This document shows, piece by piece, positions 1 to 64,000 of a stretch of DNA of 64,000 bases (its first letter is position 1; every line of letters starts with the position of its first letter). Source of the DNA: Adhaeribacter pallidiroseus (GTDB lineage: Bacteria; Bacteroidota; Bacteroidia; Cytophagales; Hymenobacteraceae). The translations under genes and the position numbers were made by a program. The stretch lies in the NCBI RefSeq assembly GCF_003340495.1, contig NZ_QASA01000001.1, positions 4,836,001 to 4,900,000 on the forward strand. The letters are read 5' to 3'. Below the pieces are notes generated by a model that saw only the letters and a program-made list of their open reading frames with translations, did no database searches and was not told the origin of the DNA.

Positions 1-73
1 ACTTGTAATTGCTCCCGGAATGGCTTTCCCATTGTGAAACAGCTTTAAAATTTAAAAAATTTGCCGTTCCTAC

Positions 74-2284
74 TTACAAATTCTTCAGCAGGAAATTAGT
101 CATCATAGTGTATAAATGCAGGCGGGTGTTGCCGCCGGAAATGCCGTGGTTGCGATTGGGGTAATAAAACGACTCGAACTGTTTGTTGGCTTTAATCAGG
201 GCATCTTCCATGGCTACCGCATTCTGGAAATGCACGTTGTCGTCGCCGGTACCGTGAATGAGCAGGTACTTGCCTTTTAGTTTATCCACGTGCGTAACCG
301 GTGAATTTTCGTCGTAGCCAGCAGCGTTTTCCTGCGGACGCTTTAAATAGCGCTCGGTGTAAATATTATCGTAGTAGCGCCAGTTAGTAACGGGGGCCAC
401 GGCAATGGCGGTTTTAAAATAATCAGCGCCTTTGGTTAAGGCCAGCGACGACATATACCCGCCGAAGCTCCAGCCCCAGATGCCTATCCGGCTTTTATCC
501 ACGTAAGGTAAGCTCCCAAAATATTTGGCGCCTTCTATCTGGTCGATGGTTTCGTAATGGCCCAAGTTGGCGTACGTAATTTTCCGGAAAGCCGCTCCCC
601 GTCCGCCCGTACCCCGGTTATCCACGCAGGCTACGATGTAACCTCGTTGCGCCAGCATCTGAAACCAAAAATAATTGCCGCTGTTCCACGAGTCGAGCAC
701 TTGTTGGCTCCCCGGCCCGCCGTACACAAATAGCAGAACCGGATATTTTTTAGCAGCATCAAAATTGCTGGGCTTAATTACATACGCATTCAGTTTCACG
801 TTTTCGGTGGTGTTAAACGAGATAAACTGCAACGGCGACAAATTAAACTGCTTTAGTTTAGCCTGCAGTTGGGTATTTTCTTCCAGGTTTTTCACCAGTT
901 TCCCGCTCGGCGCGGCGTGCAAACTTACATTGGTGGGAGTATTGGCGGTGCTCTGGTAATCGAGGTAGTACGTAAAATCCGGATTCATGCTGATTCGGTG
1001 CGTGCCTTTCGCTTCGGTTAACCGTTTTTTATTACTACCTTTCAGGTTTACGCTGTACAACTGCTTTTCCATCGGCGACACCTCGGCGGCTAAATAATAG
1101 ACCAAACCTTGCTTTTCGTTGATGCCAACTACATCGGTTACATCCCAGTTGCCTTTGGTAAGTTGCTGTAATTGTTTGCCTTGTAAATCGTATAAATACA
1201 AATGGTTGTAGCCGTCTTTGTCGCTGGAAATAACAAACTGCTTCCCGTTTTTTAAATATTTTAGATCGTCGGTTATTTCAATGTAGGCTTTATCGGTCAG
1301 GCGTAACGCTACGTTTGTTTTACCGGTGTTCACGTCAGCGTGCAGAATTTCCAGGGTATTTTGCAAACGGTTCATCCGCTGTATCCAGAGCAAGTCTTTG
1401 GTTTCAGTCCAGCCAATACGCGGAATGTAAATGTCGGTTTCGGTGCCAATATCCTGACGGGTAGTTTTGTTGGTGTTTAAATCTACTACCGAAATGCTTA
1501 CTACCGAATTGGCTTCGCCGGCTTTCGGGTATTTAAAAGTATAATTTTGCGGATACAAAGGCCCCCACATTTGCAAGGTATATTGCTTTACCTGGCTTTC
1601 GTCGAAAGTATAGAAAGCAATCTTGGCCCCGTCCGGCGACCAGAAAAAGGCTTGTGCAAAACTAAATTCTTCTTCGTACACCCAATCGGTACCGCCGTTT
1701 ATGATTTTGTTGCGCTCGCCGTTGGTGGTAATTTGCTTTTCCTGGTTGCTGGCTAAATCCACGTAAAACAAGTTATTATCGCGCACAAAGGCTACCCGGC
1801 TCCCATCCGGCGAGAACGTAGCGAACATTTGTTTGCCTTTGGTGCTTAAAAGCCGGAGAGTTTTGGTTTTTACGTCGTATACATAGTACTGCGAACGCGA
1901 AGAATGCCGGTAAATAGGCTCGGTTTCGGTAGAGAACAAGATTCTCTGCTCGTCGGCACTGAAGGTGTATTCTTCAAAATCAATGGGCTTATCGCTACCC
2001 GCTATTTTTAAATCCTGCCCAGCTACTACGGTAGCTACCGGTTGGCCCGTGGTAACGTTGTAACGGATAATATCGGTAGCGTTGGATTGGTTGTTGGCCA
2101 CCATGGAGGTATAATACCGGCCATCCTGCGCCCAATCTACCCCGCTTACGGTTTTAGCGGCAAAGGTATTTTTCTGCCAGATGTCTTCTAAGGTAATTTT
2201 TTGTTTTTGTTGGGCCTTTACAGCGCCGGAAAACAGACAAACCAGAAGTAAAAAATGGAAAATTTTAAAAAAAAGTGTCCGCAT
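74..2284 (-). CDS. S9 family prolyl dipeptidyl peptidase (DPP IV type)
   Basis: A 736-residue serine peptidase that should remove N-terminal X-Pro dipeptides from peptides in the periplasm. The first 25 residues form a signal peptide ending VKAQ. Residues about 40-500 fit the DPP IV beta-propeller and include DWVYEEEF near residue 200; paired Glu residues there anchor the substrate amino terminus in DPP IV. Residues about 510-736 are the alpha/beta-hydrolase domain. The catalytic triad is readable: Ser606 in GWSFGG, Asp681 in GTGDDNVH and His713 in NRNHG. Length matches the family. It stands alone, reading toward the left edge, and starts at an ATG close to the divergent lipoprotein gene. Family assignment is firm; the exact substrate is inferred. 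Confidence 0.93.
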   Translation of the reverse strand: MRTLFFKIFHFLLLVCLFSGAVKAQQKQKITLEDIWQKNTFAAKTVSGVDWAQDGRYYTSMVANNQSNATDIIRYNVTTGQPVATVVAGQDLKIAGSDKPIDFEEYTFSADEQRILFSTETEPIYRHSSRSQYYVYDVKTKTLRLLSTKGKQMFATFSPDGSRVAFVRDNNLFYVDLASNQEKQITTNGERNKIINGGTDWVYEEEFSFAQAFFWSPDGAKIAFYTFDESQVKQYTLQMWGPLYPQNYTFKYPKAGEANSVVSISVVDLNTNKTTRQDIGTETDIYIPRIGWTETKDLLWIQRMNRLQNTLEILHADVNTGKTNVALRLTDKAYIEITDDLKYLKNGKQFVISSDKDGYNHLYLYDLQGKQLQQLTKGNWDVTDVVGINEKQGLVYYLAAEVSPMEKQLYSVNLKGSNKKRLTEAKGTHRISMNPDFTYYLDYQSTANTPTNVSLHAAPSGKLVKNLEENTQLQAKLKQFNLSPLQFISFNTTENVKLNAYVIKPSNFDAAKKYPVLLFVYGGPGSQQVLDSWNSGNYFWFQMLAQRGYIVACVDNRGTGGRGAAFRKITYANLGHYETIDQIEGAKYFGSLPYVDKSRIGIWGWSFGGYMSSLALTKGADYFKTAIAVAPVTNWRYYDNIYTERYLKRPQENAAGYDENSPVTHVDKLKGKYLLIHGTGDDNVHFQNAVAMEDALIKANKQFESFYYPNRNHGISGGNTRLHLYTMMTNFLLKNL

Positions 2285-2422
2285 AAGAAAGTTAAAAATT
2301 CACGACGCAAAGTTACCGGTTTTAAACGAAACTATTCCGTCTCCCCATTTAGTAGAAACCAGAACGCCCAACCAAATATTAAATTATAATTCCGGTTAGT
2401 ATCAAATCGTATACAGAATAAC

Positions 2423-2430
2423 TAATTTTG
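2423..2430 (+). promoter_or_regulatory. possible -7 promoter element
   Basis: TAATTTTG matches the Bacteroidota -7 consensus TAnnTTTG and lies 38 bases before the ATG at 2468. I see no convincing TTG at the expected distance upstream, so support is weak. Confidence 0.3.
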
Positions 2431-2467
2431 ATTCGTTCTAAGAATAAATATTTTGCCGGGTACTTTC

Positions 2468-3358
2468 ATGACAAAGCTTTCTTCTGCGTTTGCACCTTTT
2501 TTATTCATTTTCTTTACTGTTTTAGTCACCGCCTGTAACAACGATTCGGAAGCACCCACCGTGTTGCAATTGGTTTCCAGTACGGGCCAGGACTACGTCT
2601 CGGAGAACCGCACTGTACTGGGTGGCACCAGGGTAATTACGGGCGTATACGCGCAGGCACCCACTGAAAATGTAAGCTTAACTAAATTTGTGGTTACATT
2701 CAATCATGATAGCTTAGATAAACAAACCCCAATCGTTTTCTTAGATTCTACGTTAGCGACAGATACAAAAACTTTTGCCATGCAGGTAGCATATACCCCG
2801 CGTAACTTAGCCAATAAGGAAATTTGGCGATTCACTATTACGGATAGTAATAGTAAAACCTATCAGAAAGAGATACGAATTAAAACAACTTCTACCGTAA
2901 ACACGGCGAAATCTAATTACTACACTTACACCAATGTAGTACTTAGCCGATTAAAAAACCCGAAAAAGCCTTTCATAGATTCAACAGGGCTGTTTGGTTT
3001 TGCTTCGGCAACAGGCACATCTTTTCCGGCCTATGCTGTCAAGCAGCCCGGCGTTGCTACGCAAATAGATTTGCTTTTTAATGACTTCAGAGCACAAAAA
3101 CCCAGCTTAAGCACTGTAAACAGCAATACGCTCGTAAATACTACTTTAACTACTGGCAGATTTGATTCTATTACGAATGTCACTATGTTAACAAATGCCT
3201 ATCCTGTTAACGCACCAACAGTTATCAAGCTGGAAAATTTAAAAACTAATCAAGTCTTAGCTTTTAAATCTGTTTCCAATAAAGTGGGATTGTTACGCAT
3301 TGTAAAGGCTCACAAAACTCTTGATTCATTAACAATCAACGTGAAAGTAGAAAAGTAA
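2468..3358 (+). CDS. secreted lipoprotein of unknown function
   Basis: A 296-residue protein that I do not recognise. The ATG at 2468 is preferred over an in-frame TTG at 2453 because it begins directly with a lipoprotein signal (MTKLSSAF, hydrophobic core, lipobox VTAC, then an Asn/Asp stretch). The remainder is rich in Thr, Val, Asn and Lys with alternating hydrophobic residues, which suggests beta-sandwich folds. Phrases such as TENVSLTKFVVTFN resemble Ig-like stress-bearing domains of Bacteroidota surface lipoproteins, but I cannot name one. It is a single gene divergent from the peptidase and convergent with the porin gene, sharing a terminator hairpin with the latter. Confidence 0.7.
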   Translation: MTKLSSAFAPFLFIFFTVLVTACNNDSEAPTVLQLVSSTGQDYVSENRTVLGGTRVITGVYAQAPTENVSLTKFVVTFNHDSLDKQTPIVFLDSTLATDTKTFAMQVAYTPRNLANKEIWRFTITDSNSKTYQKEIRIKTTSTVNTAKSNYYTYTNVVLSRLKNPKKPFIDSTGLFGFASATGTSFPAYAVKQPGVATQIDLLFNDFRAQKPSLSTVNSNTLVNTTLTTGRFDSITNVTMLTNAYPVNAPTVIKLENLKTNQVLAFKSVSNKVGLLRIVKAHKTLDSLTINVKVEK

Positions 3359-3461
3359 AAGTAGCAAATTATATAATGTGCTTTATACGCCTGTATAATC
3401 AAGGATAGAACAAATACTAAATGCCGGGTATTTTTTATGTTCTCACATTCAGGTTTAAAGC

Positions 3462-3503
3462 AAAAAAGCGGGATCTTGTTTAAACAAGATCCCGCCTGGA
3501 TAT
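3462..3503. terminator. bidirectional terminator hairpin
   Basis: A perfect 28-base palindrome at 3468-3495 (14-base arms, half GCGGGATCTTGTTT) is preceded by six A and followed by a T-rich run. It can therefore end transcription from the lipoprotein gene on the plus strand and the porin gene on the minus strand. Confidence 0.85.
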
Positions 3504-3519
3504 TTTTTTAAATTTTTTG

Positions 3520-5043
3520 CTAAAAATTAAACCCAACCGTAAACAGCACGCTGTTCGTCGTGTTTTTAGTAGAAACTACCGGTTGCAGATTATCGAGCAG
3601 TGAATAAGGAGCATACACACTGTTATAACGGAAGTTTACCACGGCTATATCAAAAAAGGTATTTTCTTGTTTAATGCCAACTCCGGCGGTCAGGTATCTT
3701 TTATCCCGATCGTAAGCACTGCTTTTATACGGATCGCCGTACAAGGCATAACCAGCGCGTAACCGAAAAATGTTATACCGGTACTCGCCGCCTACCCGGA
3801 AATTTAAAGCAGATTGGTACGTATCTTTAATAATATCGTTAGTACCAGAGAAAGTATCTGCCCCGTCGTTGTTGCCTAAACGAGCACCACCGTAATTTAC
3901 GTATTCTACATCCGCCGATATAAAACCATTCTTCCCGGCAAAAAAAGCGACTCCCCCATTGGCACGCAGCGGCGTAGTTAAAGTATATTCAAAATCGCCA
4001 GGAGTTAAGCTTTTATCATAATTACCTGGAGCAGAACCCCCAAAGGTAGTTGCCATAGAAGTAGTATACTGGTCGCGTAAGGTATAGAACGTTGGCGTTT
4101 GTACCGACACTCCAATGCGTACCGCATCAACCGGCCGCACAATTACCCCTACTTTTAAGTTAACTCCGGAACCAGTAGTGGTAAACTCATCACTTAAAGT
4201 TAAATTCTGGAAATCAGTAGTAGGATCAGCATCTACTTCCTGGTAAACCCGAGCTTGATTGTAGCGAACAGTAGTCAGGCCAACCGAAGCTCCCAAATAC
4301 AACTTATCGCGGTAACTGGCGCCATACGAAAAATCCCACTGGTTCTGAGCGCCTTTGCTGGTAACAGTTTCATTTTGGGTTAAATTACCCTGGGATTCTA
4401 CATAAATTTCCTCCCGGATCGGGGAGTTCGGATTATTAGGTTCCGTCGGGATTTTATTTACGCCAATTAAATAAGTAGAATAAGCTAGCCCTTCCAGAGT
4501 CTCAATCCCATTATCGTATTCTGCATCTAAGTCCGCTTCGGTGCGCTGGTTAGCAATAGCCGTTTCGCCTAAAGATTGCACCAAAGATTCCGTTTGATTT
4601 ACTGAACCACCGTACCTGAAACGATTTTGAAAATTATTTAAACGAGTTAAGCCAATGCCGAATGCACCCGAGCGCCAATCACTCTCATCGGTATCTGCTT
4701 TACGTTTCGTAAAAACAATACCTAAACTGGGTATATTAATAATATTTCGTTGATCCGTAGCACTGCTATTGTTATTTAACTTGCTTTCGGTACCAGATAA
4801 GCTAATACCCGGCGAAAAAGAAATCTCGGATCGGCGATATAACCCCAAACCAGCCGGGTTGCCCGACAAAGTGGAAATATCGGCTCCCAGCGCGGTTTGC
4901 GCGCCAGCCATACCCTGTATGCGGGCGGAGCCACCAAAATCGGTGCGGGAGTATCGGAGGGCATCGACCTCAGTTTGGGCCGATACCTCTCCTGTCCAGC
5001 TTAAAAAGACTAAGCCGGCTATTAAAAATTTATATTGATTCAT
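3520..5043 (-). CDS. OmpP1/FadL-type outer-membrane beta-barrel protein
   Basis: A 507-residue outer-membrane protein with a signal peptide ending EVSAQ. After it comes DALRYSRTDFGGSARIQGMAGA, then ALGADISTLSGNPAGLGLYR, the hallmark N-terminal segment of Bacteroidota OmpP1/FadL/TodX relatives (the N-terminal hatch before a 14-strand barrel). The rest alternates in beta-strand fashion, and the last residue is Phe (VGFNF), the usual BAM signal. The family moves hydrophobic compounds across the outer membrane; the substrate here is unknown. It starts 17 bases after the stop of the upstream Gly/Tyr-rich lipoprotein gene, so the two are probably one transcript ending at the 3468-3495 hairpin. Confidence 0.85.
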   Translation of the reverse strand: MNQYKFLIAGLVFLSWTGEVSAQTEVDALRYSRTDFGGSARIQGMAGAQTALGADISTLSGNPAGLGLYRRSEISFSPGISLSGTESKLNNNSSATDQRNIINIPSLGIVFTKRKADTDESDWRSGAFGIGLTRLNNFQNRFRYGGSVNQTESLVQSLGETAIANQRTEADLDAEYDNGIETLEGLAYSTYLIGVNKIPTEPNNPNSPIREEIYVESQGNLTQNETVTSKGAQNQWDFSYGASYRDKLYLGASVGLTTVRYNQARVYQEVDADPTTDFQNLTLSDEFTTTGSGVNLKVGVIVRPVDAVRIGVSVQTPTFYTLRDQYTTSMATTFGGSAPGNYDKSLTPGDFEYTLTTPLRANGGVAFFAGKNGFISADVEYVNYGGARLGNNDGADTFSGTNDIIKDTYQSALNFRVGGEYRYNIFRLRAGYALYGDPYKSSAYDRDKRYLTAGVGIKQENTFFDIAVVNFRYNSVYAPYSLLDNLQPVVSTKNTTNSVLFTVGFNF

Positions 5044-5060
5044 AATAAGTCTAAAGAAAT

Positions 5061-6374
5061 TTAATTACGTCTGGGTCTGCCACCGCCACTGCTGCCACCA
5101 CCATTATTAGACGGAGCAGGCGAAGAAGAACGGCTAGGCTGACTCCAGGAATCATTGCGTTGCGGAGCTGGCTGCGACCGGAAAATATCCTGACTACGGC
5201 TTTCGCGGCGAGGCGCTTCGTAACGAGGGGTTGTTTCAAAAGTCCGCGGCTGTGATTCAATTACCCGCGCTGGCCGGCTTTGACGTTGGGTCTCAGTTGG
5301 GAAGCTAGGCGGGGTTGGAGTTGCCGCATCATTGGAAATAGTTCCTTCAAACCGACGTACCGGGCGAGTAGATGGCCGATAACCGGAATTATCAGTACTA
5401 ACCCGGGCCGGCTGATTGGTATTCGGAGAAATTACTGTACCAGCATCTACGGGATTAACAACCGCCGTACGGGCACCACGTACCGCACGACCTGATGTAC
5501 CTCCTACATTACCCGGGTTTATTACACCACCGGCATTACCTGTACTTGGGGCAACTACTCCACCACCATTTACAATCCGGGCCGGACGACCACCATTCGC
5601 ATCAATTACCCGGTTACCACCCGTACCAGGAGCTATACGACCACCCGCATTATTGCGATCGGTAGGCACTACGCTACGCTCTGGGCGCGGACCGTAATTA
5701 CGCGGCCGATAGTTAGTAGGATAACGATCATAGTTGCCGCCATTGGCATAATAGCCGTTATAGAAGCCGTTGTAATAACCATTGTTAAAACCATTACGAT
5801 AACCAAAAAGCCCGCCGCCATAGCTGTAAGGGCTGTAAAAACCACCATAACCGGCATAAGGCGAGAAAAACGGATTACCCCAACCTAAGCCAATAGAAAG
5901 ACCGGTATAGAAACCCGGACGGTAAAATCCGGAACCATAAGAGAACGGATCGTAGAACGGATTATAAGCATTAAACCCGGAACCGTACCAATACGGATCG
6001 GTATAAGCAAAATCATAATATGACATGCCGCGGTACGGGCTGTTAAAACGGCGAATACGCGAAGCATAGGTATAATCTTCGGAGTAATAATCATAATCGC
6101 TGTACGAATCATCGTTATTGCTCCGGTTGTTTTTAGTAGTACCCGAATATTCCGGATTCGCTACTTCGTCCGGATTTAGATTAGAACTAGACTCGTTAGC
6201 AACGTTATTTTCGGTTACAGCCGCCGTGGGCTTGCTGGCAAATACGGTTTTATCCGTAGAAGCATAGTATAAATCATCGGTTTCGGTAGATGACTGAATG
6301 GCAGTAGGACCACTGCAACCTGCCAGCAGGAGGGTTGCCAATGGCACTAATGAGAGTTTATGTAAGTATTTCAT
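5061..6374 (-). CDS. Gly/Tyr/Asn-rich lipoprotein of unknown function
   Basis: A 437-residue lipoprotein with signal MKYLHKLSLVPLATLLLAGC. The middle (about residues 95-225) is strikingly rich in Tyr, Gly, Asn, Phe and Pro (runs such as NGYYNGFYNGYY). The C-terminal half is rich in Arg, Pro, Ser, Asn and Gly and ends GGGSSGGGRPRRN. It looks intrinsically disordered and sticky, as in proteins annotated prolyl-rich or vitellogenin-like in this phylum; no enzymatic domain is visible. It sits first in a two-gene transcript with the OmpP1/FadL-type porin, which suggests an envelope role. The compositional repeats generate long spurious open frames on both strands. I cannot assign a function. Confidence 0.72.
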   Translation of the reverse strand: MKYLHKLSLVPLATLLLAGCSGPTAIQSSTETDDLYYASTDKTVFASKPTAAVTENNVANESSSNLNPDEVANPEYSGTTKNNRSNNDDSYSDYDYYSEDYTYASRIRRFNSPYRGMSYYDFAYTDPYWYGSGFNAYNPFYDPFSYGSGFYRPGFYTGLSIGLGWGNPFFSPYAGYGGFYSPYSYGGGLFGYRNGFNNGYYNGFYNGYYANGGNYDRYPTNYRPRNYGPRPERSVVPTDRNNAGGRIAPGTGGNRVIDANGGRPARIVNGGGVVAPSTGNAGGVINPGNVGGTSGRAVRGARTAVVNPVDAGTVISPNTNQPARVSTDNSGYRPSTRPVRRFEGTISNDAATPTPPSFPTETQRQSRPARVIESQPRTFETTPRYEAPRRESRSQDIFRSQPAPQRNDSWSQPSRSSSPAPSNNGGGSSGGGRPRRN

Positions 6375-6428
6375 GGTGTATGGGCTATAACGCTACGAGA
6401 TAAAATTTAAGCAGCCTTCCGGTAAAGG

Positions 6429-6458
6429 TTGGCTTTATTATAATTTAACGTAATTTTG
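6429..6458 (+). promoter_or_regulatory. Bacteroidota-type promoter of proS
   Basis: TTG at 6429-6431, a 19-base spacer, then TAATTTTG at 6451-6458 fit the phylum's TTG-N17-20-TAnnTTTG promoter. The proS ATG follows 90 bases later. Confidence 0.6.
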
Positions 6459-6547
6459 AACAGATTTGATATATTATTTTAATAGTCAAATCTTGTACCA
6501 AATAACTACGAATTTTCCAATACAAATATACAAAAAATAATAAAAAA

Positions 6548-8023
6548 ATGAGCAAAAGCTTACCGAAAAGAAGCGAAGATTACTCCCTGTGGTACAATGA
6601 GTTAGTAAAGCGGGCCGGACTGGCCGAGAACTCGCCCGTGCGGGGCTGCATGGTAATTAAACCATACGGTTATGCCATTTGGGAAAAGATGCAACGTATC
6701 CTGGACGATATGTTTAAAAAAACCGGTCATAGCAATGCTTATTTTCCTTTGTTTATTCCTAAATCTTTCTTTAGCAAGGAAGCCAGCCACGTAGAAGGTT
6801 TTGCCAAAGAATGCGCCGTAGTAACGCACTACCGCCTTAAAAATGCCGAAGATGGCAGCGGCATTGTGGTGGATCCGGATGCTAAACTGGAAGAAGAACT
6901 GATCGTACGGCCTACTTCTGAAACGGTAATCTGGAATACGTACAAAAACTGGATTCAATCGTACCGCGATTTACCGCTGCTGCTCAACCAATGGGCGAAC
7001 GTAGTGCGCTGGGAGATGCGCACCCGCTTATTTTTACGGACATCGGAGTTTTTGTGGCAGGAAGGCCATACGGCCCACGCTACGGCTCAGGAAGCTATTG
7101 CCGAAACGGAGCAAATGTTGGGCGTATACGCCGAGTTTGCGGAGAAATTTATGGCTGTGCCCGTAGTACGCGGCGTTAAGAGCCCGAACGAACGTTTTGC
7201 CGGGGCCCTGGAAACGTATTGCATTGAGGCCATGATGCAAGATGGTAAAGCCTTGCAAGCTGGTACTTCGCATTTTTTGGGTCAGAATTTTGCGAAAGCT
7301 TTTGATGTAAAATTTGCTACCCGGGAAGGTGGTTTAGAGTACGTTTGGGGAACTTCGTGGGGCGTGAGCACCCGTTTAATGGGTGCTTTAATCATGGCCC
7401 ACTCCGATGACGATGGTTTGGTATTGCCTCCCATGCTGGCTCCTACGCAGGTGGTTATTATTCCGGTATTTTTCAACGAAACGCAATTGGCGCAAATCTC
7501 GGAAAAAGCCAAACAGATAAAACAAGCTTTAGAAGCCCGCAACATTTCGGTGAAGTTCGATGACCGCGATACCCAGAAGCCCGGCTGGAAATTTGCCGAG
7601 TACGAGTTGCAGGGCGTACCCGTCCGGATTGCTATTGGCATGCGCGATTTAGAAAATGGCACTGCCGAAGTAGCTCGCCGCGATACCAAAGCAAAAACTA
7701 CTTACCCCTTCGAAAACCTGGAAACGCAAGTAGTAAATCTCTTAACCGAAATCCAGGAAAATATTTATCAGAAAGCTTACCAGTTCCGGGAAGTGCATAT
7801 TACCAAAGTAGATTCGTACGACGAATTTAAAAATGTGCTGGATACGAAAGGTGGTTTTGTTTTAGCCCATTGGGACGGCACGCCCGAAACGGAAGAACGC
7901 ATAAAAGAAGAAACCAAAGCTACTATCCGGTGCATTGCCCTGGACGCGGAGGCGGAAGAAGGCACTTGTATTTTAACCGGAAAACCATCGACTCGGCGCG
8001 TACATTTTGCCCGGGCTTATTAG
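6548..8023 (+). CDS. proS: proline--tRNA ligase (eukaryote/archaea-like short form)
   Basis: A 491-residue class II aminoacyl-tRNA synthetase that charges tRNA-Pro with proline in the cytoplasm. The N terminus ([19 protein letters not shown]), the segment with [16 protein letters not shown] and the motif-2 region ([20 protein letters not shown] then [13 protein letters not shown]) are typical of the ProS type that lacks the bacterial insertion editing domain. The anticodon-binding domain follows from about residue 295. The C-terminal tail with [18 protein letters not shown] is characteristic of this form, as is the length. The gene is monocistronic, with its own promoter (6429-6458) and terminator (8073-8109). 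Confidence 0.97.
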
Positions 8024-8413
8024 ACACTAATATCAAGACGCTAGTAGTAAGATTTTTTAAATTTTTAACTAGACCCGGTAAGTTGTAAAACTTATCGGGT
8101 TTCTTTTTTATGTTCCTATAAGCGACTCGTTATTGCTTGCTCGTGCCAGATTTTTTGAAATTTAAAAAAGATGATTAAAAAGCTGAACAGGATGTGCGAT
8201 ATCATTTTATGAAATTTTAGAATTTGTAAACCGGATGGTTTCTACAAATCAGAATGAACAAGTTAGATTGAACTAGTAATGGTTCATAAGGGATTATTAC
8301 AAATTATCAAAAATTTAAAAATTCTTACTTCCACCATCCTTACTCTCTCTTCTGCGAATTTACCGGATTTAATAAATTTAAAAACACAACCTTCAAGAAA
8401 CTAATACAAATGA
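8024..8413. other. intergenic region after proS
   Basis: Apart from the proS terminator at 8073-8109, this A/T-rich stretch shows no open frame with coding character and no RNA gene that I can recognise. It contains several copies of the TTTAAATTTTT-type string. Confidence 0.5.
8073..8109 (+). terminator. proS terminator
   Basis: ACCCGGTAAGTT, a 4-base loop and AACTTATCGGGT form a 12-bp stem with one G-U pair, followed by TTCTTTTTT. It lies 50 bases after the proS stop. Confidence 0.9.
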
Positions 8414-8443
8414 TTGCTTCCTCTGGCATTGCTTGTATATTTG
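8414..8443 (+). promoter_or_regulatory. Bacteroidota-type promoter of the Gfo/Idh gene
   Basis: TTG at 8414-8416, exactly 19 bases, then TATATTTG at 8436-8443. It has the same spacing as the proS promoter and lies 31 bases before the ATG at 8475. Confidence 0.65.
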
Positions 8444-8474
8444 GATTTTCCGGTAAAACAATTTGCAGCAAAAT

Positions 8475-9536
8475 ATGACTTCTTCTCAAAATGCGCCGAT
8501 TACGGTAGGGTTAGCTTCTTACGGCATGTCTGGTCTGGTTTTTCACGCTCCTTTGCTGGCCGCCAATCCGCAATTCAAGATCACCAAAGTACTGGAACGA
8601 AGCAGCGAAAAGTCAAAATTGCGCTACCCGGAAGTGGAAGTAGTTAAAGATTTTCAGGCGTTGATTCAGGACGATGCCTTGGAACTAATAGTGATTAATA
8701 CGCCTAACGCGCTGCATTTCGAGATGGGCCAACAAGCTTTGCGCGCCGGTAAACACGTAGTAATGGAAAAACCATTTACCGTTACCGCCCAGGAAGCAAA
8801 CGAATTAATTACCCTGGCCAAAGAACAGCACCGCATTTTAACTGTTTTTCAGAACCGGCGCTGGGATGGCGATTTCCGGACCATTCAGCAGGTGGTAGCG
8901 CAAAAGCTTTTGGGCAAACTGGTGTATTACGAAGCCCATTATGATCGTTTCCGGAACTACGTAGAAGCTAACACCTGGAAAGAAGAAACCGGCCCTGGTT
9001 CGGGCTTATTATACAACTTAGGCTCCCACATGCTTGATCAGGCCCTGGTATTATTTGGAAAACCCCAAGCCATTACCGCCCACTTGGGTACGCAGCGCCC
9101 CGGCGGTAGAATTGATGATTACTACGCTATTACTCTGCATTACCCGGAATTAATGGCGAGTATAAAATCCAGTTACCTGGTGCGTGAACCCGGTCCGCGT
9201 TACATATTAAATGGGACCGAAGGCTCATTTCATAAATATGGCATCGATCCGCAGGAAGAAGCCTTAAAAGTGGGCCAAATACCTACCGGACCAAACTGGG
9301 GACAAGAACCTACTGCGGATTGGGGCAAACTAAATACCCAACTAAACGGCCTGCACTTTACCGGCACCATCGAAACATTGCCCGGCGACTACCCTGCTTT
9401 TTACCAAAACGTATACGAGGCCATTCGCTTAGGCAAAGAACTGCAAGTGAAACCCGAAGAAGCAGCCTTAGGCATTCAACTCATCCAACTAGCCCAGCTA
9501 AGTAGCACCGAAAAGCGGACAATTTTAGTTGATTAG
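8475..9536 (+). CDS. Gfo/Idh/MocA family oxidoreductase
   Basis: A 353-residue cytoplasmic NAD(P)-dependent sugar or inositol-type dehydrogenase. The ATG at 8475 is chosen over an in-frame TTG at 8463. The N-terminal Rossmann domain begins ITVGLASYGMSG, slightly unlike the usual GxGxxG, and carries the family signature GKHVVMEKPFTVT with the catalytic EKP Lys. The C-terminal alpha/beta substrate domain has ENRRWDGDF-like (QNRRWDGDF) and GPGSGLLYNLGSHMLDQAL, as in E. coli YdgJ and related scyllo-inositol dehydrogenases. It lacks a signal peptide, unlike the second Gfo/Idh protein in the window. The gene is single; its last codons and stop merge into a 7-bp-period repeat array. Confidence 0.9.
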   Translation: MTSSQNAPITVGLASYGMSGLVFHAPLLAANPQFKITKVLERSSEKSKLRYPEVEVVKDFQALIQDDALELIVINTPNALHFEMGQQALRAGKHVVMEKPFTVTAQEANELITLAKEQHRILTVFQNRRWDGDFRTIQQVVAQKLLGKLVYYEAHYDRFRNYVEANTWKEETGPGSGLLYNLGSHMLDQALVLFGKPQAITAHLGTQRPGGRIDDYYAITLHYPELMASIKSSYLVREPGPRYILNGTEGSFHKYGIDPQEEALKVGQIPTGPNWGQEPTADWGKLNTQLNGLHFTGTIETLPGDYPAFYQNVYEAIRLGKELQVKPEEAALGIQLIQLAQLSSTEKRTILVD

Positions 9537-9626
9537 AGTTGAAAGGTTGGAAGGTTAGAAAGTTGCAGGTTACAGGTTGCAAGTTACTAATTGGTAGATG
9601 GTACTTGGTAAATGGTACTTGGTAGA
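9528..9626. repeat. heptamer-period tandem array after the Gfo/Idh gene
   Basis: Degenerate 7-8 base units of the GGTTGCA/AGGTTGGA type run from the last codons of the gene across its stop to about 9586. A second unit type follows: TTGGTAG at 9591-9597 and 9619-9625, ATGGTAC at 9598-9604 and 9612-9618, TTGGTAA at 9605-9611. The 7-base register is exact in the second part. Confidence 0.75.
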
Positions 9627-9631
9627 TGTAA

Positions 9632-9670
9632 AAAGCTCCCCGCCTTGGATAAGGAGGGGTTGGGGGTGGT
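9632..9670 (+). repeat. solo CTCCCC/GGAGGGG intergenic repeat
   Basis: A 39-base element beginning AAAGCTCCCCGCCT and ending GGAGGGGTTGGGGGTGGT. It has two further copies in the window (10961-10998 in the same orientation, 11349-11388 inverted). The CTCC and GGAGGGG parts are partly complementary, so RNA could fold into a short hairpin. Confidence 0.85.
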
Positions 9671-9762
9671 TGATTGTTGAGAGTGGTAAATTTTTAAAAT
9701 TATAACTACTAATCAGGAGACCTTATGCCTCTTCTTTTAAATGCTGTAACAACTTATTTTCT

Positions 9763-9821
9763 AAAAAAGAACAGCCGGAAGATACACGAAATAGCTTTGT
9801 ATCTCCCGGCTGTTCTTTTTT
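9763..9821. terminator. terminator shared by the Gfo/Idh gene and galT
   Basis: Perfect 16-base arms AAAAAAGAACAGCCGG (9763-9778) and its complement (9806-9821) enclose a further AGATACA/TGTATCT pairing. A-run and T-run at the outer edges make it work in both directions; it lies 15 bases from the galT stop. Confidence 0.9.
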
Positions 9822-9836
9822 GATAATTTATACTAA

Positions 9837-10859
9837 CTACACCAAACTGCGTAAGCGATCGGCAGCAGTTTCGGGGGTAATATCGCGTTGCGGATTGCCC
9901 AGCATTTCGTAGCCCACCATAAACTTTTTAACGGTAGCGGAGCGAAGCAGCGGCGGATAAAAATGCATGTGAAAATGCCAAGCCGGATGCTCTTGTCCAT
10001 CGGTTGGCGTTTGGTGAATACCAGCTGAGTACGGAAACGACACGTTAAAAACTTTATCGTAAACTACAGTCAATCTTTTTATACAATCAGCATAAGCATC
10101 TTTTTCTTCCTCGCTCATCTGGCTCAAATTACCAAAGTGGCGCTTGCTCACAATCATGGTCTCAAAAGGCCACACGGCCCAGAAAGGTACCAACGCCACA
10201 AAATGCTCGTTTTCTACTACAATACGTTTTTTTTCTTCGAGTTCAATGGCCAGGTAATCGTTGAGTAAACTGCGGTTATTCGCCTCAAAGTAGTTTTGCT
10301 GCTGCATTAATTCTTTGGCGGGCTCTACCGGAATAGAGCTTTGCGCCCAGATCTGGCCGTGCGGGTGCGGGTTGCTGCAACCCATAATAATGCCTTTATT
10401 TTCAAAAATCTGGACGTAGTTGATAAAGTCGAGCTTACCCAATTCTTCGTATTCGTGCTGCCATAGATCTACTACTTTGCGAATATCAGCTACTTCCATG
10501 TCGGGTAAAGTAAGATCGTGCCGGGGCGAGAAACAGATTACTTTGCAGACTCCCCGTTCACTTTCAGCTTTCAGCAAACCACTTTTCTCAAAGCTGCCGG
10601 TGGGTGTACTCTCCTGTAGAGCGCCAAAGTCGTTATTAAAAACAAAGGTTTGGGAATACGGTGGGTTCTTTTCGCCACCAGCGCGTTCGTTGCCGGGGCA
10701 TAAATAGCAGGTTGGGTCGTAAGCCGGCCGCGTTTCTTTTTCTACTTCTTCCTGCTGGCCTTGCCATGGGCGTTTAGCCCGGTGCGGCGATACCAATACC
10801 CACTCGCCAGTAAGCGCATTGTATCTGCGGTGCGGATGTTCTGCTAAATCAAGTGCCAT
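9837..10859 (-). CDS. galT: galactose-1-phosphate uridylyltransferase
   Basis: A 340-residue enzyme of the Leloir pathway that exchanges UDP between UDP-glucose and galactose-1-phosphate in the cytoplasm. It shows the metal-binding CYLCPGN (Cys51, Cys54) and the active-site [10 protein letters not shown] with His165 and His167, the second being the uridylylated nucleophile. The C-terminal part contains the second His-rich element ([17 protein letters not shown]). Length is normal. It reads toward the 9763-9821 terminator. galK and galM lie upstream in the same direction, but a 600-base repeat-rich insertion with a dead DUF559 gene separates galT from galK, so co-transcription is uncertain. 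Confidence 0.97.
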
Positions 10860-10866
10860 ATTTTTT

Positions 10867-10936
10867 AGTCAATAGTCCATGGTCCGCAGTCGATGGCCTA
10901 CGGAGTTTTAGTTGTTAGTTATTCGTTGCTCGTTGT
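10867..10936. repeat. two back-to-back heptamer arrays upstream of galT
   Basis: Beginning 8 bases before the galT start (minus strand), AGTCAAT (10867-10873), AGTCCAT (10874-10880), GGTCCGC (10881-10887) and AGTCGAT (10888-10894) repeat with a 7-base period. A different set follows: TAGTTGT (10909-10915), TAGTTAT (10916-10922), TCGTTGC (10923-10929) and TCGTTGT (10930-10936). Confidence 0.75.
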
Positions 10937-10960
10937 ATACTTCAATTGTATGAGATATAG

Positions 10961-10998
10961 AAAGCTCCCCGCCTGATTTAGGAGGGGTTGGGGGTGGT
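10961..10998 (+). repeat. CTCCCC/GGAGGGG repeat, left end of element
   Basis: The same repeat as 9632-9670, differing only around the central TGATTTA. It is in the plus orientation and abuts the 3' end of the DUF559 relic. Confidence 0.85.
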
Positions 10999-11350
10999 AA
11001 ATTTCACTTTAATTTTCTCCAATCCCCTTTCAAATACATCCTTATTCTCAAACCTTGGCGTTTTAATATTAGTTTTTTAAATTTTATGTCTTATTCTTTG
11101 CTAAACTATTATCAGCGAAGGGGTTATTTTCTATCTAACTCAATCCCAAGCTTCTCCCGGGGCAATTGCAATCCAAAATATTCGTCTCCACAATGGGTTG
11201 CTTTCTTAATTTTCTTCTTGGTTGATTATTCTTTAAATGTTTCCATAATGCAGCTTCAGGAGGAGTTAAGTTGCTGCAATTTTGTTGTTGCAGATTTTTA
11301 AATTTTGTTATTTGTGAATACGTTCTGGCATCTTCCAGTGTCGTGGTCAA
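10999..11350 (-). pseudogene. decayed DUF559 (Vsr-like/PD-(D/E)XK) endonuclease gene
   Basis: Three frames on the minus strand together rebuild a DUF559 protein. Frame one (11350 to about 11157) gives NLTPPEAALWKHLKNNQ, then RRKLRKQ and ILDCNCP, matching the family pattern LTPxExxLWxxLR...RKFRRQ...ILDFYCP. Frame two (11133-11156) gives EKLGIELD, the next conserved block. Frame three (10999-11055) gives RFENKDVFERGLEKIKVKF, the family's C-terminal block. At least two frameshifts, several stops and a lost middle segment show it is dead. Intact relatives are predicted nucleases of the Vsr/PD-(D/E)XK fold, about 120-140 residues. Both gene ends touch the inverted CTCCCC repeats. The first frame has only a TTG start; the ancestral start is unclear. 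Confidence 0.8.
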
Positions 11351-11388
11351 CCACCCCTTACCCCTCCTTAGCCAAGGAGAGGAGCTTT
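11349..11388 (-). repeat. CTCCCC/GGAGGGG repeat, right end of element (inverted)
   Basis: Read on the minus strand it starts AAAGCTCCTCTCCT and ends GGGGTGGTTG. It is inverted relative to 10961-10998 and lies at the 5' end of the DUF559 relic. Confidence 0.85.
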
Positions 11389-11397
11389 AATTCCTGT

Positions 11398-11482
11398 TAA
11401 CTTGCAACCTTGCAACTTTCCAACCTTTCAACCTTGCAACTTTTTAAACCTGTAACCTTCTAACCTTCCAACTGTCCAACCA
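11398..11482 (-). repeat. heptamer/octamer array running into the galK 3' end
   Basis: On the minus strand it consists of degenerate units AGGTTGCA, AAGTTGCA, AGGTTGGA and AAGGTTGA. It begins inside the last seven galK codons, crosses the stop (11460-11462) and stops about 10 bases before the inverted CTCCCC repeat. It is the same unit family as the array after the Gfo/Idh gene. Confidence 0.75.
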
Positions 11483-12620
11483 ACCCGGTTCCGTCTACAA
11501 TCTCGGCTACGTAGGTTTTCAGAGTAACAGCAAATTCTTGCTGGTAGGCAGTAGTCATTTTTTGGGTAAAAGCATCTAAGCCGCTTAGTTTTACCAAGTT
11601 AATGGTACAACCGCCAAATCCGCCCCCCATCATGCGGGCACCCAGAACAGAATCATCTTGTCGGGCTAAATCTGCTAGAAAATCGAGTTCCCGGCAGCTT
11701 ACTTCGTAATCGTGTTGCAAGCCTTGGTGCGAGGCAAACATTTTTTGCCCGAAAGCGGCTAAGTCGTTGTTTTCTAAATCCTGGCAGGCGGCTTCTACCC
11801 GGTTGTTTTCCTGCACCACGTAGCGGCAACGCTTGTAAATGACGGGCTCAAATTCGCTTTCATGGGCGGTCAGCATGGCTTCGGTAACATCGCGTAAGCT
11901 TTGTACTTGGGCATTATGCTTTTGCAGCAGCGCAACGCCGGCTTCGCATTCTTTGCGGCGAGTATTATACTCCGAAGAAGCCAGCGAGTGTTTTACCTGC
12001 GTATCGCAAAGCACAATACGGTAATCGGTAATATCAAAAGGATAATACTGGTATTCCAGAGAGCGGCAATCGAGCTTTACCACGTGGTTTTTCTGCCCGA
12101 AGGTATTGGCAAATTGGTCCATGATGCCGCTCATAACGCCCGCAAATTCGTGTTCGGCTTTTTGCCCCATTTTAACTAAATCAAACTTTTCGATATGAAG
12201 CTGAAAAATATAATTCAGGGCAAAGCCTAGCCCACACTCAATGGCCGCCGACGAAGATAAGCCCGCCCCAAGCGGAATATTGCCGCCAAAAACCACATCA
12301 AACCCGGGTAATTGGTACCCGGCTTTTTGCATTTGGGCTATAACGCCTAGTAAGTAATTAGCCCAGGAAATATCTGATTTTTTAACCTCCGATAAACGAA
12401 ACTCCGCCTGTTCGTGCAAATCAAAAGCATAGGCCCGAAAACTGTTCGTGTTGTTAGGCGCTACGGCAAAGTAAACTTCTTTATTAATGGCAGCCGGCAA
12501 CACAAAGCCATTGTTGTAATCGGTATGTTCGCCGATCAGGTTTACCCGGCCCGGTGAGCGCACTAACACGGGTTCTTGCTCGTAGAGTTCTTTAAATTTA
12601 GAAACAATATCGTTAATCAT
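11460..12620 (-). CDS. galK: galactokinase
   Basis: A 386-residue GHMP-family kinase that phosphorylates galactose at C1 with ATP, the first committed Leloir step. The galactokinase signature GRVNLIGEHTDYNNG spans about residues 24-38. The ATP-binding GHMP motif PLGAGLSSSAAIECG is at about 116-130, the catalytic-base segment GIMDQFANTFGQ near 165, and the third GHMP motif MMGGGFGGCTINLV near 335. galM lies 82 bases upstream in the same direction, so they may share a transcript. The last residues (LVGQLEG) are encoded by the repeat array that overlaps the stop codon, so the native C terminus was probably altered slightly; the fold ends before it. Confidence 0.97.
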   Translation of the reverse strand: MINDIVSKFKELYEQEPVLVRSPGRVNLIGEHTDYNNGFVLPAAINKEVYFAVAPNNTNSFRAYAFDLHEQAEFRLSEVKKSDISWANYLLGVIAQMQKAGYQLPGFDVVFGGNIPLGAGLSSSAAIECGLGFALNYIFQLHIEKFDLVKMGQKAEHEFAGVMSGIMDQFANTFGQKNHVVKLDCRSLEYQYYPFDITDYRIVLCDTQVKHSLASSEYNTRRKECEAGVALLQKHNAQVQSLRDVTEAMLTAHESEFEPVIYKRCRYVVQENNRVEAACQDLENNDLAAFGQKMFASHQGLQHDYEVSCRELDFLADLARQDDSVLGARMMGGGFGGCTINLVKLSGLDAFTQKMTTAYQQEFAVTLKTYVAEIVDGTGLVGQLEG

Positions 12621-12702
12621 AGTGTATAGGTTTAGCAGCCTAAATACCAGGCCAATAGTAGCTTATATTTATGAAGCAACAGCAATTCTGCCTTTGGCGA
12701 TT

Positions 12703-13743
12703 TTACGCCTCATTCCGTACCGCAAAGCGATACACCGTTGACTCTTTATACGTGTTGCCGGGGTTAAGGATGGTAGATGGAAAGCTGGGCTGGTTTGGAG
12801 AATCCGGGAAATGTTGGGTCTCGAGGCAAAAACCGTAATGTTTTTTAAAAATTTTGTTATCCGATCCTGTTAAGGTTCCATCGAGGAAATTACCGGAGTA
12901 AAACTGCATGCCGGGTTGGGTAGTATAGGTTTCGAGTACCCGGCCGGTAAGCGGTTCATAAACGCGGGCCGCTAACTTTAGCTGCTTGTCCTGTCCGTTA
13001 ATAAGCACATAATTATGATCGTAACCACCTTCTACCTGCGTTAAGCGCGAACCAATGGTATGCGGCGTGGCAAAATCCATCGGCGTACCAGCCACGGGCC
13101 GTAGCTCCCCGGTAGGAATTAAATTTTCGTCAATCACGGTGTACCGGTCCGCCTGAACCATGACTTCGTGGTTCAGAGCATCTTCGGCTTGGCCGGCGGC
13201 CAGGTTAAAATAACTATGGTTGGTTAAATTAATGGGGGTAGCTTTATCGGTCGTAGCTTCGTAGTCTATTTTTAATTCATTGGCCTCCGTAAGGGTATAA
13301 ATAACCGTAGAGGTTAAAGTACCCGGGTATCCCTCTTCGCCATCTTTACTGATATAGGTTAATTTTAACGCATTTTGCTCCGGCAGCATTTCCGGGGTCC
13401 AGACTTGCTTGTCGAAGCCTTGCAAGCCACCGTGTAAATGGTTAGGACCGTTATTGATTGCTAAGGTATATTCCTGGCCGTTCAGCGTAAATTTACCTTT
13501 GGCAATCCGGTTGGCGCAACGGCCGGCAATGGCCCCAAAGTAAGGATGACCGGCTAAATACGTATCCAGATTATCAAAACCTAACACGATATTACCTGCT
13601 TCACCATTTTTATCTGGAGTAATAATGTGGGTAATAATGCCGCCGTAATTCGTAATTTTTATAGAAGTACCTTGCTGGTTGATGAGGGTATACCGTTTTA
13701 CTGCGGTACCATCCGGGGTTTTACCAAAATTTTCTTCTTGCAT
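12703..13743 (-). CDS. galM: aldose 1-epimerase (mutarotase)
   Basis: A 346-residue enzyme that interconverts alpha and beta anomers of galactose and other aldoses, feeding galactokinase. It shows the family landmarks: YGGIITHIITPDKNG near the start, FGAIAGRCANRIAKGKF (substrate Arg), NGPNHLHGGLQGFDKQVW with a conserved His, NLTNHSYFNL with the catalytic His, and LETQHFPDSPNQPSFPS with the catalytic Glu. No signal peptide is seen, so it is cytoplasmic, unlike many secreted Bacteroidota paralogues. It lies directly upstream of galK in the same orientation. Confidence 0.95.
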   Translation of the reverse strand: MQEENFGKTPDGTAVKRYTLINQQGTSIKITNYGGIITHIITPDKNGEAGNIVLGFDNLDTYLAGHPYFGAIAGRCANRIAKGKFTLNGQEYTLAINNGPNHLHGGLQGFDKQVWTPEMLPEQNALKLTYISKDGEEGYPGTLTSTVIYTLTEANELKIDYEATTDKATPINLTNHSYFNLAAGQAEDALNHEVMVQADRYTVIDENLIPTGELRPVAGTPMDFATPHTIGSRLTQVEGGYDHNYVLINGQDKQLKLAARVYEPLTGRVLETYTTQPGMQFYSGNFLDGTLTGSDNKIFKKHYGFCLETQHFPDSPNQPSFPSTILNPGNTYKESTVYRFAVRNEA

Positions 13744-14151
13744 ATAATGGTTATGGGTAGAACTATTTTTCTGCTTTGGTAGCCGCTGCAGTATTCGATT
13801 TTATTTCTTTAACAGAATTGATTCTTAAAAGCCCTTACGCTAGAACAGGAACACTAAGCCCGAAACTACCTGTAATTTTTTTAAATTTTTCCTTTTCCTT
13901 AAGAGCTATCCGCATTAGCAATATAAAATCGGCATAACCTACTAAAAAAACAGCAATTAAACCAAGTTCCTCTTTATTGTTTAGGCTAATAGCCGTAACT
14001 AAAACAGCATGATCAGGCTAATTTATTTAAGTAGCATAAAATTAAATAAATACTGTAGCTACTGAAGAATCTTTAAAGAAAACTGGTTACTGCGGAAATA
14101 GTTTGTTTGATTTTCTGGTACTTACACGCTGAAATTTAAAAATATAAAAAC
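13744..14151. other. intergenic region between galM and the cytochrome gene
   Basis: About 400 A/T-rich bases that must hold the galM promoter (minus strand). I see no coding frame, repeat or RNA gene apart from one TTTAAATTTTT-type string near 13877. Confidence 0.45.
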
Positions 14152-14184
14152 AAAAAGGCCGGTAACTAGCAGTTACCGGCCTTT
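14152..14184 (-). terminator. terminator of the cytochrome c gene
   Basis: AAAGGCCGGTAACT (14154-14167) and its complement (14171-14184) form a perfect 14-bp stem with a 3-base loop. On the minus strand it ends in a T-rich run. Confidence 0.9.
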
Positions 14185-14205
14185 GCGTATAAGAATTTAA
14201 ATCTC

Positions 14206-14601
14206 TTAGCTTTTCTTGGCGGCAGGCTTAGCACCACCAGCCGGAGCTAACGATAAAATGTATTTTACCATTTCAGAAGCATCGGCTTTAGAAACTTGCG
14301 GGTGCGGCGCCATCGGGATATCACCCCAGCTACCAGCTCCACCTTTAATAATTTTATCAGAAAGCTTATTAACAGCGGTTTTATCGGCACTATATTTTTT
14401 AGCAATATCTTTAAAAGCCGGACCTACCACTTTTACTTCCAACTGGTGGCAAGCACTACAATCGCTTTTATCCATCAGCGCCTTCCCTTTTAAATTTGCC
14501 GATCCTTGCACCGGTACACCAGTAGTGGCATAAGCCGCCGACGAAGCCAAGAGTACCGCAGCTAGAGCGGCAGTTTTAAAATAATTAATTACTTTTTTCA
14601 T
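14206..14601 (-). CDS. class I cytochrome c (c551/c552-like)
   Basis: A 131-residue periplasmic electron carrier. It has a signal peptide (MKKVINYFKTAALAAVLLAS, cleavage near AYA), a single haem-attachment motif CSACH at residues 48-52, and the segment DIPMAPHP with Met97 as the likely sixth haem ligand. The C-terminal helix EMVKYILSL is typical. The Ala/Lys-rich tail (AGGAKPAAKKS) is common in secreted small cytochromes. It is monocistronic with its own strong hairpin. Partners are not in the window; it could shuttle electrons to a cbb3 or aa3 oxidase or to a periplasmic dehydrogenase. Confidence 0.93.
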   Translation of the reverse strand: MKKVINYFKTAALAAVLLASSAAYATTGVPVQGSANLKGKALMDKSDCSACHQLEVKVVGPAFKDIAKKYSADKTAVNKLSDKIIKGGAGSWGDIPMAPHPQVSKADASEMVKYILSLAPAGGAKPAAKKS

Positions 14602-15010
14602 TTTTAAATTTACGTGTATGGAGCTATTAAGTTAAATTCTATTTCTGCTGGTTTATTCTGGCTTAATAGTTATGAGTCATCACCATTAATCTGAACCCTG
14701 GCAAACACAATAAACCCGCTATTTATATTAAAAAAATTGTAACCGTTTATTAGGTGTATACCGCTTAAGCTGTATGTGGTTACATTAAATACTAAGCAAA
14801 GCTCTAAGTAACAATTTTTATACCTTTTTTTCAAATTTTGTTCTTATTGCTTTTTTGTTGCTGCTATATTGTACCCACTATCGCATATAAATACGGCTTA
14901 ACCGCTGCCGGTAACAACAGCATTCTAAAAAGTATTTATAAATGCCCTTAAACGTTGAAATTATAAAGAGTAAGGATGGAACCCTGGCCTAAGCTACCCT
15001 CAAATAAATG
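14602..15010. other. intergenic region between cytochrome c and GH88 genes
   Basis: Divergent upstream regions of both genes, strongly A/T-rich. There is a loose inverted pair GTAACC / GGTTAC near 14750-14785, but nothing I can assign to a known regulator. Confidence 0.4.
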
Positions 15011-15018
15011 TATCTTTG
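15011..15018 (+). promoter_or_regulatory. possible -7 promoter element of the GH88 gene
   Basis: TATCTTTG followed by CA is a good TAnnTTTG match, about 120 bases before the GH88 start. The upstream TTG is not clear (CTGG 23 bases earlier). Confidence 0.35.
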
Positions 15019-15139
15019 CAGCTGCCATATATTTTTAAATTTTTTTAATTATATAGCTGAAAAATGCCTAAAAACGTATGTTCCGTTAAGCTGACAAAAT
15101 CAAACCTACTCGCCTCTATTCCAGAATTCTATAACACCT

Positions 15140-17431
15140 ATGAAAGCTAAATTTATTCTGTTTCTGGCGAGTAGTTTATCGTGGGCAACCAGCTGGGCGC
15201 AAGTAGAGGTAGATCATGCCTTTAGCCACGCCCAAACCCAAACTGCGCGCTTGCTTCAGGAAATAGACGCGGCAAAAACAACTGACCGGCCAGATTTACT
15301 TTTACCGCACTCTCTAACCCCCACTGGCTTGGTAAAGCTTATTTCTTCGAAAGAATGGACGAGTGGCTTTTTCCCGGGTACTTTGTGGTTCTTATACGAA
15401 CATACCAAGGATACTTATTGGCTCACGCAAGCCCAGGCTTATACCGCCAAACTAAACACAGAACAGTTTGATACCAGCACGCACGATGTGGGTTTTAAAA
15501 TTTACGGCAGCTTTGGTACTGGTTACCGGCTCGCCCCCACGGCAGCTTACCGCCAGGCAATCATTCAGGCCGCTCAATCGCTGGTAACCCGATTTAATGC
15601 TAAAACTGGTTGTATTCGCTCCTGGGACCATAGCACCAATTTGTATAGCTACCCGGTTATTATTGATAATATGATGAATTTGGAATTGCTCTTTGCCGCT
15701 ACCCGGTTAACCGGCGATTTCTCTTATTATAATATTGCGGTGTCACATGCCAATACTACCTTAAAAAACCATTTCCGAACGGATTACAGCTCCTGGCACG
15801 TGGTTGATTACGATGCAACTACCGGAGCCGTAATTAAAAAAGTAACCGCGCAAGGTTACAGCAATGCGTCGGCTTGGGCCCGGGGGCAAGCCTGGGGTTT
15901 GTACGGCTATACCATGTGTTACCGCGAAACCAAAAACCCGGTGTACTTGCAGCATGCCGAAAACATTGCGTCCTTCTTGTTCAATCATCCGAACTTACCG
16001 GCAGATGGGGTTCCTTACTGGGATTATAATGCTCCGCTTATTCCCAATGAGCCCCGCGATGCTTCGGCGGCCGCCATTATGGCTTCGGCCTTGTACGAAT
16101 TAAGCACTTACAGTACGCAGGCCAGTAATTACCGGACTATGGCCGATAAAATAATGACCAGCCTTGCTACCCAGTACATTTCTCCGGTGGGCGAGAACCG
16201 GGGCTTTATTTTATTACACAGCACGGGTAATAAACCCCGGAATGCAGAAGTAGATGTTCCCTTAAATTACGCGGATTATTACTACCTGGAAGCATTGATT
16301 CGCCGGAAACAAACTAACCTCGCTCCTGTACTTAACACTATTGAAAATAAAACCCTAACGCTGGGTCAAACTTTAAACTTTACTGCTTCGGCCACGGATG
16401 TTAATGCGAATCAAACCAAAACTTATTCTTTGGTAAAAGCCCCGGCCGGAGCCTCCATCCATAACACTACCGGCACCTTTAGCTGGAAACCGACTCAAGC
16501 AGGTACGTTTACCTTTTCTGTGCAAGTAACTGATAATGGTTCTCCGGTATTAACCGGCCAAAAACCAGTAACTGTTACTGTAAATCCGACTCCAACTTAT
16601 ACTTTACAGGTAGCTATTACGGGCAGCGGCTCCGTAACTAAAAACCCGAACCAAACCAACTACACGGATGGTACTACGGTTAAATTAACCGCAACTCCCG
16701 CAGCTGGTTACCGCTTTAGTAGTTGGAGTGGGGCAGCCACGGGCACCACTAATCCCCTGTCGGTAAGTATGACGGCAAATAAAAGCATTACCGCTAATTT
16801 TACGCCAGCCGGGCCGCAGGTGGTAAGTTTTACCTTAATAAATGCCTCTACCGATCAGCCTATCCGGAATTTAGTACCGAACGACGTTATTAACCTGGCA
16901 ACTGTAAAAAATTTAAATATTCGGGCTAATACCAACCCGGCTACTACCGGCCGGGTAGTATTTAACTTAAGCGGAACCCAAACCAGAAACATTACGGAAA
17001 GTACTGCTCCTTATGCTTTATTTGGTGATACTAACAGCAACTATACTGGCTGGACACCGGCTACGGGCAGTTATAGTTTAAAAGCTACGGCTTACTCTTC
17101 GGCCAGTGGGGGCACGGCTGGTCCGCCCTTAACTTTGAATTTCAGAGTAGAGAATCGCGCTACTACTGCGCCTGTTTCTTTGGTGGTTTATCCTACTCCT
17201 ACCTTCTCGGGGTACATACAGGTAAAATCAGAAATTGCTTGGCACGGGAAAATTACTTATAAGTTGCTGTCGGAGATGGGAACAACTATAGCAACCGGTG
17301 AACTTCGTATAGCCGAGCCAACCAGTTTGTTAGAATTTAACTTTGCCCCACAAATGCTTACCGGCGGCATTTATTATCTACACCTAAATACTAAGGAACA
17401 ACAGGAAGTGCTAAAATTATTGCGGCAATAA
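15140..17431 (+). CDS. secreted GH88 unsaturated glucuronyl/galacturonyl hydrolase with Ig-like domains and probable T9SS tail
   Basis: A 763-residue modular enzyme. The signal peptide ends SWAQ. Residues about 25-395 form the GH88 (alpha/alpha)6 barrel, with the two expected catalytic Asp residues in HDVGF (Asp116) and IIDNMMNLELL (Asp176), plus AWARGQAWGLYGY. GH88 enzymes hydrate the 4,5-unsaturated uronic acid left by lyases, so the substrate is a lyase-cut pectin or glycosaminoglycan-like chain. Residues about 396-475 look like a putative-Ig domain (NTIENKTLTLGQTLNFTASA), 478-550 like a divergent InlB B-repeat (GSGSVTKNPNQTNY, SITANFTP) and 555-665 an unknown beta domain. The final about 90 residues (VYPTPTFSGYIQVKSE onward) fit a type A T9SS sorting domain. 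The multidomain tail suggests a surface-attached enzyme. Convergent with the GH43 gene. Confidence 0.88.
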   Translation: MKAKFILFLASSLSWATSWAQVEVDHAFSHAQTQTARLLQEIDAAKTTDRPDLLLPHSLTPTGLVKLISSKEWTSGFFPGTLWFLYEHTKDTYWLTQAQAYTAKLNTEQFDTSTHDVGFKIYGSFGTGYRLAPTAAYRQAIIQAAQSLVTRFNAKTGCIRSWDHSTNLYSYPVIIDNMMNLELLFAATRLTGDFSYYNIAVSHANTTLKNHFRTDYSSWHVVDYDATTGAVIKKVTAQGYSNASAWARGQAWGLYGYTMCYRETKNPVYLQHAENIASFLFNHPNLPADGVPYWDYNAPLIPNEPRDASAAAIMASALYELSTYSTQASNYRTMADKIMTSLATQYISPVGENRGFILLHSTGNKPRNAEVDVPLNYADYYYLEALIRRKQTNLAPVLNTIENKTLTLGQTLNFTASATDVNANQTKTYSLVKAPAGASIHNTTGTFSWKPTQAGTFTFSVQVTDNGSPVLTGQKPVTVTVNPTPTYTLQVAITGSGSVTKNPNQTNYTDGTTVKLTATPAAGYRFSSWSGAATGTTNPLSVSMTANKSITANFTPAGPQVVSFTLINASTDQPIRNLVPNDVINLATVKNLNIRANTNPATTGRVVFNLSGTQTRNITESTAPYALFGDTNSNYTGWTPATGSYSLKATAYSSASGGTAGPPLTLNFRVENRATTAPVSLVVYPTPTFSGYIQVKSEIAWHGKITYKLLSEMGTTIATGELRIAEPTSLLEFNFAPQMLTGGIYYLHLNTKEQQEVLKLLRQ

Positions 17432-17570
17432 AAGAACAGTACTACTAAATAATTGGTGTTATACAGAGTTTACATTGATTTCTTAAGCCAAAACGGTTCT
17501 CCAGCAGGAAACTACAACCTGATATTTTTTATTTTGACGTAACAACAGTAAATAGCTTGCCGCTGTGTTT

Positions 17571-18626
17571 TTAAAAAACCGGGCCTTCCTGTGGAGTAAT
17601 GGACGGTTGCGCGGTTTCGATTACCGGCCATTTACGCTTCCAGCTAATTTTGTCGAGCAACATTACCCTGCCGGTTCCCGGACTATCTTTCCGGAAACCA
17701 TGATAGAGCATCCAGGTTTGGCCGGCTTTGTCTTGGATCAGGTCGCCGTTGTGCCCGGGGCCGACAAAGCCCGCAGGGCCCGTATTTTTACTTAGTAATG
17801 GGGTACCGCCATTGTCGAGTAAAGGTTTGCCGTCTTTATCCAGGTAAGGGCCTTTAAACTTTTTAGAACGGCCTACTTTTACTTCATACGTACTTTTTTC
17901 ACCTTCGCAGCAAGTACCGGTAGAACCCAGGTAGTAGTAGTATTTTCCTTTTTTGTGAATGTACGAACCTTCGTAAGCTGTGCCAGCTAACCTAAATTTT
18001 TCGCCTTTTAGCTGCATACCGTTTTCGGAAAGTTCTACGCCATAAATACCATGAAAGCTGCCCCAGATTAAATACGGAACGCCTTTATCCTCGAAGAAGA
18101 AAGCATCAATCGAATTATCTACGCCAATTTCTTTGCTTAAAAACAGCTTGCCATGGTCGGTAAAAGGGCCTTCGGGTTTATCGGATGTAGCTACGCCAAT
18201 ACCCGGGTTTGGGTCGCCCCAGGTAGAAAAAGAATAATAGAGAAAGTATTTACCTTTATAGAAAACCGCATCAGGAGCCCAAATGCCGCCATCTTGCTTC
18301 CAGTCGGGTTTTTTACTTAGCGCGTCGCCTACTTTTTCCCAGTTTACCAGATCTTTCGAGCGCAGAATGGGCGTAACAAACGGTCCGCCGAAATTATCCT
18401 TTGCCCAATTAACTTGAGTAGAATAACTGTAAAAATAACCATCGGGCGCCTGTACCAGGTTCGGGTCCGGGAAATCGTGATTGAACACCGGGTTTTGGTA
18501 AGTTAGTTTTTGCTGGTCGTTAAGGGTTGTACCGGATTGCGCATCAGCTATTTCGGGCTTTGCCAAAAAGCTAAAAACCAGAACAAGCTGTAAAATCAGA
18601 AACTTAGAAGCGGAAGAATGCTGCAT
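17571..18626 (-). CDS. secreted GH43 arabinanase/arabinosidase-like glycoside hydrolase
   Basis: A 351-residue five-bladed beta-propeller glycosidase with a signal peptide (cleavage near IADAQ). Catalytic carboxylates can be placed: the base Asp in DFPDPNLVQ, the pKa-tuning Asp in SIDAFFFEDKG and the general acid Glu in AYEGSYIHKKGKYY. The blade motif IWAPDAVFYKGKYFLYYS is typical of GH43. Sequence style is closest to exo-acting arabinan or arabinofuranosyl hydrolases, so it likely releases arabinose from arabinan or arabinogalactan side chains. It follows the small lipoprotein gene (65-base gap) and the second GH43 gene in the same direction. The substrate is inferred. Confidence 0.88.
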   Translation of the reverse strand: MQHSSASKFLILQLVLVFSFLAKPEIADAQSGTTLNDQQKLTYQNPVFNHDFPDPNLVQAPDGYFYSYSTQVNWAKDNFGGPFVTPILRSKDLVNWEKVGDALSKKPDWKQDGGIWAPDAVFYKGKYFLYYSFSTWGDPNPGIGVATSDKPEGPFTDHGKLFLSKEIGVDNSIDAFFFEDKGVPYLIWGSFHGIYGVELSENGMQLKGEKFRLAGTAYEGSYIHKKGKYYYYLGSTGTCCEGEKSTYEVKVGRSKKFKGPYLDKDGKPLLDNGGTPLLSKNTGPAGFVGPGHNGDLIQDKAGQTWMLYHGFRKDSPGTGRVMLLDKISWKRKWPVIETAQPSITPQEGPVF

Positions 18627-18691
18627 CGGATTAAGAATTTTTAAAATTTTTGTTTTGCCAATATGTTAAAGTAGCTGCTGTATATGTGTGA

Positions 18692-19147
18692 CTATCTACC
18701 ATCATATTTAAAAACAAACTCATTGATAACTTTATCAAACTCGTTTTTTCTTTGTTCAGGTATGTTCTGGTAACCTATCCAATACGATCCCTTTACTTCT
18801 TCTTTTCTCCAATAGCCATTTGCTTCTTTGCCTGAATTCGAATTGATTTCATCCCTTTTTGGCCCACCAATTAAAAACTTTCCAGATTTTGCAATTTCTT
18901 CGTAGTTCCAACCAAAGTCTTCCATAGAAAAGTAAAACAACCCACCGTTTTCATATATAAATTGATATGACCTACCATGCGCTTCTAATAAAAGTTGCTC
19001 TAAGTACCCATCGGGTGGATTCAATTTGTAAGTGACACGTTTATTATCCTTTGTTAAGTAGCCTTTTTGTTTAATAATGTAAGACTGGCAAGAGGTAAAT
19101 GAAATAACTATGATCAAACTCATATAAGCTACTAAAACCCTTTTCAT
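18692..19147 (-). CDS. small lipoprotein of unknown function
   Basis: A 151-residue lipoprotein with signal MKRVLVAYMSLIIVISFTSC. The mature part is Lys/Tyr/Gly-rich with NPPDGYLEQLLLEAHGRSY and SMEDFGWNYEEIAKSGKF; I do not recognise the family. It is visibly more A/T-rich than the two GH43 genes that flank it (gaps of 31 and 65 bases). It has no glycan-related motif, so it may be a late arrival between them rather than part of the saccharide pathway. Confidence 0.75.
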   Translation of the reverse strand: MKRVLVAYMSLIIVISFTSCQSYIIKQKGYLTKDNKRVTYKLNPPDGYLEQLLLEAHGRSYQFIYENGGLFYFSMEDFGWNYEEIAKSGKFLIGGPKRDEINSNSGKEANGYWRKEEVKGSYWIGYQNIPEQRKNEFDKVINEFVFKYDGR

Positions 19148-19178
19148 TAATCCTTAAGGAACATCATTATTATATTTA

Positions 19179-20201
19179 CTACTCACCCGAAGGTTTTACA
19201 ATAGCGGTTTCAATGGCTAAAGGTTTCCCGAAATCCGGGGTGCCATTGGGGTTCCAGGTAAATTTCTGAATGCGGGTGCTACGGCCACTGCATTCGCCGT
19301 TGGCTTCGGATTTGGCATGGTACACAATCCAATCTTCTTGGCCGTCCGGCGATTTGGTAAAACTGTTATGCCCCGGGCCGTACACGTTGTTTTCTTTAGA
19401 AGCTTTAAAAACTGGATTAGGTGATTTTTGCCAAGAGGCGGGGTGGAGTATATCGCTTTTGGCCGAAGCCGTAAGCATGCCCAAAGCGTAGTTATCATCC
19501 CAGCAAGCACTGGCCGAGTAGATGATGTGCAACGTACCTTTCTTCCCTTCCAAAAATTGGGGTCCCTCCAGGATTTCGCGGTCTTTAAACTTTTCCCAGT
19601 CATAAGTTGGCTTGGCAATTTCTACCTGCTTTTCGCTGATGGTCCAGGGGTTTTTCATTTCCGCGATAAACAAGCGGCTTTGCGGACCAACGTACGCCGA
19701 ATACACAAAATAACGTTTCTTCTGGTGCTCAAATACCGACCCATCCAGCCCGGAATAATTGGTGTTTACTTTACCTTTATCCACCCAGTTACCGGTTAAC
19801 GGGTCTTGGCTGGCGTTCTCTAACACAAACACGTAGCGGGTTTTATCGCCGGGGTTGGCTTTGTCGGTGGCGGTGTAGTAGATGTACCATTTGCCGTCCA
19901 GAAAGTGAATTTCGGGGGCCCAGATATCTTTGCTGTTTGGGCCGGAAGCGGGGGGCGTCCAAACCACTTGAGGTTTGGCTTGTTTAATGCCGCTTAAAGT
20001 TTTTGATTTATAAATGGCTAGTTTGTTACCGCTCGTCGACATAAAGTAATAATTGCCGTCGGTATGCCGGTAAGCCCAGGGGTCCGGGCCGTTGGGCACC
20101 AGCGGGTTGGTAAAGGTTTTATCCTGCGCCTGCGCGGTTAGCATGCTCCAAAATATCACCAGCAAGAAGAAAGAAAATCCTGTTTTTTTAAATTTTTTCA
20201 T
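19179..20201 (-). CDS. secreted GH43 family glycoside hydrolase
   Basis: A 340-residue beta-propeller glycosidase with a signal peptide (MKKFKKTGFSFFLLVIFWSM, cleavage after AQAQ). Catalytic residues: Asp in NGPDPWAYRHTDGNYYF (base), Asp in GLDGSVFEHQKKRYF and Glu in ILEGPQFLEGKKG (acid). KDIWAPEIHFLDGKWYIYYT is the usual second-blade motif. It resembles the GH43 group annotated as alpha-N-arabinofuranosidases and differs clearly from the 17571-18626 protein, so the two probably act on different linkages. It is the first gene of the GH43-lipoprotein-GH43 run, after a 311-base gap. Confidence 0.88.
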   Translation of the reverse strand: MKKFKKTGFSFFLLVIFWSMLTAQAQDKTFTNPLVPNGPDPWAYRHTDGNYYFMSTSGNKLAIYKSKTLSGIKQAKPQVVWTPPASGPNSKDIWAPEIHFLDGKWYIYYTATDKANPGDKTRYVFVLENASQDPLTGNWVDKGKVNTNYSGLDGSVFEHQKKRYFVYSAYVGPQSRLFIAEMKNPWTISEKQVEIAKPTYDWEKFKDREILEGPQFLEGKKGTLHIIYSASACWDDNYALGMLTASAKSDILHPASWQKSPNPVFKASKENNVYGPGHNSFTKSPDGQEDWIVYHAKSEANGECSGRSTRIQKFTWNPNGTPDFGKPLAIETAIVKPSGE

Positions 20202-20512
20202 TTTGGAACGCTACAAACCTTCTGATAGCCGCTGTTTACGACTGGTTGTCGCAGTAAAAACGCGTTAGTCTAATGCAAATAACAGCCGTTTTTACAACAG
20301 GCATTAAGTTTATTCATTTTAGGAAAGGCTACCAAATCTTCCATTCGATTTCCGGTTAACTTTTGCAAAAGAATCTATTAACTCAGAACTGAATTTTTAA
20401 AAAACTACTTCAGCCAAAATTTTTACCTGGCCGAAAAGAAGAAACCCGGCAGCTAGCAACCACCGGATTTAACCCACTTTATGAAGCAATGAAAAATATT
20501 TTGATCAGCGGT
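20202..20512. other. intergenic region between PmoA-like and GH43 genes
   Basis: A 311-base stretch upstream of the GH43 gene (minus strand). I see no coding frame, clear hairpin or operator in it. Confidence 0.4.
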
Positions 20513-21604
20513 TTACAGCTTGCTGTTTTTACCGGCAAACTTCTGGTATTCGGCGTTTACCTGGTCGTCGGTTAAACTGCTGCCGGAGTGCACAATCAGG
20601 CGGTGCCGGAACGTTACGGATTTACCGGGAGCCAGTTTAAAGTTTAATTCTTCTTTGCCATCGCTCAGGGCTTTTTGACCCAGCGGGTTAGCCGCAAATA
20701 AACCGTATCCGCGCGCGTGCCAGTAAGTAGGGTAACCCACGTTCTGCGGATTATCGAGCATTACCAGCGAAATTGGTTCGGCTTTAATGGTACCGGTTAA
20801 GTTTACCCATTTGCCGCGGGTTCCCCAAACGGCATCGCCTTCTTTGCCTTCGGAACTCCGATATTTACCGGTAACGCCTTCGTTATTTAATTTAGCAACC
20901 GGGGTAGCTTTGCCACTAGCATCGGTAAATACTTCGGGCTTATCCGAAGGGTGTTCCAGTTCCCGGGCCAGCCGGAGGCCAATAACGCCTTCTTTGTTGT
21001 CTTTAAAGACTACTTCTTCTTTTAAGGCAGTGAGGGTGGTAATCCGGTCGATGTAGCGGTTGTCGCCGGAGCCACTAAAAACAAAGCGGGTGTCTTCGCG
21101 AAGTAAGTTGGTACCGTCGGGTTTTTGCCAATCCATGGTAACGGCAAGTTCGGCCTGGTTATCGCCGTTCGTCATTTTTAAAATTTTATTGTGTTTAATG
21201 GTTCCGTAGCCGCTTTTCTTGCTGGCTTCAATGGCCGTAGAGTTATTCCAGAAATCGAGGCCATTTACATCGCCGTAGTTAAACCATAAACCCACGTGGT
21301 GCGGATGATCGACGCGTTCGCCCGGCCGCGGATCGTAAGGCCAGCCCCGGGTGATGAGGGTACCTTTACTGGTGCGAATGGGATATAAAACCGGTTTCAT
21401 TAAATCGTTGGGGTAGAAGTACGAAGTAAAGGGCTGGCCATCTACCAATACATCTACCCGCTTGTTTTTGGCATCGGCTACCAGCGTAAATTTTTGAGTT
21501 TTCGTTTGAACCGGACTTGGTTTTTTTAAAATAAATCCGGCGCTGATTAGTAAGGTTGTCACCAGCAAAGCTGTTACCCAGAAAATGTGTTTATGCCTTT
21601 TCAT
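20513..21604 (-). CDS. PmoA/DUF6807 family secreted protein
   Basis: A 363-residue protein with one N-terminal hydrophobic segment (about residues 9-26) acting as signal anchor or signal peptide. It shows the family pattern YFYPNDLMKPVLYPIRTSKG, RGWPYDPRPGERVDHPHHVG and LWFNYGDVNGLDFW, with clustered His residues that may bind metal or substrate. The C terminus has SVTFRHRLIVHSG. The family is named for similarity to methane mono-oxygenase PmoA, but in Bacteroidota and Planctomycetota it occurs in sugar-degradation clusters and its activity is not settled. Context, next to the Gfo/Idh-DUF1080-TIM-barrel trio, suggests a periplasmic role in the same glycan pathway. Confidence 0.82.
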   Translation of the reverse strand: MKRHKHIFWVTALLVTTLLISAGFILKKPSPVQTKTQKFTLVADAKNKRVDVLVDGQPFTSYFYPNDLMKPVLYPIRTSKGTLITRGWPYDPRPGERVDHPHHVGLWFNYGDVNGLDFWNNSTAIEASKKSGYGTIKHNKILKMTNGDNQAELAVTMDWQKPDGTNLLREDTRFVFSGSGDNRYIDRITTLTALKEEVVFKDNKEGVIGLRLARELEHPSDKPEVFTDASGKATPVAKLNNEGVTGKYRSSEGKEGDAVWGTRGKWVNLTGTIKAEPISLVMLDNPQNVGYPTYWHARGYGLFAANPLGQKALSDGKEELNFKLAPGKSVTFRHRLIVHSGSSLTDDQVNAEYQKFAGKNSKL

Positions 21605-21633
21605 AGTTATTCCAATAGACTGTTATATTCCTG

Positions 21634-21689
21634 GTCATTCAGGAGGAACCTATTTAGCTACGTAGCCGAATAGGTTCCTCCTGAATGAC
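21634..21689. repeat. 56-base palindromic intergenic element
   Basis: Perfect 21-base arms (21634-21654, starting GTCATTCAGGAGG, and 21669-21689) enclose a shorter palindrome GCTACGTAGC at 21657-21666. The whole can form one long hairpin or cruciform with a two-base internal mismatch. It lacks a T-run, so it is unlikely to be a simple terminator and looks like a dispersed REP/MITE-type repeat. Confidence 0.8.
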
Positions 21690-21753
21690 GAAAAATTTTA
21701 AAAAATTTTAAATTTTTGATGCAAGTGACGTAGCGTGCGGCTGCACTTGAAGT

Positions 21754-21797
21754 AAAGAGGGGTGATAAACTTGCGTGTTATCACCCCCCTTTCTTTT
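21754..21797. terminator. terminator after the Gfo/Idh gene
   Basis: AAAGAGGGGTGATAA, a 9-base loop and TTATCACCCCCCTTT form a 15-bp stem with one mismatch, just downstream of the Gfo/Idh stop (minus strand). A weaker CAAGTG/CACTTG stem lies beside it at about 21721-21750. Confidence 0.65.
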
Positions 21798-21818
21798 CAT
21801 GGATGTACTAAGCAAAAA

Positions 21819-23159
21819 CTAGCTAACTATTAAATCCTGCTTGGTATCGTCGAAGGTAATTTTTTTGCCGGTAGTTAAAGCCGCGTAGGTCATTTGGTTG
21901 GCTACGGAGTGGTTGTAACCAGCTCTTACGGAAGCATTCGGCGTTTTGCGACTCCGTACGCATTCCATCCAGTTGCGCATGTGCAAGGAGGTCATCGGGT
22001 CGCCGCCGGTGTTGGCAGCGGTTTCCATTTTGGTAGCGTTAGGCAAAGTAAACTCTTGCAGCAAGTTGGCTTTCAGGCCCATTTCGTCGGCCATTTTCTG
22101 GGTTAAACCGCCTTCCGAAGTTATTTTGTTGGTGTCCAGGTTCATCATACCGCCGTTGGAGTAATACAACTCTTTGGTACCGCCCGCGCCGTTGTGGAAC
22201 CGCGATGAGAATACAACCTGAAAGCCTTTGCTCATGTCGTCTTTCGGACCGTAATCAAACACGGCCGTCATGGTGTCGGCGTTTTTACGACCGTCTTTCC
22301 ACATGTAGACTCCGCCGTTGGCCGAAACGCTGCGCGGATGCTCCAGACCGGTAAACCAATGCACGGTATCAATCTGGTGCGACATCCATTGGCCCGGTAT
22401 ACCGGTGGAGTATGGATAAAACAAGCGGAATTCTAAATATTTACGCGGGTCCCAAGCTTCTTTGGGCCGGTTCATTAAAAAGCGATCCCAGTCGGTATCT
22501 TCTTTGCGGATTTCTTTGGTAAGCGGCACCCGCCAGCGGCCCGGTTGGTTTACGTTCCAGCACATTTCCACCATGGTAATATCGCCGAATTTACCCGACC
22601 GGATAAACTCATTGGCGGCAATATAATTCGGGGCACTGCGGCGCTGCGAACCAATCTGCACAATCCGATCAGATTCTTCTACCGCTTTTAAAATAGCCCG
22701 GGCATCGTCCATGCTTTCGGCCATGGGTTTTTCAATGTAGGCATCCCGGCCCGCTTTTACGGCTTCTACGCCCATTAAAGCATGCTGAAAATCAGCGGTA
22801 GAAATTATAACGGCATCAATATCTTTGTTTCCGTAGAGCTCATCGTTGTTCCGGTATTTTTTAATTTTCATGCCGGCTTTTTCTTTAATATAGGCTTCTG
22901 CTTCGTCGCGGCGGCGGTTCCAAATGTCGGATACCCCCACAAAAGCAAAATTCAACTCTTTCTGGTGGTCCAAGAAAGAAGGCACCAGGGAGCTTTTAAA
23001 CCGATTGGAGAAACCAATGATGCCCACATTCACGCGATCGTTGGCGCCTAGAATGCGGCCGTAGCTTTTCGCGCTTATACCCATGGCGGCTACCCCAATA
23101 GTGCCTAAAGTAGCTTTTTTGATAAATTCTCTCCGGGAGTTTTCTTTAGAATTTTCCAT
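21819..23159 (-). CDS. Tat-exported Gfo/Idh/MocA oxidoreductase
   Basis: A 446-residue NAD(P)-dependent sugar dehydrogenase with a twin-arginine leader (SRREFIKKATLGTIGVAAMG), so it is probably folded with cofactor and exported to the periplasm. The Rossmann start RVNVGIIGFSNRF is followed by the catalytic EKPMAES and the C-terminal segment with GIPGQWMSHQIDTVHWFTG. Proteins of this group oxidise a hydroxyl (C3 in characterised cases) of a glycoside. The gene follows DUF1080 (39-base gap) and the TIM-barrel gene in one operon, fitting an oxidise-then-eliminate route of glycoside cleavage. The first residues are MENSKENSRREF; no earlier start is needed. Confidence 0.9.
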   Translation of the reverse strand: MENSKENSRREFIKKATLGTIGVAAMGISAKSYGRILGANDRVNVGIIGFSNRFKSSLVPSFLDHQKELNFAFVGVSDIWNRRRDEAEAYIKEKAGMKIKKYRNNDELYGNKDIDAVIISTADFQHALMGVEAVKAGRDAYIEKPMAESMDDARAILKAVEESDRIVQIGSQRRSAPNYIAANEFIRSGKFGDITMVEMCWNVNQPGRWRVPLTKEIRKEDTDWDRFLMNRPKEAWDPRKYLEFRLFYPYSTGIPGQWMSHQIDTVHWFTGLEHPRSVSANGGVYMWKDGRKNADTMTAVFDYGPKDDMSKGFQVVFSSRFHNGAGGTKELYYSNGGMMNLDTNKITSEGGLTQKMADEMGLKANLLQEFTLPNATKMETAANTGGDPMTSLHMRNWMECVRSRKTPNASVRAGYNHSVANQMTYAALTTGKKITFDDTKQDLIVS

Positions 23160-23198
23160 TATTAATTAAGTTTAAAAGCGTTGCTTGTTTGCTGCCAA

Positions 23199-23969
23199 TT
23201 AAATTTTTCTGATTTTAATGTTCCGGTAATACACGGTATTTCCGTGGTCCTGCAAGAGGATGTGCCCCGTGGCGGCCTCGCCAAAGTTGGGGTAGTTTTT
23301 ATATTTACTTTCGGCCACCAAGGCCCGGTATTCCGGACTGGCGCGGGTAAATTCTACTACTTTGGTGCCGTTCAGCCAATGTTCCACATGGTTGTTTTTC
23401 GATACAATACGCACCTGGTTCCACTCGCCAATGGGTTTAGCTTTTTTGTTTTTAGCCGGAATTAAGTCGTATAACGAGCTAATGGTGCGGTTGCCGTTTT
23501 TACCCATTTTAGCATCGGGGTGGCGATCGTCGTCGAGGATCTGATATTCCAGGCCAATAGCCGAGCCGGGATGCGGGGGTTCTTTTTCGGTAACAAAATA
23601 TTTTACGCCGCTGTTGGCGCCTTTGGTCAATTTAGCTTCGAGGGTTAATTCAAAGTTGCCGTATTCTGCTTGGGTTACAATATCGCCGCCGTTCTGCGAT
23701 TCTGCACCGTCGGCCGGCAGCACCATTAACTCGTTGTTTTTTACCTGCCAGCCTTGCGTCGGGAAAGTTTCGCGATGCGCGCCGCGCCAGCCGTTGGTAG
23801 TTTTACCATCGAAGAGTAACTGCCAGCCTTGCTTTTTTTCGGTGGCAGATAAGGTATTTACGGTGCCGGCAGTGGCTGCACTTTTACTTGCGCTTGGCTG
23901 GGCGAAACCAGTACCCCATAAGCTGAAAACAACTGAACCAGTAAGAATACATAATTTTAAATTTATCAT
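23199..23969 (-). CDS. DUF1080 protein (3-keto-disaccharide hydrolase family)
   Basis: A 256-residue secreted protein with a signal peptide ending GFAQ. It carries the DUF1080 concanavalin-like fold: WQLLFDGKTTNGWRGAHRE, QGWQVKNNELMVLPADGAES, YGNFELTLEAKLTKGANSGV, KYF and SAIGLEYQILDDDRHPD are all family hallmarks. Characterised relatives cleave 3-keto-glycosides, acting after a Gfo/Idh dehydrogenase has oxidised C3. The gene lies 26 bases after the TIM-barrel gene and 39 before the Gfo/Idh gene, so all three steps would be co-expressed. The enzyme role is from the family; the natural substrate is unknown. Confidence 0.9.
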   Translation of the reverse strand: MINLKLCILTGSVVFSLWGTGFAQPSASKSAATAGTVNTLSATEKKQGWQLLFDGKTTNGWRGAHRETFPTQGWQVKNNELMVLPADGAESQNGGDIVTQAEYGNFELTLEAKLTKGANSGVKYFVTEKEPPHPGSAIGLEYQILDDDRHPDAKMGKNGNRTISSLYDLIPAKNKKAKPIGEWNQVRIVSKNNHVEHWLNGTKVVEFTRASPEYRALVAESKYKNYPNFGEAATGHILLQDHGNTVYYRNIKIRKI

Positions 23970-23995
23970 AATTAGTTATACTATACTTCTGAAAA

Positions 23996-24922
23996 TCAGA
24001 TACTAAACTTTAAATTATTTTTTAAATAATCGCGCCCGATCTGGCCGCTTTCCAAAGGCGTACGGCCTTTTTCGGGTACGGCGTCCAGTTCCACAATGGC
24101 GTAACCGTTAAATTTAACTTCTTTTAAGGCGGCAAAAACCTGCGGCAGGTTTACTTTTCCTTGCCCTAGCTCCACGAACTGGTACGACCGGCTGGGATCC
24201 ATGGCGTTTTTATCGCGCACGTCTTTTATGTGCAAGGCTTTGAGTTGGCTTTTGTACTGCCGGATCGCTTTGGCCGGATCGCCCCCACCTTGCTGGTAAT
24301 GGCCAATATCCAACAATAAACGCACGTATTTGGGATCGGCGGTTTGCATAATCACGTCCACTTCCTCGGGCGTTTCGCCGAGCTGGTGCATGTGGTTGTG
24401 GTAAGTGGTTTGTACCCCTAAAGGTTGGGTACGCTTGCCTACTTCGGTGAGTAGTTTACCGTATTTTATTAAGTCTTCTTTGGCGGGAGTACCGGATTTG
24501 GGCCGCGAAGAATTAGTTACCTGAATGTATTTACCACCCAGGGCTTTCACGAACTTAGCGTGCGCTACGTGCCTGCTGATTTCGGCTTCGTCGTTACCGG
24601 TATTAATATTGGCGTTGCCGCTCGAAAGCATGGCTAATTCCAACTTTGCGTCGTCCAGAATCTTTTTAAGTATTTCTGGCTTTTGGCCGTACTCCTGGTA
24701 AGCATTGGCCCGCAACTGGATACCCGTAAAACCCAGCGACGAAATTTCTTTAATAGCTTGCAGATCGTTACCGCCCCAGGTAATGGCCGAGTAGCCTAGC
24801 TTGATGCCACTTTGGGCTAAAGCAGTTGCTAAAGCGTGGGACGAGAAAGCCGCCAATGGCAAAGCCGCAGCGGCAAGACCCATTTGCGTGAGAAAGTTTC
24901 GGCGGGATATTTCTTTAGACAT
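23996..24922 (-). CDS. Tat-exported sugar phosphate isomerase/epimerase-like TIM-barrel protein
   Basis: A 308-residue AP-endonuclease-2-type TIM barrel with a twin-arginine leader (SRRNFLTQMGLAAAALPLA). Metal-site residues are visible along the strands: Glu/His in TTYHNHMHQLGE, Asp/His in VRLLLDIGHYQQGG, His in LKALHIKD and Glu in GYAIVELDAVPE. Family members include xylose-isomerase-like enzymes and 3-keto-glycoside lyases. The first position in an operon with DUF1080 and a Gfo/Idh dehydrogenase supports a keto-sugar lyase or isomerase. It lies just downstream of the AACGTT-type site at 25069-25098. Confidence 0.88.
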   Translation of the reverse strand: MSKEISRRNFLTQMGLAAAALPLAAFSSHALATALAQSGIKLGYSAITWGGNDLQAIKEISSLGFTGIQLRANAYQEYGQKPEILKKILDDAKLELAMLSSGNANINTGNDEAEISRHVAHAKFVKALGGKYIQVTNSSRPKSGTPAKEDLIKYGKLLTEVGKRTQPLGVQTTYHNHMHQLGETPEEVDVIMQTADPKYVRLLLDIGHYQQGGGDPAKAIRQYKSQLKALHIKDVRDKNAMDPSRSYQFVELGQGKVNLPQVFAALKEVKFNGYAIVELDAVPEKGRTPLESGQIGRDYLKNNLKFSI

Positions 24923-25068
24923 TATTTTGAATTTTACTTCTGGTATTTATTTAAAACAAACCGGTAAAATACAGCGCAAACCAGTTTTAATGAGTAAAAC
25001 GAGTTTTTCAGCTCCATAAATTTATATTTATTTACCGTTCTATCATAGTAAAAAACCAAGATATTTTC

Positions 25069-25098
25069 CGGTAACGTTATCGTGAACGTTCTCAAACG
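25069..25098. promoter_or_regulatory. candidate LacI-type operator ahead of the TIM-barrel/DUF1080/Gfo operon
   Basis: Two AACGTT cores lie 12 bases apart (25073-25078 and 25085-25090). The second is inside the palindrome GAACGTTC and is followed by CTC, as in the palindrome upstream of susC (AACGTTCTC shared). It is about 150 bases before the start of the operon. Confidence 0.4.
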
Positions 25099-25100
25099 AA

Positions 25101-25140
25101 AAATACCGTTGCTTAAAAAGATTAAACAACGGTATTTTTT
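25101..25140 (-). terminator. terminator of the susC-susD operon
   Basis: AAATACCGTTG (25101-25111) pairs perfectly with CAACGGTATTT (25127-25137). On the minus strand the stem is followed by TTTTT. It lies 20 bases after the susD stop. Confidence 0.85.
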
Positions 25141-25158
25141 AAATTTTTTATCATAAAC

Positions 25159-26778
25159 CTAGTAACCGGGATTTTGCGGGAAAGAAGCGACGCCGCCTTC
25201 GGTCCGGTCAATCTGGTCGTTGGGTATTGGGCGTAGCACATGGAACGGTTGAATATTAGGCGCTCCATCTGGGTTATACTTTTTAACCCGCTCTACCAGG
25301 GTACCGGTTCTTACCAAATCAAACCAACGGTCCATCTCGCCTAGTAACTCGCGCGCCCGCTCATCCAGGATAAAGTCCATGTTTAACTGATCAGCGGTTA
25401 TTTCCATTTCTAGTTCTTTGCCCGGCATGGCGGCCCGGCGCCGCACCGCATTAATGTGTTGCACGGCTTCGTCTATGTTACCTACTTTGTACAACGCTTC
25501 GGCGGCAATCAGGTAAGTTTCCGCTAAACGGGCTACCATAAAGTCGCGGGAGCCGGGTTCGTGCTGCACGGAAGGCCGCAATGGATCCAGAAATTTACTT
25601 AAAGAAGGAAAATACCGGTAATTCCCCGGAGTTAATACGGCCGCTCGGTCAATAATCTCATAATTTTTAGTGGCTTTAAATTCCGCCGAAATATTAGTGG
25701 GGGCTACCCAAATGGCGGTATCGCCTAGCTTCATGCCCGGGGCTAAAGTAGCCGGATTGTTGGCGTAAAATACTTGCTTAAAAGAACCATTGTAGCGGGA
25801 GTCTTTGGTACGATCAAACAAATCGAGGGTGTACAAGGTAGGTTTGAAACGTTTAAACGGACGACCATTAGCAATATCGCGCTGCGTTCCTTTGTGGCCG
25901 GCATCGTACTCCATTAAAAAATAAAGGTGGCCGCTGTTACCGGTTCCATTCGTTATTAAATCCTGGGTGTATTGTACAGCCCATACTACTTCGGAGTGCT
26001 GCTGGTTTCCCTGATCAAATACGGCGGCAAAATTGGGCAACAAAGCTAAACCATAATTGGCAATTACGCCTTTGGCTAAATCGGCGGTCCGTTGGTTATC
26101 GTCGGGCTTGGCGGCTTCTGGTATACTGGCTCGGGTTAAAAGCACTTTGGCCAGTAAGTGTTCCGCGGCTGGCTTGCTAGCGCGGCCGTAATCATTTGGT
26201 TTTACCGGTAATACTGCAATGGCACTTTCCAGATCCGATACAATTACATCGTACACATCTTTTACCGGCGACCGGCTGGCCGTTGTTTGTACTTCGGTGG
26301 TTTCTTTCAGAGCCAGGTGCAAGGGTCCGTACGTTTGCACGAGCACAAAATAATAATGTGCCCGCAAGAACCGAGCTTCTCCTACCCGAATTGCTTTCAG
26401 AGCCTCATCTAATGGAATGCTGGGTGCCCGATCGATTACCGTGTTGGTGGTATTAATGGCCCGGTAAAAATCATTCCAGAGGTCGCGGATATAATCTACC
26501 TGCGAATTTAAATTGGGAGTATAATCGTTTACGTACTTATAGTCGCCATCGGCACCTTTGGTATACGTATCAGTACCAAAAACGGTGAGGGTAAAACCGC
26601 GTTGCGTGCCGTACCAGGTACGCAAGGGCTCGTACGATGCTTTTACCGCATCCTCAAAACCGGTAGTGGTTTGATAATATTCCGGGGTAACACTAGATAC
26701 TACTTCTTCGTCCAGAACACCATTACAGGCTTGACTAAAAATAGCCAGGCTGCAGGCGAATAATATTATTTTTTTCAT
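25159..26778 (-). CDS. SusD/RagB family nutrient-binding lipoprotein
   Basis: A 539-residue surface lipoprotein with signal MKKIILFACSLAIFSQAC (lipobox SQAC). The helical TPR-like SusD core is recognisable: EDAVKASYEPLRTWYGTQRG, then AIRVGEARFLRAHYYFVLVQ and TYGPLHLALKE near residues 125-155. The C-terminal RagB segment contains YLIAAEALYKVGNIDEAVQ, INAVRRRAAMP and ILDERARELLGEMDRWFDLVR. It caps the SusC channel and binds the oligosaccharide at the outer membrane. It is transcribed 21 bases after susC and ends at the 25101-25140 terminator. Confidence 0.95.
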   Translation of the reverse strand: MKKIILFACSLAIFSQACNGVLDEEVVSSVTPEYYQTTTGFEDAVKASYEPLRTWYGTQRGFTLTVFGTDTYTKGADGDYKYVNDYTPNLNSQVDYIRDLWNDFYRAINTTNTVIDRAPSIPLDEALKAIRVGEARFLRAHYYFVLVQTYGPLHLALKETTEVQTTASRSPVKDVYDVIVSDLESAIAVLPVKPNDYGRASKPAAEHLLAKVLLTRASIPEAAKPDDNQRTADLAKGVIANYGLALLPNFAAVFDQGNQQHSEVVWAVQYTQDLITNGTGNSGHLYFLMEYDAGHKGTQRDIANGRPFKRFKPTLYTLDLFDRTKDSRYNGSFKQVFYANNPATLAPGMKLGDTAIWVAPTNISAEFKATKNYEIIDRAAVLTPGNYRYFPSLSKFLDPLRPSVQHEPGSRDFMVARLAETYLIAAEALYKVGNIDEAVQHINAVRRRAAMPGKELEMEITADQLNMDFILDERARELLGEMDRWFDLVRTGTLVERVKKYNPDGAPNIQPFHVLRPIPNDQIDRTEGGVASFPQNPGY

Positions 26779-26799
26779 AAAGTAAATGCTTTCTAAAAT

Positions 26800-29700
26800 T
26801 TAAAATTTAGCGTTTAACCCAAACATAATCAATCGGGCAGATGGCGTACCAATGCTGATCAGGTTGGATTGTTCCCGGTCGTTGCTGCGCCCCCGGGCTT
26901 GTTCCGGATCCAGGTTATTGCCGTAATTAGAGAAAATAAAAGGGTTTTGTGCACTGGCATACACCCGCAGTGAAGACATTTTTAATTTTTCACTGATCGC
27001 GGCAGGAATATTATAGCCCAAACTTATGTTCCGTATTTTGGTGAAAGAACCATCATAGTAAGACATAGTGGTATTATATAAAGGGCGTTCCTGGTTCTGA
27101 TTAGGCCGTGGGAAGGCATTAGTTGGGTTGTTCGGCGTCCAGTAGTCTACGTCCATGTTATTGTAACGACCCGCTAAAAAGTTCAGGTTATTGTATAAAT
27201 CGCTCTGAATCAAACTACCCTGGCGGGTAAAAATAAAGAAAGAGAAATCAATGCCTTTGTAACTAAACCGGTTGGTAATACCGCCGGACCAATCCGGAAT
27301 ATCGGAGCCTAGTATTACCCGGTCTAAAGCATTAATAGCACCATCGTTATTTTGGTCTTTTACTTTTATTTCCCCGGGTGCTTGCTTATACAGTAAAGCC
27401 TGATCTTTTTCACTGGTTTGCCAGATGCCTAATTTTTCATAATCATAGTAAACGGTTAAGGGTTGGCCAATAAAGTACAAGCTGCCTACATCGTCTTTTT
27501 TCCCGTTATAAATTTCGACAATTTGTTCTTTGTTGGAGTTGAAATTAATATCAGTAGTCCATTTAAAACCATTTCCGCCCATATCCACGTTTACAGTAGA
27601 AACTGCTATTTCTAAACCAGAATTTTTGCTTTTACCTACGTTCTGCAAAACGCTGCCGTAACCACTGGTAAAGGGCAGGTTACGCGGCATCAGCAAATCA
27701 AAGGTATTTTGCTGGTACACTTCTACGGAACCCGACACCCGGTTATTGATAAAGCCAAAATCTAAGCCCACGTTGGTGGTAGCGGTAGTTTCCCAGCGTA
27801 AATCCGGATTTACTAAGGCTCGAGGAGAGTAACCAAACGCGCCAGAAGTGCCAAAAGCATAGGTGGTGCGGTTTAACGCGCCTTGGGTAGCATAAGCGCC
27901 TATCCCCTGGTTCCCGGTTAAGCCGTAGCTCGCTCTTAATTTTAAATTATCGATAAACGAGATATTTTTTATAAATGATTCCTCGCTAATCCGCCAGCCA
28001 ATAGCTGCGGAAGGGAAGAAACCGTATTTCTTCGTATCCCCAAATAAGCCCGTTTCGCCGGCAAATTTAGAAGAACCATCAATCCGGGTAGTTAACGTTA
28101 ACAGGTATTTATCCCGGAAGCCGTAGTTTACCCGGCCCATGTAAGATAATAAACCACTTTCGTTCAGGTCGCTGTCAATGCCTTCAATATTAGGGGCATG
28201 CGATAGTTTGTAAAATAACTGTCGGGCGGAAGTTAAACCACTGGCCCGGATCTGGTAAAACTCGCGGCGCTCTTTCTGAACGGAAAATAATCCGGTAACA
28301 TTTAAATCATGAACCTCATTAAACTTTCTAGAGTAATTCAGGATATTTTCCAGAGTATAAGAGAACAAATAATTATTATCGTTCTGAGCAAACGGGGTAC
28401 CGCCGGACCGCGCATTAGTAAGACTGGCTTGAAACTGACCACTTCTGCGAGCGGAATAATCCGGACCAAAGTTTAAGCGATAAGACAGGCCTTTTGCAAT
28501 TTGGTATTCGGCGAATAAACTGGCAAAAATACGGCCCCGGCGGTTTTCGTTGATAACGGCATTGGGCACTACTTCCAACAAAGGATTAGTCTGAGCGCCA
28601 TCCGACGTATTCCGGAAAAGCAAGTTACCATTAATATCATAAGGCGAACCCAATGGATTTTCGCGCAACGAAACACCAAATGGGTTAGGCCCAATGTTTA
28701 ACTTACCTAAACTGCCCATCATGGTTACCCCAAACTTAAGCTTATCGCTGATTTGCTGATCCAGAGAAATTCGGATATTGTCGCGGGTAAAATCCTGCCC
28801 GATGGTTACGCCTTTTTCAAAAAAATGATTAAAAGAAACAGAATACCGCGTTTTTTCGGAACCACCCGAAATGCCTAACTGGTGACTTTGCTGGGTACCC
28901 GTACGGGTAATATAATCTTGGTAGTTAGTAGAACGGCCCTGCGCAATGCCTTGTAACTCCACCGCATCAAAAATAGCTTTATCGGAGGCTACCGGATCGG
29001 CATCGTTGTATTTACCAGTTGTCCGGCGCGATTCCCGTTTGTATTCGGCAAATTCCGCCCCGTTCATAACATCATACTGGTTGATGATTTTATTGATACC
29101 AAAATAGCCATCGTAAGAAATACTCACTTTGCCGGGCACACCTCTTTTGGTAGTTATAATTACTACCCCATTCGCCCCTCTGGACCCGTAAATAGCCGTA
29201 GAAGAAGCATCTTTTAATACTTCCATGGATTCAATATCCTGGGGATTAATGTCGTTAATGTCGCCAGAAAGCGGAATACCGTCTACTACATACAGCGGGT
29301 CGTTACCGGCATTAAAAGAACGCCGCCCCCGGATACGCACGTTTACGCCGCCCCCCGGGCTATTCCCCTGGCTTAAAACCTCTACCCCCGCCGCTCGGCC
29401 TTGCAAAGCTTGCTGCGGATTAGTAATGGGCAATTCCGAAATTTCTTTTGCCGAAACCGAAGAGATAGCGCCGGTTACCTGGCTCTTCTTTTGCGTACCA
29501 TAGCCCACTACTACTACTTCCTGTAAAGCTTTAGTATCGTCGGCGAGGGTCATGTTCACGGTTCCCGGGCCCGTTATTTCTTTCTCCTGGGTAGCATAAC
29601 CAATAAAAGAAAATACTAAGGTAGCTGCTTTTTCCGGCACATTCAAGGAATAAGTTCCGTCAGGAGCAGTAGTAGCTCCAATAGTAGTTCCCTTTACTAA

Positions 29701-29919
29701 TACGGTTACTCCCGGCAAAGCTTCTCCGTTAGCTGCAGATACTTTACCTGTTATTTGCCAGTCCGGAAGCGTTGATTTTGAAACTACCACCGCAGCACTA
29801 CCTTTTGCAGAAAGGTTTGCATTGGCGATTACAGCAGATGGCGATGTGCTAGCCAATGCAGGACCACCTATTAACAAAATGCAAATAAATGGACAATGTT
29901 TAAGAGTAAAATTTTTCAT
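26800..29919 (-). CDS. SusC/RagA family TonB-dependent outer-membrane transporter
   Basis: A 1039-residue TonB-linked importer. After a signal peptide (about residues 1-24) comes an N-terminal carboxypeptidase-regulatory-like domain (about 55-130, WQITGKVSAANGEALPGVTV) as in SusC proteins. The TonB-box region EVVVVGYGTQKKSQVTGA follows. The plug has PLYVVDGIPLSGDINDINP and STAIYGSRGANGVVIITTKR, and the barrel fills residues about 300-1039, ending in Phe. It takes up glycan fragments captured by SusD. No FecI/FecR-type sigma/anti-sigma pair is nearby and there is no N-terminal STN domain, so control is likely by a separate repressor (see 30232-30275). Confidence 0.95.
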   Translation of the reverse strand: MKNFTLKHCPFICILLIGGPALASTSPSAVIANANLSAKGSAAVVVSKSTLPDWQITGKVSAANGEALPGVTVLVKGTTIGATTAPDGTYSLNVPEKAATLVFSFIGYATQEKEITGPGTVNMTLADDTKALQEVVVVGYGTQKKSQVTGAISSVSAKEISELPITNPQQALQGRAAGVEVLSQGNSPGGGVNVRIRGRRSFNAGNDPLYVVDGIPLSGDINDINPQDIESMEVLKDASSTAIYGSRGANGVVIITTKRGVPGKVSISYDGYFGINKIINQYDVMNGAEFAEYKRESRRTTGKYNDADPVASDKAIFDAVELQGIAQGRSTNYQDYITRTGTQQSHQLGISGGSEKTRYSVSFNHFFEKGVTIGQDFTRDNIRISLDQQISDKLKFGVTMMGSLGKLNIGPNPFGVSLRENPLGSPYDINGNLLFRNTSDGAQTNPLLEVVPNAVINENRRGRIFASLFAEYQIAKGLSYRLNFGPDYSARRSGQFQASLTNARSGGTPFAQNDNNYLFSYTLENILNYSRKFNEVHDLNVTGLFSVQKERREFYQIRASGLTSARQLFYKLSHAPNIEGIDSDLNESGLLSYMGRVNYGFRDKYLLTLTTRIDGSSKFAGETGLFGDTKKYGFFPSAAIGWRISEESFIKNISFIDNLKLRASYGLTGNQGIGAYATQGALNRTTYAFGTSGAFGYSPRALVNPDLRWETTATTNVGLDFGFINNRVSGSVEVYQQNTFDLLMPRNLPFTSGYGSVLQNVGKSKNSGLEIAVSTVNVDMGGNGFKWTTDINFNSNKEQIVEIYNGKKDDVGSLYFIGQPLTVYYDYEKLGIWQTSEKDQALLYKQAPGEIKVKDQNNDGAINALDRVILGSDIPDWSGGITNRFSYKGIDFSFFIFTRQGSLIQSDLYNNLNFLAGRYNNMDVDYWTPNNPTNAFPRPNQNQERPLYNTTMSYYDGSFTKIRNISLGYNIPAAISEKLKMSSLRVYASAQNPFIFSNYGNNLDPEQARGRSNDREQSNLISIGTPSARLIMFGLNAKF

Positions 29920-30231
29920 ACATGCAGCATAATTATTATAACTTTATTAAAATAAACTAAATACAAAAAATTAAAGCAAACAAAGTAAAAATTTAAAAAT
30001 TTTAAATTTCACAAGCCTTTTCAAAACATATTTATATTAATAATACTATTTAACAAAGATTTTATTTATATTAAACAGTTAATAAATTTTAAATATTTAA
30101 GAAAATGGGAATTTATTCGTAGGCGTTAAGTCGAGTTAAGCGTTGGCGTATATTGGGTTTTTAAAGACTGAGGATAACAATCATACAAAATTCAGAACTA
30201 AATATCAAGTAATTAAATAACGAAAAAATAA
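29920..30231. other. susC leader and upstream region
   Basis: Very A/T-rich DNA with an AAATTTAAAAATTTTAAATTT-like run near 29990-30010. It should contain the susC promoter and 5' leader on the minus strand. I could not place a confident TAnnTTTG box. Confidence 0.4.
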
Positions 30232-30275
30232 TATTTTCTTCGCAAACGTTCTCGGAAACGTTTGCGAAGAAAATA
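30232..30275. promoter_or_regulatory. 44-base palindrome upstream of susC, candidate LacI/PurR-type operator
   Basis: Perfect 19-base arms, TATTTTCTTCGCAAACGTT (30232-30250) and its complement (30257-30275), are separated by CTCGGA. The core CGCAAACGTT / AACGTTTGCG is what LacI-family repressors such as PurR recognise. It lies about 310 bases upstream of the susC start; a bidirectional terminator is an alternative reading. Confidence 0.5.
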
Positions 30276-30562
30276 AATTTGCGGCGGCAATAGAACCAGC
30301 AAACCGTAGTACTTAAATGAACTTACCTATTGCAAGCTTGCTAAAGAAAGTAAACACAAGATCAGGTTAAAAAAAGATTTTATGGAACAAAACAAAGTTT
30401 GTTAACCGCCTTTATCTAACAGAGTATCCTACCAATTATGAACAAGCAAGCTTTATAATCCATTACCAGCATTGTTATAATAAAAGATGGTACAAAGGTT
30501 ATGTAAGATTTGAAGGAGGAAGTAAGCTATTAAAAAGGGGTTATTATTTTAAATAACAGCTC
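30276..30562. other. intergenic region beyond the susC-upstream palindrome
   Basis: A/T-rich, with no repeats, RNA gene or coding frame that I can support. Confidence 0.4.
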
Positions 30563-30796
30563 TTAATAACGTATCTGTGGCTCATCTGGCCCATCAGCAC
30601 CTGCTTCCCAGATTATATAGCCGCCAATTATAATTCCGGTATCGGGCTTATTCGTAAAGCAATTACCGGCTAAATCCATATACGCGGCATTTTTGCCAGA
30701 TGTACTTGCCTTATTTTCTTTTTTTGATGGCGGTACATATCGGAGCGTAAGCGTTTTTATTGCTGCCGGAACTTTTAAGCAGTAAACTTTTGCCAT
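30563..30796 (-). CDS. small hypothetical protein
   Basis: A 77-residue frame with an ATG start and a balanced amino-acid composition (KTLTLRYVPPSKKENKAS, AGNCFTNKPDTGIIIGGYII, ending DGPDEPQIRY). It has no signal peptide or membrane segment and I do not recognise it. It lies alone in a gap of more than 1 kb between the oligopeptide transporter and susC, in the same direction as both. It could be a real small gene or a chance frame; codon character argues mildly for real. Confidence 0.4.
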   Translation of the reverse strand: MAKVYCLKVPAAIKTLTLRYVPPSKKENKASTSGKNAAYMDLAGNCFTNKPDTGIIIGGYIIWEAGADGPDEPQIRY

Positions 30797-31097
30797 ATGG
30801 TATTACGATTATGCTTTCAGTAATTATAGCAAGTGGATCAGGGTAGTTTTAACTTTCCAATAATAGCTTCTTTGTGAGGATTCAAAAAAGACATTAACCT
30901 GCTATAAGTAACATCTCTTATTAGCAAAAGCGCAGCTTAATTTTTATTTTTTTTGCATTAACTAAAAATTAGCACTAAGTCAGCATCTAGCTTATTACTA
31001 GTCAGTTACAAACGATTTTATTATCTAGTTACAGTGTTTATAAATATTAAAATCCCGACAAAAACTTAGCTTTTAGGGCTAATTAGTAACATCCTGT
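30797..31097. other. intergenic region after the transporter operon
   Basis: About 300 A/T-rich bases downstream of the ABC permease stop. There is a weak TTAGC/GCTAA stem near 31066-31083 but no T-run; nothing else is seen. Confidence 0.35.
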
Positions 31098-32207
31098 TTA
31101 AAATTGCTGCTGCCGGGGAGAAAGTTTTTTCAGGAGGCGTTCTGCCATTATTTGCAGCGACAAAATGGTAAAGCACAAGGTTAAAGCCGGAAAAACCACT
31201 AACCACCAAGCTTTGGGGTTTTGCAAAATACCCTTTATTAATTTCCCCCAACTGGCTTCATAAGCAGGTATGCCAATGCCTAAATAAGATAAAGTAGCTT
31301 CCAGGCTTATTAAGTTTCCTAAGCCAAAAGCGATAGCTACAATTACCGGCGGCAACGCGTTAGGTAAAGCTTGTTTTAAAAGAATGCGCCAATTAGCTAT
31401 ACCGGCTACTTGGGCTGCTTCAATATAAGGAAGTTCTTTTACCTGCAGTAATTCTCCGCGTACTAATCGGGCAATGCTGGTCCAGTAGGTTAAAGCAGCC
31501 AAAACTACCACATTAACTAAGGCGGGTTTTGCAAAAGCAATCAGGCACATAATCAGCAATAAACGCGGAATAGCTCCCGTAATTTCGATAGCTCGGAGAA
31601 CGAAATGATCAATAGGCAAAGTGATTGTTTTTTTTAACCCAATTTTAATTGCTACCGTTGTCAGCAACCACCCTATTATACCAAACCCGGTAAAAATAGT
31701 AAAAGCTATACCCAACTCCTGTAGTATTGAAAATGTACCTGATTGAAAGGCATTTAACCAATGTACCTGCCGGACACAGAAAGCATAATAACCGGCGGCC
31801 AATAACCCGCTTAACCCCAAGACACATGCAGCTACGGATACCCGTATTCCCGAATTGCCCCAAAAGCCCGCTAAACTACCCAACACTACCCCCATGATAG
31901 TTGCTAAAAGCATAGCCGGTAAGCTTACTACTAAAGCCGTTCGGGCACCAAAAATTAAAATTGCCAGCACATCCTGCCCTACCCTATCCGTACCTAACCA
32001 GTAAATATTGGTGCTATTACCAGACGTACTGAATGAAAAAATGTAAGGAGGCTGATAAGAGGGTCCGGATTGGGTGTTTTCGTACGGATGCTGAATAAGA
32101 CCGGTAGCCGGAACAACCACCGCCATCAGTAAAAATAATAGCAAATAGCCTCCGGCTAACCGTTCCGGCCATCGCCATTTGCCTGTTTTATTTTGCTGAG
32201 GGCTCAT
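31098..32207 (-). CDS. oligopeptide-type ABC transporter permease (DppC/OppC-like)
   Basis: A 369-residue inner-membrane permease. It has an N-terminal TM (about residues 15-40), then YWLGTDRVGQDVLAILIFGARTAL, the classic DppC segment, and the coupling-helix EAA loop EAAQVAGIANWRILLKQALP. The usual DppC is about 280-300 residues; here an extra hydrophobic stretch (about residues 118-195, with NAFQSGTFSILQELGIAF) adds one or two membrane passes and a loop. It would form the channel with the DppB-like protein encoded 8 bases upstream. No ATPase gene follows. Confidence 0.88.
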   Translation of the reverse strand: MSPQQNKTGKWRWPERLAGGYLLLFLLMAVVVPATGLIQHPYENTQSGPSYQPPYIFSFSTSGNSTNIYWLGTDRVGQDVLAILIFGARTALVVSLPAMLLATIMGVVLGSLAGFWGNSGIRVSVAACVLGLSGLLAAGYYAFCVRQVHWLNAFQSGTFSILQELGIAFTIFTGFGIIGWLLTTVAIKIGLKKTITLPIDHFVLRAIEITGAIPRLLLIMCLIAFAKPALVNVVVLAALTYWTSIARLVRGELLQVKELPYIEAAQVAGIANWRILLKQALPNALPPVIVAIAFGLGNLISLEATLSYLGIGIPAYEASWGKLIKGILQNPKAWWLVVFPALTLCFTILSLQIMAERLLKKLSPRQQQF

Positions 32208-32215
32208 TATCTGGT

Positions 32216-33604
32216 TCAGGGTTGTATTCTGATACGGGGATCAGCTAAAAAATACAGAATATCGGCTATAATATGGGCTACTACTTTTATTAACCCTAAA
32301 TACAGCACAATACCCGTTAAAACGGGAAAATCGCGCGTTTGTACGGTTTGGTGCAGCAAATTGCCCATTCCCGGAATGGCAAAAATAATTTCGATAATAA
32401 CTGCTCCGGTTATTAAAGCCGGCAAAAAACCGGTAAACAAAGTAATAACCGGTAATAAAGCATTCCGCCACACGTGCCGCCTTAAAACTACCCGTTCGGA
32501 TAAACCTTTTGCTTTAGCCGTTAGTACAAAGTCGCGTTGCTGTAATTGCTGAATGGCTTGGTATATCTGGCCAGTAACATGGGGCAAACTGGCCAAGGTT
32601 AAACTAATAATTGGCAAGGCTAAATAAGGCAGTTGATACAGCCAAGTTACATAAGTGGGTTCATCTGGTATGGCAGCTGGCCCCAAACCAAAAACGGGAA
32701 AAAGATTTAAATAACTCGTACTGGCCAGTAAAGTAATCAGCGTTAAAGCAATTATAAAAAGCGGCACACTATCCAGACTGTACAAAACAGCTAAAACAAT
32801 TTGGCGCGAATGAAACTGTGCGGCTTTGCTTAACCAGATACTTAGCTCCACAGCGAGAAAAAAAATCAACCCTAAACTTAAAACAGAAATAAAAAAAGTA
32901 TTCGCAAAAGATTCGGCTATAACCTGGTTAACGGGTAACTGATTTCGACAAGAGATGCCTAAGTTACCCCGGATAAAGTTTTTAAACCACAAATGGTATT
33001 CGTTATCGAAACCGTGCCAAGCCACCACTGGAATCAGAACCCCCGATACCGTAACTTGAGCGGTGATATTTTTAAATTGCTGCTGCCCGACCTTTATTTT
33101 TTGAATATAAGCTTTGGGATAATGCCGGGCAATTGCCTGATTTTCGATCCGGAGCAAAGCTTGTTGTATTACATGTTTATTCGATAAACTAAAAACAGAT
33201 TCCAGTTGATAGCTAAGCACTTGTTTATCAGCGGTTGTAACTACGGGCAGTTGGACCAGACTATTTTGCAGCAGTGTTAGGGTTTGGTAAAAAGCAGCTA
33301 CGGAAGGCCAGTTAGCGTTTAATAAAGCTAATCTTTTTAAAAAAGCCCGGTGGGTTACTGGCTGCATCCGGTACAACGTATCAGGCTCGGCCTTGGATCG
33401 TACGGAAAAGTAGAAAAGCGGCTTAATTGGTTGGATAGTACGACTATTGTTCACTAGCCCCCTGCTCATGGATTGTCCAAACTCCCCCCGTTGCCAATCA
33501 AGACAAGTACCCGGAACAGCTTTACTCAGGAAAAAAACGAGAGAACAGATCAGCCACAGTGTTGGTATTAGCCACAGCAAACGTTTCAGGGCGTACTGCA
33601 CCAT
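32216..33604 (-). CDS. oligopeptide-type ABC transporter permease (DppB/OppB-like), enlarged
   Basis: A 462-residue permease, well above the usual 310-340. TM1 (about residues 8-28, KRLLWLIPTLWLICSLVFFL) is followed by a long predicted periplasmic part (about 30-220, with PGTCLDWQRGEFGQS and FKNFIRGNLGISCRNQLPVN). Four to five TM segments follow. The EAA loop is AKAKGLSERVVLRRHVWRNA, then LLPVITL. The insertion is the main oddity and resembles other Bacteroidota DppB proteins. The gene starts 3 bases after the stop of the binding-protein gene and ends 8 bases before the second permease gene. Confidence 0.88.
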   Translation of the reverse strand: MVQYALKRLLWLIPTLWLICSLVFFLSKAVPGTCLDWQRGEFGQSMSRGLVNNSRTIQPIKPLFYFSVRSKAEPDTLYRMQPVTHRAFLKRLALLNANWPSVAAFYQTLTLLQNSLVQLPVVTTADKQVLSYQLESVFSLSNKHVIQQALLRIENQAIARHYPKAYIQKIKVGQQQFKNITAQVTVSGVLIPVVAWHGFDNEYHLWFKNFIRGNLGISCRNQLPVNQVIAESFANTFFISVLSLGLIFFLAVELSIWLSKAAQFHSRQIVLAVLYSLDSVPLFIIALTLITLLASTSYLNLFPVFGLGPAAIPDEPTYVTWLYQLPYLALPIISLTLASLPHVTGQIYQAIQQLQQRDFVLTAKAKGLSERVVLRRHVWRNALLPVITLFTGFLPALITGAVIIEIIFAIPGMGNLLHQTVQTRDFPVLTGIVLYLGLIKVVAHIIADILYFLADPRIRIQP

Positions 33605-33607
33605 AGG

Positions 33608-35332
33608 CTAATCGCTTTTTAATTGAAAGGAACTGATATCGTAGCCTGGCTTAGCCGCTGATATTTTAAAATTAGTAAAGCGTTTATGAATGGCAATGCG
33701 ATCGGTGTTAAAATATAAGAAAAGCAAATTACTCTCTTCCTGCATTACTTTTTGAAGTTTGCGGAGTAAAGCAACCCTTTTTTTCTGATCGGTAGTTTCA
33801 CTGATATTTTCAATCAACCTGTCGCTTTCAGGAGTACCAAAACCAGTAAAGTTTTGTTCCTGGAGATCAGCATTTTCGGTGTGAAGAATTGGTCGGAAAT
33901 TAAAAATTCCCGGATTACCGGAGAGGTACCGGACAGCAACTTCAAAATCTTGCGCCTGAATTCTTTTATTTAGCAAGCCAGCCTCTACCGGCTGCACATT
34001 TACCGGTATGTTTAACTTGGCCGCAGCCTGCCGGAAAATAAAAGCAATATTTTCAAATTCAGAATTACCCTCTTTATAATTAAAAGTAATGGTTAATGGA
34101 ATGATCTGGCCATTTATCAGTTTTTGCCAACCCTTGTTTTTTTCTGTCCAACCAGCGGCATGTAACAATCGACGGGCTTCGGCTAAGTTTAAAGTATACG
34201 GCCGGAGACTATCGTTATAGTAAATCTTATCCGCCGGATTTACAATACCTACGGTAGGTACGGCAAAACTCCCCATCGATACCTGAATCATTCTGGGAAT
34301 ATCTAATAAATAGCCAATCGCCTGGCGGGTACGCTTATCCGCAAACTTTTCGTGGCGGCCGTTTATGCCGATAAAAGTAAAATCGTAGGTACTGGGCGTA
34401 TAAAGGGCGTATTTTTTTTGAAAGGAGGCTTCGGATTGCAGTTGCACAAAACTAGTAGCCGGTATGCCGGCATACACATCTAACTGCTCATTATTCAAGG
34501 CCAGTAGCGCCGTTGTATTATCCGGAACAATCTGGAAATTAATCTGGGCGGGATAAGCTGTGATATAGGCCAGGGAAGGCGATAGGCGCTCGGCCCACCA
34601 GTGCTGCTTCTTTTTTAATTTTACATACTGTCCGGTTTTCCAATCGCTTAATCTATACCCGCCGCTTCCTTTTAGATAAGCCGTGTCGCGGGTAAAGCGG
34701 GCACTGTTAAACCACGCGGCGAAAGCTTTTATTTTAGGATGGCTCTTTAACGAATCGTATTGGTTCTCTAATTCTGGCAGCGTAAACTTCTCTAATAATT
34801 GCTGCGGATCTACTACGTAAGCCGGCAGAATGGCAAAATCACCAATTTCCCAACTCATATTGGGCGTGTAACTGTCGCACTCAATCGTAAATTTTTTGGG
34901 ATCCGTAGCATCTAACTTTATGTCGTGCACATATTCCAAAGCAGCTCGCATTGTTTCATTGTTTACCAGCGGAGCTTTAATTACCTTTAAAGTAAAAGCT
35001 ACATCCTGCGCCGTAATGGGCTTGTTGTTATCCCAAACAGCTTCGTTACGCAAACGGTACGTTATAAACGATTTATCTTTTGCCTGCACTACCGTTGGGA
35101 GCTGTTCGGCCAACAACGGCTTTAATTGCTGATCCTGCAAATCAATCGTCAGCAGCGATTGGTATAATAAAGCCACTATCTGGGCTGTATTGGCAGTAGT
35201 AAAGGAAATAGGATTTAAAGATTCCGGATCGGCGGCGGTCCGCACTACTACCTCTTCTTTGTTTCCCGCAGGCCGACAAGCTTGTATGAAAAAATGCAGT
35301 ATTAGAAAGTAGAAAAAAAGTCTTACTCTCAT
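33608..35332 (-). CDS. ABC transporter substrate-binding lipoprotein, SBP_bac_5 family
   Basis: A 574-residue lipoprotein with signal MRVRLFFYFLILHFFIQAC. The family 5 extracellular solute-binding fold is clear: VVRTAADPESLNPISFTTAN near the start, YRLRNEAVWDNNKPITAQDV, then FTLKVIKAPLVNNE near residues 85-120, FADKRTRQAIGYLLDIPRMI near 320-345, and a C-terminal lobe with NRTDRIAIHKRF-like residues. Members bind peptides, nickel or oligosaccharides; a peptide is the default guess. It is the first gene of a tight three-gene operon with the two permeases. Confidence 0.9.
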   Translation of the reverse strand: MRVRLFFYFLILHFFIQACRPAGNKEEVVVRTAADPESLNPISFTTANTAQIVALLYQSLLTIDLQDQQLKPLLAEQLPTVVQAKDKSFITYRLRNEAVWDNNKPITAQDVAFTLKVIKAPLVNNETMRAALEYVHDIKLDATDPKKFTIECDSYTPNMSWEIGDFAILPAYVVDPQQLLEKFTLPELENQYDSLKSHPKIKAFAAWFNSARFTRDTAYLKGSGGYRLSDWKTGQYVKLKKKQHWWAERLSPSLAYITAYPAQINFQIVPDNTTALLALNNEQLDVYAGIPATSFVQLQSEASFQKKYALYTPSTYDFTFIGINGRHEKFADKRTRQAIGYLLDIPRMIQVSMGSFAVPTVGIVNPADKIYYNDSLRPYTLNLAEARRLLHAAGWTEKNKGWQKLINGQIIPLTITFNYKEGNSEFENIAFIFRQAAAKLNIPVNVQPVEAGLLNKRIQAQDFEVAVRYLSGNPGIFNFRPILHTENADLQEQNFTGFGTPESDRLIENISETTDQKKRVALLRKLQKVMQEESNLLFLYFNTDRIAIHKRFTNFKISAAKPGYDISSFQLKSD

Positions 35333-35450
35333 TGCTGGTTGCTATTAACTTAAAACATAGTTTAACAAAACTAAAATAAGTTAACAACAAAACTAATACT
35401 CTGCGAAAAATATAACTTGCTAACTATTTTACCAGCTTGCTTTACCACAA

Positions 35451-35469
35451 GCCCGTGCAAACACCGGGC
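35451..35469. other. short G/C-rich hairpin
   Basis: GCCCGTG and CACCGGGC around CAAA can pair, between the Thr/Ser-rich peptide gene and the binding-protein gene (both minus strand). It has no T-run, so it may be an attenuated terminator of the small gene. Confidence 0.3.
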
Positions 35470-35481
35470 AACTATAAATTA

Positions 35482-35646
35482 CTAGTTTCTATCGTCCCAG
35501 CCAGAAGTACCAATGTTGGTAGTAGAAGTGGGAGCAGTGGCTGACTGAACAGTAGTATTGGTTGGAGAAGTAGTAGTTTTAACAGGAGTAGAACCAGAAG
35601 TTAAAACAGATACTTGAAGAAGAGCGGCTACGATTAATTCTAACAT
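35482..35646 (-). CDS. 54-residue Thr/Ser-rich small peptide
   Basis: An ATG frame of 54 codons giving MLELIVAALLQVSVLTSG, then a low-complexity middle almost entirely of Thr, Ser, Pro, Val, Asn and Ala, ending in the more ordinary NIGTSGWDDRN. The hydrophobic start could be a short membrane or export segment. I do not recognise a family. A clear ATG, a defined non-repetitive C-terminal motif (GWDDRN) and low codon redundancy support translation. It lies divergent from the helical-protein gene at 36020 and upstream of the transporter operon. Confidence 0.5.
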   Translation of the reverse strand: MLELIVAALLQVSVLTSGSTPVKTTTSPTNTTVQSATAPTSTTNIGTSGWDDRN

Positions 35647-35714
35647 GATTTTAGTGCTTTAAATTGTTTTCGGTTGGGTTATTTTGTTGAAACAAATTTG
35701 GCACATAAAATAGG

Positions 35715-35747
35715 ACTTAGAAAGGAAAAAGTGCCATTAAAGGTAAC
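35715..35747 (+). repeat. diverged direct repeat, copy 1
   Basis: 33 bases starting ACTTAGAAAGGAAAAAGTGC. They match 35911-35944 with about five mismatches and one gap. Read in one frame both encode similar strings (RKEKVPLKVT and RKENLALKVT), so they may be relics of a duplicated coding stretch. Confidence 0.5.
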
Positions 35748-36019
35748 CATTAAAATTCCAAGGAGGCATAGCAATAAACACATATAATTATCTATATATC
35801 TTTGATTAGATTCATCAGCAAGGGGTTGCTTTTCAAAGATATTGCTAATATTTTTACTAATAGTAACAAAAACATAAAAATATACCTTACAAATATCTTA
35901 ATATCTGCTTACTTTAGAAAGGAAAATTTAGCATTAAAAGTAACGCCACTTTTTTTAAGTTTATCAATCATTTCCTATTACAGTTCTTTATTTAAACACA
36001 ACATTGAGCATTTTTCTGA
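35748..36019. other. A/T-rich region upstream of the helical-protein gene
   Basis: It contains TATCTTTG at 35797-35804, a possible -7 box without a clear TTG upstream, and the second repeat copy. A 73-codon frame here has only a TTG start and a very A/T-driven composition, so I do not call it. Confidence 0.4.
35911..35944 (+). repeat. diverged direct repeat, copy 2
   Basis: 34 bases starting ACTTTAGAAAGGAAAATT; partner of 35715-35747, 196 bases further on. Confidence 0.5.
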
Positions 36020-37444
36020 ATGAACGATCTGCGCGAATTAGTTAAAATAGTAACAAACAGGGGTCAAAAAAACTTCCCTTTGCTCGAATTAAAAAATAAG
36101 ACGCCAAACAAGGAAGTAGACTTATTTCATTTAATCCGGACGGGCCAATGCGAAAATGATCACCAGGCAGCTGCTCTTATGTACAAAGCGCAACCCAACG
36201 ATCCGCGCATTAAAATGCTTAAATCCAGGTTACGTAAAAAGTTATTAAACCACTTGTTCTTTCTTGATTTTTCAGATCAGAGTCTTAAATCCTCGCACCG
36301 GTACGAGCAGAAAAGCCTTGCTTTATTATTTCAGGCGCGCACTTTAATGAACGAAGGAGAAAGTGATACTTCGGCCAGCTTGTTACGAACCGCCCTCGCC
36401 ATGGCCGAAGAAGCAGAATTTACCCAGATTATTATTGATTGTTATCAGCTGTTACTGGAAAATTATTCGCTTAGTATCTCTTCTACAAACTTTTATAAAA
36501 CCAAGAACACGCTAAACAAGTATCGTGCCTTGGCTGTATTGGAGCAAGAAGCCGCCGACTTATACTATACTTCCCGACTTGAACTAAATAAATCGGTTTT
36601 TGCGAAAAACAAATATTTAGAAAAATTAAAAACCGTAGTTCAGAAACTAGAAGACCTTTGGAAAAAAACGCATTCAGCTAATATTTTTGATTTTTATTAC
36701 AAGCTTAGCATATTGCTACACGAGCTTACCGGCAACTTTGCGGAGATTCTGAAAACAACGGCTACTTCCGAAAATCTTTTACAAAAAGGCAAAATCAATA
36801 AAAAACGTTTTGACGACCGTTATAATAAGTTTATTAATGTGTATGCCTATTTACGCGTAAAAGAGTACGAGAAGGGTTTAATTGCCGCCGCCGCTTACGT
36901 GCCATACTTTAACCGGTCTACGAACAACTGGTTTGCTTTCATGGAGAATTACTTTTTGTTAGCGATGCACGCCGGCGAGTATAACCAAGCCTCTAAATTG
37001 TACGCCGAAGTAATGCGGAATACCTCGTATAAGAAAATATCCCGTACGGCTCAGGAACGATGGTCTTTGTACGGCACTTATCTTTATTTTGTCAACCCTT
37101 CGGATGAGTTATTAAAACAATCTAATTACCGGAAATTAATTTTATCGGTGCCGGAGCACAGCAAAGATAAACAAGGCTTTAACGTGGCTATTTTAATTTT
37201 GCAGTTTATGTATTTTGTGCGATCGCAGGATACGGATGCTTTAAACTACCGGATAGATTCGCTTAAAAAATACGCTGGCCGGCATTTAACACACCAACTA
37301 AGCAAGCGCAACCTCTTATTTTTTAAAATGCTGGTGTTGCTGGTAAAAGAAGACTTAGATTATAACCACGCCAAAAAGAAAGCGGAGCCTTTACTGCAAC
37401 GTTTAAAAACACCCCTATTCCCGGGGATGCTTACGCCGAAATAG
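36020..37444 (+). CDS. unknown helical (TPR/solenoid-like) protein
   Basis: A 474-residue cytoplasmic protein without signal peptide or membrane segment. It is almost entirely predicted helical, with regularly spaced Leu, Ala and Tyr pairs (SLALLFQARTLMNEGESDTS, LRTALAMAEEAEFTQIII, YNQASKLYAEVMRNTSYKKI) that suggest an alpha-solenoid of TPR-like hairpins. The N terminus (DLFHLIRTGQCENDHQAAA, MLKSRLRKKLLNHLFFLD) is basic and conserved-looking. I recall similar long helical proteins in Cytophagales but no function. The gene stands alone, convergent with the S41 protease gene and divergent from the 54-residue peptide gene. Confidence 0.75.
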   Translation: MNDLRELVKIVTNRGQKNFPLLELKNKTPNKEVDLFHLIRTGQCENDHQAAALMYKAQPNDPRIKMLKSRLRKKLLNHLFFLDFSDQSLKSSHRYEQKSLALLFQARTLMNEGESDTSASLLRTALAMAEEAEFTQIIIDCYQLLLENYSLSISSTNFYKTKNTLNKYRALAVLEQEAADLYYTSRLELNKSVFAKNKYLEKLKTVVQKLEDLWKKTHSANIFDFYYKLSILLHELTGNFAEILKTTATSENLLQKGKINKKRFDDRYNKFINVYAYLRVKEYEKGLIAAAAYVPYFNRSTNNWFAFMENYFLLAMHAGEYNQASKLYAEVMRNTSYKKISRTAQERWSLYGTYLYFVNPSDELLKQSNYRKLILSVPEHSKDKQGFNVAILILQFMYFVRSQDTDALNYRIDSLKKYAGRHLTHQLSKRNLLFFKMLVLLVKEDLDYNHAKKKAEPLLQRLKTPLFPGMLTPK

Positions 37445-37524
37445 AAATTATGCCCTACGAGCATCTTTGGAGTTTAATTTTAAAAATGCTGCAGGAACAA
37501 TAACGCAGGCGTGGGAACCAGTGA

Positions 37525-39267
37525 TTAATTATTATTAATTGGTCGCGAACCGGCATTTACCAGAGCATCCATTTTGGGTTTGCCAATTATTTTATAAGAG
37601 CCCTGGCCTTTTAATATTGCGGTGTATAAATTTTTATCGGCCAGGGTTTTAATTGCTTCTCTTATATCCGCGTCTGTCCGAAAGGAAGCTTCCAAACGCC
37701 CTTTCTGGAAATAATACCGCGATACAATCTCGCTTTCCAGTATCTCCTTTATCTCGTCCTGGCAGCGGCTTAAATCTTCTTTTTTGTTTTGCGCCAGCTT
37801 GTTTTTTAAAGCGCTGTATTCTTCTTTAATCTCATCAAAGTATTTTTCTTTCTCGGCAATGGTTTTTAACTCTTCCAAGTTCTTTTCGCTCTTGGTAGAA
37901 TAACTGTATTCTTTATCGGCCAGGTATTTTATAAATTCCTGGTAATCGGCATTGCTTAAACTAAACGTACGAGCACTCGGTATAGAAGCGTGCGCAGCCC
38001 GGTAACGCGTGGCATAATCAAAATGCAACGATTTACTAATTAAACTATAGGCTACGTTATGGTAAGTTTTTTCTTTAGTAATTAAATCCGGGTAAATGCC
38101 GCTTCCATCGTAAACCGAACGGCCATTAGCGGTTTTGTATTCCGCCATAAGCGAATCCGATATTTTCCGGACACTGCCATCTTGGTTGCGATGGGTGTAA
38201 TCCAGGGCCTGAATACAACGTCCACTGGGCGTGTAATACTTGGCTACAGTAACCTTTAGTAAAGAATTATAAGGCAAATTAATGGTTTGCTGCACCAAAC
38301 CTTTCCCAAAAGTACGGCTGCCAATAATCGTTCCCCGGTCTAAATCCTGAATGGCCCCGGCTACAATTTCGGAAGCCGATGCCGAACCCCGGTCTACGAG
38401 AATAACCAAGGGAATCAATGGGTCTACTGGCCGCTGGGTAGCCGTATACTCCATATCCTTATCTTTTATTTTGGCTTTCTGCGTGACAATTTTTTTACCT
38501 TTTTCTACAAATAAATTTACGATATCCACGGATTCCTGCACAATGCCCCCCCCGTTGCCGCGCAGGTCCAGCACTAAAGCATTGATATGGTGCTGCTGTT
38601 TTAAGGCAAGTAAAGATTGTTTTACCTCTAAGGCCGAATTTTCTAAAAATTTATCGAGCTTGATGTACCCGATGTTATCTTGTAAAAGGCCGGCATACGA
38701 AACGTTTTTAAACGTAATTGTTTCGCGCAGAATGGTTTTTTCTAAAAGCTGGTTTTCTCCTAGTCGTTTGATGATTATTTTAACGGGAGTATTTTTTTGC
38801 CCTTTTAGCATATCGCTTACCTGGCTGCTGCTGCGTCCGTTAACCGGAATGTTATTGATAGATACTAGCTCATCTCCGGCCCGAATATCTGCCCGTTGCG
38901 CCGAAAAGTTATCATACGACTCCGAAACAATAATTTTATCTTTACGGGTAAATACCGAAATACCAATGCCGGCGTATTGCTTGCTCACGTAATTCATTCT
39001 AAAATCCTCCATATCCGATTCGGGAATGTATTCGGTGTAGGGATCCAGGGAAGCAAGCATGGCTTGTATGCCTTCCTGGATTAAGCCCGAAGGATTTACC
39101 TCGTCAACGTAATTGCTGTTTAATTGCCGGTAAATAGTAGCGAACGTATCCAGGTTTTTAGCTATCTCAAAATACCGGTCTGTGAAACCAAAAGAAACCC
39201 CAATAACCAACAGCACCAAGCAACTATAAATAAATTTGCGGTACAATGACGATGTATATTTTTTCAT
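37525..39267 (-). CDS. S41 family C-terminal processing peptidase
   Basis: A 580-residue periplasmic protease. The ATG at 39267 (MKKYTSSLYRKFIYSC) is chosen over an upstream in-frame start at 39321 because it places the signal anchor at the very N terminus. The PDZ domain is near residues 85-165 (YAGIGISVFTRKDKIIVSES, IRAGDELVSINNIPVNG). The S41 catalytic core has VLDLRGNGGGIVQESVDIV, the Ser in RGSASASEIVAGAIQD and the Lys in GSRTFGKGLVQQT. The C-terminal about 150 residues are charged and helical, as in Bacteroidota CtpA-type proteases. It probably trims or degrades envelope proteins. Convergent with the unknown helical-protein gene. Confidence 0.93.
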   Translation of the reverse strand: MKKYTSSLYRKFIYSCLVLLVIGVSFGFTDRYFEIAKNLDTFATIYRQLNSNYVDEVNPSGLIQEGIQAMLASLDPYTEYIPESDMEDFRMNYVSKQYAGIGISVFTRKDKIIVSESYDNFSAQRADIRAGDELVSINNIPVNGRSSSQVSDMLKGQKNTPVKIIIKRLGENQLLEKTILRETITFKNVSYAGLLQDNIGYIKLDKFLENSALEVKQSLLALKQQHHINALVLDLRGNGGGIVQESVDIVNLFVEKGKKIVTQKAKIKDKDMEYTATQRPVDPLIPLVILVDRGSASASEIVAGAIQDLDRGTIIGSRTFGKGLVQQTINLPYNSLLKVTVAKYYTPSGRCIQALDYTHRNQDGSVRKISDSLMAEYKTANGRSVYDGSGIYPDLITKEKTYHNVAYSLISKSLHFDYATRYRAAHASIPSARTFSLSNADYQEFIKYLADKEYSYSTKSEKNLEELKTIAEKEKYFDEIKEEYSALKNKLAQNKKEDLSRCQDEIKEILESEIVSRYYFQKGRLEASFRTDADIREAIKTLADKNLYTAILKGQGSYKIIGKPKMDALVNAGSRPINNN

Positions 39268-39584
39268 AACCCGATACACGCCGAAGCATTTAGTAAACAG
39301 CCTAAGTATGAAGCAAAACAAATTAGTAAAGTAACCAACTTTCTGAGTAGGTATAGCTCATGCAATATTAAATTAAATCCATTTAAAAGTGTCAATTGCA
39401 CCTTTATTTAATCGTTAAAGCATTTCTTGTATAGACGCTACCAACCAGATTTTATACTCTGTTTGCGGCACATTTTTTAAAAAATTGCTGTGAATTATAA
39501 TTACGGAACGGTAAGATTTAGGAAAAACCGGAGACCCGCTGAATCGCCAGGAAGCAGGGTTTACCAAATAAACTTGCTTGTTAT

Positions 39585-40283
39585 TTAAGAAACAGGTATT
39601 TCTTCGAGCTTGTAGCCTACGCCGTGAATGGTAGAAATTTTAAGTGTAGAATCTGGTCGCAGGTACTTGCGGAGTTTGGAGATAAAGACATCCATGCTTC
39701 GGGCTACAAAATACCCATTATCCTGCCAAACCGTTTTTAAAATAACGTCGCGTTTAACAATGGTGTTTAGCTGCAAGCCCAGCATCCGGAGTACATCGGC
39801 TTCTTTTTGAGTAAGTTGCAGTTTTTGATCTTGCACCCACAGTAATAAATTGGCATAATCGAGCCGGCATTCGCCAAAATAAACAAAAGAATCGTTTTGC
39901 GGTTTGGCGGGAGTTGAAACAGCAGTTCGCTTGAGAATAGCCTTTAGGCGGAGGTTTAGTTCTTCGAGCCGGAAGGGTTTGGTTACATAATCGTCGGCGC
40001 CCAGCCGTAAACCCTGAATCCGGTCTTCGGGCTGGGCTTTAGCCGTTAAAAATAGAATGGGCACGCGGGTGTTTATTTTCCGGATTTCCTGGGCCAGCGT
40101 AAATCCATCGAGCACGGGCAACATCACATCCAAAATACAAAGATCAAAAGTTTGCCGGGCAAAGGCTTGTAAAGCAGTAGCGCCATCGCGGCATAATTGC
40201 ACAGTATACCCTTGTTGTTCCAGGTTATCTTGGATCAAAAAACTTAAATTTTCGTCGTCTTCCACGAGTAATAAATGCGCCAT
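39585..40283 (-). CDS. OmpR/PhoB-type response regulator
   Basis: A 232-residue transcription factor. The receiver domain (residues 1-120) has the acidic pair in LLVEDDENLSF, the phosphorylated Asp52 in CILDVMLPVLDG, and the Thr and Lys switch residues in ILFLTAK and DYVTKPF. The C-terminal winged helix (about 135-232) shows QLTQKEADVLRMLGLQLNTI, the recognition helix RSMDVFISKLRKYLRPDSTL and the family end IHGVGYKLEE. It is encoded 34 bases after the histidine kinase gene in the same direction, so they form a two-component system. The signal and targets are unknown; the neighbouring S41 protease could be an envelope-stress target. Confidence 0.95.
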   Translation of the reverse strand: MAHLLLVEDDENLSFLIQDNLEQQGYTVQLCRDGATALQAFARQTFDLCILDVMLPVLDGFTLAQEIRKINTRVPILFLTAKAQPEDRIQGLRLGADDYVTKPFRLEELNLRLKAILKRTAVSTPAKPQNDSFVYFGECRLDYANLLLWVQDQKLQLTQKEADVLRMLGLQLNTIVKRDVILKTVWQDNGYFVARSMDVFISKLRKYLRPDSTLKISTIHGVGYKLEEIPVS

Positions 40284-40317
40284 TGTGCTAGTTCGAGAAT
40301 GCTCTGATCAGAAGCCT

Positions 40318-41592
40318 TTAAGCGCTGAAAGGCAAGTACAATTCAAAACAACTGCCTTGGTTTTCCTGGCTTTTTATTTGAATTGTGCCTTGATGGGCCT
40401 GAATAACTGTTTTAACGTAACTTAACCCTAACCCAAAGCCCCGTACATTGTGGATGTTGCCGGTAGGTACGCGGTAAAAAGTATCGAAAATACGGGACTG
40501 TACTTCTTGCCGGATGCCTGAGCCTTTATCGGCAATCGAAATAAGAATGCCCTGGTGGTAATTACGGGTCGAAATTTTAATTTCCGGTACTTGCGGCGAG
40601 TATTTTTCGGCATTGTCGAGTAGGTTAAACAAAGCATTGGTCAGATGTAAGTTGTCGGCCTGAATAACAGCTTGAGTTGCTTGTAAATGACAGGTAACCT
40701 GACCGGCCCGTTTTTGCAACCGCAAACTAAGGCGTCGCAAACTTTCTTCGAGTAATTGGTGCACGTTGGTTTTGGTTTTGGTAAGCGCCATTTTCTTTTT
40801 TTCCAGTTCGGCTATTTGCAGTACCCGTTCTACTTGTTCTTTTAAACGCTCATTTTCCTGAAAAATAATGTCGTGGTAACGTTTGGTTTTAGCCAGTGGC
40901 AAAGGAGTATCCGCATTTTTAAGTATTTCGCTGGCAATAGCTATGTTGGTTATAGGGGTTTGTAACTCGTGGGTCATGTTATTAATAAAATCGGCTTTTA
41001 ATTCCGTTAGCCGTTTCTCCTGCAGGATAGAATACAGCGTATACCCAAAAAATACCACTACCACGAGTAAAGCTACCGTGGAGAAAACCCAAAGCTGCAT
41101 TTCGCTAAAGATGTACGTAGTTTTAGAGGGAAAAACTACCACAAAGTTATAATGGCCCGCAGGGACATTTGGGGTGAGCACTGCTTGGTCTGGATGTAGC
41201 TTTTTTTCTTTAATAGTGGCTGGCACGTAATTACCAAACACCAGCGTATCGTCTTCGGCTTTTAAGATTCCGTACTCGTACGGAATGGTAATATGCCGCC
41301 GGGCAAATTCGTATTTCAATAAAGTATCCAGTTCCTGCGCTCTAACCGGAGCATTTACTTCGGCCAGAAAAGAACTGGAAGCTATTTGCCGGATAGGTTT
41401 AGACGGAGCTGCGCCCTGGGCTTTTCCCAGCAATTGCTGCACGGCATTGCTTAAAGCTACCTGCACCGACAGATTAAATTCTTTTTCTTCAGATTTAAAA
41501 GCTTTGTTTAACCACAAGAGCTGAACGGTTAATAAACCACCCAACGCTACAATGGCCATTACAATAATTATTCTTATTTTCTTTCGGCTCAT
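40318..41592 (-). CDS. membrane sensor histidine kinase
   Basis: A 424-residue kinase. The ATG at 41592 (MSRKKIRIIIVMAIVALGG) is preferred to an in-frame TTG at 41643. TM1 covers about residues 6-27 and TM2 about 165-185 (VFSTVALLVVVVFFGYTLYS), with a periplasmic sensor of about 135 residues between them and no named domain. The HisKA box MTHELQTPITNIAIASEIL holds the phospho-acceptor His. ATP-binding boxes follow: LTNALFNLLDNAEKYSPQ (N), DKGSGIRQE (G1) and FGLGLSYVK (G2). It pairs with the response regulator encoded downstream. Length and layout match Bacteroidota RprX-type kinases. Confidence 0.94.
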   Translation of the reverse strand: MSRKKIRIIIVMAIVALGGLLTVQLLWLNKAFKSEEKEFNLSVQVALSNAVQQLLGKAQGAAPSKPIRQIASSSFLAEVNAPVRAQELDTLLKYEFARRHITIPYEYGILKAEDDTLVFGNYVPATIKEKKLHPDQAVLTPNVPAGHYNFVVVFPSKTTYIFSEMQLWVFSTVALLVVVVFFGYTLYSILQEKRLTELKADFINNMTHELQTPITNIAIASEILKNADTPLPLAKTKRYHDIIFQENERLKEQVERVLQIAELEKKKMALTKTKTNVHQLLEESLRRLSLRLQKRAGQVTCHLQATQAVIQADNLHLTNALFNLLDNAEKYSPQVPEIKISTRNYHQGILISIADKGSGIRQEVQSRIFDTFYRVPTGNIHNVRGFGLGLSYVKTVIQAHQGTIQIKSQENQGSCFELYLPFSA

Positions 41593-41704
41593 AATTTTAA
41601 AAATCTTGGAGGTACAGCCCTTTTGGCCAGGTATAAAGTACAACGTTGGGAAATCGGTTACAAGAGCGCTCGGCGACTCTCTTTTTTAAATTTTACTCCG
41701 GCAA

Positions 41705-42421
41705 TTACTCTTTTATCCACTGCTCATATTTCGCGCGAAGCAGCTTTACGGCATTTTCCTTACCGGGTGTTAATCCGTAAATTGTTAAATTTAAGTAAGG
41801 ATCATTTAAATAATCATCTGGTTTGGTAACCATGATAAAAGCACTGGTCGCTTTTTGCGCCCCGCAACGCTTGTCGCCACCCGCCGCCGAACCCGCTTCT
41901 AAAGCGATCATTAAAACATCCGAAATACTACGTCGCTCTTTTTGAGCTTTTAATACAGCTTCCAGAATAATTTTAAGCTGGTTTTCGTGGGCTAAGGTAT
42001 TGCCTTGTACCGATACACCGCTGGCCGTTAAAGCTCCGTTATAAGCAGCAGTAGCTTGGCCCGTGTAAGTTTTCGGATGCGCCATGTTGCGGATACTTAT
42101 CACGGCATACTGCTGCTGCTCCGGATTATATTTAGGATTTCGCATTTCCGCTATTATTTGCTCGGGAGTAGCATTGGCTTCCAGCATTTTCAATCCTTTT
42201 TTTCGGGCACTGTTGCTGCTCCTGGCTTGCACGATAACCGCTCCCTTGCCCGGAATAATTGCACCGATGCCGTAACAATTATAGCTGCACGAAGCTCCGG
42301 CAATGCCAATTTCCTTGGTAACCGGATCAATAACAATAATAGACCAGGTAGCAAACAAAGGCAGATGCCCCAGGAACACCAGCCCAGCCGTTAAGCTAAA
42401 CTTTAGCAGGAAACTTACCAT
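41705..42421 (-). CDS. DUF1028 family secreted protein (Ntn-hydrolase-like)
   Basis: A 238-residue protein with a signal peptide (to about residue 25, cleavage near LFATWS). Immediately after it comes TWSIIVIDPVTKEIGIAGAS, the DUF1028 start, in which a new N-terminal residue after cleavage could act as nucleophile in an Ntn-hydrolase-type fold. GIGAIIPGKGAVIVQARSS and QYAVISIRNMAHPKTYTGQA, as well as SGVSVQGNTLAHENQL, are further family landmarks. Activity is uncharacterised in general. The gene is upstream of the histidine kinase gene, 112 bases away and in the same direction, so co-transcription is possible but not shown. Confidence 0.85.
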   Translation of the reverse strand: MVSFLLKFSLTAGLVFLGHLPLFATWSIIVIDPVTKEIGIAGASCSYNCYGIGAIIPGKGAVIVQARSSNSARKKGLKMLEANATPEQIIAEMRNPKYNPEQQQYAVISIRNMAHPKTYTGQATAAYNGALTASGVSVQGNTLAHENQLKIILEAVLKAQKERRSISDVLMIALEAGSAAGGDKRCGAQKATSAFIMVTKPDDYLNDPYLNLTIYGLTPGKENAVKLLRAKYEQWIKE

Positions 42422-42585
42422 TCTAAAAAAACTATAGCCTAGAGAACCATTGGCTCATTTCTTATCAAAAATACCTGATTATTCTACTTTTCAGCATTTT
42501 TTAACATTTCATTAACATCTTTTTACAAATCATTAACCAGGTAGCGTGCATTTGCCCGGTATGTTTGCCCAAACAGAAAAGTTAT

Positions 42586-45500
42586 ATGCAAAAACAACCG
42601 GTTCATTTATTTTCAAAATTAAATTACCTGATTTTACTAGCCGGCTTAAGTATTTTAATCCTGGGCTTTAGCATAATGTGCCTGGATGATCAGCCTTATG
42701 GTTTTGGATGGCTGGGCTTAACCGTTGGTCCGGGATTAGTGATGGTTGGGTTACTAGTGCCTTTTGGTTCTATTCTGACGGGCTTTGCCGGTAAAAATTT
42801 AAAAAAAGTGCCCGATGCTTACCGCCGCTTTAACCGGTATACGGGTTGGCTGGTATTTACGGTAGCTTTAGGGGTTTACCTGCTAACGCTGGAACCCACG
42901 GCGAGTTTCTGGGATTGCGGCGAATTTATTGCAGCGGCTTACAAATTGCAGGTGCCGCATGCCCCGGGCGCGCCTTTGTTTTTATTATTGGGCCGGTTGT
43001 TTTCTTTACTGGCTTTGGGTAACGGTACTCAGGTTGCGTTCTGGATAAATAGTATTTCGGCGCTAGCCAGTGCTTTTACCGTACTTTTCTTGTTCTGGAC
43101 AATTACGATCCTGGCCCGGCGCCTGGTAGTAGAACCCGGAATTACCCCCACAAAGCAGCAAATAGGATTAATTATGGGCAGTGGTTTGGTGGGGGCGTTA
43201 AGCTTTGCTTTTTCCGATTCGTTTTGGTTTTCGGCAGTAGAGGCCGAAGTTTATGCCTTATCGTCGTTTTTTACAGCGTTTGTGGTTTGGGCGATGCTGC
43301 AGTGGGAAGGTAGCCCTACGCCGGCTACCGGTTACCGGTGGCTGTTACTCATTGCCTACATGATGGGCCTTTCCATTGGGGTACACTTGCTTAACTTACT
43401 GGCTATTCCGGCTATGGCTTTTATTTATTACTATCGCCATTATTCATTCCGCTGGCGGGGCGCTTTGTTTACTTTTATTCTGAGTTTACTGCTTATTGGC
43501 GTAATGATGGTGGGCATTATTACGGGTCTGCCCAGTTTAGCCGGCGCTCTTGAATTATTTTTAGTAAATGTTATGGGTTTGCCTTTCCGGAGTGGCTTGC
43601 TGCTTTTTGCGGTATTGTTTGTGGGTTTACTGGCGTACGGTTTACGACAAGCACACCAGAAGCAAAAAACAACCCTGCAACTTTATTTACTTAGCTTTAT
43701 TTTTATTTTGATAGGTTATGCAGCTTACCTGATAATTCCGATACGGTCTAATTACAACCCCTTGCTCGACGAAAATAACCCGGAAGATGTACTTAGCTTT
43801 ATTTCTTACCTGAAACGGGAGCAATACGAGCAGCGCCCTTTACTCTACGGCCCACAATATGCGACGGAACTGATCGACCAGGAACAAGGCCAACCCGAGT
43901 ACGTGCCCGGCAAAGAAAAATACGAAGTAGCCGATTACAAAATAGTACCCGTCTACGATCCTAAAGGTCTGCGCCTTTTGCCGCGACTGTATAGCAACGA
44001 TCCCAATCACTTAACCGAATACCAGAAATGGGTAACCATCGACCCTAATAAATTACCTAGCTTCGGGCAGAATTTGCTTTACCTGCTGCGTTATCAGTTA
44101 GGCCACATGTACGGACGGTATTTTCTCTGGAATTTTGTGGGCCGCGACAGCGATGTGCAGCACGCTGGGGTAAACTGGCCTTGGAAAAGTAATCAGGCTT
44201 TACCCCACACCATAGCTACCAACAAAGCCCGTAATGCTTACTTTGCCTTACCCTTGCTACTAGGTTTAGCGGGCTTGTTTTACCAATACCGCGTCCGGCG
44301 AAAAGATGCCGCTGTAGTTGGTTTGTTGTTTGTATTTACCGGAGTAGCCATTGCTTTTTACCTGAATCAACCGCCAGTAGAACCCCGCGAGCGGGATTAT
44401 GCTTTTGTGGGTTCGTTTTATGCCTTCGCGATTTGGCTGGGTTTGGGAATACCTGCCCTAACCTCAGCCTTACAAAAGATTTTTAAAAATTTGTGGTTAC
44501 CAGTTGTATCGGCAACCAGCCTGGGCTTACTGGTAACCTTGCTGATGCTGCAACAAAACTGGAACGACCATGACCGGTCGAACCGTTACTTTGCGGTGGA
44601 TATGGCCCATAATATTCTGGCGGCATGTGCCCCTAATGCCATATTGTTTACCAACGGCGATAACGATACCTTCCCGTTGTGGTACGCCCAGGAAGTAGAA
44701 GGCTTCCGGACGGATGTGCGCGTGATTGTATCTACTTATTTAAACACCGATTGGTACATTGATCAGATGAAGCGACCAGCTTACCGGTCGGCACCCTTGC
44801 CTATCTCGTTGCCGCAAGAGCAATACCGGTTTAGCACGAATAGCTATTTACCCTACGTTGCGCAGCCGCAGGTAGCCGCGGGCATAGACGTTACGCAATT
44901 TATTGCCTTGGTAAAGCAAAACCACCCGGCGCTTCAGGTGCAAGCGCAGGATGGCCGCATGTTTTTATCTTTCCCCACTAAAAAATTCTTTTTACCCGTA
45001 AACAAAGCCGCGGTTTTAAGCAGCAATAGCGTACCGGCCAGTCGGCAAAACTTAATCGTAGACCAGATGAACTGGGAAATTTCGCCGAAAGGCTTGGAGA
45101 AAAAGCAGCTTATTTTGTTTGATATTCTGGCTACTAATAACTGGCAACGACCAGTTTACTTTTCCTCCACGCTCAATCAAAACGATTTTATGTATCTTAA
45201 ACCATACCTGCAAAACGAAGGCATGGTATACCGGTTATTGCCCGTAAAAGAACCCACGGTTGGTCCGGAGCCCTACGTAGCGAAGGAAATTATGTACCAC
45301 AACCTGATGCAGCAATTCCGCTGGCGCAACTTACAGGACGCCTCTATTTATTACGACGAAACCTACCTCAACACGCTTGTTTCTAATTACCGGCAACAGT
45401 TTTATGAATTAGCCGAAGCTTACTTCCAAAGCGGCCATCCGGAGAAAGCACGGGTCATCATAAACCATTGTTTAACGGTATTGCCGGATCAATCATTGCC

Positions 45501-45768
45501 GTTCGATTTTCAAACGGTTCCCTTGGCGGAATTATTGGCCAAAACCGGGGATCAGAAAAAGAGCGAAGCAATCCGGGATAAGATGACGAAACGGACAACG
45601 CAGGCTTTGCGCTACTACCTGAATGGGAACAATGCGTTATTTACCCGCGAAATTCAATTGAATTTAATTACGTTGCAGCAACTAACTGTAACCGCTCAAA
45701 ATTTAAACCAACCGCAGCAAGCCGCCAAACTAGAGCAGGTATTTTTAAATTATTACAACCGGTTGTAA
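42586..45768 (+). CDS. DUF2723 / GT117 family membrane glycosyltransferase-like protein
   Basis: A 1060-residue polytopic membrane protein. The ATG at 42586 (MQKQPVHLFSKLNYLILL) is chosen over an in-frame TTG at 42565. The N-terminal half has about a dozen TM segments and the DUF2723 signature GVYLLTLEPTASFWDCGEFI, then AAAYKLQVPHAPGAPLFLLL; the Asp/Cys/Glu cluster resembles the catalytic loop of protein O-mannosyltransferases. PVEPRERDYAFVGSFYAFAIW and DNDTFPLWYAQEVEGFRTDV are also family motifs. The C-terminal about 350 residues are soluble, with TPR-like helices. The family is linked to O-glycosylation of periplasmic proteins in this phylum. TATGTTTG at 42560-42567 may be its -7 box. Confidence 0.88.
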   Translation: MQKQPVHLFSKLNYLILLAGLSILILGFSIMCLDDQPYGFGWLGLTVGPGLVMVGLLVPFGSILTGFAGKNLKKVPDAYRRFNRYTGWLVFTVALGVYLLTLEPTASFWDCGEFIAAAYKLQVPHAPGAPLFLLLGRLFSLLALGNGTQVAFWINSISALASAFTVLFLFWTITILARRLVVEPGITPTKQQIGLIMGSGLVGALSFAFSDSFWFSAVEAEVYALSSFFTAFVVWAMLQWEGSPTPATGYRWLLLIAYMMGLSIGVHLLNLLAIPAMAFIYYYRHYSFRWRGALFTFILSLLLIGVMMVGIITGLPSLAGALELFLVNVMGLPFRSGLLLFAVLFVGLLAYGLRQAHQKQKTTLQLYLLSFIFILIGYAAYLIIPIRSNYNPLLDENNPEDVLSFISYLKREQYEQRPLLYGPQYATELIDQEQGQPEYVPGKEKYEVADYKIVPVYDPKGLRLLPRLYSNDPNHLTEYQKWVTIDPNKLPSFGQNLLYLLRYQLGHMYGRYFLWNFVGRDSDVQHAGVNWPWKSNQALPHTIATNKARNAYFALPLLLGLAGLFYQYRVRRKDAAVVGLLFVFTGVAIAFYLNQPPVEPRERDYAFVGSFYAFAIWLGLGIPALTSALQKIFKNLWLPVVSATSLGLLVTLLMLQQNWNDHDRSNRYFAVDMAHNILAACAPNAILFTNGDNDTFPLWYAQEVEGFRTDVRVIVSTYLNTDWYIDQMKRPAYRSAPLPISLPQEQYRFSTNSYLPYVAQPQVAAGIDVTQFIALVKQNHPALQVQAQDGRMFLSFPTKKFFLPVNKAAVLSSNSVPASRQNLIVDQMNWEISPKGLEKKQLILFDILATNNWQRPVYFSSTLNQNDFMYLKPYLQNEGMVYRLLPVKEPTVGPEPYVAKEIMYHNLMQQFRWRNLQDASIYYDETYLNTLVSNYRQQFYELAEAYFQSGHPEKARVIINHCLTVLPDQSLPFDFQTVPLAELLAKTGDQKKSEAIRDKMTKRTTQALRYYLNGNNALFTREIQLNLITLQQLTVTAQNLNQPQQAAKLEQVFLNYYNRL

Positions 45769-45843
45769 AGTAAACAGCTAAGTAACAGGACAAAATTAAG
45801 TTGATAAAACCTGAATTTAAGTAATTGATTATTAATTCATTAA

Positions 45844-45878
45844 CGATCTAACAACGAACAACTAAAAACGACCAACTA
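45844..45878. repeat. heptamer tandem array between convergent genes
   Basis: Units ACAACGA (45851-45857), ACAACTA (45858-45864), AAAACGA (45865-45871) and CCAACTA (45872-45878), preceded by CGATCTA, in exact 7-base register. On the minus strand these read TAGTTGT/TCGTTGT, the same family as 10909-10936. Confidence 0.7.
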
Positions 45879-45902
45879 CTTACTTTGTTTGGGATGAAGT
45901 TG

Positions 45903-47891
45903 CTACCTGCTTAAAATTTTAACTACCGTGCGGCGGTTAATTTGGTGCTCTAGTTCCGAACAAGTCACTCCATCTTTGCAGTCGTTTAATAACTGCGATT
46001 CGCCGTATCCTTTGGCTATTAAGCGGTCCCGGGACACTCCCTTGGAGATCATGTACTCCACAGCGGCTTCCGCCCGTGACTGGGATAATCGTTGGTTATA
46101 AGTCACTGTTTGGCGACTATCGGTATGCGAACCTAATTCAATCCGAATGGTGGGGTTATCTTGTAAAATCCGGACCAGTTTATCTAATTCCGGCATAGCC
46201 TCCGGGCGGATATTAGCCTTATCAAAATCGTAATAAATATTTTCGAGAACAATGGTGTTATTAAGCGTATTCCGGTTTAAAGTAATGTTAAACGTAATTA
46301 AGTTTACCTCTGCTCCGCAGTCCGGAGTGAGCTCCGCCGAATTAAACAAGTAACCTTCTTTACTGGTTCTAATGGTGTAAGCCGCTCCGGATTTAACCGG
46401 AAACGAAAAATTACCCTGCGCATCGGAGTAAGTACGTAAAGCCGTAGTATCGCCGGCGACATAAGCCCGAATTAACACTTGTGAAACCGGGCTTTCGGTA
46501 TAAGTTCCCCGGGGGCCGATGATCCGTTCAATTACTTTACCAGCCAAGGTGCACGGGGTTTGAATAAGGTTAAACGCGTAAACATCGTCGGTACCGTCAG
46601 CATTGTTCCGGTTAGAAGATAAAAATCCTCCGTTTTGGGTTTCATCGAAAGTTATTCCAAAATCATCGGCAGGAGAATTCAGCGGAAATTTTAAATTTTT
46701 TAAATTTTTCCAATTTTCCCGGGCTCCCTCGGCTTCAAATATATCCAGGCCGCCCATACCGGGGTGCCTTTCGGAAGAAAAGTATAATTTACCCGCGGCG
46801 CTTACTGTTGGAAAAGATTCTTTACCACTGGTATTAATTAATTTACCGGCATTTACCGGCTTGCTCCAGTTTCCGTTAGCTTCCCGGGTGCAATAATAAA
46901 TATCGGTTTGGCCCAAGCCGCCCGGCATATCCGAAACCAGATAAAGAGTTTGCTCATCCGGGGAAAGCGCCGGGTGCCCCACCGAGTACACTTCCGGGTT
47001 ATTGTACGGAAAAGGTTCTGGTTCGCCCCAGGTTTGGTCTTTTTTGCGGGAGACAAAAATTTCGAGCCGGTTTATATACGCCTCTTCGTTAGCGTTGAAC
47101 TTTACCCAGCTAAACGGATCGGTATTGGTTTTGATAGCTGCCCCTTTTTGCTGATTAATGCGGGTAAAATATATGGTCTGTCCATCGGCGGAAAAAGTAG
47201 CGGAACCATTGTGGTATTTATTATTGATATTTTTATCAAAGGCCTGGGGCGCTCCGTATTGTCCGTTGGCTTGTTTGGTAGCCGAGTATAATTTCGGAAA
47301 AGGTTTACCCGTCCAGCCAGACGTATTTTTCTTTTTGGTATTGCCAATGGGCCGGTCGGAAGTAAAAACTAAATTATTTTGAAAAACAACCGGGCTAAAA
47401 TCCGAATTGCTGGAATTAATACCTCTAGGCTTTTGCAGTTCGTAAGGCTGTGGTTGAATTAACCATTGTTGCGCGCTGTCGCAGGCGGCCGCTAATTGAT
47501 TCGCCACCACGGCTTGTTCCGGCACCCGCTGCCCATACTGAAGATAATGTTGCTTAGCTTGTTCGTAATGGCTATTTTTACGCGCAGCATCGGCAGCGTG
47601 TTTTAAGGCTTCCGGCGCTGCCTCCGGAAACTGAAGCACCCGGTTATACCAAGTCTCTGTTTCTTTAGCTTTGTTTAGCTGGCGGTAACATTCGGCAATT
47701 TGCTGGGTAAGGTATAAGGTAGGCTTTTGCCCTTTTGTTAATTGCTGATACGCAGGTAAAGCTAGGGCGTATTGGAACCGCTTAAACAAAGCATCGGCTT
47801 CTTTCAAAGTTATTTTTTGCGCCATTACCGGTTTGCTGGCCCAAACCAGCAAGATAAAAGCAAATACAAAAAACCTGAACTCTAACCTCAT
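45903..47891 (-). CDS. PorE-like OmpA-family protein with TPR and beta-propeller
   Basis: A 662-residue periplasmic protein with signal peptide ending VMAQ. Domains in order: TPR-like helices (about 25-150), a PD40/WD40-type beta-propeller (about 155-445, with FSPVVFQNNLVFTSDRPIG and GHPALSPDEQTLYLVSDMPG), a Cna-B/carboxypeptidase-regulatory domain (about 450-540), and a peptidoglycan-binding OmpA domain (about 550-662, IRIELGSHTDSRQTVTYNQR, RLIAKGYGES, NRRTVVKI). This is the layout of PorE, which anchors the T9SS to peptidoglycan, and of PorE-like paralogues paired with PorP/SprF. It starts 32 bases after the PorP/SprF stop and ends the three-gene adhesin operon. Confidence 0.9.
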   Translation of the reverse strand: MRLEFRFFVFAFILLVWASKPVMAQKITLKEADALFKRFQYALALPAYQQLTKGQKPTLYLTQQIAECYRQLNKAKETETWYNRVLQFPEAAPEALKHAADAARKNSHYEQAKQHYLQYGQRVPEQAVVANQLAAACDSAQQWLIQPQPYELQKPRGINSSNSDFSPVVFQNNLVFTSDRPIGNTKKKNTSGWTGKPFPKLYSATKQANGQYGAPQAFDKNINNKYHNGSATFSADGQTIYFTRINQQKGAAIKTNTDPFSWVKFNANEEAYINRLEIFVSRKKDQTWGEPEPFPYNNPEVYSVGHPALSPDEQTLYLVSDMPGGLGQTDIYYCTREANGNWSKPVNAGKLINTSGKESFPTVSAAGKLYFSSERHPGMGGLDIFEAEGARENWKNLKNLKFPLNSPADDFGITFDETQNGGFLSSNRNNADGTDDVYAFNLIQTPCTLAGKVIERIIGPRGTYTESPVSQVLIRAYVAGDTTALRTYSDAQGNFSFPVKSGAAYTIRTSKEGYLFNSAELTPDCGAEVNLITFNITLNRNTLNNTIVLENIYYDFDKANIRPEAMPELDKLVRILQDNPTIRIELGSHTDSRQTVTYNQRLSQSRAEAAVEYMISKGVSRDRLIAKGYGESQLLNDCKDGVTCSELEHQINRRTVVKILSR

Positions 47892-47923
47892 GAAACATAG
47901 CAGGTACCAATACTGGACCCCAA

Positions 47924-48865
47924 TTAAAAATAACGGATACTTAAGGTGCGGCTTTCTTCTTTCCGGAAGAAGTAAAAGCCTAAAGATAGTTCATGCCCGG
48001 CATATTCGCGCAAGCTGGTTAAGGTAAAATCGTGGGCATAGCCCACCTTTACTTTCTCACTCAGGTAAATCTCGGTCGCCAGTGCCCAAGCGTTTGATAC
48101 ATTCAGCTCTTGCCCATTACCTTTAAACGATTTCGTACCGGTCCGATAAGAGCCCCCTAACCAGATGCGGTCGCCAATTAACATAAAAGCGTTTAAATCA
48201 ATATTAGTTGGGCTTTTAAAATCTTCTTTAATTAAAAAACTGGGTTTAAAAGTTAACCAGTCGTTTAACGGAATAATGTAGCCGGAAGTCAGATAAAAAT
48301 GCCGGGCTGGGGTAGCCACAAACTTATTTTTAAATTTTATAAGGTTAGATGCTGATAGTCCCACGTAAAGACGTTGATTATTAAAAAACAAACCGGCTTT
48401 GGTATCAGGTAATGAAGTACTTATTTTGGTAGTTGGGATGGTAGGATCAAAGTTCGGGTTGTTAGTTTGCAACAAAGTACCATCGGTATAATACTGCGAA
48501 ATCCCGGCTGCGATGCCTAAAGCAATCCGGGCATTTTCGGCTACTTTTACCCGGAAAGCAGTATTGGTTAGCACGCTTTTTTGCCCTTGCGCGCCAATTT
48601 GGTCGTTAATGAGCAGCAATCCTAATCCTACTTTTTGTTTGGCTATGGCCCCATCTACACTAATGGTTTGCGTAGTGGGCGCACCTTCTAAACCTACCCA
48701 TTGCGTGCGGTAAATACCGTTTACATTAACAATACCCTTACTGCCCGCATAAGCCGGGTTAATGCCTAACCCATTAAATATATATTGCGTGTACTGCGCA
48801 TTCTGCTGAGCCCAACTGTTTAAGCTCAGCAATCCCCCTATTACCAACAGTAAAAATTTTTGCAT
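47924..48865 (-). CDS. PorP/SprF family type IX secretion outer-membrane protein
   Basis: A 313-residue outer-membrane beta-barrel with signal peptide ending SWAQ. The N-terminal QNAQYTQYIFNGLGINPAYA followed by GSKG is the PorP/SprF hallmark; GLGLLINDQIGAQGQKSVLTN and the C-terminal ELSLGFYFFRKEESRTLSIR also fit, and the end RYF suits the BAM signal. Members pair with large T9SS substrates carrying CHU_C tails and help deliver or hold them on the surface (SprF with the adhesin SprB). Here the partner is the 1708-residue protein encoded 129 bases upstream. Confidence 0.93.
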   Translation of the reverse strand: MQKFLLLVIGGLLSLNSWAQQNAQYTQYIFNGLGINPAYAGSKGIVNVNGIYRTQWVGLEGAPTTQTISVDGAIAKQKVGLGLLLINDQIGAQGQKSVLTNTAFRVKVAENARIALGIAAGISQYYTDGTLLQTNNPNFDPTIPTTKISTSLPDTKAGLFFNNQRLYVGLSASNLIKFKNKFVATPARHFYLTSGYIIPLNDWLTFKPSFLIKEDFKSPTNIDLNAFMLIGDRIWLGGSYRTGTKSFKGNGQELNVSNAWALATEIYLSEKVKVGYAHDFTLTSLREYAGHELSLGFYFFRKEESRTLSIRYF

Positions 48866-48994
48866 ATTCTACGGATGATGTTTTAACAGCTTTATGGCTA
48901 TTGGTTTATTTATTTTTAAAATTTTAATTAACAACCTTGTTGATCGGGGCTGGTTATACTGCTGTTGAATAGCAGAGCCAGACACCTACTTATT

Positions 48995-51900
48995 TTACCG
49001 CATAATCATCACATAGCCCTTCTGGGTTTTGTAAGTACCGTCGCAAACTTTTACCCGGAGCACGTAGTAATACGTTCCGTCCGTCAGGTTGCTACCGTTC
49101 CAGTTATTCTGGTAGGCTTTCGCTTTGTATACTTCACTGCCCCAACGATTAATTAAAACCACCTCATTATCGGGGTAATTCTGAATATTGGTAACTGTCC
49201 AGGTATCATTTACGCCGTCGCCGTTAGGAGAGAAAACGTTCGCTACTTGTAAGTTACTGAAGCCAACAGTAGGATCAACGGTTAACGAGGTAGCGGCACT
49301 GCTACAAGTACCTGTTTGCGTGGTTACCCGAATGATGCCTTCTTTACTGTTTTCCGGTGCAGTTACGCGTATCAAGGTTGATCCCTGGCCATCTACAATC
49401 TGCCAGCCTTCGGGTACCATCCAGTTATAACTGGTAGCCCCGGCTACTGCATCTACGGTGTACACCAAGCCAATGCAAGCCGTGCTTTCATCTTTAATTT
49501 GCAAAGGAGCCACGGGCGATGCGTTTATGGTTACTGCCAAAGTACCCGGATTACTGCTCACACAATTATTAAAAGCTACTACCGAGATTTCACCGGGTTC
49601 TGAGCCAGCGGTGACGGTAATCTTGTTGGTGTTCTCGCCGGCTGTAATTTTCCAGGTAGGGGGCAAGCTCCATTTGTAACCGGTGGCTCCTCCTACGGGA
49701 GCAATCGCATAAGTTAATTCGGTTTGATTGGAGCAAGTAACCGCCGGCCCCACCATAGAACTAATACTAATATCGGAAGCACTCCCCGGCGTTACTAACA
49801 CACTGGAAAAATCGCTTATCCCACAACCGCTAATAGCTTGCACCGAAACGGTAGCCGCCTGCGTACCGGCAGTTACCTGAATCTGGGTAGTACCCTGCCC
49901 GGCGGTAATAATCCAACCCGTAGCCGGACTTATTTCCCAACGATAAGTTGTAGCTCCCGGTACGGGATCAATCTTATAGGTAATATTACTTTGGTTACTG
50001 CAAATTAAAGAATTGCTGTCGCCGCCAATAGCACCCGGAGTAGCAATGGCCTGAACCGATGAAACTACGGCCAAGCTACCGGTAACACTCGCGGTACAAG
50101 CCGCGGTAGCCGTTACTTCTACCGTACCAGATGCTTCACCAGCTATTACCTGAATCGAAGTAGTACCTTGCCCTGATTCTATTACCCAATCCTGAGGTAC
50201 TTTCCAGGTATAATTAATGGCTCCTTTAACGGCGGCAATCTGGTATACTTGCTCGGTACTGCCGGCACATTGTTCCTGCGCGCCAATAACTTGAATGGGT
50301 TCTGCAGCTAAAGTAGATATGTTCACGGCAAGCGTACTCGCAGGACCAGGTCCGCAGCCACTAATGGCTTTTACCGAAATAGTACCATTTTGCTCACCTG
50401 CCCGCACTTTAATGGAGTTGGTGCCTTGACCCGATATAATCTGCCAGCCATTTGTTTCGGGAACTTCCCACAAATACCCGGAAGCTCCGCTCACTTCAGC
50501 AATAGTGTACGTTAAATTTATTTCATCAGCACAAGCTTGATTACTTCCGGTAATAGCACCTGCGGTTAAAGCAACTTCTTCGGTAACACTTACGGGCAAG
50601 CTACTGGGAGTAACCGCCACACCACAGCCATTTTTAGCCAATACCGAAATGATACCGACATTTTTAGCCGCCATTACTTTAATACTAGCCGTACCTTGCC
50701 CTGTCGTAATTTGCCAACCGGGTGGTACCGTCCAGATGTAGTCCGAAACATTATTATCCGGAGTGACCTGATACGTTAATTCTGACGCATTACCGCATAC
50801 CAAATTACTACCCGTAATAGCGCCTAAGATTGTTGGTTCGGTAGTACTGGTTTTAACAGTCAGCGTAGTAGCGTCACTTTCAAAACAAGCATTTTTAGCT
50901 CTTACTAAGATAGTGCCTTCGGTATCAGTAGCGGAAACGGTGATTTCGGAAGTTCCTGCGCCGGATGTAATAACCCAGCCGGAAGGTAAACTCCAAATGT
51001 AACTGGTAGCACCTGGTACTTCGGCGGCTTTATATTTATTACCCGTACTGCTACTACAGGCCACGGTTTCGCCGGTGATAGTTGCGGGAGCATTAGGTTT
51101 CGTGTTAACCGTAACTGCTAAGGGAGTACTGCTTTTACCAGGTCCGCAGTTGTTATAAGCTACCACGTAAACAGATCCGCCGGCAGTTCCGGCAGTAACC
51201 GTAATGCTGTTAGTAGTTTGTCCGGAAGTGATCGTCCAGCCTTGTGGCACTGTCCAGACGTATAAGGAAATGCCGGGTATTGCGGCTACGGAGTAAGTTA
51301 AATTTTGCTCGTTAACGCAAGCCGTTGGTTTACTAGCGACAATAGCGCCAGGAGTAGGTGGCTTGGTTGTAGAAGGTGTTATTTTCTTCTGACTAGCTTC
51401 TCCACTTTCGCCGCAAATGTTTTTTGTTTTTACAGTGATAAAACCCTCCGTTGCTCCCGCTTTTACTACAATTTGCGTAGTTCCTTGGCCCGAGATAATT
51501 GCCCAGCCTTCGCCGCTTGGTATGGACCAAGTATAAGAACTAGCTCCCGGTACAGCCTTAATAGAATACCGCAGGTTGGTATTACCGGCACAGATACTGG
51601 CGTTTCCGGTAATGGCACCAGGAGTTGGCGGCGGCGACTTAACCGGAGTAACAGTTACTGTTTGCGCAGCGCTGGCCCCACACGCATTTACTGCCGCTAC
51701 GGATATAATTGCTGGTTCGCTGCCAGCAGTTACGGTAATGGTTTTTTGGTCGGGGCTGGTAGCTGTAATTTGCCAACCCGCTACTGGTTTACCATCTGCA
51801 CCCGTTATTTGCCAGGTATAACCACGGGCTCCGCTTACTCCGGCTACGGAGTATATTAACCCGCTAGTTCCTGCGCAAAGAGCAGTTGTACTAGCCAGAA

Positions 51901-54121
51901 TACTTGCAGGGGTACTTACTACCGCCTGTGGCGTAATGGTTACCGATTGCTCCTGACTAGAACCACATTCGTTTTTTAAAATAATTTTTAAAATTCCTCC
52001 GCCCGGCTTGATTAATACGGCCACCGAATCCAAAGTAGTGTTGCCAACTAATTCCAGATTACCGGATGCTTGCCAGGTAAAAGAGGTAGCCCCCAAAGCC
52101 TGTGCCCGGTAAATAACCGTGTTGTTGGCACAAGGAGCAGCCGATCCGGTAACAGACACCGAAGAAATATTATTAATAGCCGTAACGGGAATGGCTGTTG
52201 CTTCAGAAGTACCACAATTATTAATTGCCGCTACCGTAATGGTTCCGGTGGTATTAGCAGCTGCTACCGGCGGAGTAACACTGATTTGGTTCGTTCCCTG
52301 GCCTGTTAAAGACCAACCCGCGGGTACTGTCCAGAAGTAACGAATACCTGGTTCGCCGGTTACGGTAAACAACCCACTTGGGGATCCTACGCATACAGCT
52401 GAAGGTCCCGTAATAGCTGATGGTTTAGGCGGATCAGCTAGCGACGGCGTAATCCGGATAGTACTGGCAGGACTTGGTCCACAGTTATTTTTAGCTCTTA
52501 CCGTAATTAGTACTTCTTTCTGCCCGGCCTTTACCTTTATTTCGGTTGTATTCTGCCCCGAAACAATTTGCCAGCCGCCTTTATCTGTTGAGTCGTTGGG
52601 TGTACCAATTACCCATTCGTATCCGTTAGCATTAGCTACGGCATCTATGCGGTAAGTAAAAAAAGTTTCGTTATTACGGATACAAGGGTTTAAGCCATTA
52701 GGGTCCGGTGTAGTAATTGGTCCGGGAGGAGCAATTAGTGCAGTAGATGCCACAACTTCCAGTACCGCGGGGTCGCTGTCGCCACAACCATTATTTACCG
52801 TAACCGCAATAATACCTTCTGCCGCTACAGGTTCGTCCGGCGTACTAACGGGTAACTCAACCGTAATGGTATTAGTTGGTGATTCGCCATTTTCCGGAGG
52901 AACAATTTTCCAGCCGCTCGGCACAATCCAGGTATACGACTGTACGCCCGGAATAGCAGTTACGCTAAAAACATTGGTTTTACTGCCGATACAAACCGAA
53001 GTGGGGCCGGTAAGCCTGCCCGGATCAGGAATCTTGGCGCAAATTGCCGGAACGATACTAGCTGAGTTATTATCAAAATTATCATCTGTAACAGTACCCA
53101 GAATAGTGGCCGTATTTCCAATTCCACCCGGATTTTTAATTCTGACTTTAACATTAAGCGTTATAGTTTCACCGTTTCTGAATTCGGTGCCCAACCATTG
53201 AAAAACCCGGGAATCCCGGTTATACGAAAATGCATTGACCTGTTTTCCCGGAATAGAGCTTTGCGCACTGGCATCTATGTACTCCAAGTCAATATCTAAC
53301 TGATCTACTATTTTAACGTTGTAATCATTGATAGGACCGTAATTGCGGGCTACAATTGTAAATGTAACTTCCTCGCCTACTGAATAAGGATTAATTCCAT
53401 TAGCGCCTAAACTTTTAGTTATAGTAATTCCTAAATCGGTGGAAGTGGTAACCGGATTATTTTTGTTTAAAACCACTTTATCGCTTAACGACAATAAACG
53501 CCCCCCATTTACCACCGCTTCTTTTCCGAGCCTAATCGAATTTTTTGCCAGAATATTACCAGCCATATTGGCGCGGGCACCGATATTCACCGTATCGGTA
53601 ACTTGCCAGAAAATATTCATGCGCCGGGCATTATTTAACAACCGGATGGTTGTATTGGCCGCCGTAATCAATCCGCCCTTCACCTGAAAAATAAAAACGG
53701 CATTTGGGTCGTTGGCGGCATCCAGGTTAATAGTACCGCTTAAAGTAGCAGTGCTATTAAAAGTATATACTCCCGGCCCCAAAATTTGCCCGTTGATAGA
53801 AGTACCCGTTACATCTTTACCCGGAGTAGTAGTTAAATTGTTTATGAAATTAAAAGCCGTCTCTAAATCGGCTTGGGCTTTTTGAGCGGTGGCATTTCCC
53901 AGGTAAGTAGTTCCATTAATCATACTGGCTGTAAAGCCTTGCAAAACATTACCCGGCCAAACTCCAAGATTACCACTTACTTTGGTAACATCTTTATTAT
54001 ATATGCCAGTAGCTGCTAATATGGTAAAATCCCCGGCAACCCCTAATGTTGGTTTAGATTGGGAATAACTATAAAATACCACATTAATAAATACAAAAAC
54101 AATAAGTATAATTTTTTTCAT
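48995..54121 (-). CDS. giant T9SS-secreted adhesin: ice-binding-type head, DUF11, 14 Ig/PKD-like repeats, CHU_C tail
   Basis: A 1708-residue surface protein. The signal peptide ends SYSQ. Residues about 25-220 form a DUF3494 ice-binding-like domain (GVAGDFTILAATGIYNKDVT, ATLSGTINLDAAND, NIFWQVTDTVNIG). Residues about 228-365 are a DUF11-type domain (DLGITITKSLGANGINPYSV). From about 368 to 1615 run 14 repeats of about 89 residues following CxG...Y.V..V.GA..Y.W.VP.GW.I.SGQGT..I.V.AG...G.I.V.A.N.CG, each with an early and a late Cys that could form a disulfide. The last 90 residues are the gliding-motility CHU_C sorting domain (NVFSPNGDGVNDTWTV, INRWGSEVYK, GTYYYVLRV). It is the first gene of an operon with PorP/SprF and PorE-like genes. 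It likely acts in adhesion or ice/surface binding; no enzymatic motif is visible. Confidence 0.92.
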   Translation of the reverse strand: MKKIILIVFVFINVVFYSYSQSKPTLGVAGDFTILAATGIYNKDVTKVSGNLGVWPGNVLQGFTASMINGTTYLGNATAQKAQADLETAFNFINNLTTTPGKDVTGTSINGQILGPGVYTFNSTATLSGTINLDAANDPNAVFIFQVKGGLITAANTTIRLLNNARRMNIFWQVTDTVNIGARANMAGNILAKNSIRLGKEAVVNGGRLLSLSDKVVLNKNNPVTTSTDLGITITKSLGANGINPYSVGEEVTFTIVARNYGPINDYNVKIVDQLDIDLEYIDASAQSSIPGKQVNAFSYNRDSRVFQWLGTEFRNGETITLNVKVRIKNPGGIGNTATILGTVTDDNFDNNSASIVPAICAKIPDPGRLTGPTSVCIGSKTNVFSVTAIPGVQSYTWIVPSGWKIVPPENGESPTNTITVELPVSTPDEPVAAEGIIAVTVNNGCGDSDPAVLEVVASTALIAPPGPITTPDPNGLNPCIRNNETFFTYRIDAVANANGYEWVIGTPNDSTDKGGWQIVSGQNTTEIKVKAGQKEVLITVRAKNNCGPSPASTIRITPSLADPPKPSAITGPSAVCVGSPSGLFTVTGEPGIRYFWTVPAGWSLTGQGTNQISVTPPVAAANTTGTITVAAINNCGTSEATAIPVTAINNISSVSVTGSAAPCANNTVIYRAQALGATSFTWQASGNLELVGNTTLDSVAVLIKPGGGILKIILKNECGSSQEQSVTITPQAVVSTPASILASTTALCAGTSGLIYSVAGVSGARGYTWQITGADGKPVAGWQITATSPDQKTITVTAGSEPAIISVAAVNACGASAAQTVTVTPVKSPPPTPGAITGNASICAGNTNLRYSIKAVPGASSYTWSIPSGEGWAIISGQGTTQIVVKAGATEGFITVKTKNICGESGEASQKKITPSTTKPPTPGAIVASKPTACVNEQNLTYSVAAIPGISLYVWTVPQGWTITSGQTTNSITVTAGTAGGSVYVVAYNNCGPGKSSTPLAVTVNTKPNAPATITGETVACSSSTGNKYKAAEVPGATSYIWSLPSGWVITSGAGTSEITVSATDTEGTILVRAKNACFESDATTLTVKTSTTEPTILGAITGSNLVCGNASELTYQVTPDNNVSDYIWTVPPGWQITTGQGTASIKVMAAKNVGIISVLAKNGCGVAVTPSSLPVSVTEEVALTAGAITGSNQACADEINLTYTIAEVSGASGYLWEVPETNGWQIISGQGTNSIKVRAGEQNGTISVKAISGCGPGPASTLAVNISTLAAEPIQVIGAQEQCAGSTEQVYQIAAVKGAINYTWKVPQDWVIESGQGTTSIQVIAGEASGTVEVTATAACTASVTGSLAVVSSVQAIATPGAIGGDSNSLICSNQSNITYKIDPVPGATTYRWEISPATGWIITAGQGTTQIQVTAGTQAATVSVQAISGCGISDFSSVLVTPGSASDISISSMVGPAVTCSNQTELTYAIAPVGGATGYKWSLPPTWKITAGENTNKITVTAGSEPGEISVVAFNNCVSSNPGTLAVTINASPVAPLQIKDESTACIGLVYTVDAVAGATSYNWMVPEGWQIVDGQGSTLIRVTAPENSKEGIIRVTTQTGTCSSAATSLTVDPTVGFSNLQVANVFSPNGDGVNDTWTVTNIQNYPDNEVVLINRWGSEVYKAKAYQNNWNGSNLTDGTYYYVLRVKVCDGTYKTQKGYVMIMR

Positions 54122-54705
54122 TTAATCCATTTGGCAATATAATCTAACTCGCATTGTTCATCAGCTTTTAAATTAATGTTAAATGCAATTTTTTATTTAG
54201 CAAATTTATTTAATTAGTTGATTTTATACTAATAAGTTTTAAAATAAAAAACTGTATTATAATAAAATAAGCTTAATAATCAATTAAATATCAGGATAAA
54301 CGATAAATTAAAGCCTTAACCTTAGACAATCTACTTTACTTGCATAATACAACCAACAATATTAAAATATAGTTAACATCTACAAGTATTTTTTATATAA
54401 CTATTTCATTATTTATCTTAACAAAATCTATAAATATATCAATGCACGCTGGCTGCTAAGCTTATGTTTGCCTTGTATTAATACTATATTGTAGCTGTTG
54501 TATTTTAAGAAAGTGTAAAACACTTTCTTAATGGTTGTAGCAATTTGGAGGAAATTAAAGATTTCGATGGGGAATAGAGAATAAGTGCTATTCTCACAGT
54601 AAGTCCTTTAGAAATTAAAAAAGCAGTAAGTATCTTTATAAAGAAGAAAATGTTAGTGCATCTCCCGCCTTTTAAGCCAGAAGGATAGTGTTGTAATTAA
54701 AAGAT
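54122..54705. other. intergenic region between the adhesin and RNase D genes
   Basis: A long, very A/T-rich stretch. CAAATTTA at 54201-54208 is a -7 box (TAAATTTG) on the minus strand for the adhesin, without a clear upstream partner. TAAGAAAGTGT (54506-54516) and its perfect complement (54520-54530) form an 11-bp hairpin without T-run. No coding frame is seen. Confidence 0.4.
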
Positions 54706-55854
54706 TTACAAAGAGATATGCAATGCAGCTGCTGTTTGCGCAACTACTTGGCGGGCATACTCTTTTTTAAATTCCAATGACTTTCCATCCGCATATTCGT
54801 TAATCATACCAGCGGGTAAAATTATATTCACTACGTTCTCCCCTATTTCTTGAGCAATACGCGCTTGCACCGCCTGAATTTTCTGCCGCCGTTCGGCCGC
54901 TTCGTCGCTGCTAATCAAAAGTTCCGGGCGACGCGTCCGAAAAGGACGTTGGTGCGTAAGTTGTAGGTCTTCAGCTTCCTGCCCGGCCGTATTTAGCACA
55001 TGCTGGTACTCCCGGAACGTATGGTTGTCTTTTAACTGTCCCATTAATCCTTTGGTAAACTGCCAGCTTTTAAAATCGGAAGCTGGTTGCAAAGCCAACG
55101 CCACTAAAGTTTCGTTGGCAATTACCATAGCGGGCGGCCGGTTATATTGCTGGGCCAATTGGTTGCGAAAACGGAAAAGCTGCTTTAGCAAATGCTGTTG
55201 AAAGTACGTTAAACGTTCGGATCCTTTTAATTTTAAGTGGCGGTCTGATTGTTCTTTAATTTCTAAATCTTCTAACAGCCGGCATTCTTCTACGAGCCAC
55301 TCCGTACGACCTAAGTTTAATAAATCTTGCCAAAGTACATCTTTTAATTCGTGCAGGTGCAATACATCGGTAGCCGCATAGGCCAATTGGTCCTCCGAAA
55401 GCGGCCGGGTATTCCAGTTACTTACCTGGTTAGTTTTATCTACTTCAATATTAAAAATGACTTGTAAAATATTGGCGTAAGAGGTGCGCAGGAAATTTAG
55501 TAAACGCGCTGCTATTTCGGTATCGAAAACACCCTTCGGTTTACATCCTAATTTTTTTAAAAGTAAAATATCATTCGTAGAAGAATGAATAATTTTGATA
55601 ATTGCCGGATTTTCAATTAACTCCCAAAGCGGCTCCAGATTTTTTATAGTAAATGGGTCGATGAGGAAACACGCTTCTCGGGTAGCAATTTGCACCAGGC
55701 ACAAGTTTAAACCATACGTGTACCGGTTATCGTCGAATTCTAAGTCTAAAGCTAATTCCGGAGAGTGAGCTAATTGGGTTAAAGCCCCTATAAACTCGGT
55801 TTCGGTAGTGATATACGAAAAAAAACGGCCAGTCTGCCGCAACCCTTGACCCAT
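54706..55854 (-). CDS. rnd: ribonuclease D
   Basis: A 382-residue 3'-5' exoribonuclease that trims tRNA and other stable RNA precursors. DEDDy-type exonuclease motifs: LALDLEFDDNRYTYG (first Asp and Glu), IKIIHSSTNDILLLKKLG (second Asp) and LAYAATDVLHLHELK (Tyr and last Asp). NTRPLSEDQLAYAA is typical of RNase D. An HRDC helical domain follows (about residues 212-295, YFQQHLLKQLFRFRNQLAQQ). The rest is a less conserved helical tail, as in other Bacteroidota. It is a single gene in the same direction as the esterase, 70 bases away. Confidence 0.93.
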   Translation of the reverse strand: MGQGLRQTGRFFSYITTETEFIGALTQLAHSPELALDLEFDDNRYTYGLNLCLVQIATREACFLIDPFTIKNLEPLWELIENPAIIKIIHSSTNDILLLKKLGCKPKGVFDTEIAARLLNFLRTSYANILQVIFNIEVDKTNQVSNWNTRPLSEDQLAYAATDVLHLHELKDVLWQDLLNLGRTEWLVEECRLLEDLEIKEQSDRHLKLKGSERLTYFQQHLLKQLFRFRNQLAQQYNRPPAMVIANETLVALALQPASDFKSWQFTKGLMGQLKDNHTFREYQHVLNTAGQEAEDLQLTHQRPFRTRRPELLISSDEAAERRQKIQAVQARIAQEIGENVVNIILPAGMINEYADGKSLEFKKEYARQVVAQTAAALHISL

Positions 55855-55924
55855 ACTTACGTGTTTAGCGCAACAGGCAGCAATTTACAATTATAAAGCT
55901 TAAAGCAAATAGCTTAGCCGCTTT

Positions 55925-56608
55925 TTACAATACATCCTTTAAAACTTCCCAGGTATTTTTAGCTAATATCTCCTGCCCTTTAGCCGTAGGGTGTACCCCA
56001 TCGCCTTGATTTAAACTCCGCTCTCCGGCCACTCCTTCCAGCAAAAACGGAATAAAAGCCAGATTGTTTTTTTCAGCCAGTTGCCGGAAAACTACCCGGA
56101 ACTGCGCGGCGTACGAGCCCCCCATACTGGGTGGTATTTCCATACCCGCCAGTACAATTTTCACCTCCGGATACTTGGCTTTTACTTTATCTATAATGGC
56201 CTGCAAATTATCTTTGGTGGATGGTGGTGGTATACCGCGCAAGCCATCGTTTGCCCCTAATTCCAGCACAAGTACATCTACGGGTTGTTTTAAAAGCCAA
56301 TCAATCCGGCTTTTGCCACCCGCCGAAGTTTCGCCGCTTAATCCGGCATTTATAACTTTGTAAGGCAGATTTAATGAATCTATTTTTTTCTGAATTAAAG
56401 CCGGGAAAGCTTCGGAAGGTTGCAGGCCGTAGCCTGCCGTTAAACTATTACCAAAAAATAAGATACTCTTCATAACTACAGGTTTCTTCTCTTCCGCAGG
56501 AACTGATTGTTGCACTGCGGCACTCTTCTCTTCGGGGCTGCCATTATTACAGCCAGAAGCCAGTAGTACGAAAAAAGAGATAAAAAAAAAGTTTAAATAA
56601 GTGCGCAC
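55925..56608 (-). CDS. TesA-like SGNH/GDSL arylesterase lipoprotein
   Basis: A 227-residue lipoprotein esterase with a GTG start and signal MRTYLNFFFISFFVLLASGC. SGNH blocks: ILFFGNSLTAGYGL with the nucleophile Ser (block I), GLSGETSAGG (block II Gly), VLVLELGANDGLRG (block III Asn), and DGVHPTAKGQEILA with the catalytic Asp and His (block V). This matches E. coli TesA, a multifunctional periplasmic thioesterase/arylesterase/lysophospholipase. It is divergent from a ybbA-type ABC ATPase gene, the same order as tesA-ybbA-ybbP in E. coli, which supports the assignment. Confidence 0.92.
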   Translation of the reverse strand: MRTYLNFFFISFFVLLASGCNNGSPEEKSAAVQQSVPAEEKKPVVMKSILFFGNSLTAGYGLQPSEAFPALIQKKIDSLNLPYKVINAGLSGETSAGGKSRIDWLLKQPVDVLVLELGANDGLRGIPPPSTKDNLQAIIDKVKAKYPEVKIVLAGMEIPPSMGGSYAAQFRVVFRQLAEKNNLAFIPFLLEGVAGERSLNQGDGVHPTAKGQEILAKNTWEVLKDVL

Positions 56609-56842
56609 CGTGTTTTTTTTAAATTTTTATTCTAATTAATACTTAAACATGTAGTAGACTTACTGGTTTTCTTTGCGATAGGTTTAACATTTAGATTTTA
56701 CCTATTACACTCAGAAGCAACTTATAAACTAGCTGTATTGCCAAAGTATGCGTAAGTACCAGTTTAAATATTTTTTACAAACTATAAGTAAACCAGTATT
56801 CAATCGTTCCAGAAATAATTACTTAACCAGAAATTCAGCATT

Positions 56843-57541
56843 GTGGCTATACTACGCGTGGAGCAGCTCGGCAAATCGTACCGAAGCGGCGGCAGAGAAC
56901 TTCCAGTTCTACAAAATATTTCCTTTACCCTTAACGCTGGCGATACTTTCGCTATTGTGGGACCATCGGGCAGTGGTAAAACCACTTTATTGGGTTTATG
57001 CGCCGGTTTAGATGCCGCTACTACCGGTTCCGTAGAATTAAACGGCATCCGGTTGGAACGGCTCTCCGAAGACGAACGGGCGCAGGTCCGCAACCAGCAT
57101 GTGGGGTTTATTTTTCAAAATTTTCAATTAATTCCCACCCTTACCGCTTTAGAAAATGTGATGGTACCGCTGGAACTACGCGGCGAAAAGCAAGCGGACA
57201 AGCGCGCTTTGGAATTACTGGAACGGGTAGGATTACATAACCGCCATCATCATTACCCTACCCAACTTTCTGGTGGCGAACAACAACGAGTGGCTTTAGC
57301 CCGGGCTTTTTCGAATCAGCCCAAAATTTTATTTGCCGACGAACCCACCGGGAACCTGGATGCGGAAACCAGCGAAAAAGTAGTGAACCTGCTATTTGAG
57401 TTAAACCGGGAACAAGGTACTACCCTGGTTCTAGTTACGCATGATCTGGAACTGGCGGGTAAAACGCAACGGCTCATTCGGGTAAAAGGCGGCCAGGTAA
57501 TTTCGGATTCGGTAATGGCTGAAAGTGGCAGCAGGTTGTAA
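56843..57541 (+). CDS. ABC transporter ATPase, YbbA/LolD type
   Basis: A 232-residue ATP-binding subunit with a GTG start (MAILRVEQLGKSYRSGG). Walker A GPSGSGKTTLLGL, signature LSGGEQQRVALARAF, Walker B ILFADEPTGNLD and the switch VLVTHDLELA are all intact. Specific LolD/MacB-type features are FIFQNFQLIPTLTALENVMV. It should power the YbbP-like permease encoded at 57951. The complex is thought to extract or move substrates from the inner membrane, alongside the TesA esterase encoded divergently. Its last codons and stop (57539-57541) lie inside a heptamer array. Confidence 0.93.
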   Translation: MAILRVEQLGKSYRSGGRELPVLQNISFTLNAGDTFAIVGPSGSGKTTLLGLCAGLDAATTGSVELNGIRLERLSEDERAQVRNQHVGFIFQNFQLIPTLTALENVMVPLELRGEKQADKRALELLERVGLHNRHHHYPTQLSGGEQQRVALARAFSNQPKILFADEPTGNLDAETSEKVVNLLFELNREQGTTLVLVTHDLELAGKTQRLIRVKGGQVISDSVMAESGSRL

Positions 57542-57559
57542 GTGTCAGGCTGTAAGATT
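57532..57559. repeat. heptamer array across the ABC ATPase stop codon
   Basis: CAGGTTG (57532-57538), TAAGTGT (57539-57545), CAGGCTG (57546-57552) and TAAGATT (57553-57559) form a 14-base unit repeated almost twice, in 7-base register. It is the left junction of the inserted small gene. Confidence 0.65.
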
Positions 57560-57579
57560 TTTAAAATTTAGTATATCAC

Positions 57580-57885
57580 ATGGCTCTTGACTTTTATCAA
57601 CAGAATAATAAAGAGCCTTTCTTTGCACTTGAAGATAAGCAGTTTCAAGATTTAGCGGGAATATTCAATGAATTTCAATGCCGGACAGGCCTTGTTATAG
57701 ACCAATTTAGTGATGCTAAGCTGACTATAGAAAATCAAGCAACCATCATCAAGATTATTGATGATTATATTAAAAAAGCAGATTTAAATAAAAATAAACT
57801 TAAAACCGTAACAATTATAGAGTTTAGAACTCACCTGAAATACTCTCACAAAAAGAAGAATGATTTGCTTTTAAAAGGTGATTAA
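57580..57885 (+). CDS. small unknown protein between ybbA- and ybbP-like genes
   Basis: A 101-residue soluble, charged protein that I do not recognise (FYQQNNKEPFFALEDKQFQD, LAGIFNEFQCRTGLVIDQFS, ending KKKNDLLLKGD). It looks mostly helical, with a Lys-rich C-terminal half. It separates two genes that are normally adjacent in tesA-ybbA-ybbP loci. It is visibly more A/T-rich than both neighbours and has a heptamer repeat array at each junction (57532-57559 and 57920-57947). All this points to a later insertion, a cassette carrying one cargo gene. Translation is likely from a plain ATG. Function is unknown. Confidence 0.65.
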   Translation: MALDFYQQNNKEPFFALEDKQFQDLAGIFNEFQCRTGLVIDQFSDAKLTIENQATIIKIIDDYIKKADLNKNKLKTVTIIEFRTHLKYSHKKKNDLLLKGD

Positions 57886-57919
57886 GCAAATCCAATTGAA
57901 ATTAATAAACCAATCTTAA

Positions 57920-57947
57920 TACTTGCTACCTAATACCTGATACTCCC
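57920..57947. repeat. heptamer array abutting the permease start codon
   Basis: TACTTGC (57920-57926), TACCTAA (57927-57933), TACCTGA (57934-57940) and TACTCCC (57941-57947) repeat in exact 7-base register and end 3 bases before the ATG at 57951. It is the right junction of the inserted small gene. Confidence 0.75.
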
Positions 57948-57950
57948 AAC

Positions 57951-60509
57951 ATGGATAGAACTCTTATAAAACCAACGTTACAACCAAAGTGGCTGCTAAA
58001 CATGGCTTGGCGCGATAGTCGCCGGAATCGTTCGCGGCTGCTATTGTTTGTATCGTCTATTATTCTGGGTATTGCGGCCTTGGTGGCGATTCAGTCGTTC
58101 AGTGATAATTTACGCGATGACATTGATGCCCAGGCTAAAACTTTGCTGGGAGCGGATTTAGGCATTTATACGAATCAGCCGGTGCAAAAAACCATGCAGC
58201 AAACCCTGCGCAACTTAGGCGGAAAGCAGGCCCAGGAAAGTTATTTTGCCTCTATGATTTTGTTTCCGAAAAATGGGGGTACTCGGCTCGTTCAGATTCG
58301 AGCTTTGCAAGGCAGTTATCCTTTTTACGGAGCCATCGAAACCACGCCTGCTGCTGCTAGCCAGAATTTCCGGAACGGACAAAATGCTTTAGTTGATAAA
58401 ACGGTGCTGTTGCAGTTTAATGCCCGACCAGGAGATTCCGTGAAAATTGGCGATCTTACTTTTAAAATTGTTGGCGAATTAAACAAAATTCCGGGTCAGG
58501 CGGGTATTGCGGCTAGTATGGCTCCAGCCGTTTACATCCCGATGGAATATTTAAATCGAACGGGTTTAATGCAAAAAGGCAGCCGTATTAATTACCGTTT
58601 TTACTACCAATTCCCACCAAAAACCGATGTAGAGAAACTAGTAAAACGCATTGAGCCCAAACTGGAAAAAGACGGGCTTAATTACGAAACGGTAGAATCC
58701 AAAAAAGAAAATACCGGCGAAGCATTTGGCGATTTAACGCGCTTTTTAACCTTGGTAGGTTTCATTGCCTTGTTGCTAGGTTGCGTAGGCGTAGCCAGTT
58801 CCGTTCATATTTACATTAAAGAAAAAATTCAAACCATTGCTATTTTGCGCTGCTTAGGTACGCAAAGTAAACAAGCCTTTTATATTTATTTAATTCAGAT
58901 CCTGGTAATGGGGCTTTTGGGCTCAATCATCGGTGCGGCTCTAGGCACCTTAGTACAGCGGGTTTTACCGGTAGTACTGGCTGACTTTTTACCGGTGGCT
59001 ATTACGGTAAGTGTTTCCTGGAAAGCTATTTTGCTGGGCATCAGCACGGGGCTTTTTATTTCTTTCCTGTTCGCTTTGCTACCCTTAATTTCCATCCGGA
59101 ATATATCGCCCCTTAACACTTTACGGGCTTCTTTCGAAACAGAGACTCTACGTCCGGATGCCTGGCGTTGGGTAGTTTATGGCTTCATCATTCTTTTTGT
59201 ATTGGGCTTTGCTGCTTTGCAAATGAATACACTATTACAGGCAGTTTATTTTACCGGAGCACTAGCTCTAGCTTTTTTGGTATTAGCCGGCATGGCCACT
59301 TTACTAATTTGGCTGGTTCGCAAATTTTTTCCGGTATCCTGGAGTTACTTGTGGCGGCAAAGCATTGCCAACCTATACCGCCCCAATAATCAAACGCTTA
59401 TTTTAATTGTAGCTATTGGTTTGGGTACCGGTTTAATTGCTACCTTATTTTTCATTCAAAGCTTACTCATTGGCCGAGTAACTTTATCGGCGAGCGGTAA
59501 CCAGCCCAATATGGTGTTGTTTGATATTCAGACTGCCCAAAAAGACGAGGTAGCTTCTTTGGCCCGCCAGTATAAATTACCTTTAATGCAGCAAGTGCCT
59601 ATTGTAACCATGCGCCTGGAAAAAATAAATGGCCTTACCGATGCGGAATATAGCAAAGACAGCACATTGGAGGTTCCTAAATGGGCATTTACCCGCGAGT
59701 ACCGCGTTACCTACCGCGATACGCTAATTGGTTCAGAAAAAATTACCAAAGGGAGATGGCACGGTACGGCAACTGGTCTAGATGACACCATTTTTGTATC
59801 GCTGGATGAAAATTTTGCCGAACGGGTAAAAGTAAAGTTGGGAGATACCTTACTATTTAACGTACAAGGTGCTCCGGTGCAAACCATTGTGGGCAGTTTG
59901 CGCAAAGTAGATTGGAATAGAATTCAGAGTAATTTTCTGGTACTTTTTCCGAAAGGAATTCTGGAAGAAGCGCCCCAGTTTCACGTAATTGCCACGCAGG
60001 TAAGCTCCAATAAAAACTCCGCCGATTTTCAGCGGGCCTTAGTTACACGATTCCCGAATGTGTCGGTTATTGATCTAGCCCTTATTTTAACTACCCTGGA
60101 CGAAATTTTAAGTAAAATTGCTTTTGTAATCCGGTTTATGGCTGGCTTTAGTATTGCTACCGGCATATTAGTATTAATCGGATCGGTACTGATTAGTAAG
60201 TTTCAGCGCGTACAGGAAAGTGTGTTGCTGCGAACCTTAGGAGCCAGTCGTCGGCAAATCTTAGTAATTACCGCGCTGGAATACTTTTTTCTGGGAGCCT
60301 TAGCGGCAGCTACCGGTTTAATTTTGGCTCTGGGAGGAAGTTGGGCACTCGCTCATTTTTCTTTTGAGATACCATTTACTCCTAATTGGGCACCGATATT
60401 AGTTTTGTTTTTAATTGTAACACTACTAACTGTATTAATCGGCTTATTTAACAGCCGCAGCATATTAAATCGCCCGCCTTTAGAAGTACTACGAAGCGAG
60501 GTAGCTTAA
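57951..60509 (+). CDS. ABC transporter permease, YbbP/FtsX type
   Basis: An 852-residue membrane protein with two FtsX-type permease modules. TM1 is about residues 30-52 (RLLLFVSSIILGIAALVAI). A large periplasmic MacB-PCD-like domain follows (about 55-255), then TM segments around 262-282, 310-345, 352-385, 405-470 and 485-512. A second periplasmic domain (about 515-715) precedes three final TMs ending LFNSRSILNRPPLEVLRSEV. WRDSRRNRSRLLLFVSS and RPNNQTLILIVAIGLGTGLI are YbbP features. It partners with the YbbA-like ATPase encoded at 56843, from which it is now separated by the inserted small gene. Confidence 0.92.
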   Translation: MDRTLIKPTLQPKWLLNMAWRDSRRNRSRLLLFVSSIILGIAALVAIQSFSDNLRDDIDAQAKTLLGADLGIYTNQPVQKTMQQTLRNLGGKQAQESYFASMILFPKNGGTRLVQIRALQGSYPFYGAIETTPAAASQNFRNGQNALVDKTVLLQFNARPGDSVKIGDLTFKIVGELNKIPGQAGIAASMAPAVYIPMEYLNRTGLMQKGSRINYRFYYQFPPKTDVEKLVKRIEPKLEKDGLNYETVESKKENTGEAFGDLTRFLTLVGFIALLLGCVGVASSVHIYIKEKIQTIAILRCLGTQSKQAFYIYLIQILVMGLLGSIIGAALGTLVQRVLPVVLADFLPVAITVSVSWKAILLGISTGLFISFLFALLPLISIRNISPLNTLRASFETETLRPDAWRWVVYGFIILFVLGFAALQMNTLLQAVYFTGALALAFLVLAGMATLLIWLVRKFFPVSWSYLWRQSIANLYRPNNQTLILIVAIGLGTGLIATLFFIQSLLIGRVTLSASGNQPNMVLFDIQTAQKDEVASLARQYKLPLMQQVPIVTMRLEKINGLTDAEYSKDSTLEVPKWAFTREYRVTYRDTLIGSEKITKGRWHGTATGLDDTIFVSLDENFAERVKVKLGDTLLFNVQGAPVQTIVGSLRKVDWNRIQSNFLVLFPKGILEEAPQFHVIATQVSSNKNSADFQRALVTRFPNVSVIDLALILTTLDEILSKIAFVIRFMAGFSIATGILVLIGSVLISKFQRVQESVLLRTLGASRRQILVITALEYFFLGALAAATGLILALGGSWALAHFSFEIPFTPNWAPILVLFLIVTLLTVLIGLFNSRSILNRPPLEVLRSEVA

Positions 60510-60523
60510 TTATAAAGCTATCC

Positions 60524-60913
60524 TCAATTCCAAACCGTATTCTTTATTACCAACGTAGTAATTTCTGTAAATAACTCTTCCGGATCTATTGGTTTAGAGA
60601 TAAACGTATTGGCACCTAATAACAAAGATTGAATATGTTCTTTGCGATCACTGGGGCTGGTTACCACAATTATAGGAATATTACTTTTTTTTCCCATATT
60701 TTCCCGGATGTATTTGGTAGCCGTATACCCATCCATTTCCGGCATGTGAACATCCATTAATATCAGATCATAATGTTGCTTAGCGAGTTTATCAACGGCT
60801 TCTCTACCGGTCTCCACTATATCTAAAGCAAAACCAAAATCTTCTACTACTTTCCTGATCATCAATTGATTAAGCTTATTGTCTTCGGCCAATAGAATTT
60901 GTAACTCGCCCAT
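60524..60913 (-). CDS. single-domain response regulator (CheY-like)
   Basis: A 129-residue receiver domain with no output domain. The acidic pocket is ILLAEDNKLNQLMIRKVV, the phospho-acceptor Asp is in DLILMDVHMPEMDG (about residue 54), the switch Thr in IIVVTSPSD and the Lys in FISKPI. The sequence style (AEDNKLNQLM, MDVHMPEMDGYTAT) is that of receivers in phosphorelays with hybrid kinases. No kinase gene is adjacent, so it is an orphan here. It is convergent with the permease gene, 14 bases away. Confidence 0.93.
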   Translation of the reverse strand: MGELQILLAEDNKLNQLMIRKVVEDFGFALDIVETGREAVDKLAKQHYDLILMDVHMPEMDGYTATKYIRENMGKKSNIPIIVVTSPSDRKEHIQSLLLGANTFISKPIDPEELFTEITTLVIKNTVWN

Positions 60914-61216
60914 TAGTACTGCTATTATGTATGCTGCTTTTAATTGATTGTAAAGATAACTAATTAACTAATTGTTGATTTTAGATTAAATAATTATAAA
61001 AATTTAAAAAAAACGTATCCAATTATTATCTGAATAATGTACAAAATTCTTAAAAACAGTCCGTTTAATTATTTAAAAGAATAAAAAGCGCTTCTGCTTT
61101 TGGCAACGTTACCGGTAATATTTGCCCTCTAATGGCTTGCAACTACAAGAACAACCGCTTACTTTAGACATTTTAGCACCACATATAATCACTTAAAAAT
61201 TTTGTAATTGTATACT
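60914..61216. other. intergenic region upstream of the second TIM-barrel gene
   Basis: A/T-rich divergent control region of the receiver gene and the isomerase gene. It includes the operator-like site at 61102-61126; nothing else is seen. Confidence 0.4.
61102..61126. promoter_or_regulatory. candidate LacI-type operator upstream of the TIM-barrel gene
   Basis: GGCAACGTTACC is followed by GGTAATATTTGCC. The central TTACCGGTAA is a perfect 10-base palindrome and the outer GGCAA/TTGCC match with a one-base offset. An AACGTT core is shared with the two sites in the saccharide island. Confidence 0.4.
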
Positions 61217-62059
61217 ATGAAATATACCCGCAATGATTTCCTGAAAACCGCTGGTTTAGGCTTAGCGGCCAGCTTAGCACCCGTTTCAATTAAAAATTTA
61301 GCCGCGCAAACTCCGGTTAAATCAAAAACAGACCGTCTAAAACTAGGTTTAGCCTCTTACACCTTACACAAATTTAGTCTGGATGAAACTATTAAGATTC
61401 TGCAACGCCTGGAACTGAAAGAAGTATCGCTGAAAGAAATGCATTTACCCATGAGTGCTACACCCGCAGAGTTAAAAGAAATGACGGATAAAGTGCGGAA
61501 CGCCGGCATTAACCTTTATGGAGTAGGTGTAATCTACATGAAATCGGAGCAGGAAGTAGACCGGGCTTTTGCTTACGCTAAAAATGCCGGCGTAAAGATG
61601 ATTGTGGGCGTACCCAATCATGAATTATTACCATATACCGAGAAAAAAGTAAAAGAATACGACATCCGGATAGCTATTCATAACCATGGCCCGGGTGATA
61701 AAGTGTATCCGAGCCCGGAAACGGTTTATGAAAAAATTAAAAATTTAGATAAACGGATTGGTTTATGCATTGACATCGGGCACACCCAACGCATTGGTTT
61801 AGATCCCATTAAAGATACGCTGCGTTTTGCCGACCGACTGTACGATGTACATATTAAAGACGTAACCGGCAATACCGAAAAAGATACGCCCACCGAAATT
61901 GGGCGCGGAGTAATTGATATTCCGGGCTTTTTGAAAGCTTTACTAAAAATTAAATACACGGGCAGCGTTTCTATGGAGTACGAGAAAAATGCCGATGACC
62001 CTGTACCGGGTTTAGCTGAATCGGTAGGTTATACCAGAGGCGTAATGCGATTAATATAG
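61217..62059 (+). CDS. sugar phosphate isomerase/epimerase-like TIM-barrel protein, exported
   Basis: A 280-residue AP-endonuclease-2-type TIM barrel. The ATG at 61217 (MKYTRNDFLKTAGLGLAASL) is preferred to a TTG at 61208. The leader resembles a Tat signal but with one Arg (TRNDF), so the export route is uncertain. Metal-site residues: Glu in LKEVSLKEMHLP, His in IRIAIHNHGPGD, Asp/His in GLCIDIGHTQRIG, His in YDVHIKDVTG and Glu in GSVSMEYEKNADDP. It is homologous to the 23996-24922 protein but alone, without DUF1080 or dehydrogenase partners. It is likely a sugar isomerase, epimerase or keto-glycoside lyase. Confidence 0.88.
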   Translation: MKYTRNDFLKTAGLGLAASLAPVSIKNLAAQTPVKSKTDRLKLGLASYTLHKFSLDETIKILQRLELKEVSLKEMHLPMSATPAELKEMTDKVRNAGINLYGVGVIYMKSEQEVDRAFAYAKNAGVKMIVGVPNHELLPYTEKKVKEYDIRIAIHNHGPGDKVYPSPETVYEKIKNLDKRIGLCIDIGHTQRIGLDPIKDTLRFADRLYDVHIKDVTGNTEKDTPTEIGRGVIDIPGFLKALLKIKYTGSVSMEYEKNADDPVPGLAESVGYTRGVMRLI

Positions 62060-62378
62060 AAATTTTAAATTTCCTTAATCAACTAGGGGCCTTCTTACAA
62101 TTTGAGAAGGCTCTTTTATTTACGCCATTTTGCATGAAGCTAACTTTCTTTGTTTGACTAAGTAAATATCTACTTTATACAAAAATATTGTAAGAGCAAG
62201 CAAAATCTTACCGGTTGAAAGTAATGTTATTACGGAAACAACTATTTTTACTGAGGAATGAAAACACACTTACAAGTGTGAACCGGAATATAATAAAAGA
62301 CTAGGTAGAGGTGCTGTCTACCGGGTGAAAACAATGAAAAAGATTTGTGTGTAAGAAAAATAAGGCTGCAAGACTAAG
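62060..62378. other. intergenic region after the TIM-barrel gene
   Basis: Contains the terminator at 62087-62120. The remainder, to the stop of the small membrane-protein gene, shows no coding frame or repeat. Confidence 0.4.
62087..62120 (+). terminator. terminator of the TIM-barrel gene
   Basis: GGGCCTTCT (62087-62095) pairs with AGAAGGCTC (62105-62113), with one G-T pair, and is followed by TTTTATT. It lies 28 bases after the stop. Confidence 0.8.
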
Positions 62379-62681
62379 CTAATCGCCAGAATGATGCTTT
62401 TTACGTCTTGCATAATTGAAACTGCAAAAGAACACTGGTGTATATTGAAATACCGATAAAATCATCATTATTTCAAAAGTTGGCCCGTTCTTATAGCCGG
62501 ATAATAATAGACCCACAATAAGGTTACTTATTATTGAAAATAACAGAAATGCTCCTATAAACTTAAGCATTGACAAGTGGACATCTTTTCTGTCTAAGAT
62601 AGCGGCTAGAAGAAGACCACAAGGAAATGCGAGCCAAATTGAATACATAAAAACCATGAGACTCGCACCTAAAAATTCCAT
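62379..62681 (-). CDS. small membrane protein of unknown function
   Basis: A 100-residue protein with three predicted TM segments: about residues 5-25 (GASLMVFMYSIWLAFPCGLL), 38-60 (LKFIGAFLLFSIISNLIVGL) and 68-88 (FEIMMILSVFQYTPVFFCSF). It ends in a basic tail (YARRKKHHSGD), which should face the cytoplasm. I do not recognise the family. It is a single gene in an A/T-rich stretch, in the same direction as ilvA but separated from it by about 290 bases and the ilvA terminator. Start codon ATG. Confidence 0.6.
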   Translation of the reverse strand: MEFLGASLMVFMYSIWLAFPCGLLLAAILDRKDVHLSMLKFIGAFLLFSIISNLIVGLLLSGYKNGPTFEIMMILSVFQYTPVFFCSFNYARRKKHHSGD

Positions 62682-62889
62682 AGCAAATTAATGATATAAC
62701 CTTACTATCATAATATAACAACTATTGTGACTATATATAATTCATTTAATACTGATACATTTAACTTATTGCTTTTATTGCTTCTCACGTAAAGTTACGG
62801 TGGCGTTTATAAGTATTACCCAATAAGTGGTCATAACGACTTAGGTAGGTACTCCTAGTATTAACTTGCTATGCAGGACATTTTAAAAT

Positions 62890-62929
62890 AAAAATAGCTT
62901 TAGCGCTACCTGCACCAAAGCTATTTTTT
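62890..62929 (-). terminator. ilvA terminator
   Basis: AAAAATAGCTTT (62890-62901) and its perfect complement (62917-62928) around a 15-base loop. On the minus strand the stem is followed by a T-rich run. It lies about 40 bases after the ilvA stop. Confidence 0.85.
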
Positions 62930-62970
62930 AAATTTTTAATTTTCTACTTGGTAGTTTTTACATAGTATTA

Positions 62971-64000
62971 TTAAATAATAAAGTGATAAAACTCTGGCCG
63001 GTTGTTAATGTACTCGCAATTAAAGTTACGTTCCGTCATTCGCTGCACTAAAGCATCAAAATCTGACCGGCTTTTTAATTCGATACCAACCAACGCCGGC
63101 CCTTTTTCCCGGCTGTTTTTCTTGGTATACTCAAAGTGGGTTATATCGTCGGTAGGCCCTAAAATATAATTTACAAATTCCTTTAATGCGCCGGCACGTT
63201 GCGGAAAATTAACGATAAAATAATGCTTCAGGCCCTCATAGAGCAAGGAGCGTTCCTTTATTTCTTCCGTACGGGTAATATCATTATTGCCGCCACTTAC
63301 AACGCACACAACCGTCTTACCAACAATTTGGTCTTGTACAAAGTCTAAAGCAGCAATACTTAGCGCCCCGGCCGGTTCTACCACCATGGCTTCTTCGTTG
63401 TAAAGCTGCAGAATAGTAGAGCAAACTTTCCCTTCGGGTACCGTAATTACTTCATCCAGGTTTTCCTGGCAAATCTGTAAAGTTAATTCACCTACTGATT
63501 TTACCGCCGCCCCATCCACAAATTTATCAATATGTTCCAGCGTTATTTTTCGGCCGGCTTCAATAGATTTTTTCATGGCTGGCGCCCCTTCGGGTTCAAT
63601 ACCAATTAAAGTAGTTTCGGGGCTTTCCTCTTTAAAATAACTCGATACGCCTGCGGCCAGGCCTCCACCACCAATCGGCATTAGCAAAAAATCGATTGGC
63701 TTAGTAGCAGCTTCCAGTATTTCCAAGCCTACGGTGCCTTGGCCCGCAATAACTTGTAAATCATCAAAAGGGTGAATAAAGACAGTTTTATTTTGATTGG
63801 AGTAGGCTAACGCTTGTAAGTACGAATCATCGAAGGTGTCGCCGGTAAGTACTATTTCTACGTGCTCTTTCCCGAATAATTGTACTTGCTTTAATTTTTG
63901 CTGCGGGGTAGTTACGGGCATAAAAATATGGCCTTTTATCCCGAGTTTATGGCAGGAATAAGCTACCCCTTGCGCATGATTGCCTGCGCTGGCGCATACA
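62971..64000 (-). CDS. ilvA: threonine ammonia-lyase (threonine dehydratase), 5' part beyond the window
   Basis: The frame stays open to the right edge, so the gene is cut by the window. From the edge it reads CASAGNHAQGVAYSCHKLG, the conserved IlvA block, so only about the first 80 residues, including the PLP Lys, are missing. The PLP-phosphate loop LLMPIGGGGLAAGVSSYF and VVEPAGALSIAAL are present. The C-terminal single ACT-like domain (YFIVNFPQRAGALKEFVNYI onward) matches the shorter isoleucine-sensitive form. It converts threonine to 2-oxobutanoate for isoleucine synthesis, with feedback at the ACT domain. An ATG inside at 63921 is not the real start. Confidence 0.95.
   Translation of the reverse strand, partial: VCASAGNHAQGVAYSCHKLGIKGHIFMPVTTPQQKLKQVQLFGKEHVEIVLTGDTFDDSYLQALAYSNQNKTVFIHPFDDLQVIAGQGTVGLEILEAATKPIDFLLMPIGGGGLAAGVSSYFKEESPETTLIGIEPEGAPAMKKSIEAGRKITLEHIDKFVDGAAVKSVGELTLQICQENLDEVITVPEGKVCSTILQLYNEEAMVVEPAGALSIAALDFVQDQIVGKTVVCVVSGGNNDITRTEEIKERSLLYEGLKHYFIVNFPQRAGALKEFVNYILGPTDDITHFEYTKKNSREKGPALVGIELKSRSDFDALVQRMTERNFNCEYINNRPEFYHFII

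Follow-up and report, generated by a model that had tools for sequence, protein, structure and literature searches.

DUF559 nuclease genes between inverted triplex-type repeats, and a dead element of this kind between galT and galK of Adhaeribacter pallidiroseus

The DUF559 remnant between galT and galK of Adhaeribacter pallidiroseus is probably the corpse of a nuclease-repeat unit, belonging to a REPtron-like system that would be run by a Vsr/EDxHD-type nuclease and would spread by cutting and repair. It lies in the window analyzed here, the whole 64-kb stretch G000:C1:4836001-4900000 of a 6.4-Mb genome (G, C, and L numbers are our handles for genomes, contigs, and loci). DUF559 genes of relatives were found between inverted repeats of a characteristic anatomy, an association that was compared with controls; repeat and nuclease had co-diversified, the gene was under purifying selection, and copies of the repeat without the gene, in-frame copies within host genes, and one flipped element were observed.

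The relic between galT and galK

The initial annotation of this interval (Table 1) had claimed a dead DUF559 gene framed by inverted repeats. At the level of DNA sequence, the alignment of the relic with an intact element of a congener (L092) was decisive for its identity: 73% over 546 nt with E = 1.4e-85, extending approximately 80 nt beyond the second arm. A second intact congeneric element (L085) aligned with E = 2.9e-75. Among the three protein blocks from which the product had been pieced together, tblastn with the intact L092 DUF559 domain recovered the N-terminal block (E = 2.6e-21, 68.6 bits) and RFENKDVFER..KIKVKF (E = 1e-5, 27.7 bits); on the other hand, EKLGIELD (E = 0.004, 20.4 bits) scored below the best of 100 mononucleotide shuffles (21.9 bits), and does not stand by itself. 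The longest open reading frame of the relic matched Pfam DUF559 weakly (E = 0.0083, below the cut-off). The gene is indeed dead; its pieces are distributed over three frames and contain stop codons.

Table 1. Features of the galT-galK region in the window
Feature	Position	Strand	Sequence or remark	Basis
Solo repeat copy, same type as the relic arms, near the galT 3' end	9635..9673	+
galT	9837-10859	-		Name assigned by eye and from the initial annotation
3'-side arm of dead element (hairpin and G-rich foot, foot facing the gene)	10961..11001	+	CTCCCCGCCT-loop-AGGAGGGG TT GGGGGTGG	Approximate limits set by eye
Dead DUF559 (PD-(D/E)XK) gene	10999..11350	-	Three-frame pieces with stop codons	tblastn and DNA alignment
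5'-side arm of dead element	11347..11388	-	Inverted copy of the 3'-side arm	Approximate limits set by eye
galK	11460-12620	-		Name by eye and from the initial annotation; galK homologues found

The framing by inverted repeats was also borne out: the core of the two arms consists of 19 nt paired at 89% (10980-10998 / 11350-11368), and the 3'-side arm is present in the congeners G004 and G003 as well as in the intact elements L085 and L092. In G004 and G003, this relic and its two arms likewise lie between galT and galK; in the galT-galK interval of G006, whose intergenic DNA does not align, no arm was found. The shared relic and its recognizable arms point to an old insertion in the genus, in which the gene died and the arms persisted. 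The 18-mer AGGAGGGGTNGGGGGTGG (up to three mismatches) occurs three times in the 64-kb window against an expectation of 0.08, the third occurrence being the solo copy, at 9652; in G004, a copy of the repeat (C3:1466570) lies at about the same distance from that genome's own relic. An intact one-gene ancestor had been postulated, and L092 and L085 are elements of this kind. Where the arms were clear, most elements measured approximately 440-720 nt from arm to arm, and the reading frame stopped within the 3' arm in all four congeneric intact copies read.

Two further repeats were noted in this region. An 8-nt tandem array (CTTGCAAC-like; 11393-11480) separates the relic from the 3' end of galK, which it overlaps by approximately 20 nt, and by eye the corresponding interval of congeners contains similar text. 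The inverted repeat GAACAGCCGG..CCGGCTGTTC with T-runs (~9764-9822), which adjoins galT, is by eye likely a bidirectional terminator.

DUF559 genes and their flanking repeats

Pfam DUF559 (PF04480) was present in 43 of 59 genomes, including that of A. pallidiroseus, with E down to 1.7e-38. The sample of relatives comprised 91 loci with E of 3.3e-27 or better, two of them from the own genome, and excluded the weaker tail, L003, and L004. When compared with 910 same-spacing windows from the same loci, an inverted repeat common to both 300-nt flanks exceeded the 99th percentile in 78 of the 91 loci and every null window in 71, and the link between DUF559 and repeats that the initial annotation had suggested looking for in relatives, and whose absence would have spoken against it, was thus found. 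Among named genomes across phyla, in a sample of the best 80 of at least 571 relatives (at least 583 matches), 53 passed the same test and 44 scored above every null window; according to the record titles, the passing loci belong to Verrucomicrobia, Elusimicrobia, Chloroflexi, Cyanobacteria, Planctomycetes, Gammaproteobacteria, Patescibacteria, and one archaeal bin. Significant inverted flanks were absent from 13 of the 91 relatives and 27 of the 80 cross-phylum genes. UPF0102, which we take to be a small protein of the same nuclease superfamily, served as a control in the same 59 genomes, and none of 30 loci (from a longer list) had inverted flanks by the same test. Y1_Tnp genes, present in 45 of the 59 genomes, showed inverted repeats in 17 of 29 loci (30 from a longer list, one being too short), an outcome in line with REPtrons.

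The family appears to reside mainly in chromosomes because matches to single queries were few in phages (28 of 50,697 records, three with 80% query coverage) and in plasmids (38 of 72,556 records). One tblastn scan of viral contigs with one domain query gave no relative. Strong inverted flanks were seen in two (L274 and L277) of ten DUF559 loci from the plasmid collection.

Each arm consists of a GC hairpin, a short linker, and a G-rich foot. When the register of the foot was fixed on Gs alone, a mirror of the 3' strand of the hairpin fitted better in 68 of 110 cores and a direct copy in 11, the two being equal in 31. As judged from sequence, the arms share the grammar of the published intrastrand triplex motif, 5'-CCCTCNCCCN3-6GGGNGAGGGN3GGGNGAGGG, formerly BoxC or PIT (PMC4666352). 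In the accessible part of that report, no mobility gene had been found beside the motif, and in vivo footprinting did not demonstrate a stable triplex (PMC4666352). Using a detector for this grammar (300 nt or less on either side), the motif was found at no fewer than 72 of the 91 relatives and 65 of the 80 cross-phylum genes (best 80 of at least 571), these counts being lower bounds because the detector is insensitive and misses the window's own arms; the corresponding values were 0/30 for UPF0102, 0/29 for Y1_Tnp, and 2/182 for random windows. Motifs on both sides were detected in under half of the loci, namely in at least 44 of 91 relatives (38 inverted) and at least 37 of 80 cross-phylum genes (29 inverted). 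The strict consensus of Escherichia coli was found near the gene at 0/91 relatives, 11/80 cross-phylum loci (best 80 of at least 571), and 0/59 control loci, and its density at the cross-phylum loci was 0.25 per kb near the gene against 0.007 per kb far from it (2 hits in 281 kb). The A, B, and C types and most E types of the repeat differ from the published consensus. In the A-type arms of one sub-branch (L051, L066, L074, and L076), the linker that joins stem and foot contains an additional small hairpin.

The DUF559 gene ycjD of E. coli has a triplex-type motif on one side (3') only, and no inverted pair. In the sapF-fabI interval (L271, L290, and L291), the ycjD segment was whole in 3359 of 5426 E. 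coli genomes, and in two genomes lacking the full segment, genes for an MFS transporter and an outer-membrane efflux protein stood beside sapF instead. The place of fabI on the E. coli map is presumably 29 min. The motif 3' of ycjD has the same letters as nos. 9 and 16 printed in the accessible part of PMC4666352, where no. 9 maps to 29 min.

A tree was built from 86 DUF559 domains, five of the 91 being excluded because of stops. The type of repeat tracked the nuclease clades, as did, for the most part, arm orientation. Protein distance and arm similarity between genomes were correlated (Mantel r -0.644 for the 70 loci whose core could be read; no permutation out of 2000 attained this value), and the result held when arms were permuted only within genomes (15 genomes, 48 loci). 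The arm of the nearest relative elsewhere was closer to an element's own arm than to that of an unlike DUF559 gene in the element's genome in 127 comparisons versus 3. Within single elements, the left and right arms had a median similarity of 0.789 (n = 63), compared with 0.618 between arms of different but related elements (n = 484), which indicates concerted change of the pair. In 68 elements with both arms read, the foot pointed inward in 28 and outward in 35, with five mixed.

Intact relatives have invariant R, Q, D, E, and D columns and a conserved D..ExD core. The dN/dS values of 0.02-0.16 in 16 pairs (dS >1 in nine) and 0.05 in a LeuRS-borne pair indicate purifying selection on the nuclease, as estimated from sequences in which several of the 17 pairs have saturated dS. 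An AlphaFold model of a Hymenobacter DUF559 protein (pLDDT of 85.4) resembled 3hrl (TM of 0.79), I-Bth0305I (3r3p; 0.71), and Vsr (0.58-0.67), and a profile search matched 3hrl (E = 1.4e-31) and 3r3p (E = 9.5e-5); the predicted fold is thus of the PD-(D/E)XK / Vsr-EDxHD type, in agreement with the nuclease first suggested for the relic. A Caulobacter DUF559 protein is named, in the accessible part of PMC12907096, as the cause of the SOS response when a methylase is missing, and the family may therefore cut DNA in the cell.

Gene-less copies, movement, and copies within host genes

Most copies of the repeat, counted by A-type and E-type sequence patterns across the 59 genomes, lay away from any DUF559 gene, with up to 65 copies per genome. 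The A-type pattern was found in 27 genomes (65 copies or fewer) and the E-type in 23 (48 or fewer); a reversed control pattern gave no match in any of the 59. Five or more A repeats were present in 20 of 25 genomes with an A-clade nuclease versus 2 of 34 others, and these two (G000 and G003) carry the dead element. Repeats were present and no DUF559 was detected in G007 and G046, and neither searched pattern was found in 10 genomes with DUF559. In the three genomes richest in close neighbors, G016, G028 (both complete), and G013 (46 of 65 copies), all 26 neighbors less than 320 nt apart were ordered (-,+) with the foot outward, 24 being spaced by 116-282 nt and two overlapping. Thirteen further sets of copies gave three (-,+) neighbors, one (+,-) pair that is the gal relic of G004, and three same-strand neighbors in G054; there were none in ten of the 13, including G022 with 48 E copies. 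Gene-less pairs resembling REPINs or BIMEs are thus abundant in three genomes, scarce in two, and missing from the other sets. At L431, a repeat pair appeared by eye to be nested within another repeat, one half of which lay on either side, and palindromic motifs with two feet were noted at G028:C16:29023/29036 and C17:502776/502789; insertion of units at the hairpin of a repeat already in place would be expected to give such arrangements.

The mobility supposed in the initial annotation was supported in part. Besides the gene-less copies and the in-frame copies described below, the related elements L062 and L063 occupy different loci in two congeners, and L042 occupies the locus of L016 and L019 in reverse: its left flank is their right flank reversed (90-91%), and its right flank their left reversed (90-93%), which suggests an inversion between the arms. 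On the other hand, most close pairs are orthologues inherited in place, and since they share the locus, movement must be slow. No convincing target-site duplication was found: 3 of 47 elements had one of 5 nt or more, all offset from the ends or palindromic, a count matched by shuffles in 6 of 500. Empty sites were located for L062 in G013 and for L063 in G008; because they differ from the occupied flanks by at least 140 nt, no insertion junction was readable. L057 and L064, considered as elements at unlike loci, were rejected because 444 nt of one flank is shared.

An ordinary insertion sequence, in which DUF559 is the cut-and-paste transposase of a terminal-inverted-repeat transposon and the gene-less pairs are MITEs, would account for one gene between terminal inverted repeats (78/91), short gene-less pairs in some genomes, and the unlike loci of L062 and L063. 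However, we regard it as unlikely in view of the lack of a clear target duplication, the occurrence of both arm orientations, the strong purifying selection and in-place inheritance, and a predicted nuclease fold of the homing/repair type.

In 15 of the 91 elements, including L036, which enters masked letters, the reading frame extends more than 40 codons beyond an arm; most of the 91 genes are not within host genes. Pfam located DUF559 within leucyl-tRNA synthetase (LeuRS), MetH, UvrD/RecB-like helicase, and DNA methylases, with a further match after a GATase_5 (PurL-type) domain. No Hint (splicing) domain was matched at E of 1e-5 in eight in-frame host proteins. LeuRS gave one match each in 29 of 29 genomes, and 27 of these loci were read: one and the same linker held an element in G054 as well as in genus g25 (G055, G059, and G060), and a degenerate copy lay at another site in G040. 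In G052 (L248), in-frame arm-like coding remnants were noted, with no nuclease, in the LeuRS linker where other genomes hold the DUF559 unit. RecB-like helicase (12 of 27 loci read, together with L020 and L216) was occupied in G016, G010, and G023 and empty in G020, G019, G015, G011, and others. Of the 21 MetH loci read (out of 30), only that of the own genome and that of G025 (with L007) were occupied. The only metH match of the own genome contains a DUF559 element in its linker (L001 1404-1908; G000:C1 ~4682682-4683186), and the methionine synthase appears to be split because the frame shifts right after the insert.

Classical homing, by which DUF559 would copy itself into the same conserved allelic site with the repeats as mere linkers, fits the recurrent occupancy of LeuRS, metH (two genera), and RecB-like helicase (three genomes), as well as the predicted likeness to the fold of I-Bth0305I. 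It is nevertheless quite improbable as the general explanation, because most elements are outside host genes, gene-less repeats are numerous, the flank identity of the metH inserts of the two genera gave no sign of co-conversion, and the repeat co-diversifies with the nuclease. The protein could instead be a domesticated guard that resolves or cuts the hairpin or triplex, flanked by autoregulatory repeats that spread by replication slippage and recombination. The low dN/dS, the in-place inheritance, and the link of triplex repeats to instability in the accessible part of PMC4666352 are compatible with such a guard; since in-frame copies with arms inside essential genes and the matching of arms to their own nuclease type are left unexplained, we give it little credence. 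That the repeats are terminators or RAYT (Y1)-mobilized, with an incidental link to DUF559, is very hard to sustain in spite of their GC hairpins and the many genomes with Y1_Tnp genes, because the controls disfavor it (triplex motif at 0/29 Y1_Tnp and 0/30 UPF0102 versus 72/91 DUF559 loci).

A candidate mechanism and its relation to known systems

In the nuclease-repeat unit that we favor, the DUF559 nuclease, whose gene lies between inverted copies of the hairpin and purine-foot repeat cognate to it, would recognize and cut this repeat, probably as a hairpin or triplex extruded on single-stranded or supercoiled DNA. Repair of the break would place new copies of the repeats elsewhere, accompanied or not by the nuclease gene, gene conversion between the arms would keep them alike, and death of the gene would leave the repeats as solo or paired relics; we infer these steps of cutting, copying, and conversion. 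RAYT transposases are thought to spread REPs similarly.

The link between DUF559 and repeats points to an enzyme that could account for a widespread class of bacterial DNA repeats, for which there has been no explanation to date. The chances seem about even that DUF559 proteins are the missing enzymes of the prokaryotic BoxC/PIT/triplex repeats; the nuclease-repeat units would then form a pan-prokaryotic class of structure-targeting selfish units that add repeats to genomes and insert copies of themselves in frame even within essential proteins (LeuRS and MetH), with their arms as flexible linkers and with no need for splicing. A co-diversifying nuclease makes the origin and spread of the repeats a question for the bench, provides a hypothesis on function for a large family of 'unknown function', and may represent a second, unrelated type of enzyme running a REP-like system; it also adds nuclease domains carried in frame in essential enzymes that lack a splicing domain. 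In the openly licensed literature, as judged by titles and abstract openings and with subscription papers and preprints mostly outside this scope, we found no paper linking triplex, BoxC, PIT, or REP-type repeats to a nuclease, and none mentioning DUF559 together with 'inverted repeat'.

Rickettsial palindromic elements are palindromic repeats inserted in frame into proteins; to our knowledge, they have no nuclease gene and are unrelated in sequence to the DUF559 repeats. NGO0050 (PDB 3hrl), a putative endonuclease-like protein of the same family as DUF559 by profile match, is represented by a structure only, according to its database listing. I-Bth0305I (PDB 3r3p), a homing endonuclease of the EDxHD/Vsr type, has a catalytic domain related to DUF559 by profile and model; unlike it, the DUF559 units had no intein in the eight in-frame hosts and are flanked by triplex-type repeats. 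TM_ECO/BoxC/PIT has the same grammar of a C-rich stem, loop, G-rich stem, short second loop (for instance TTA or CCG), and G-rich third strand, and is described without a mobility gene in the accessible part of PMC4666352, whereas the repeats in this study are tied to a co-diversifying nuclease. REPtrons (RAYT-REP) and TIRtrons, according to the accessible part of PMC3733652, likewise have a nuclease gene between inverted hairpin-plus-foot repeats, and the RAYT-REP system also shares the many gene-less copies, inverted pairs in some genomes, and inheritance mostly in place. On the other hand, the enzyme between the DUF559 repeats is of the PD-(D/E)XK type and not an HUH Y1 transposase, the foot is a purine mirror of the stem and not GTAG, and Y1 genes sampled from the same genomes were free of the DUF559-type triplex motif. 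In spite of these differences in enzyme and foot, by which the DUF559 units fall outside the REPtron/RAYT group, the RAYT-REP system appears to be their nearest analogue in working.
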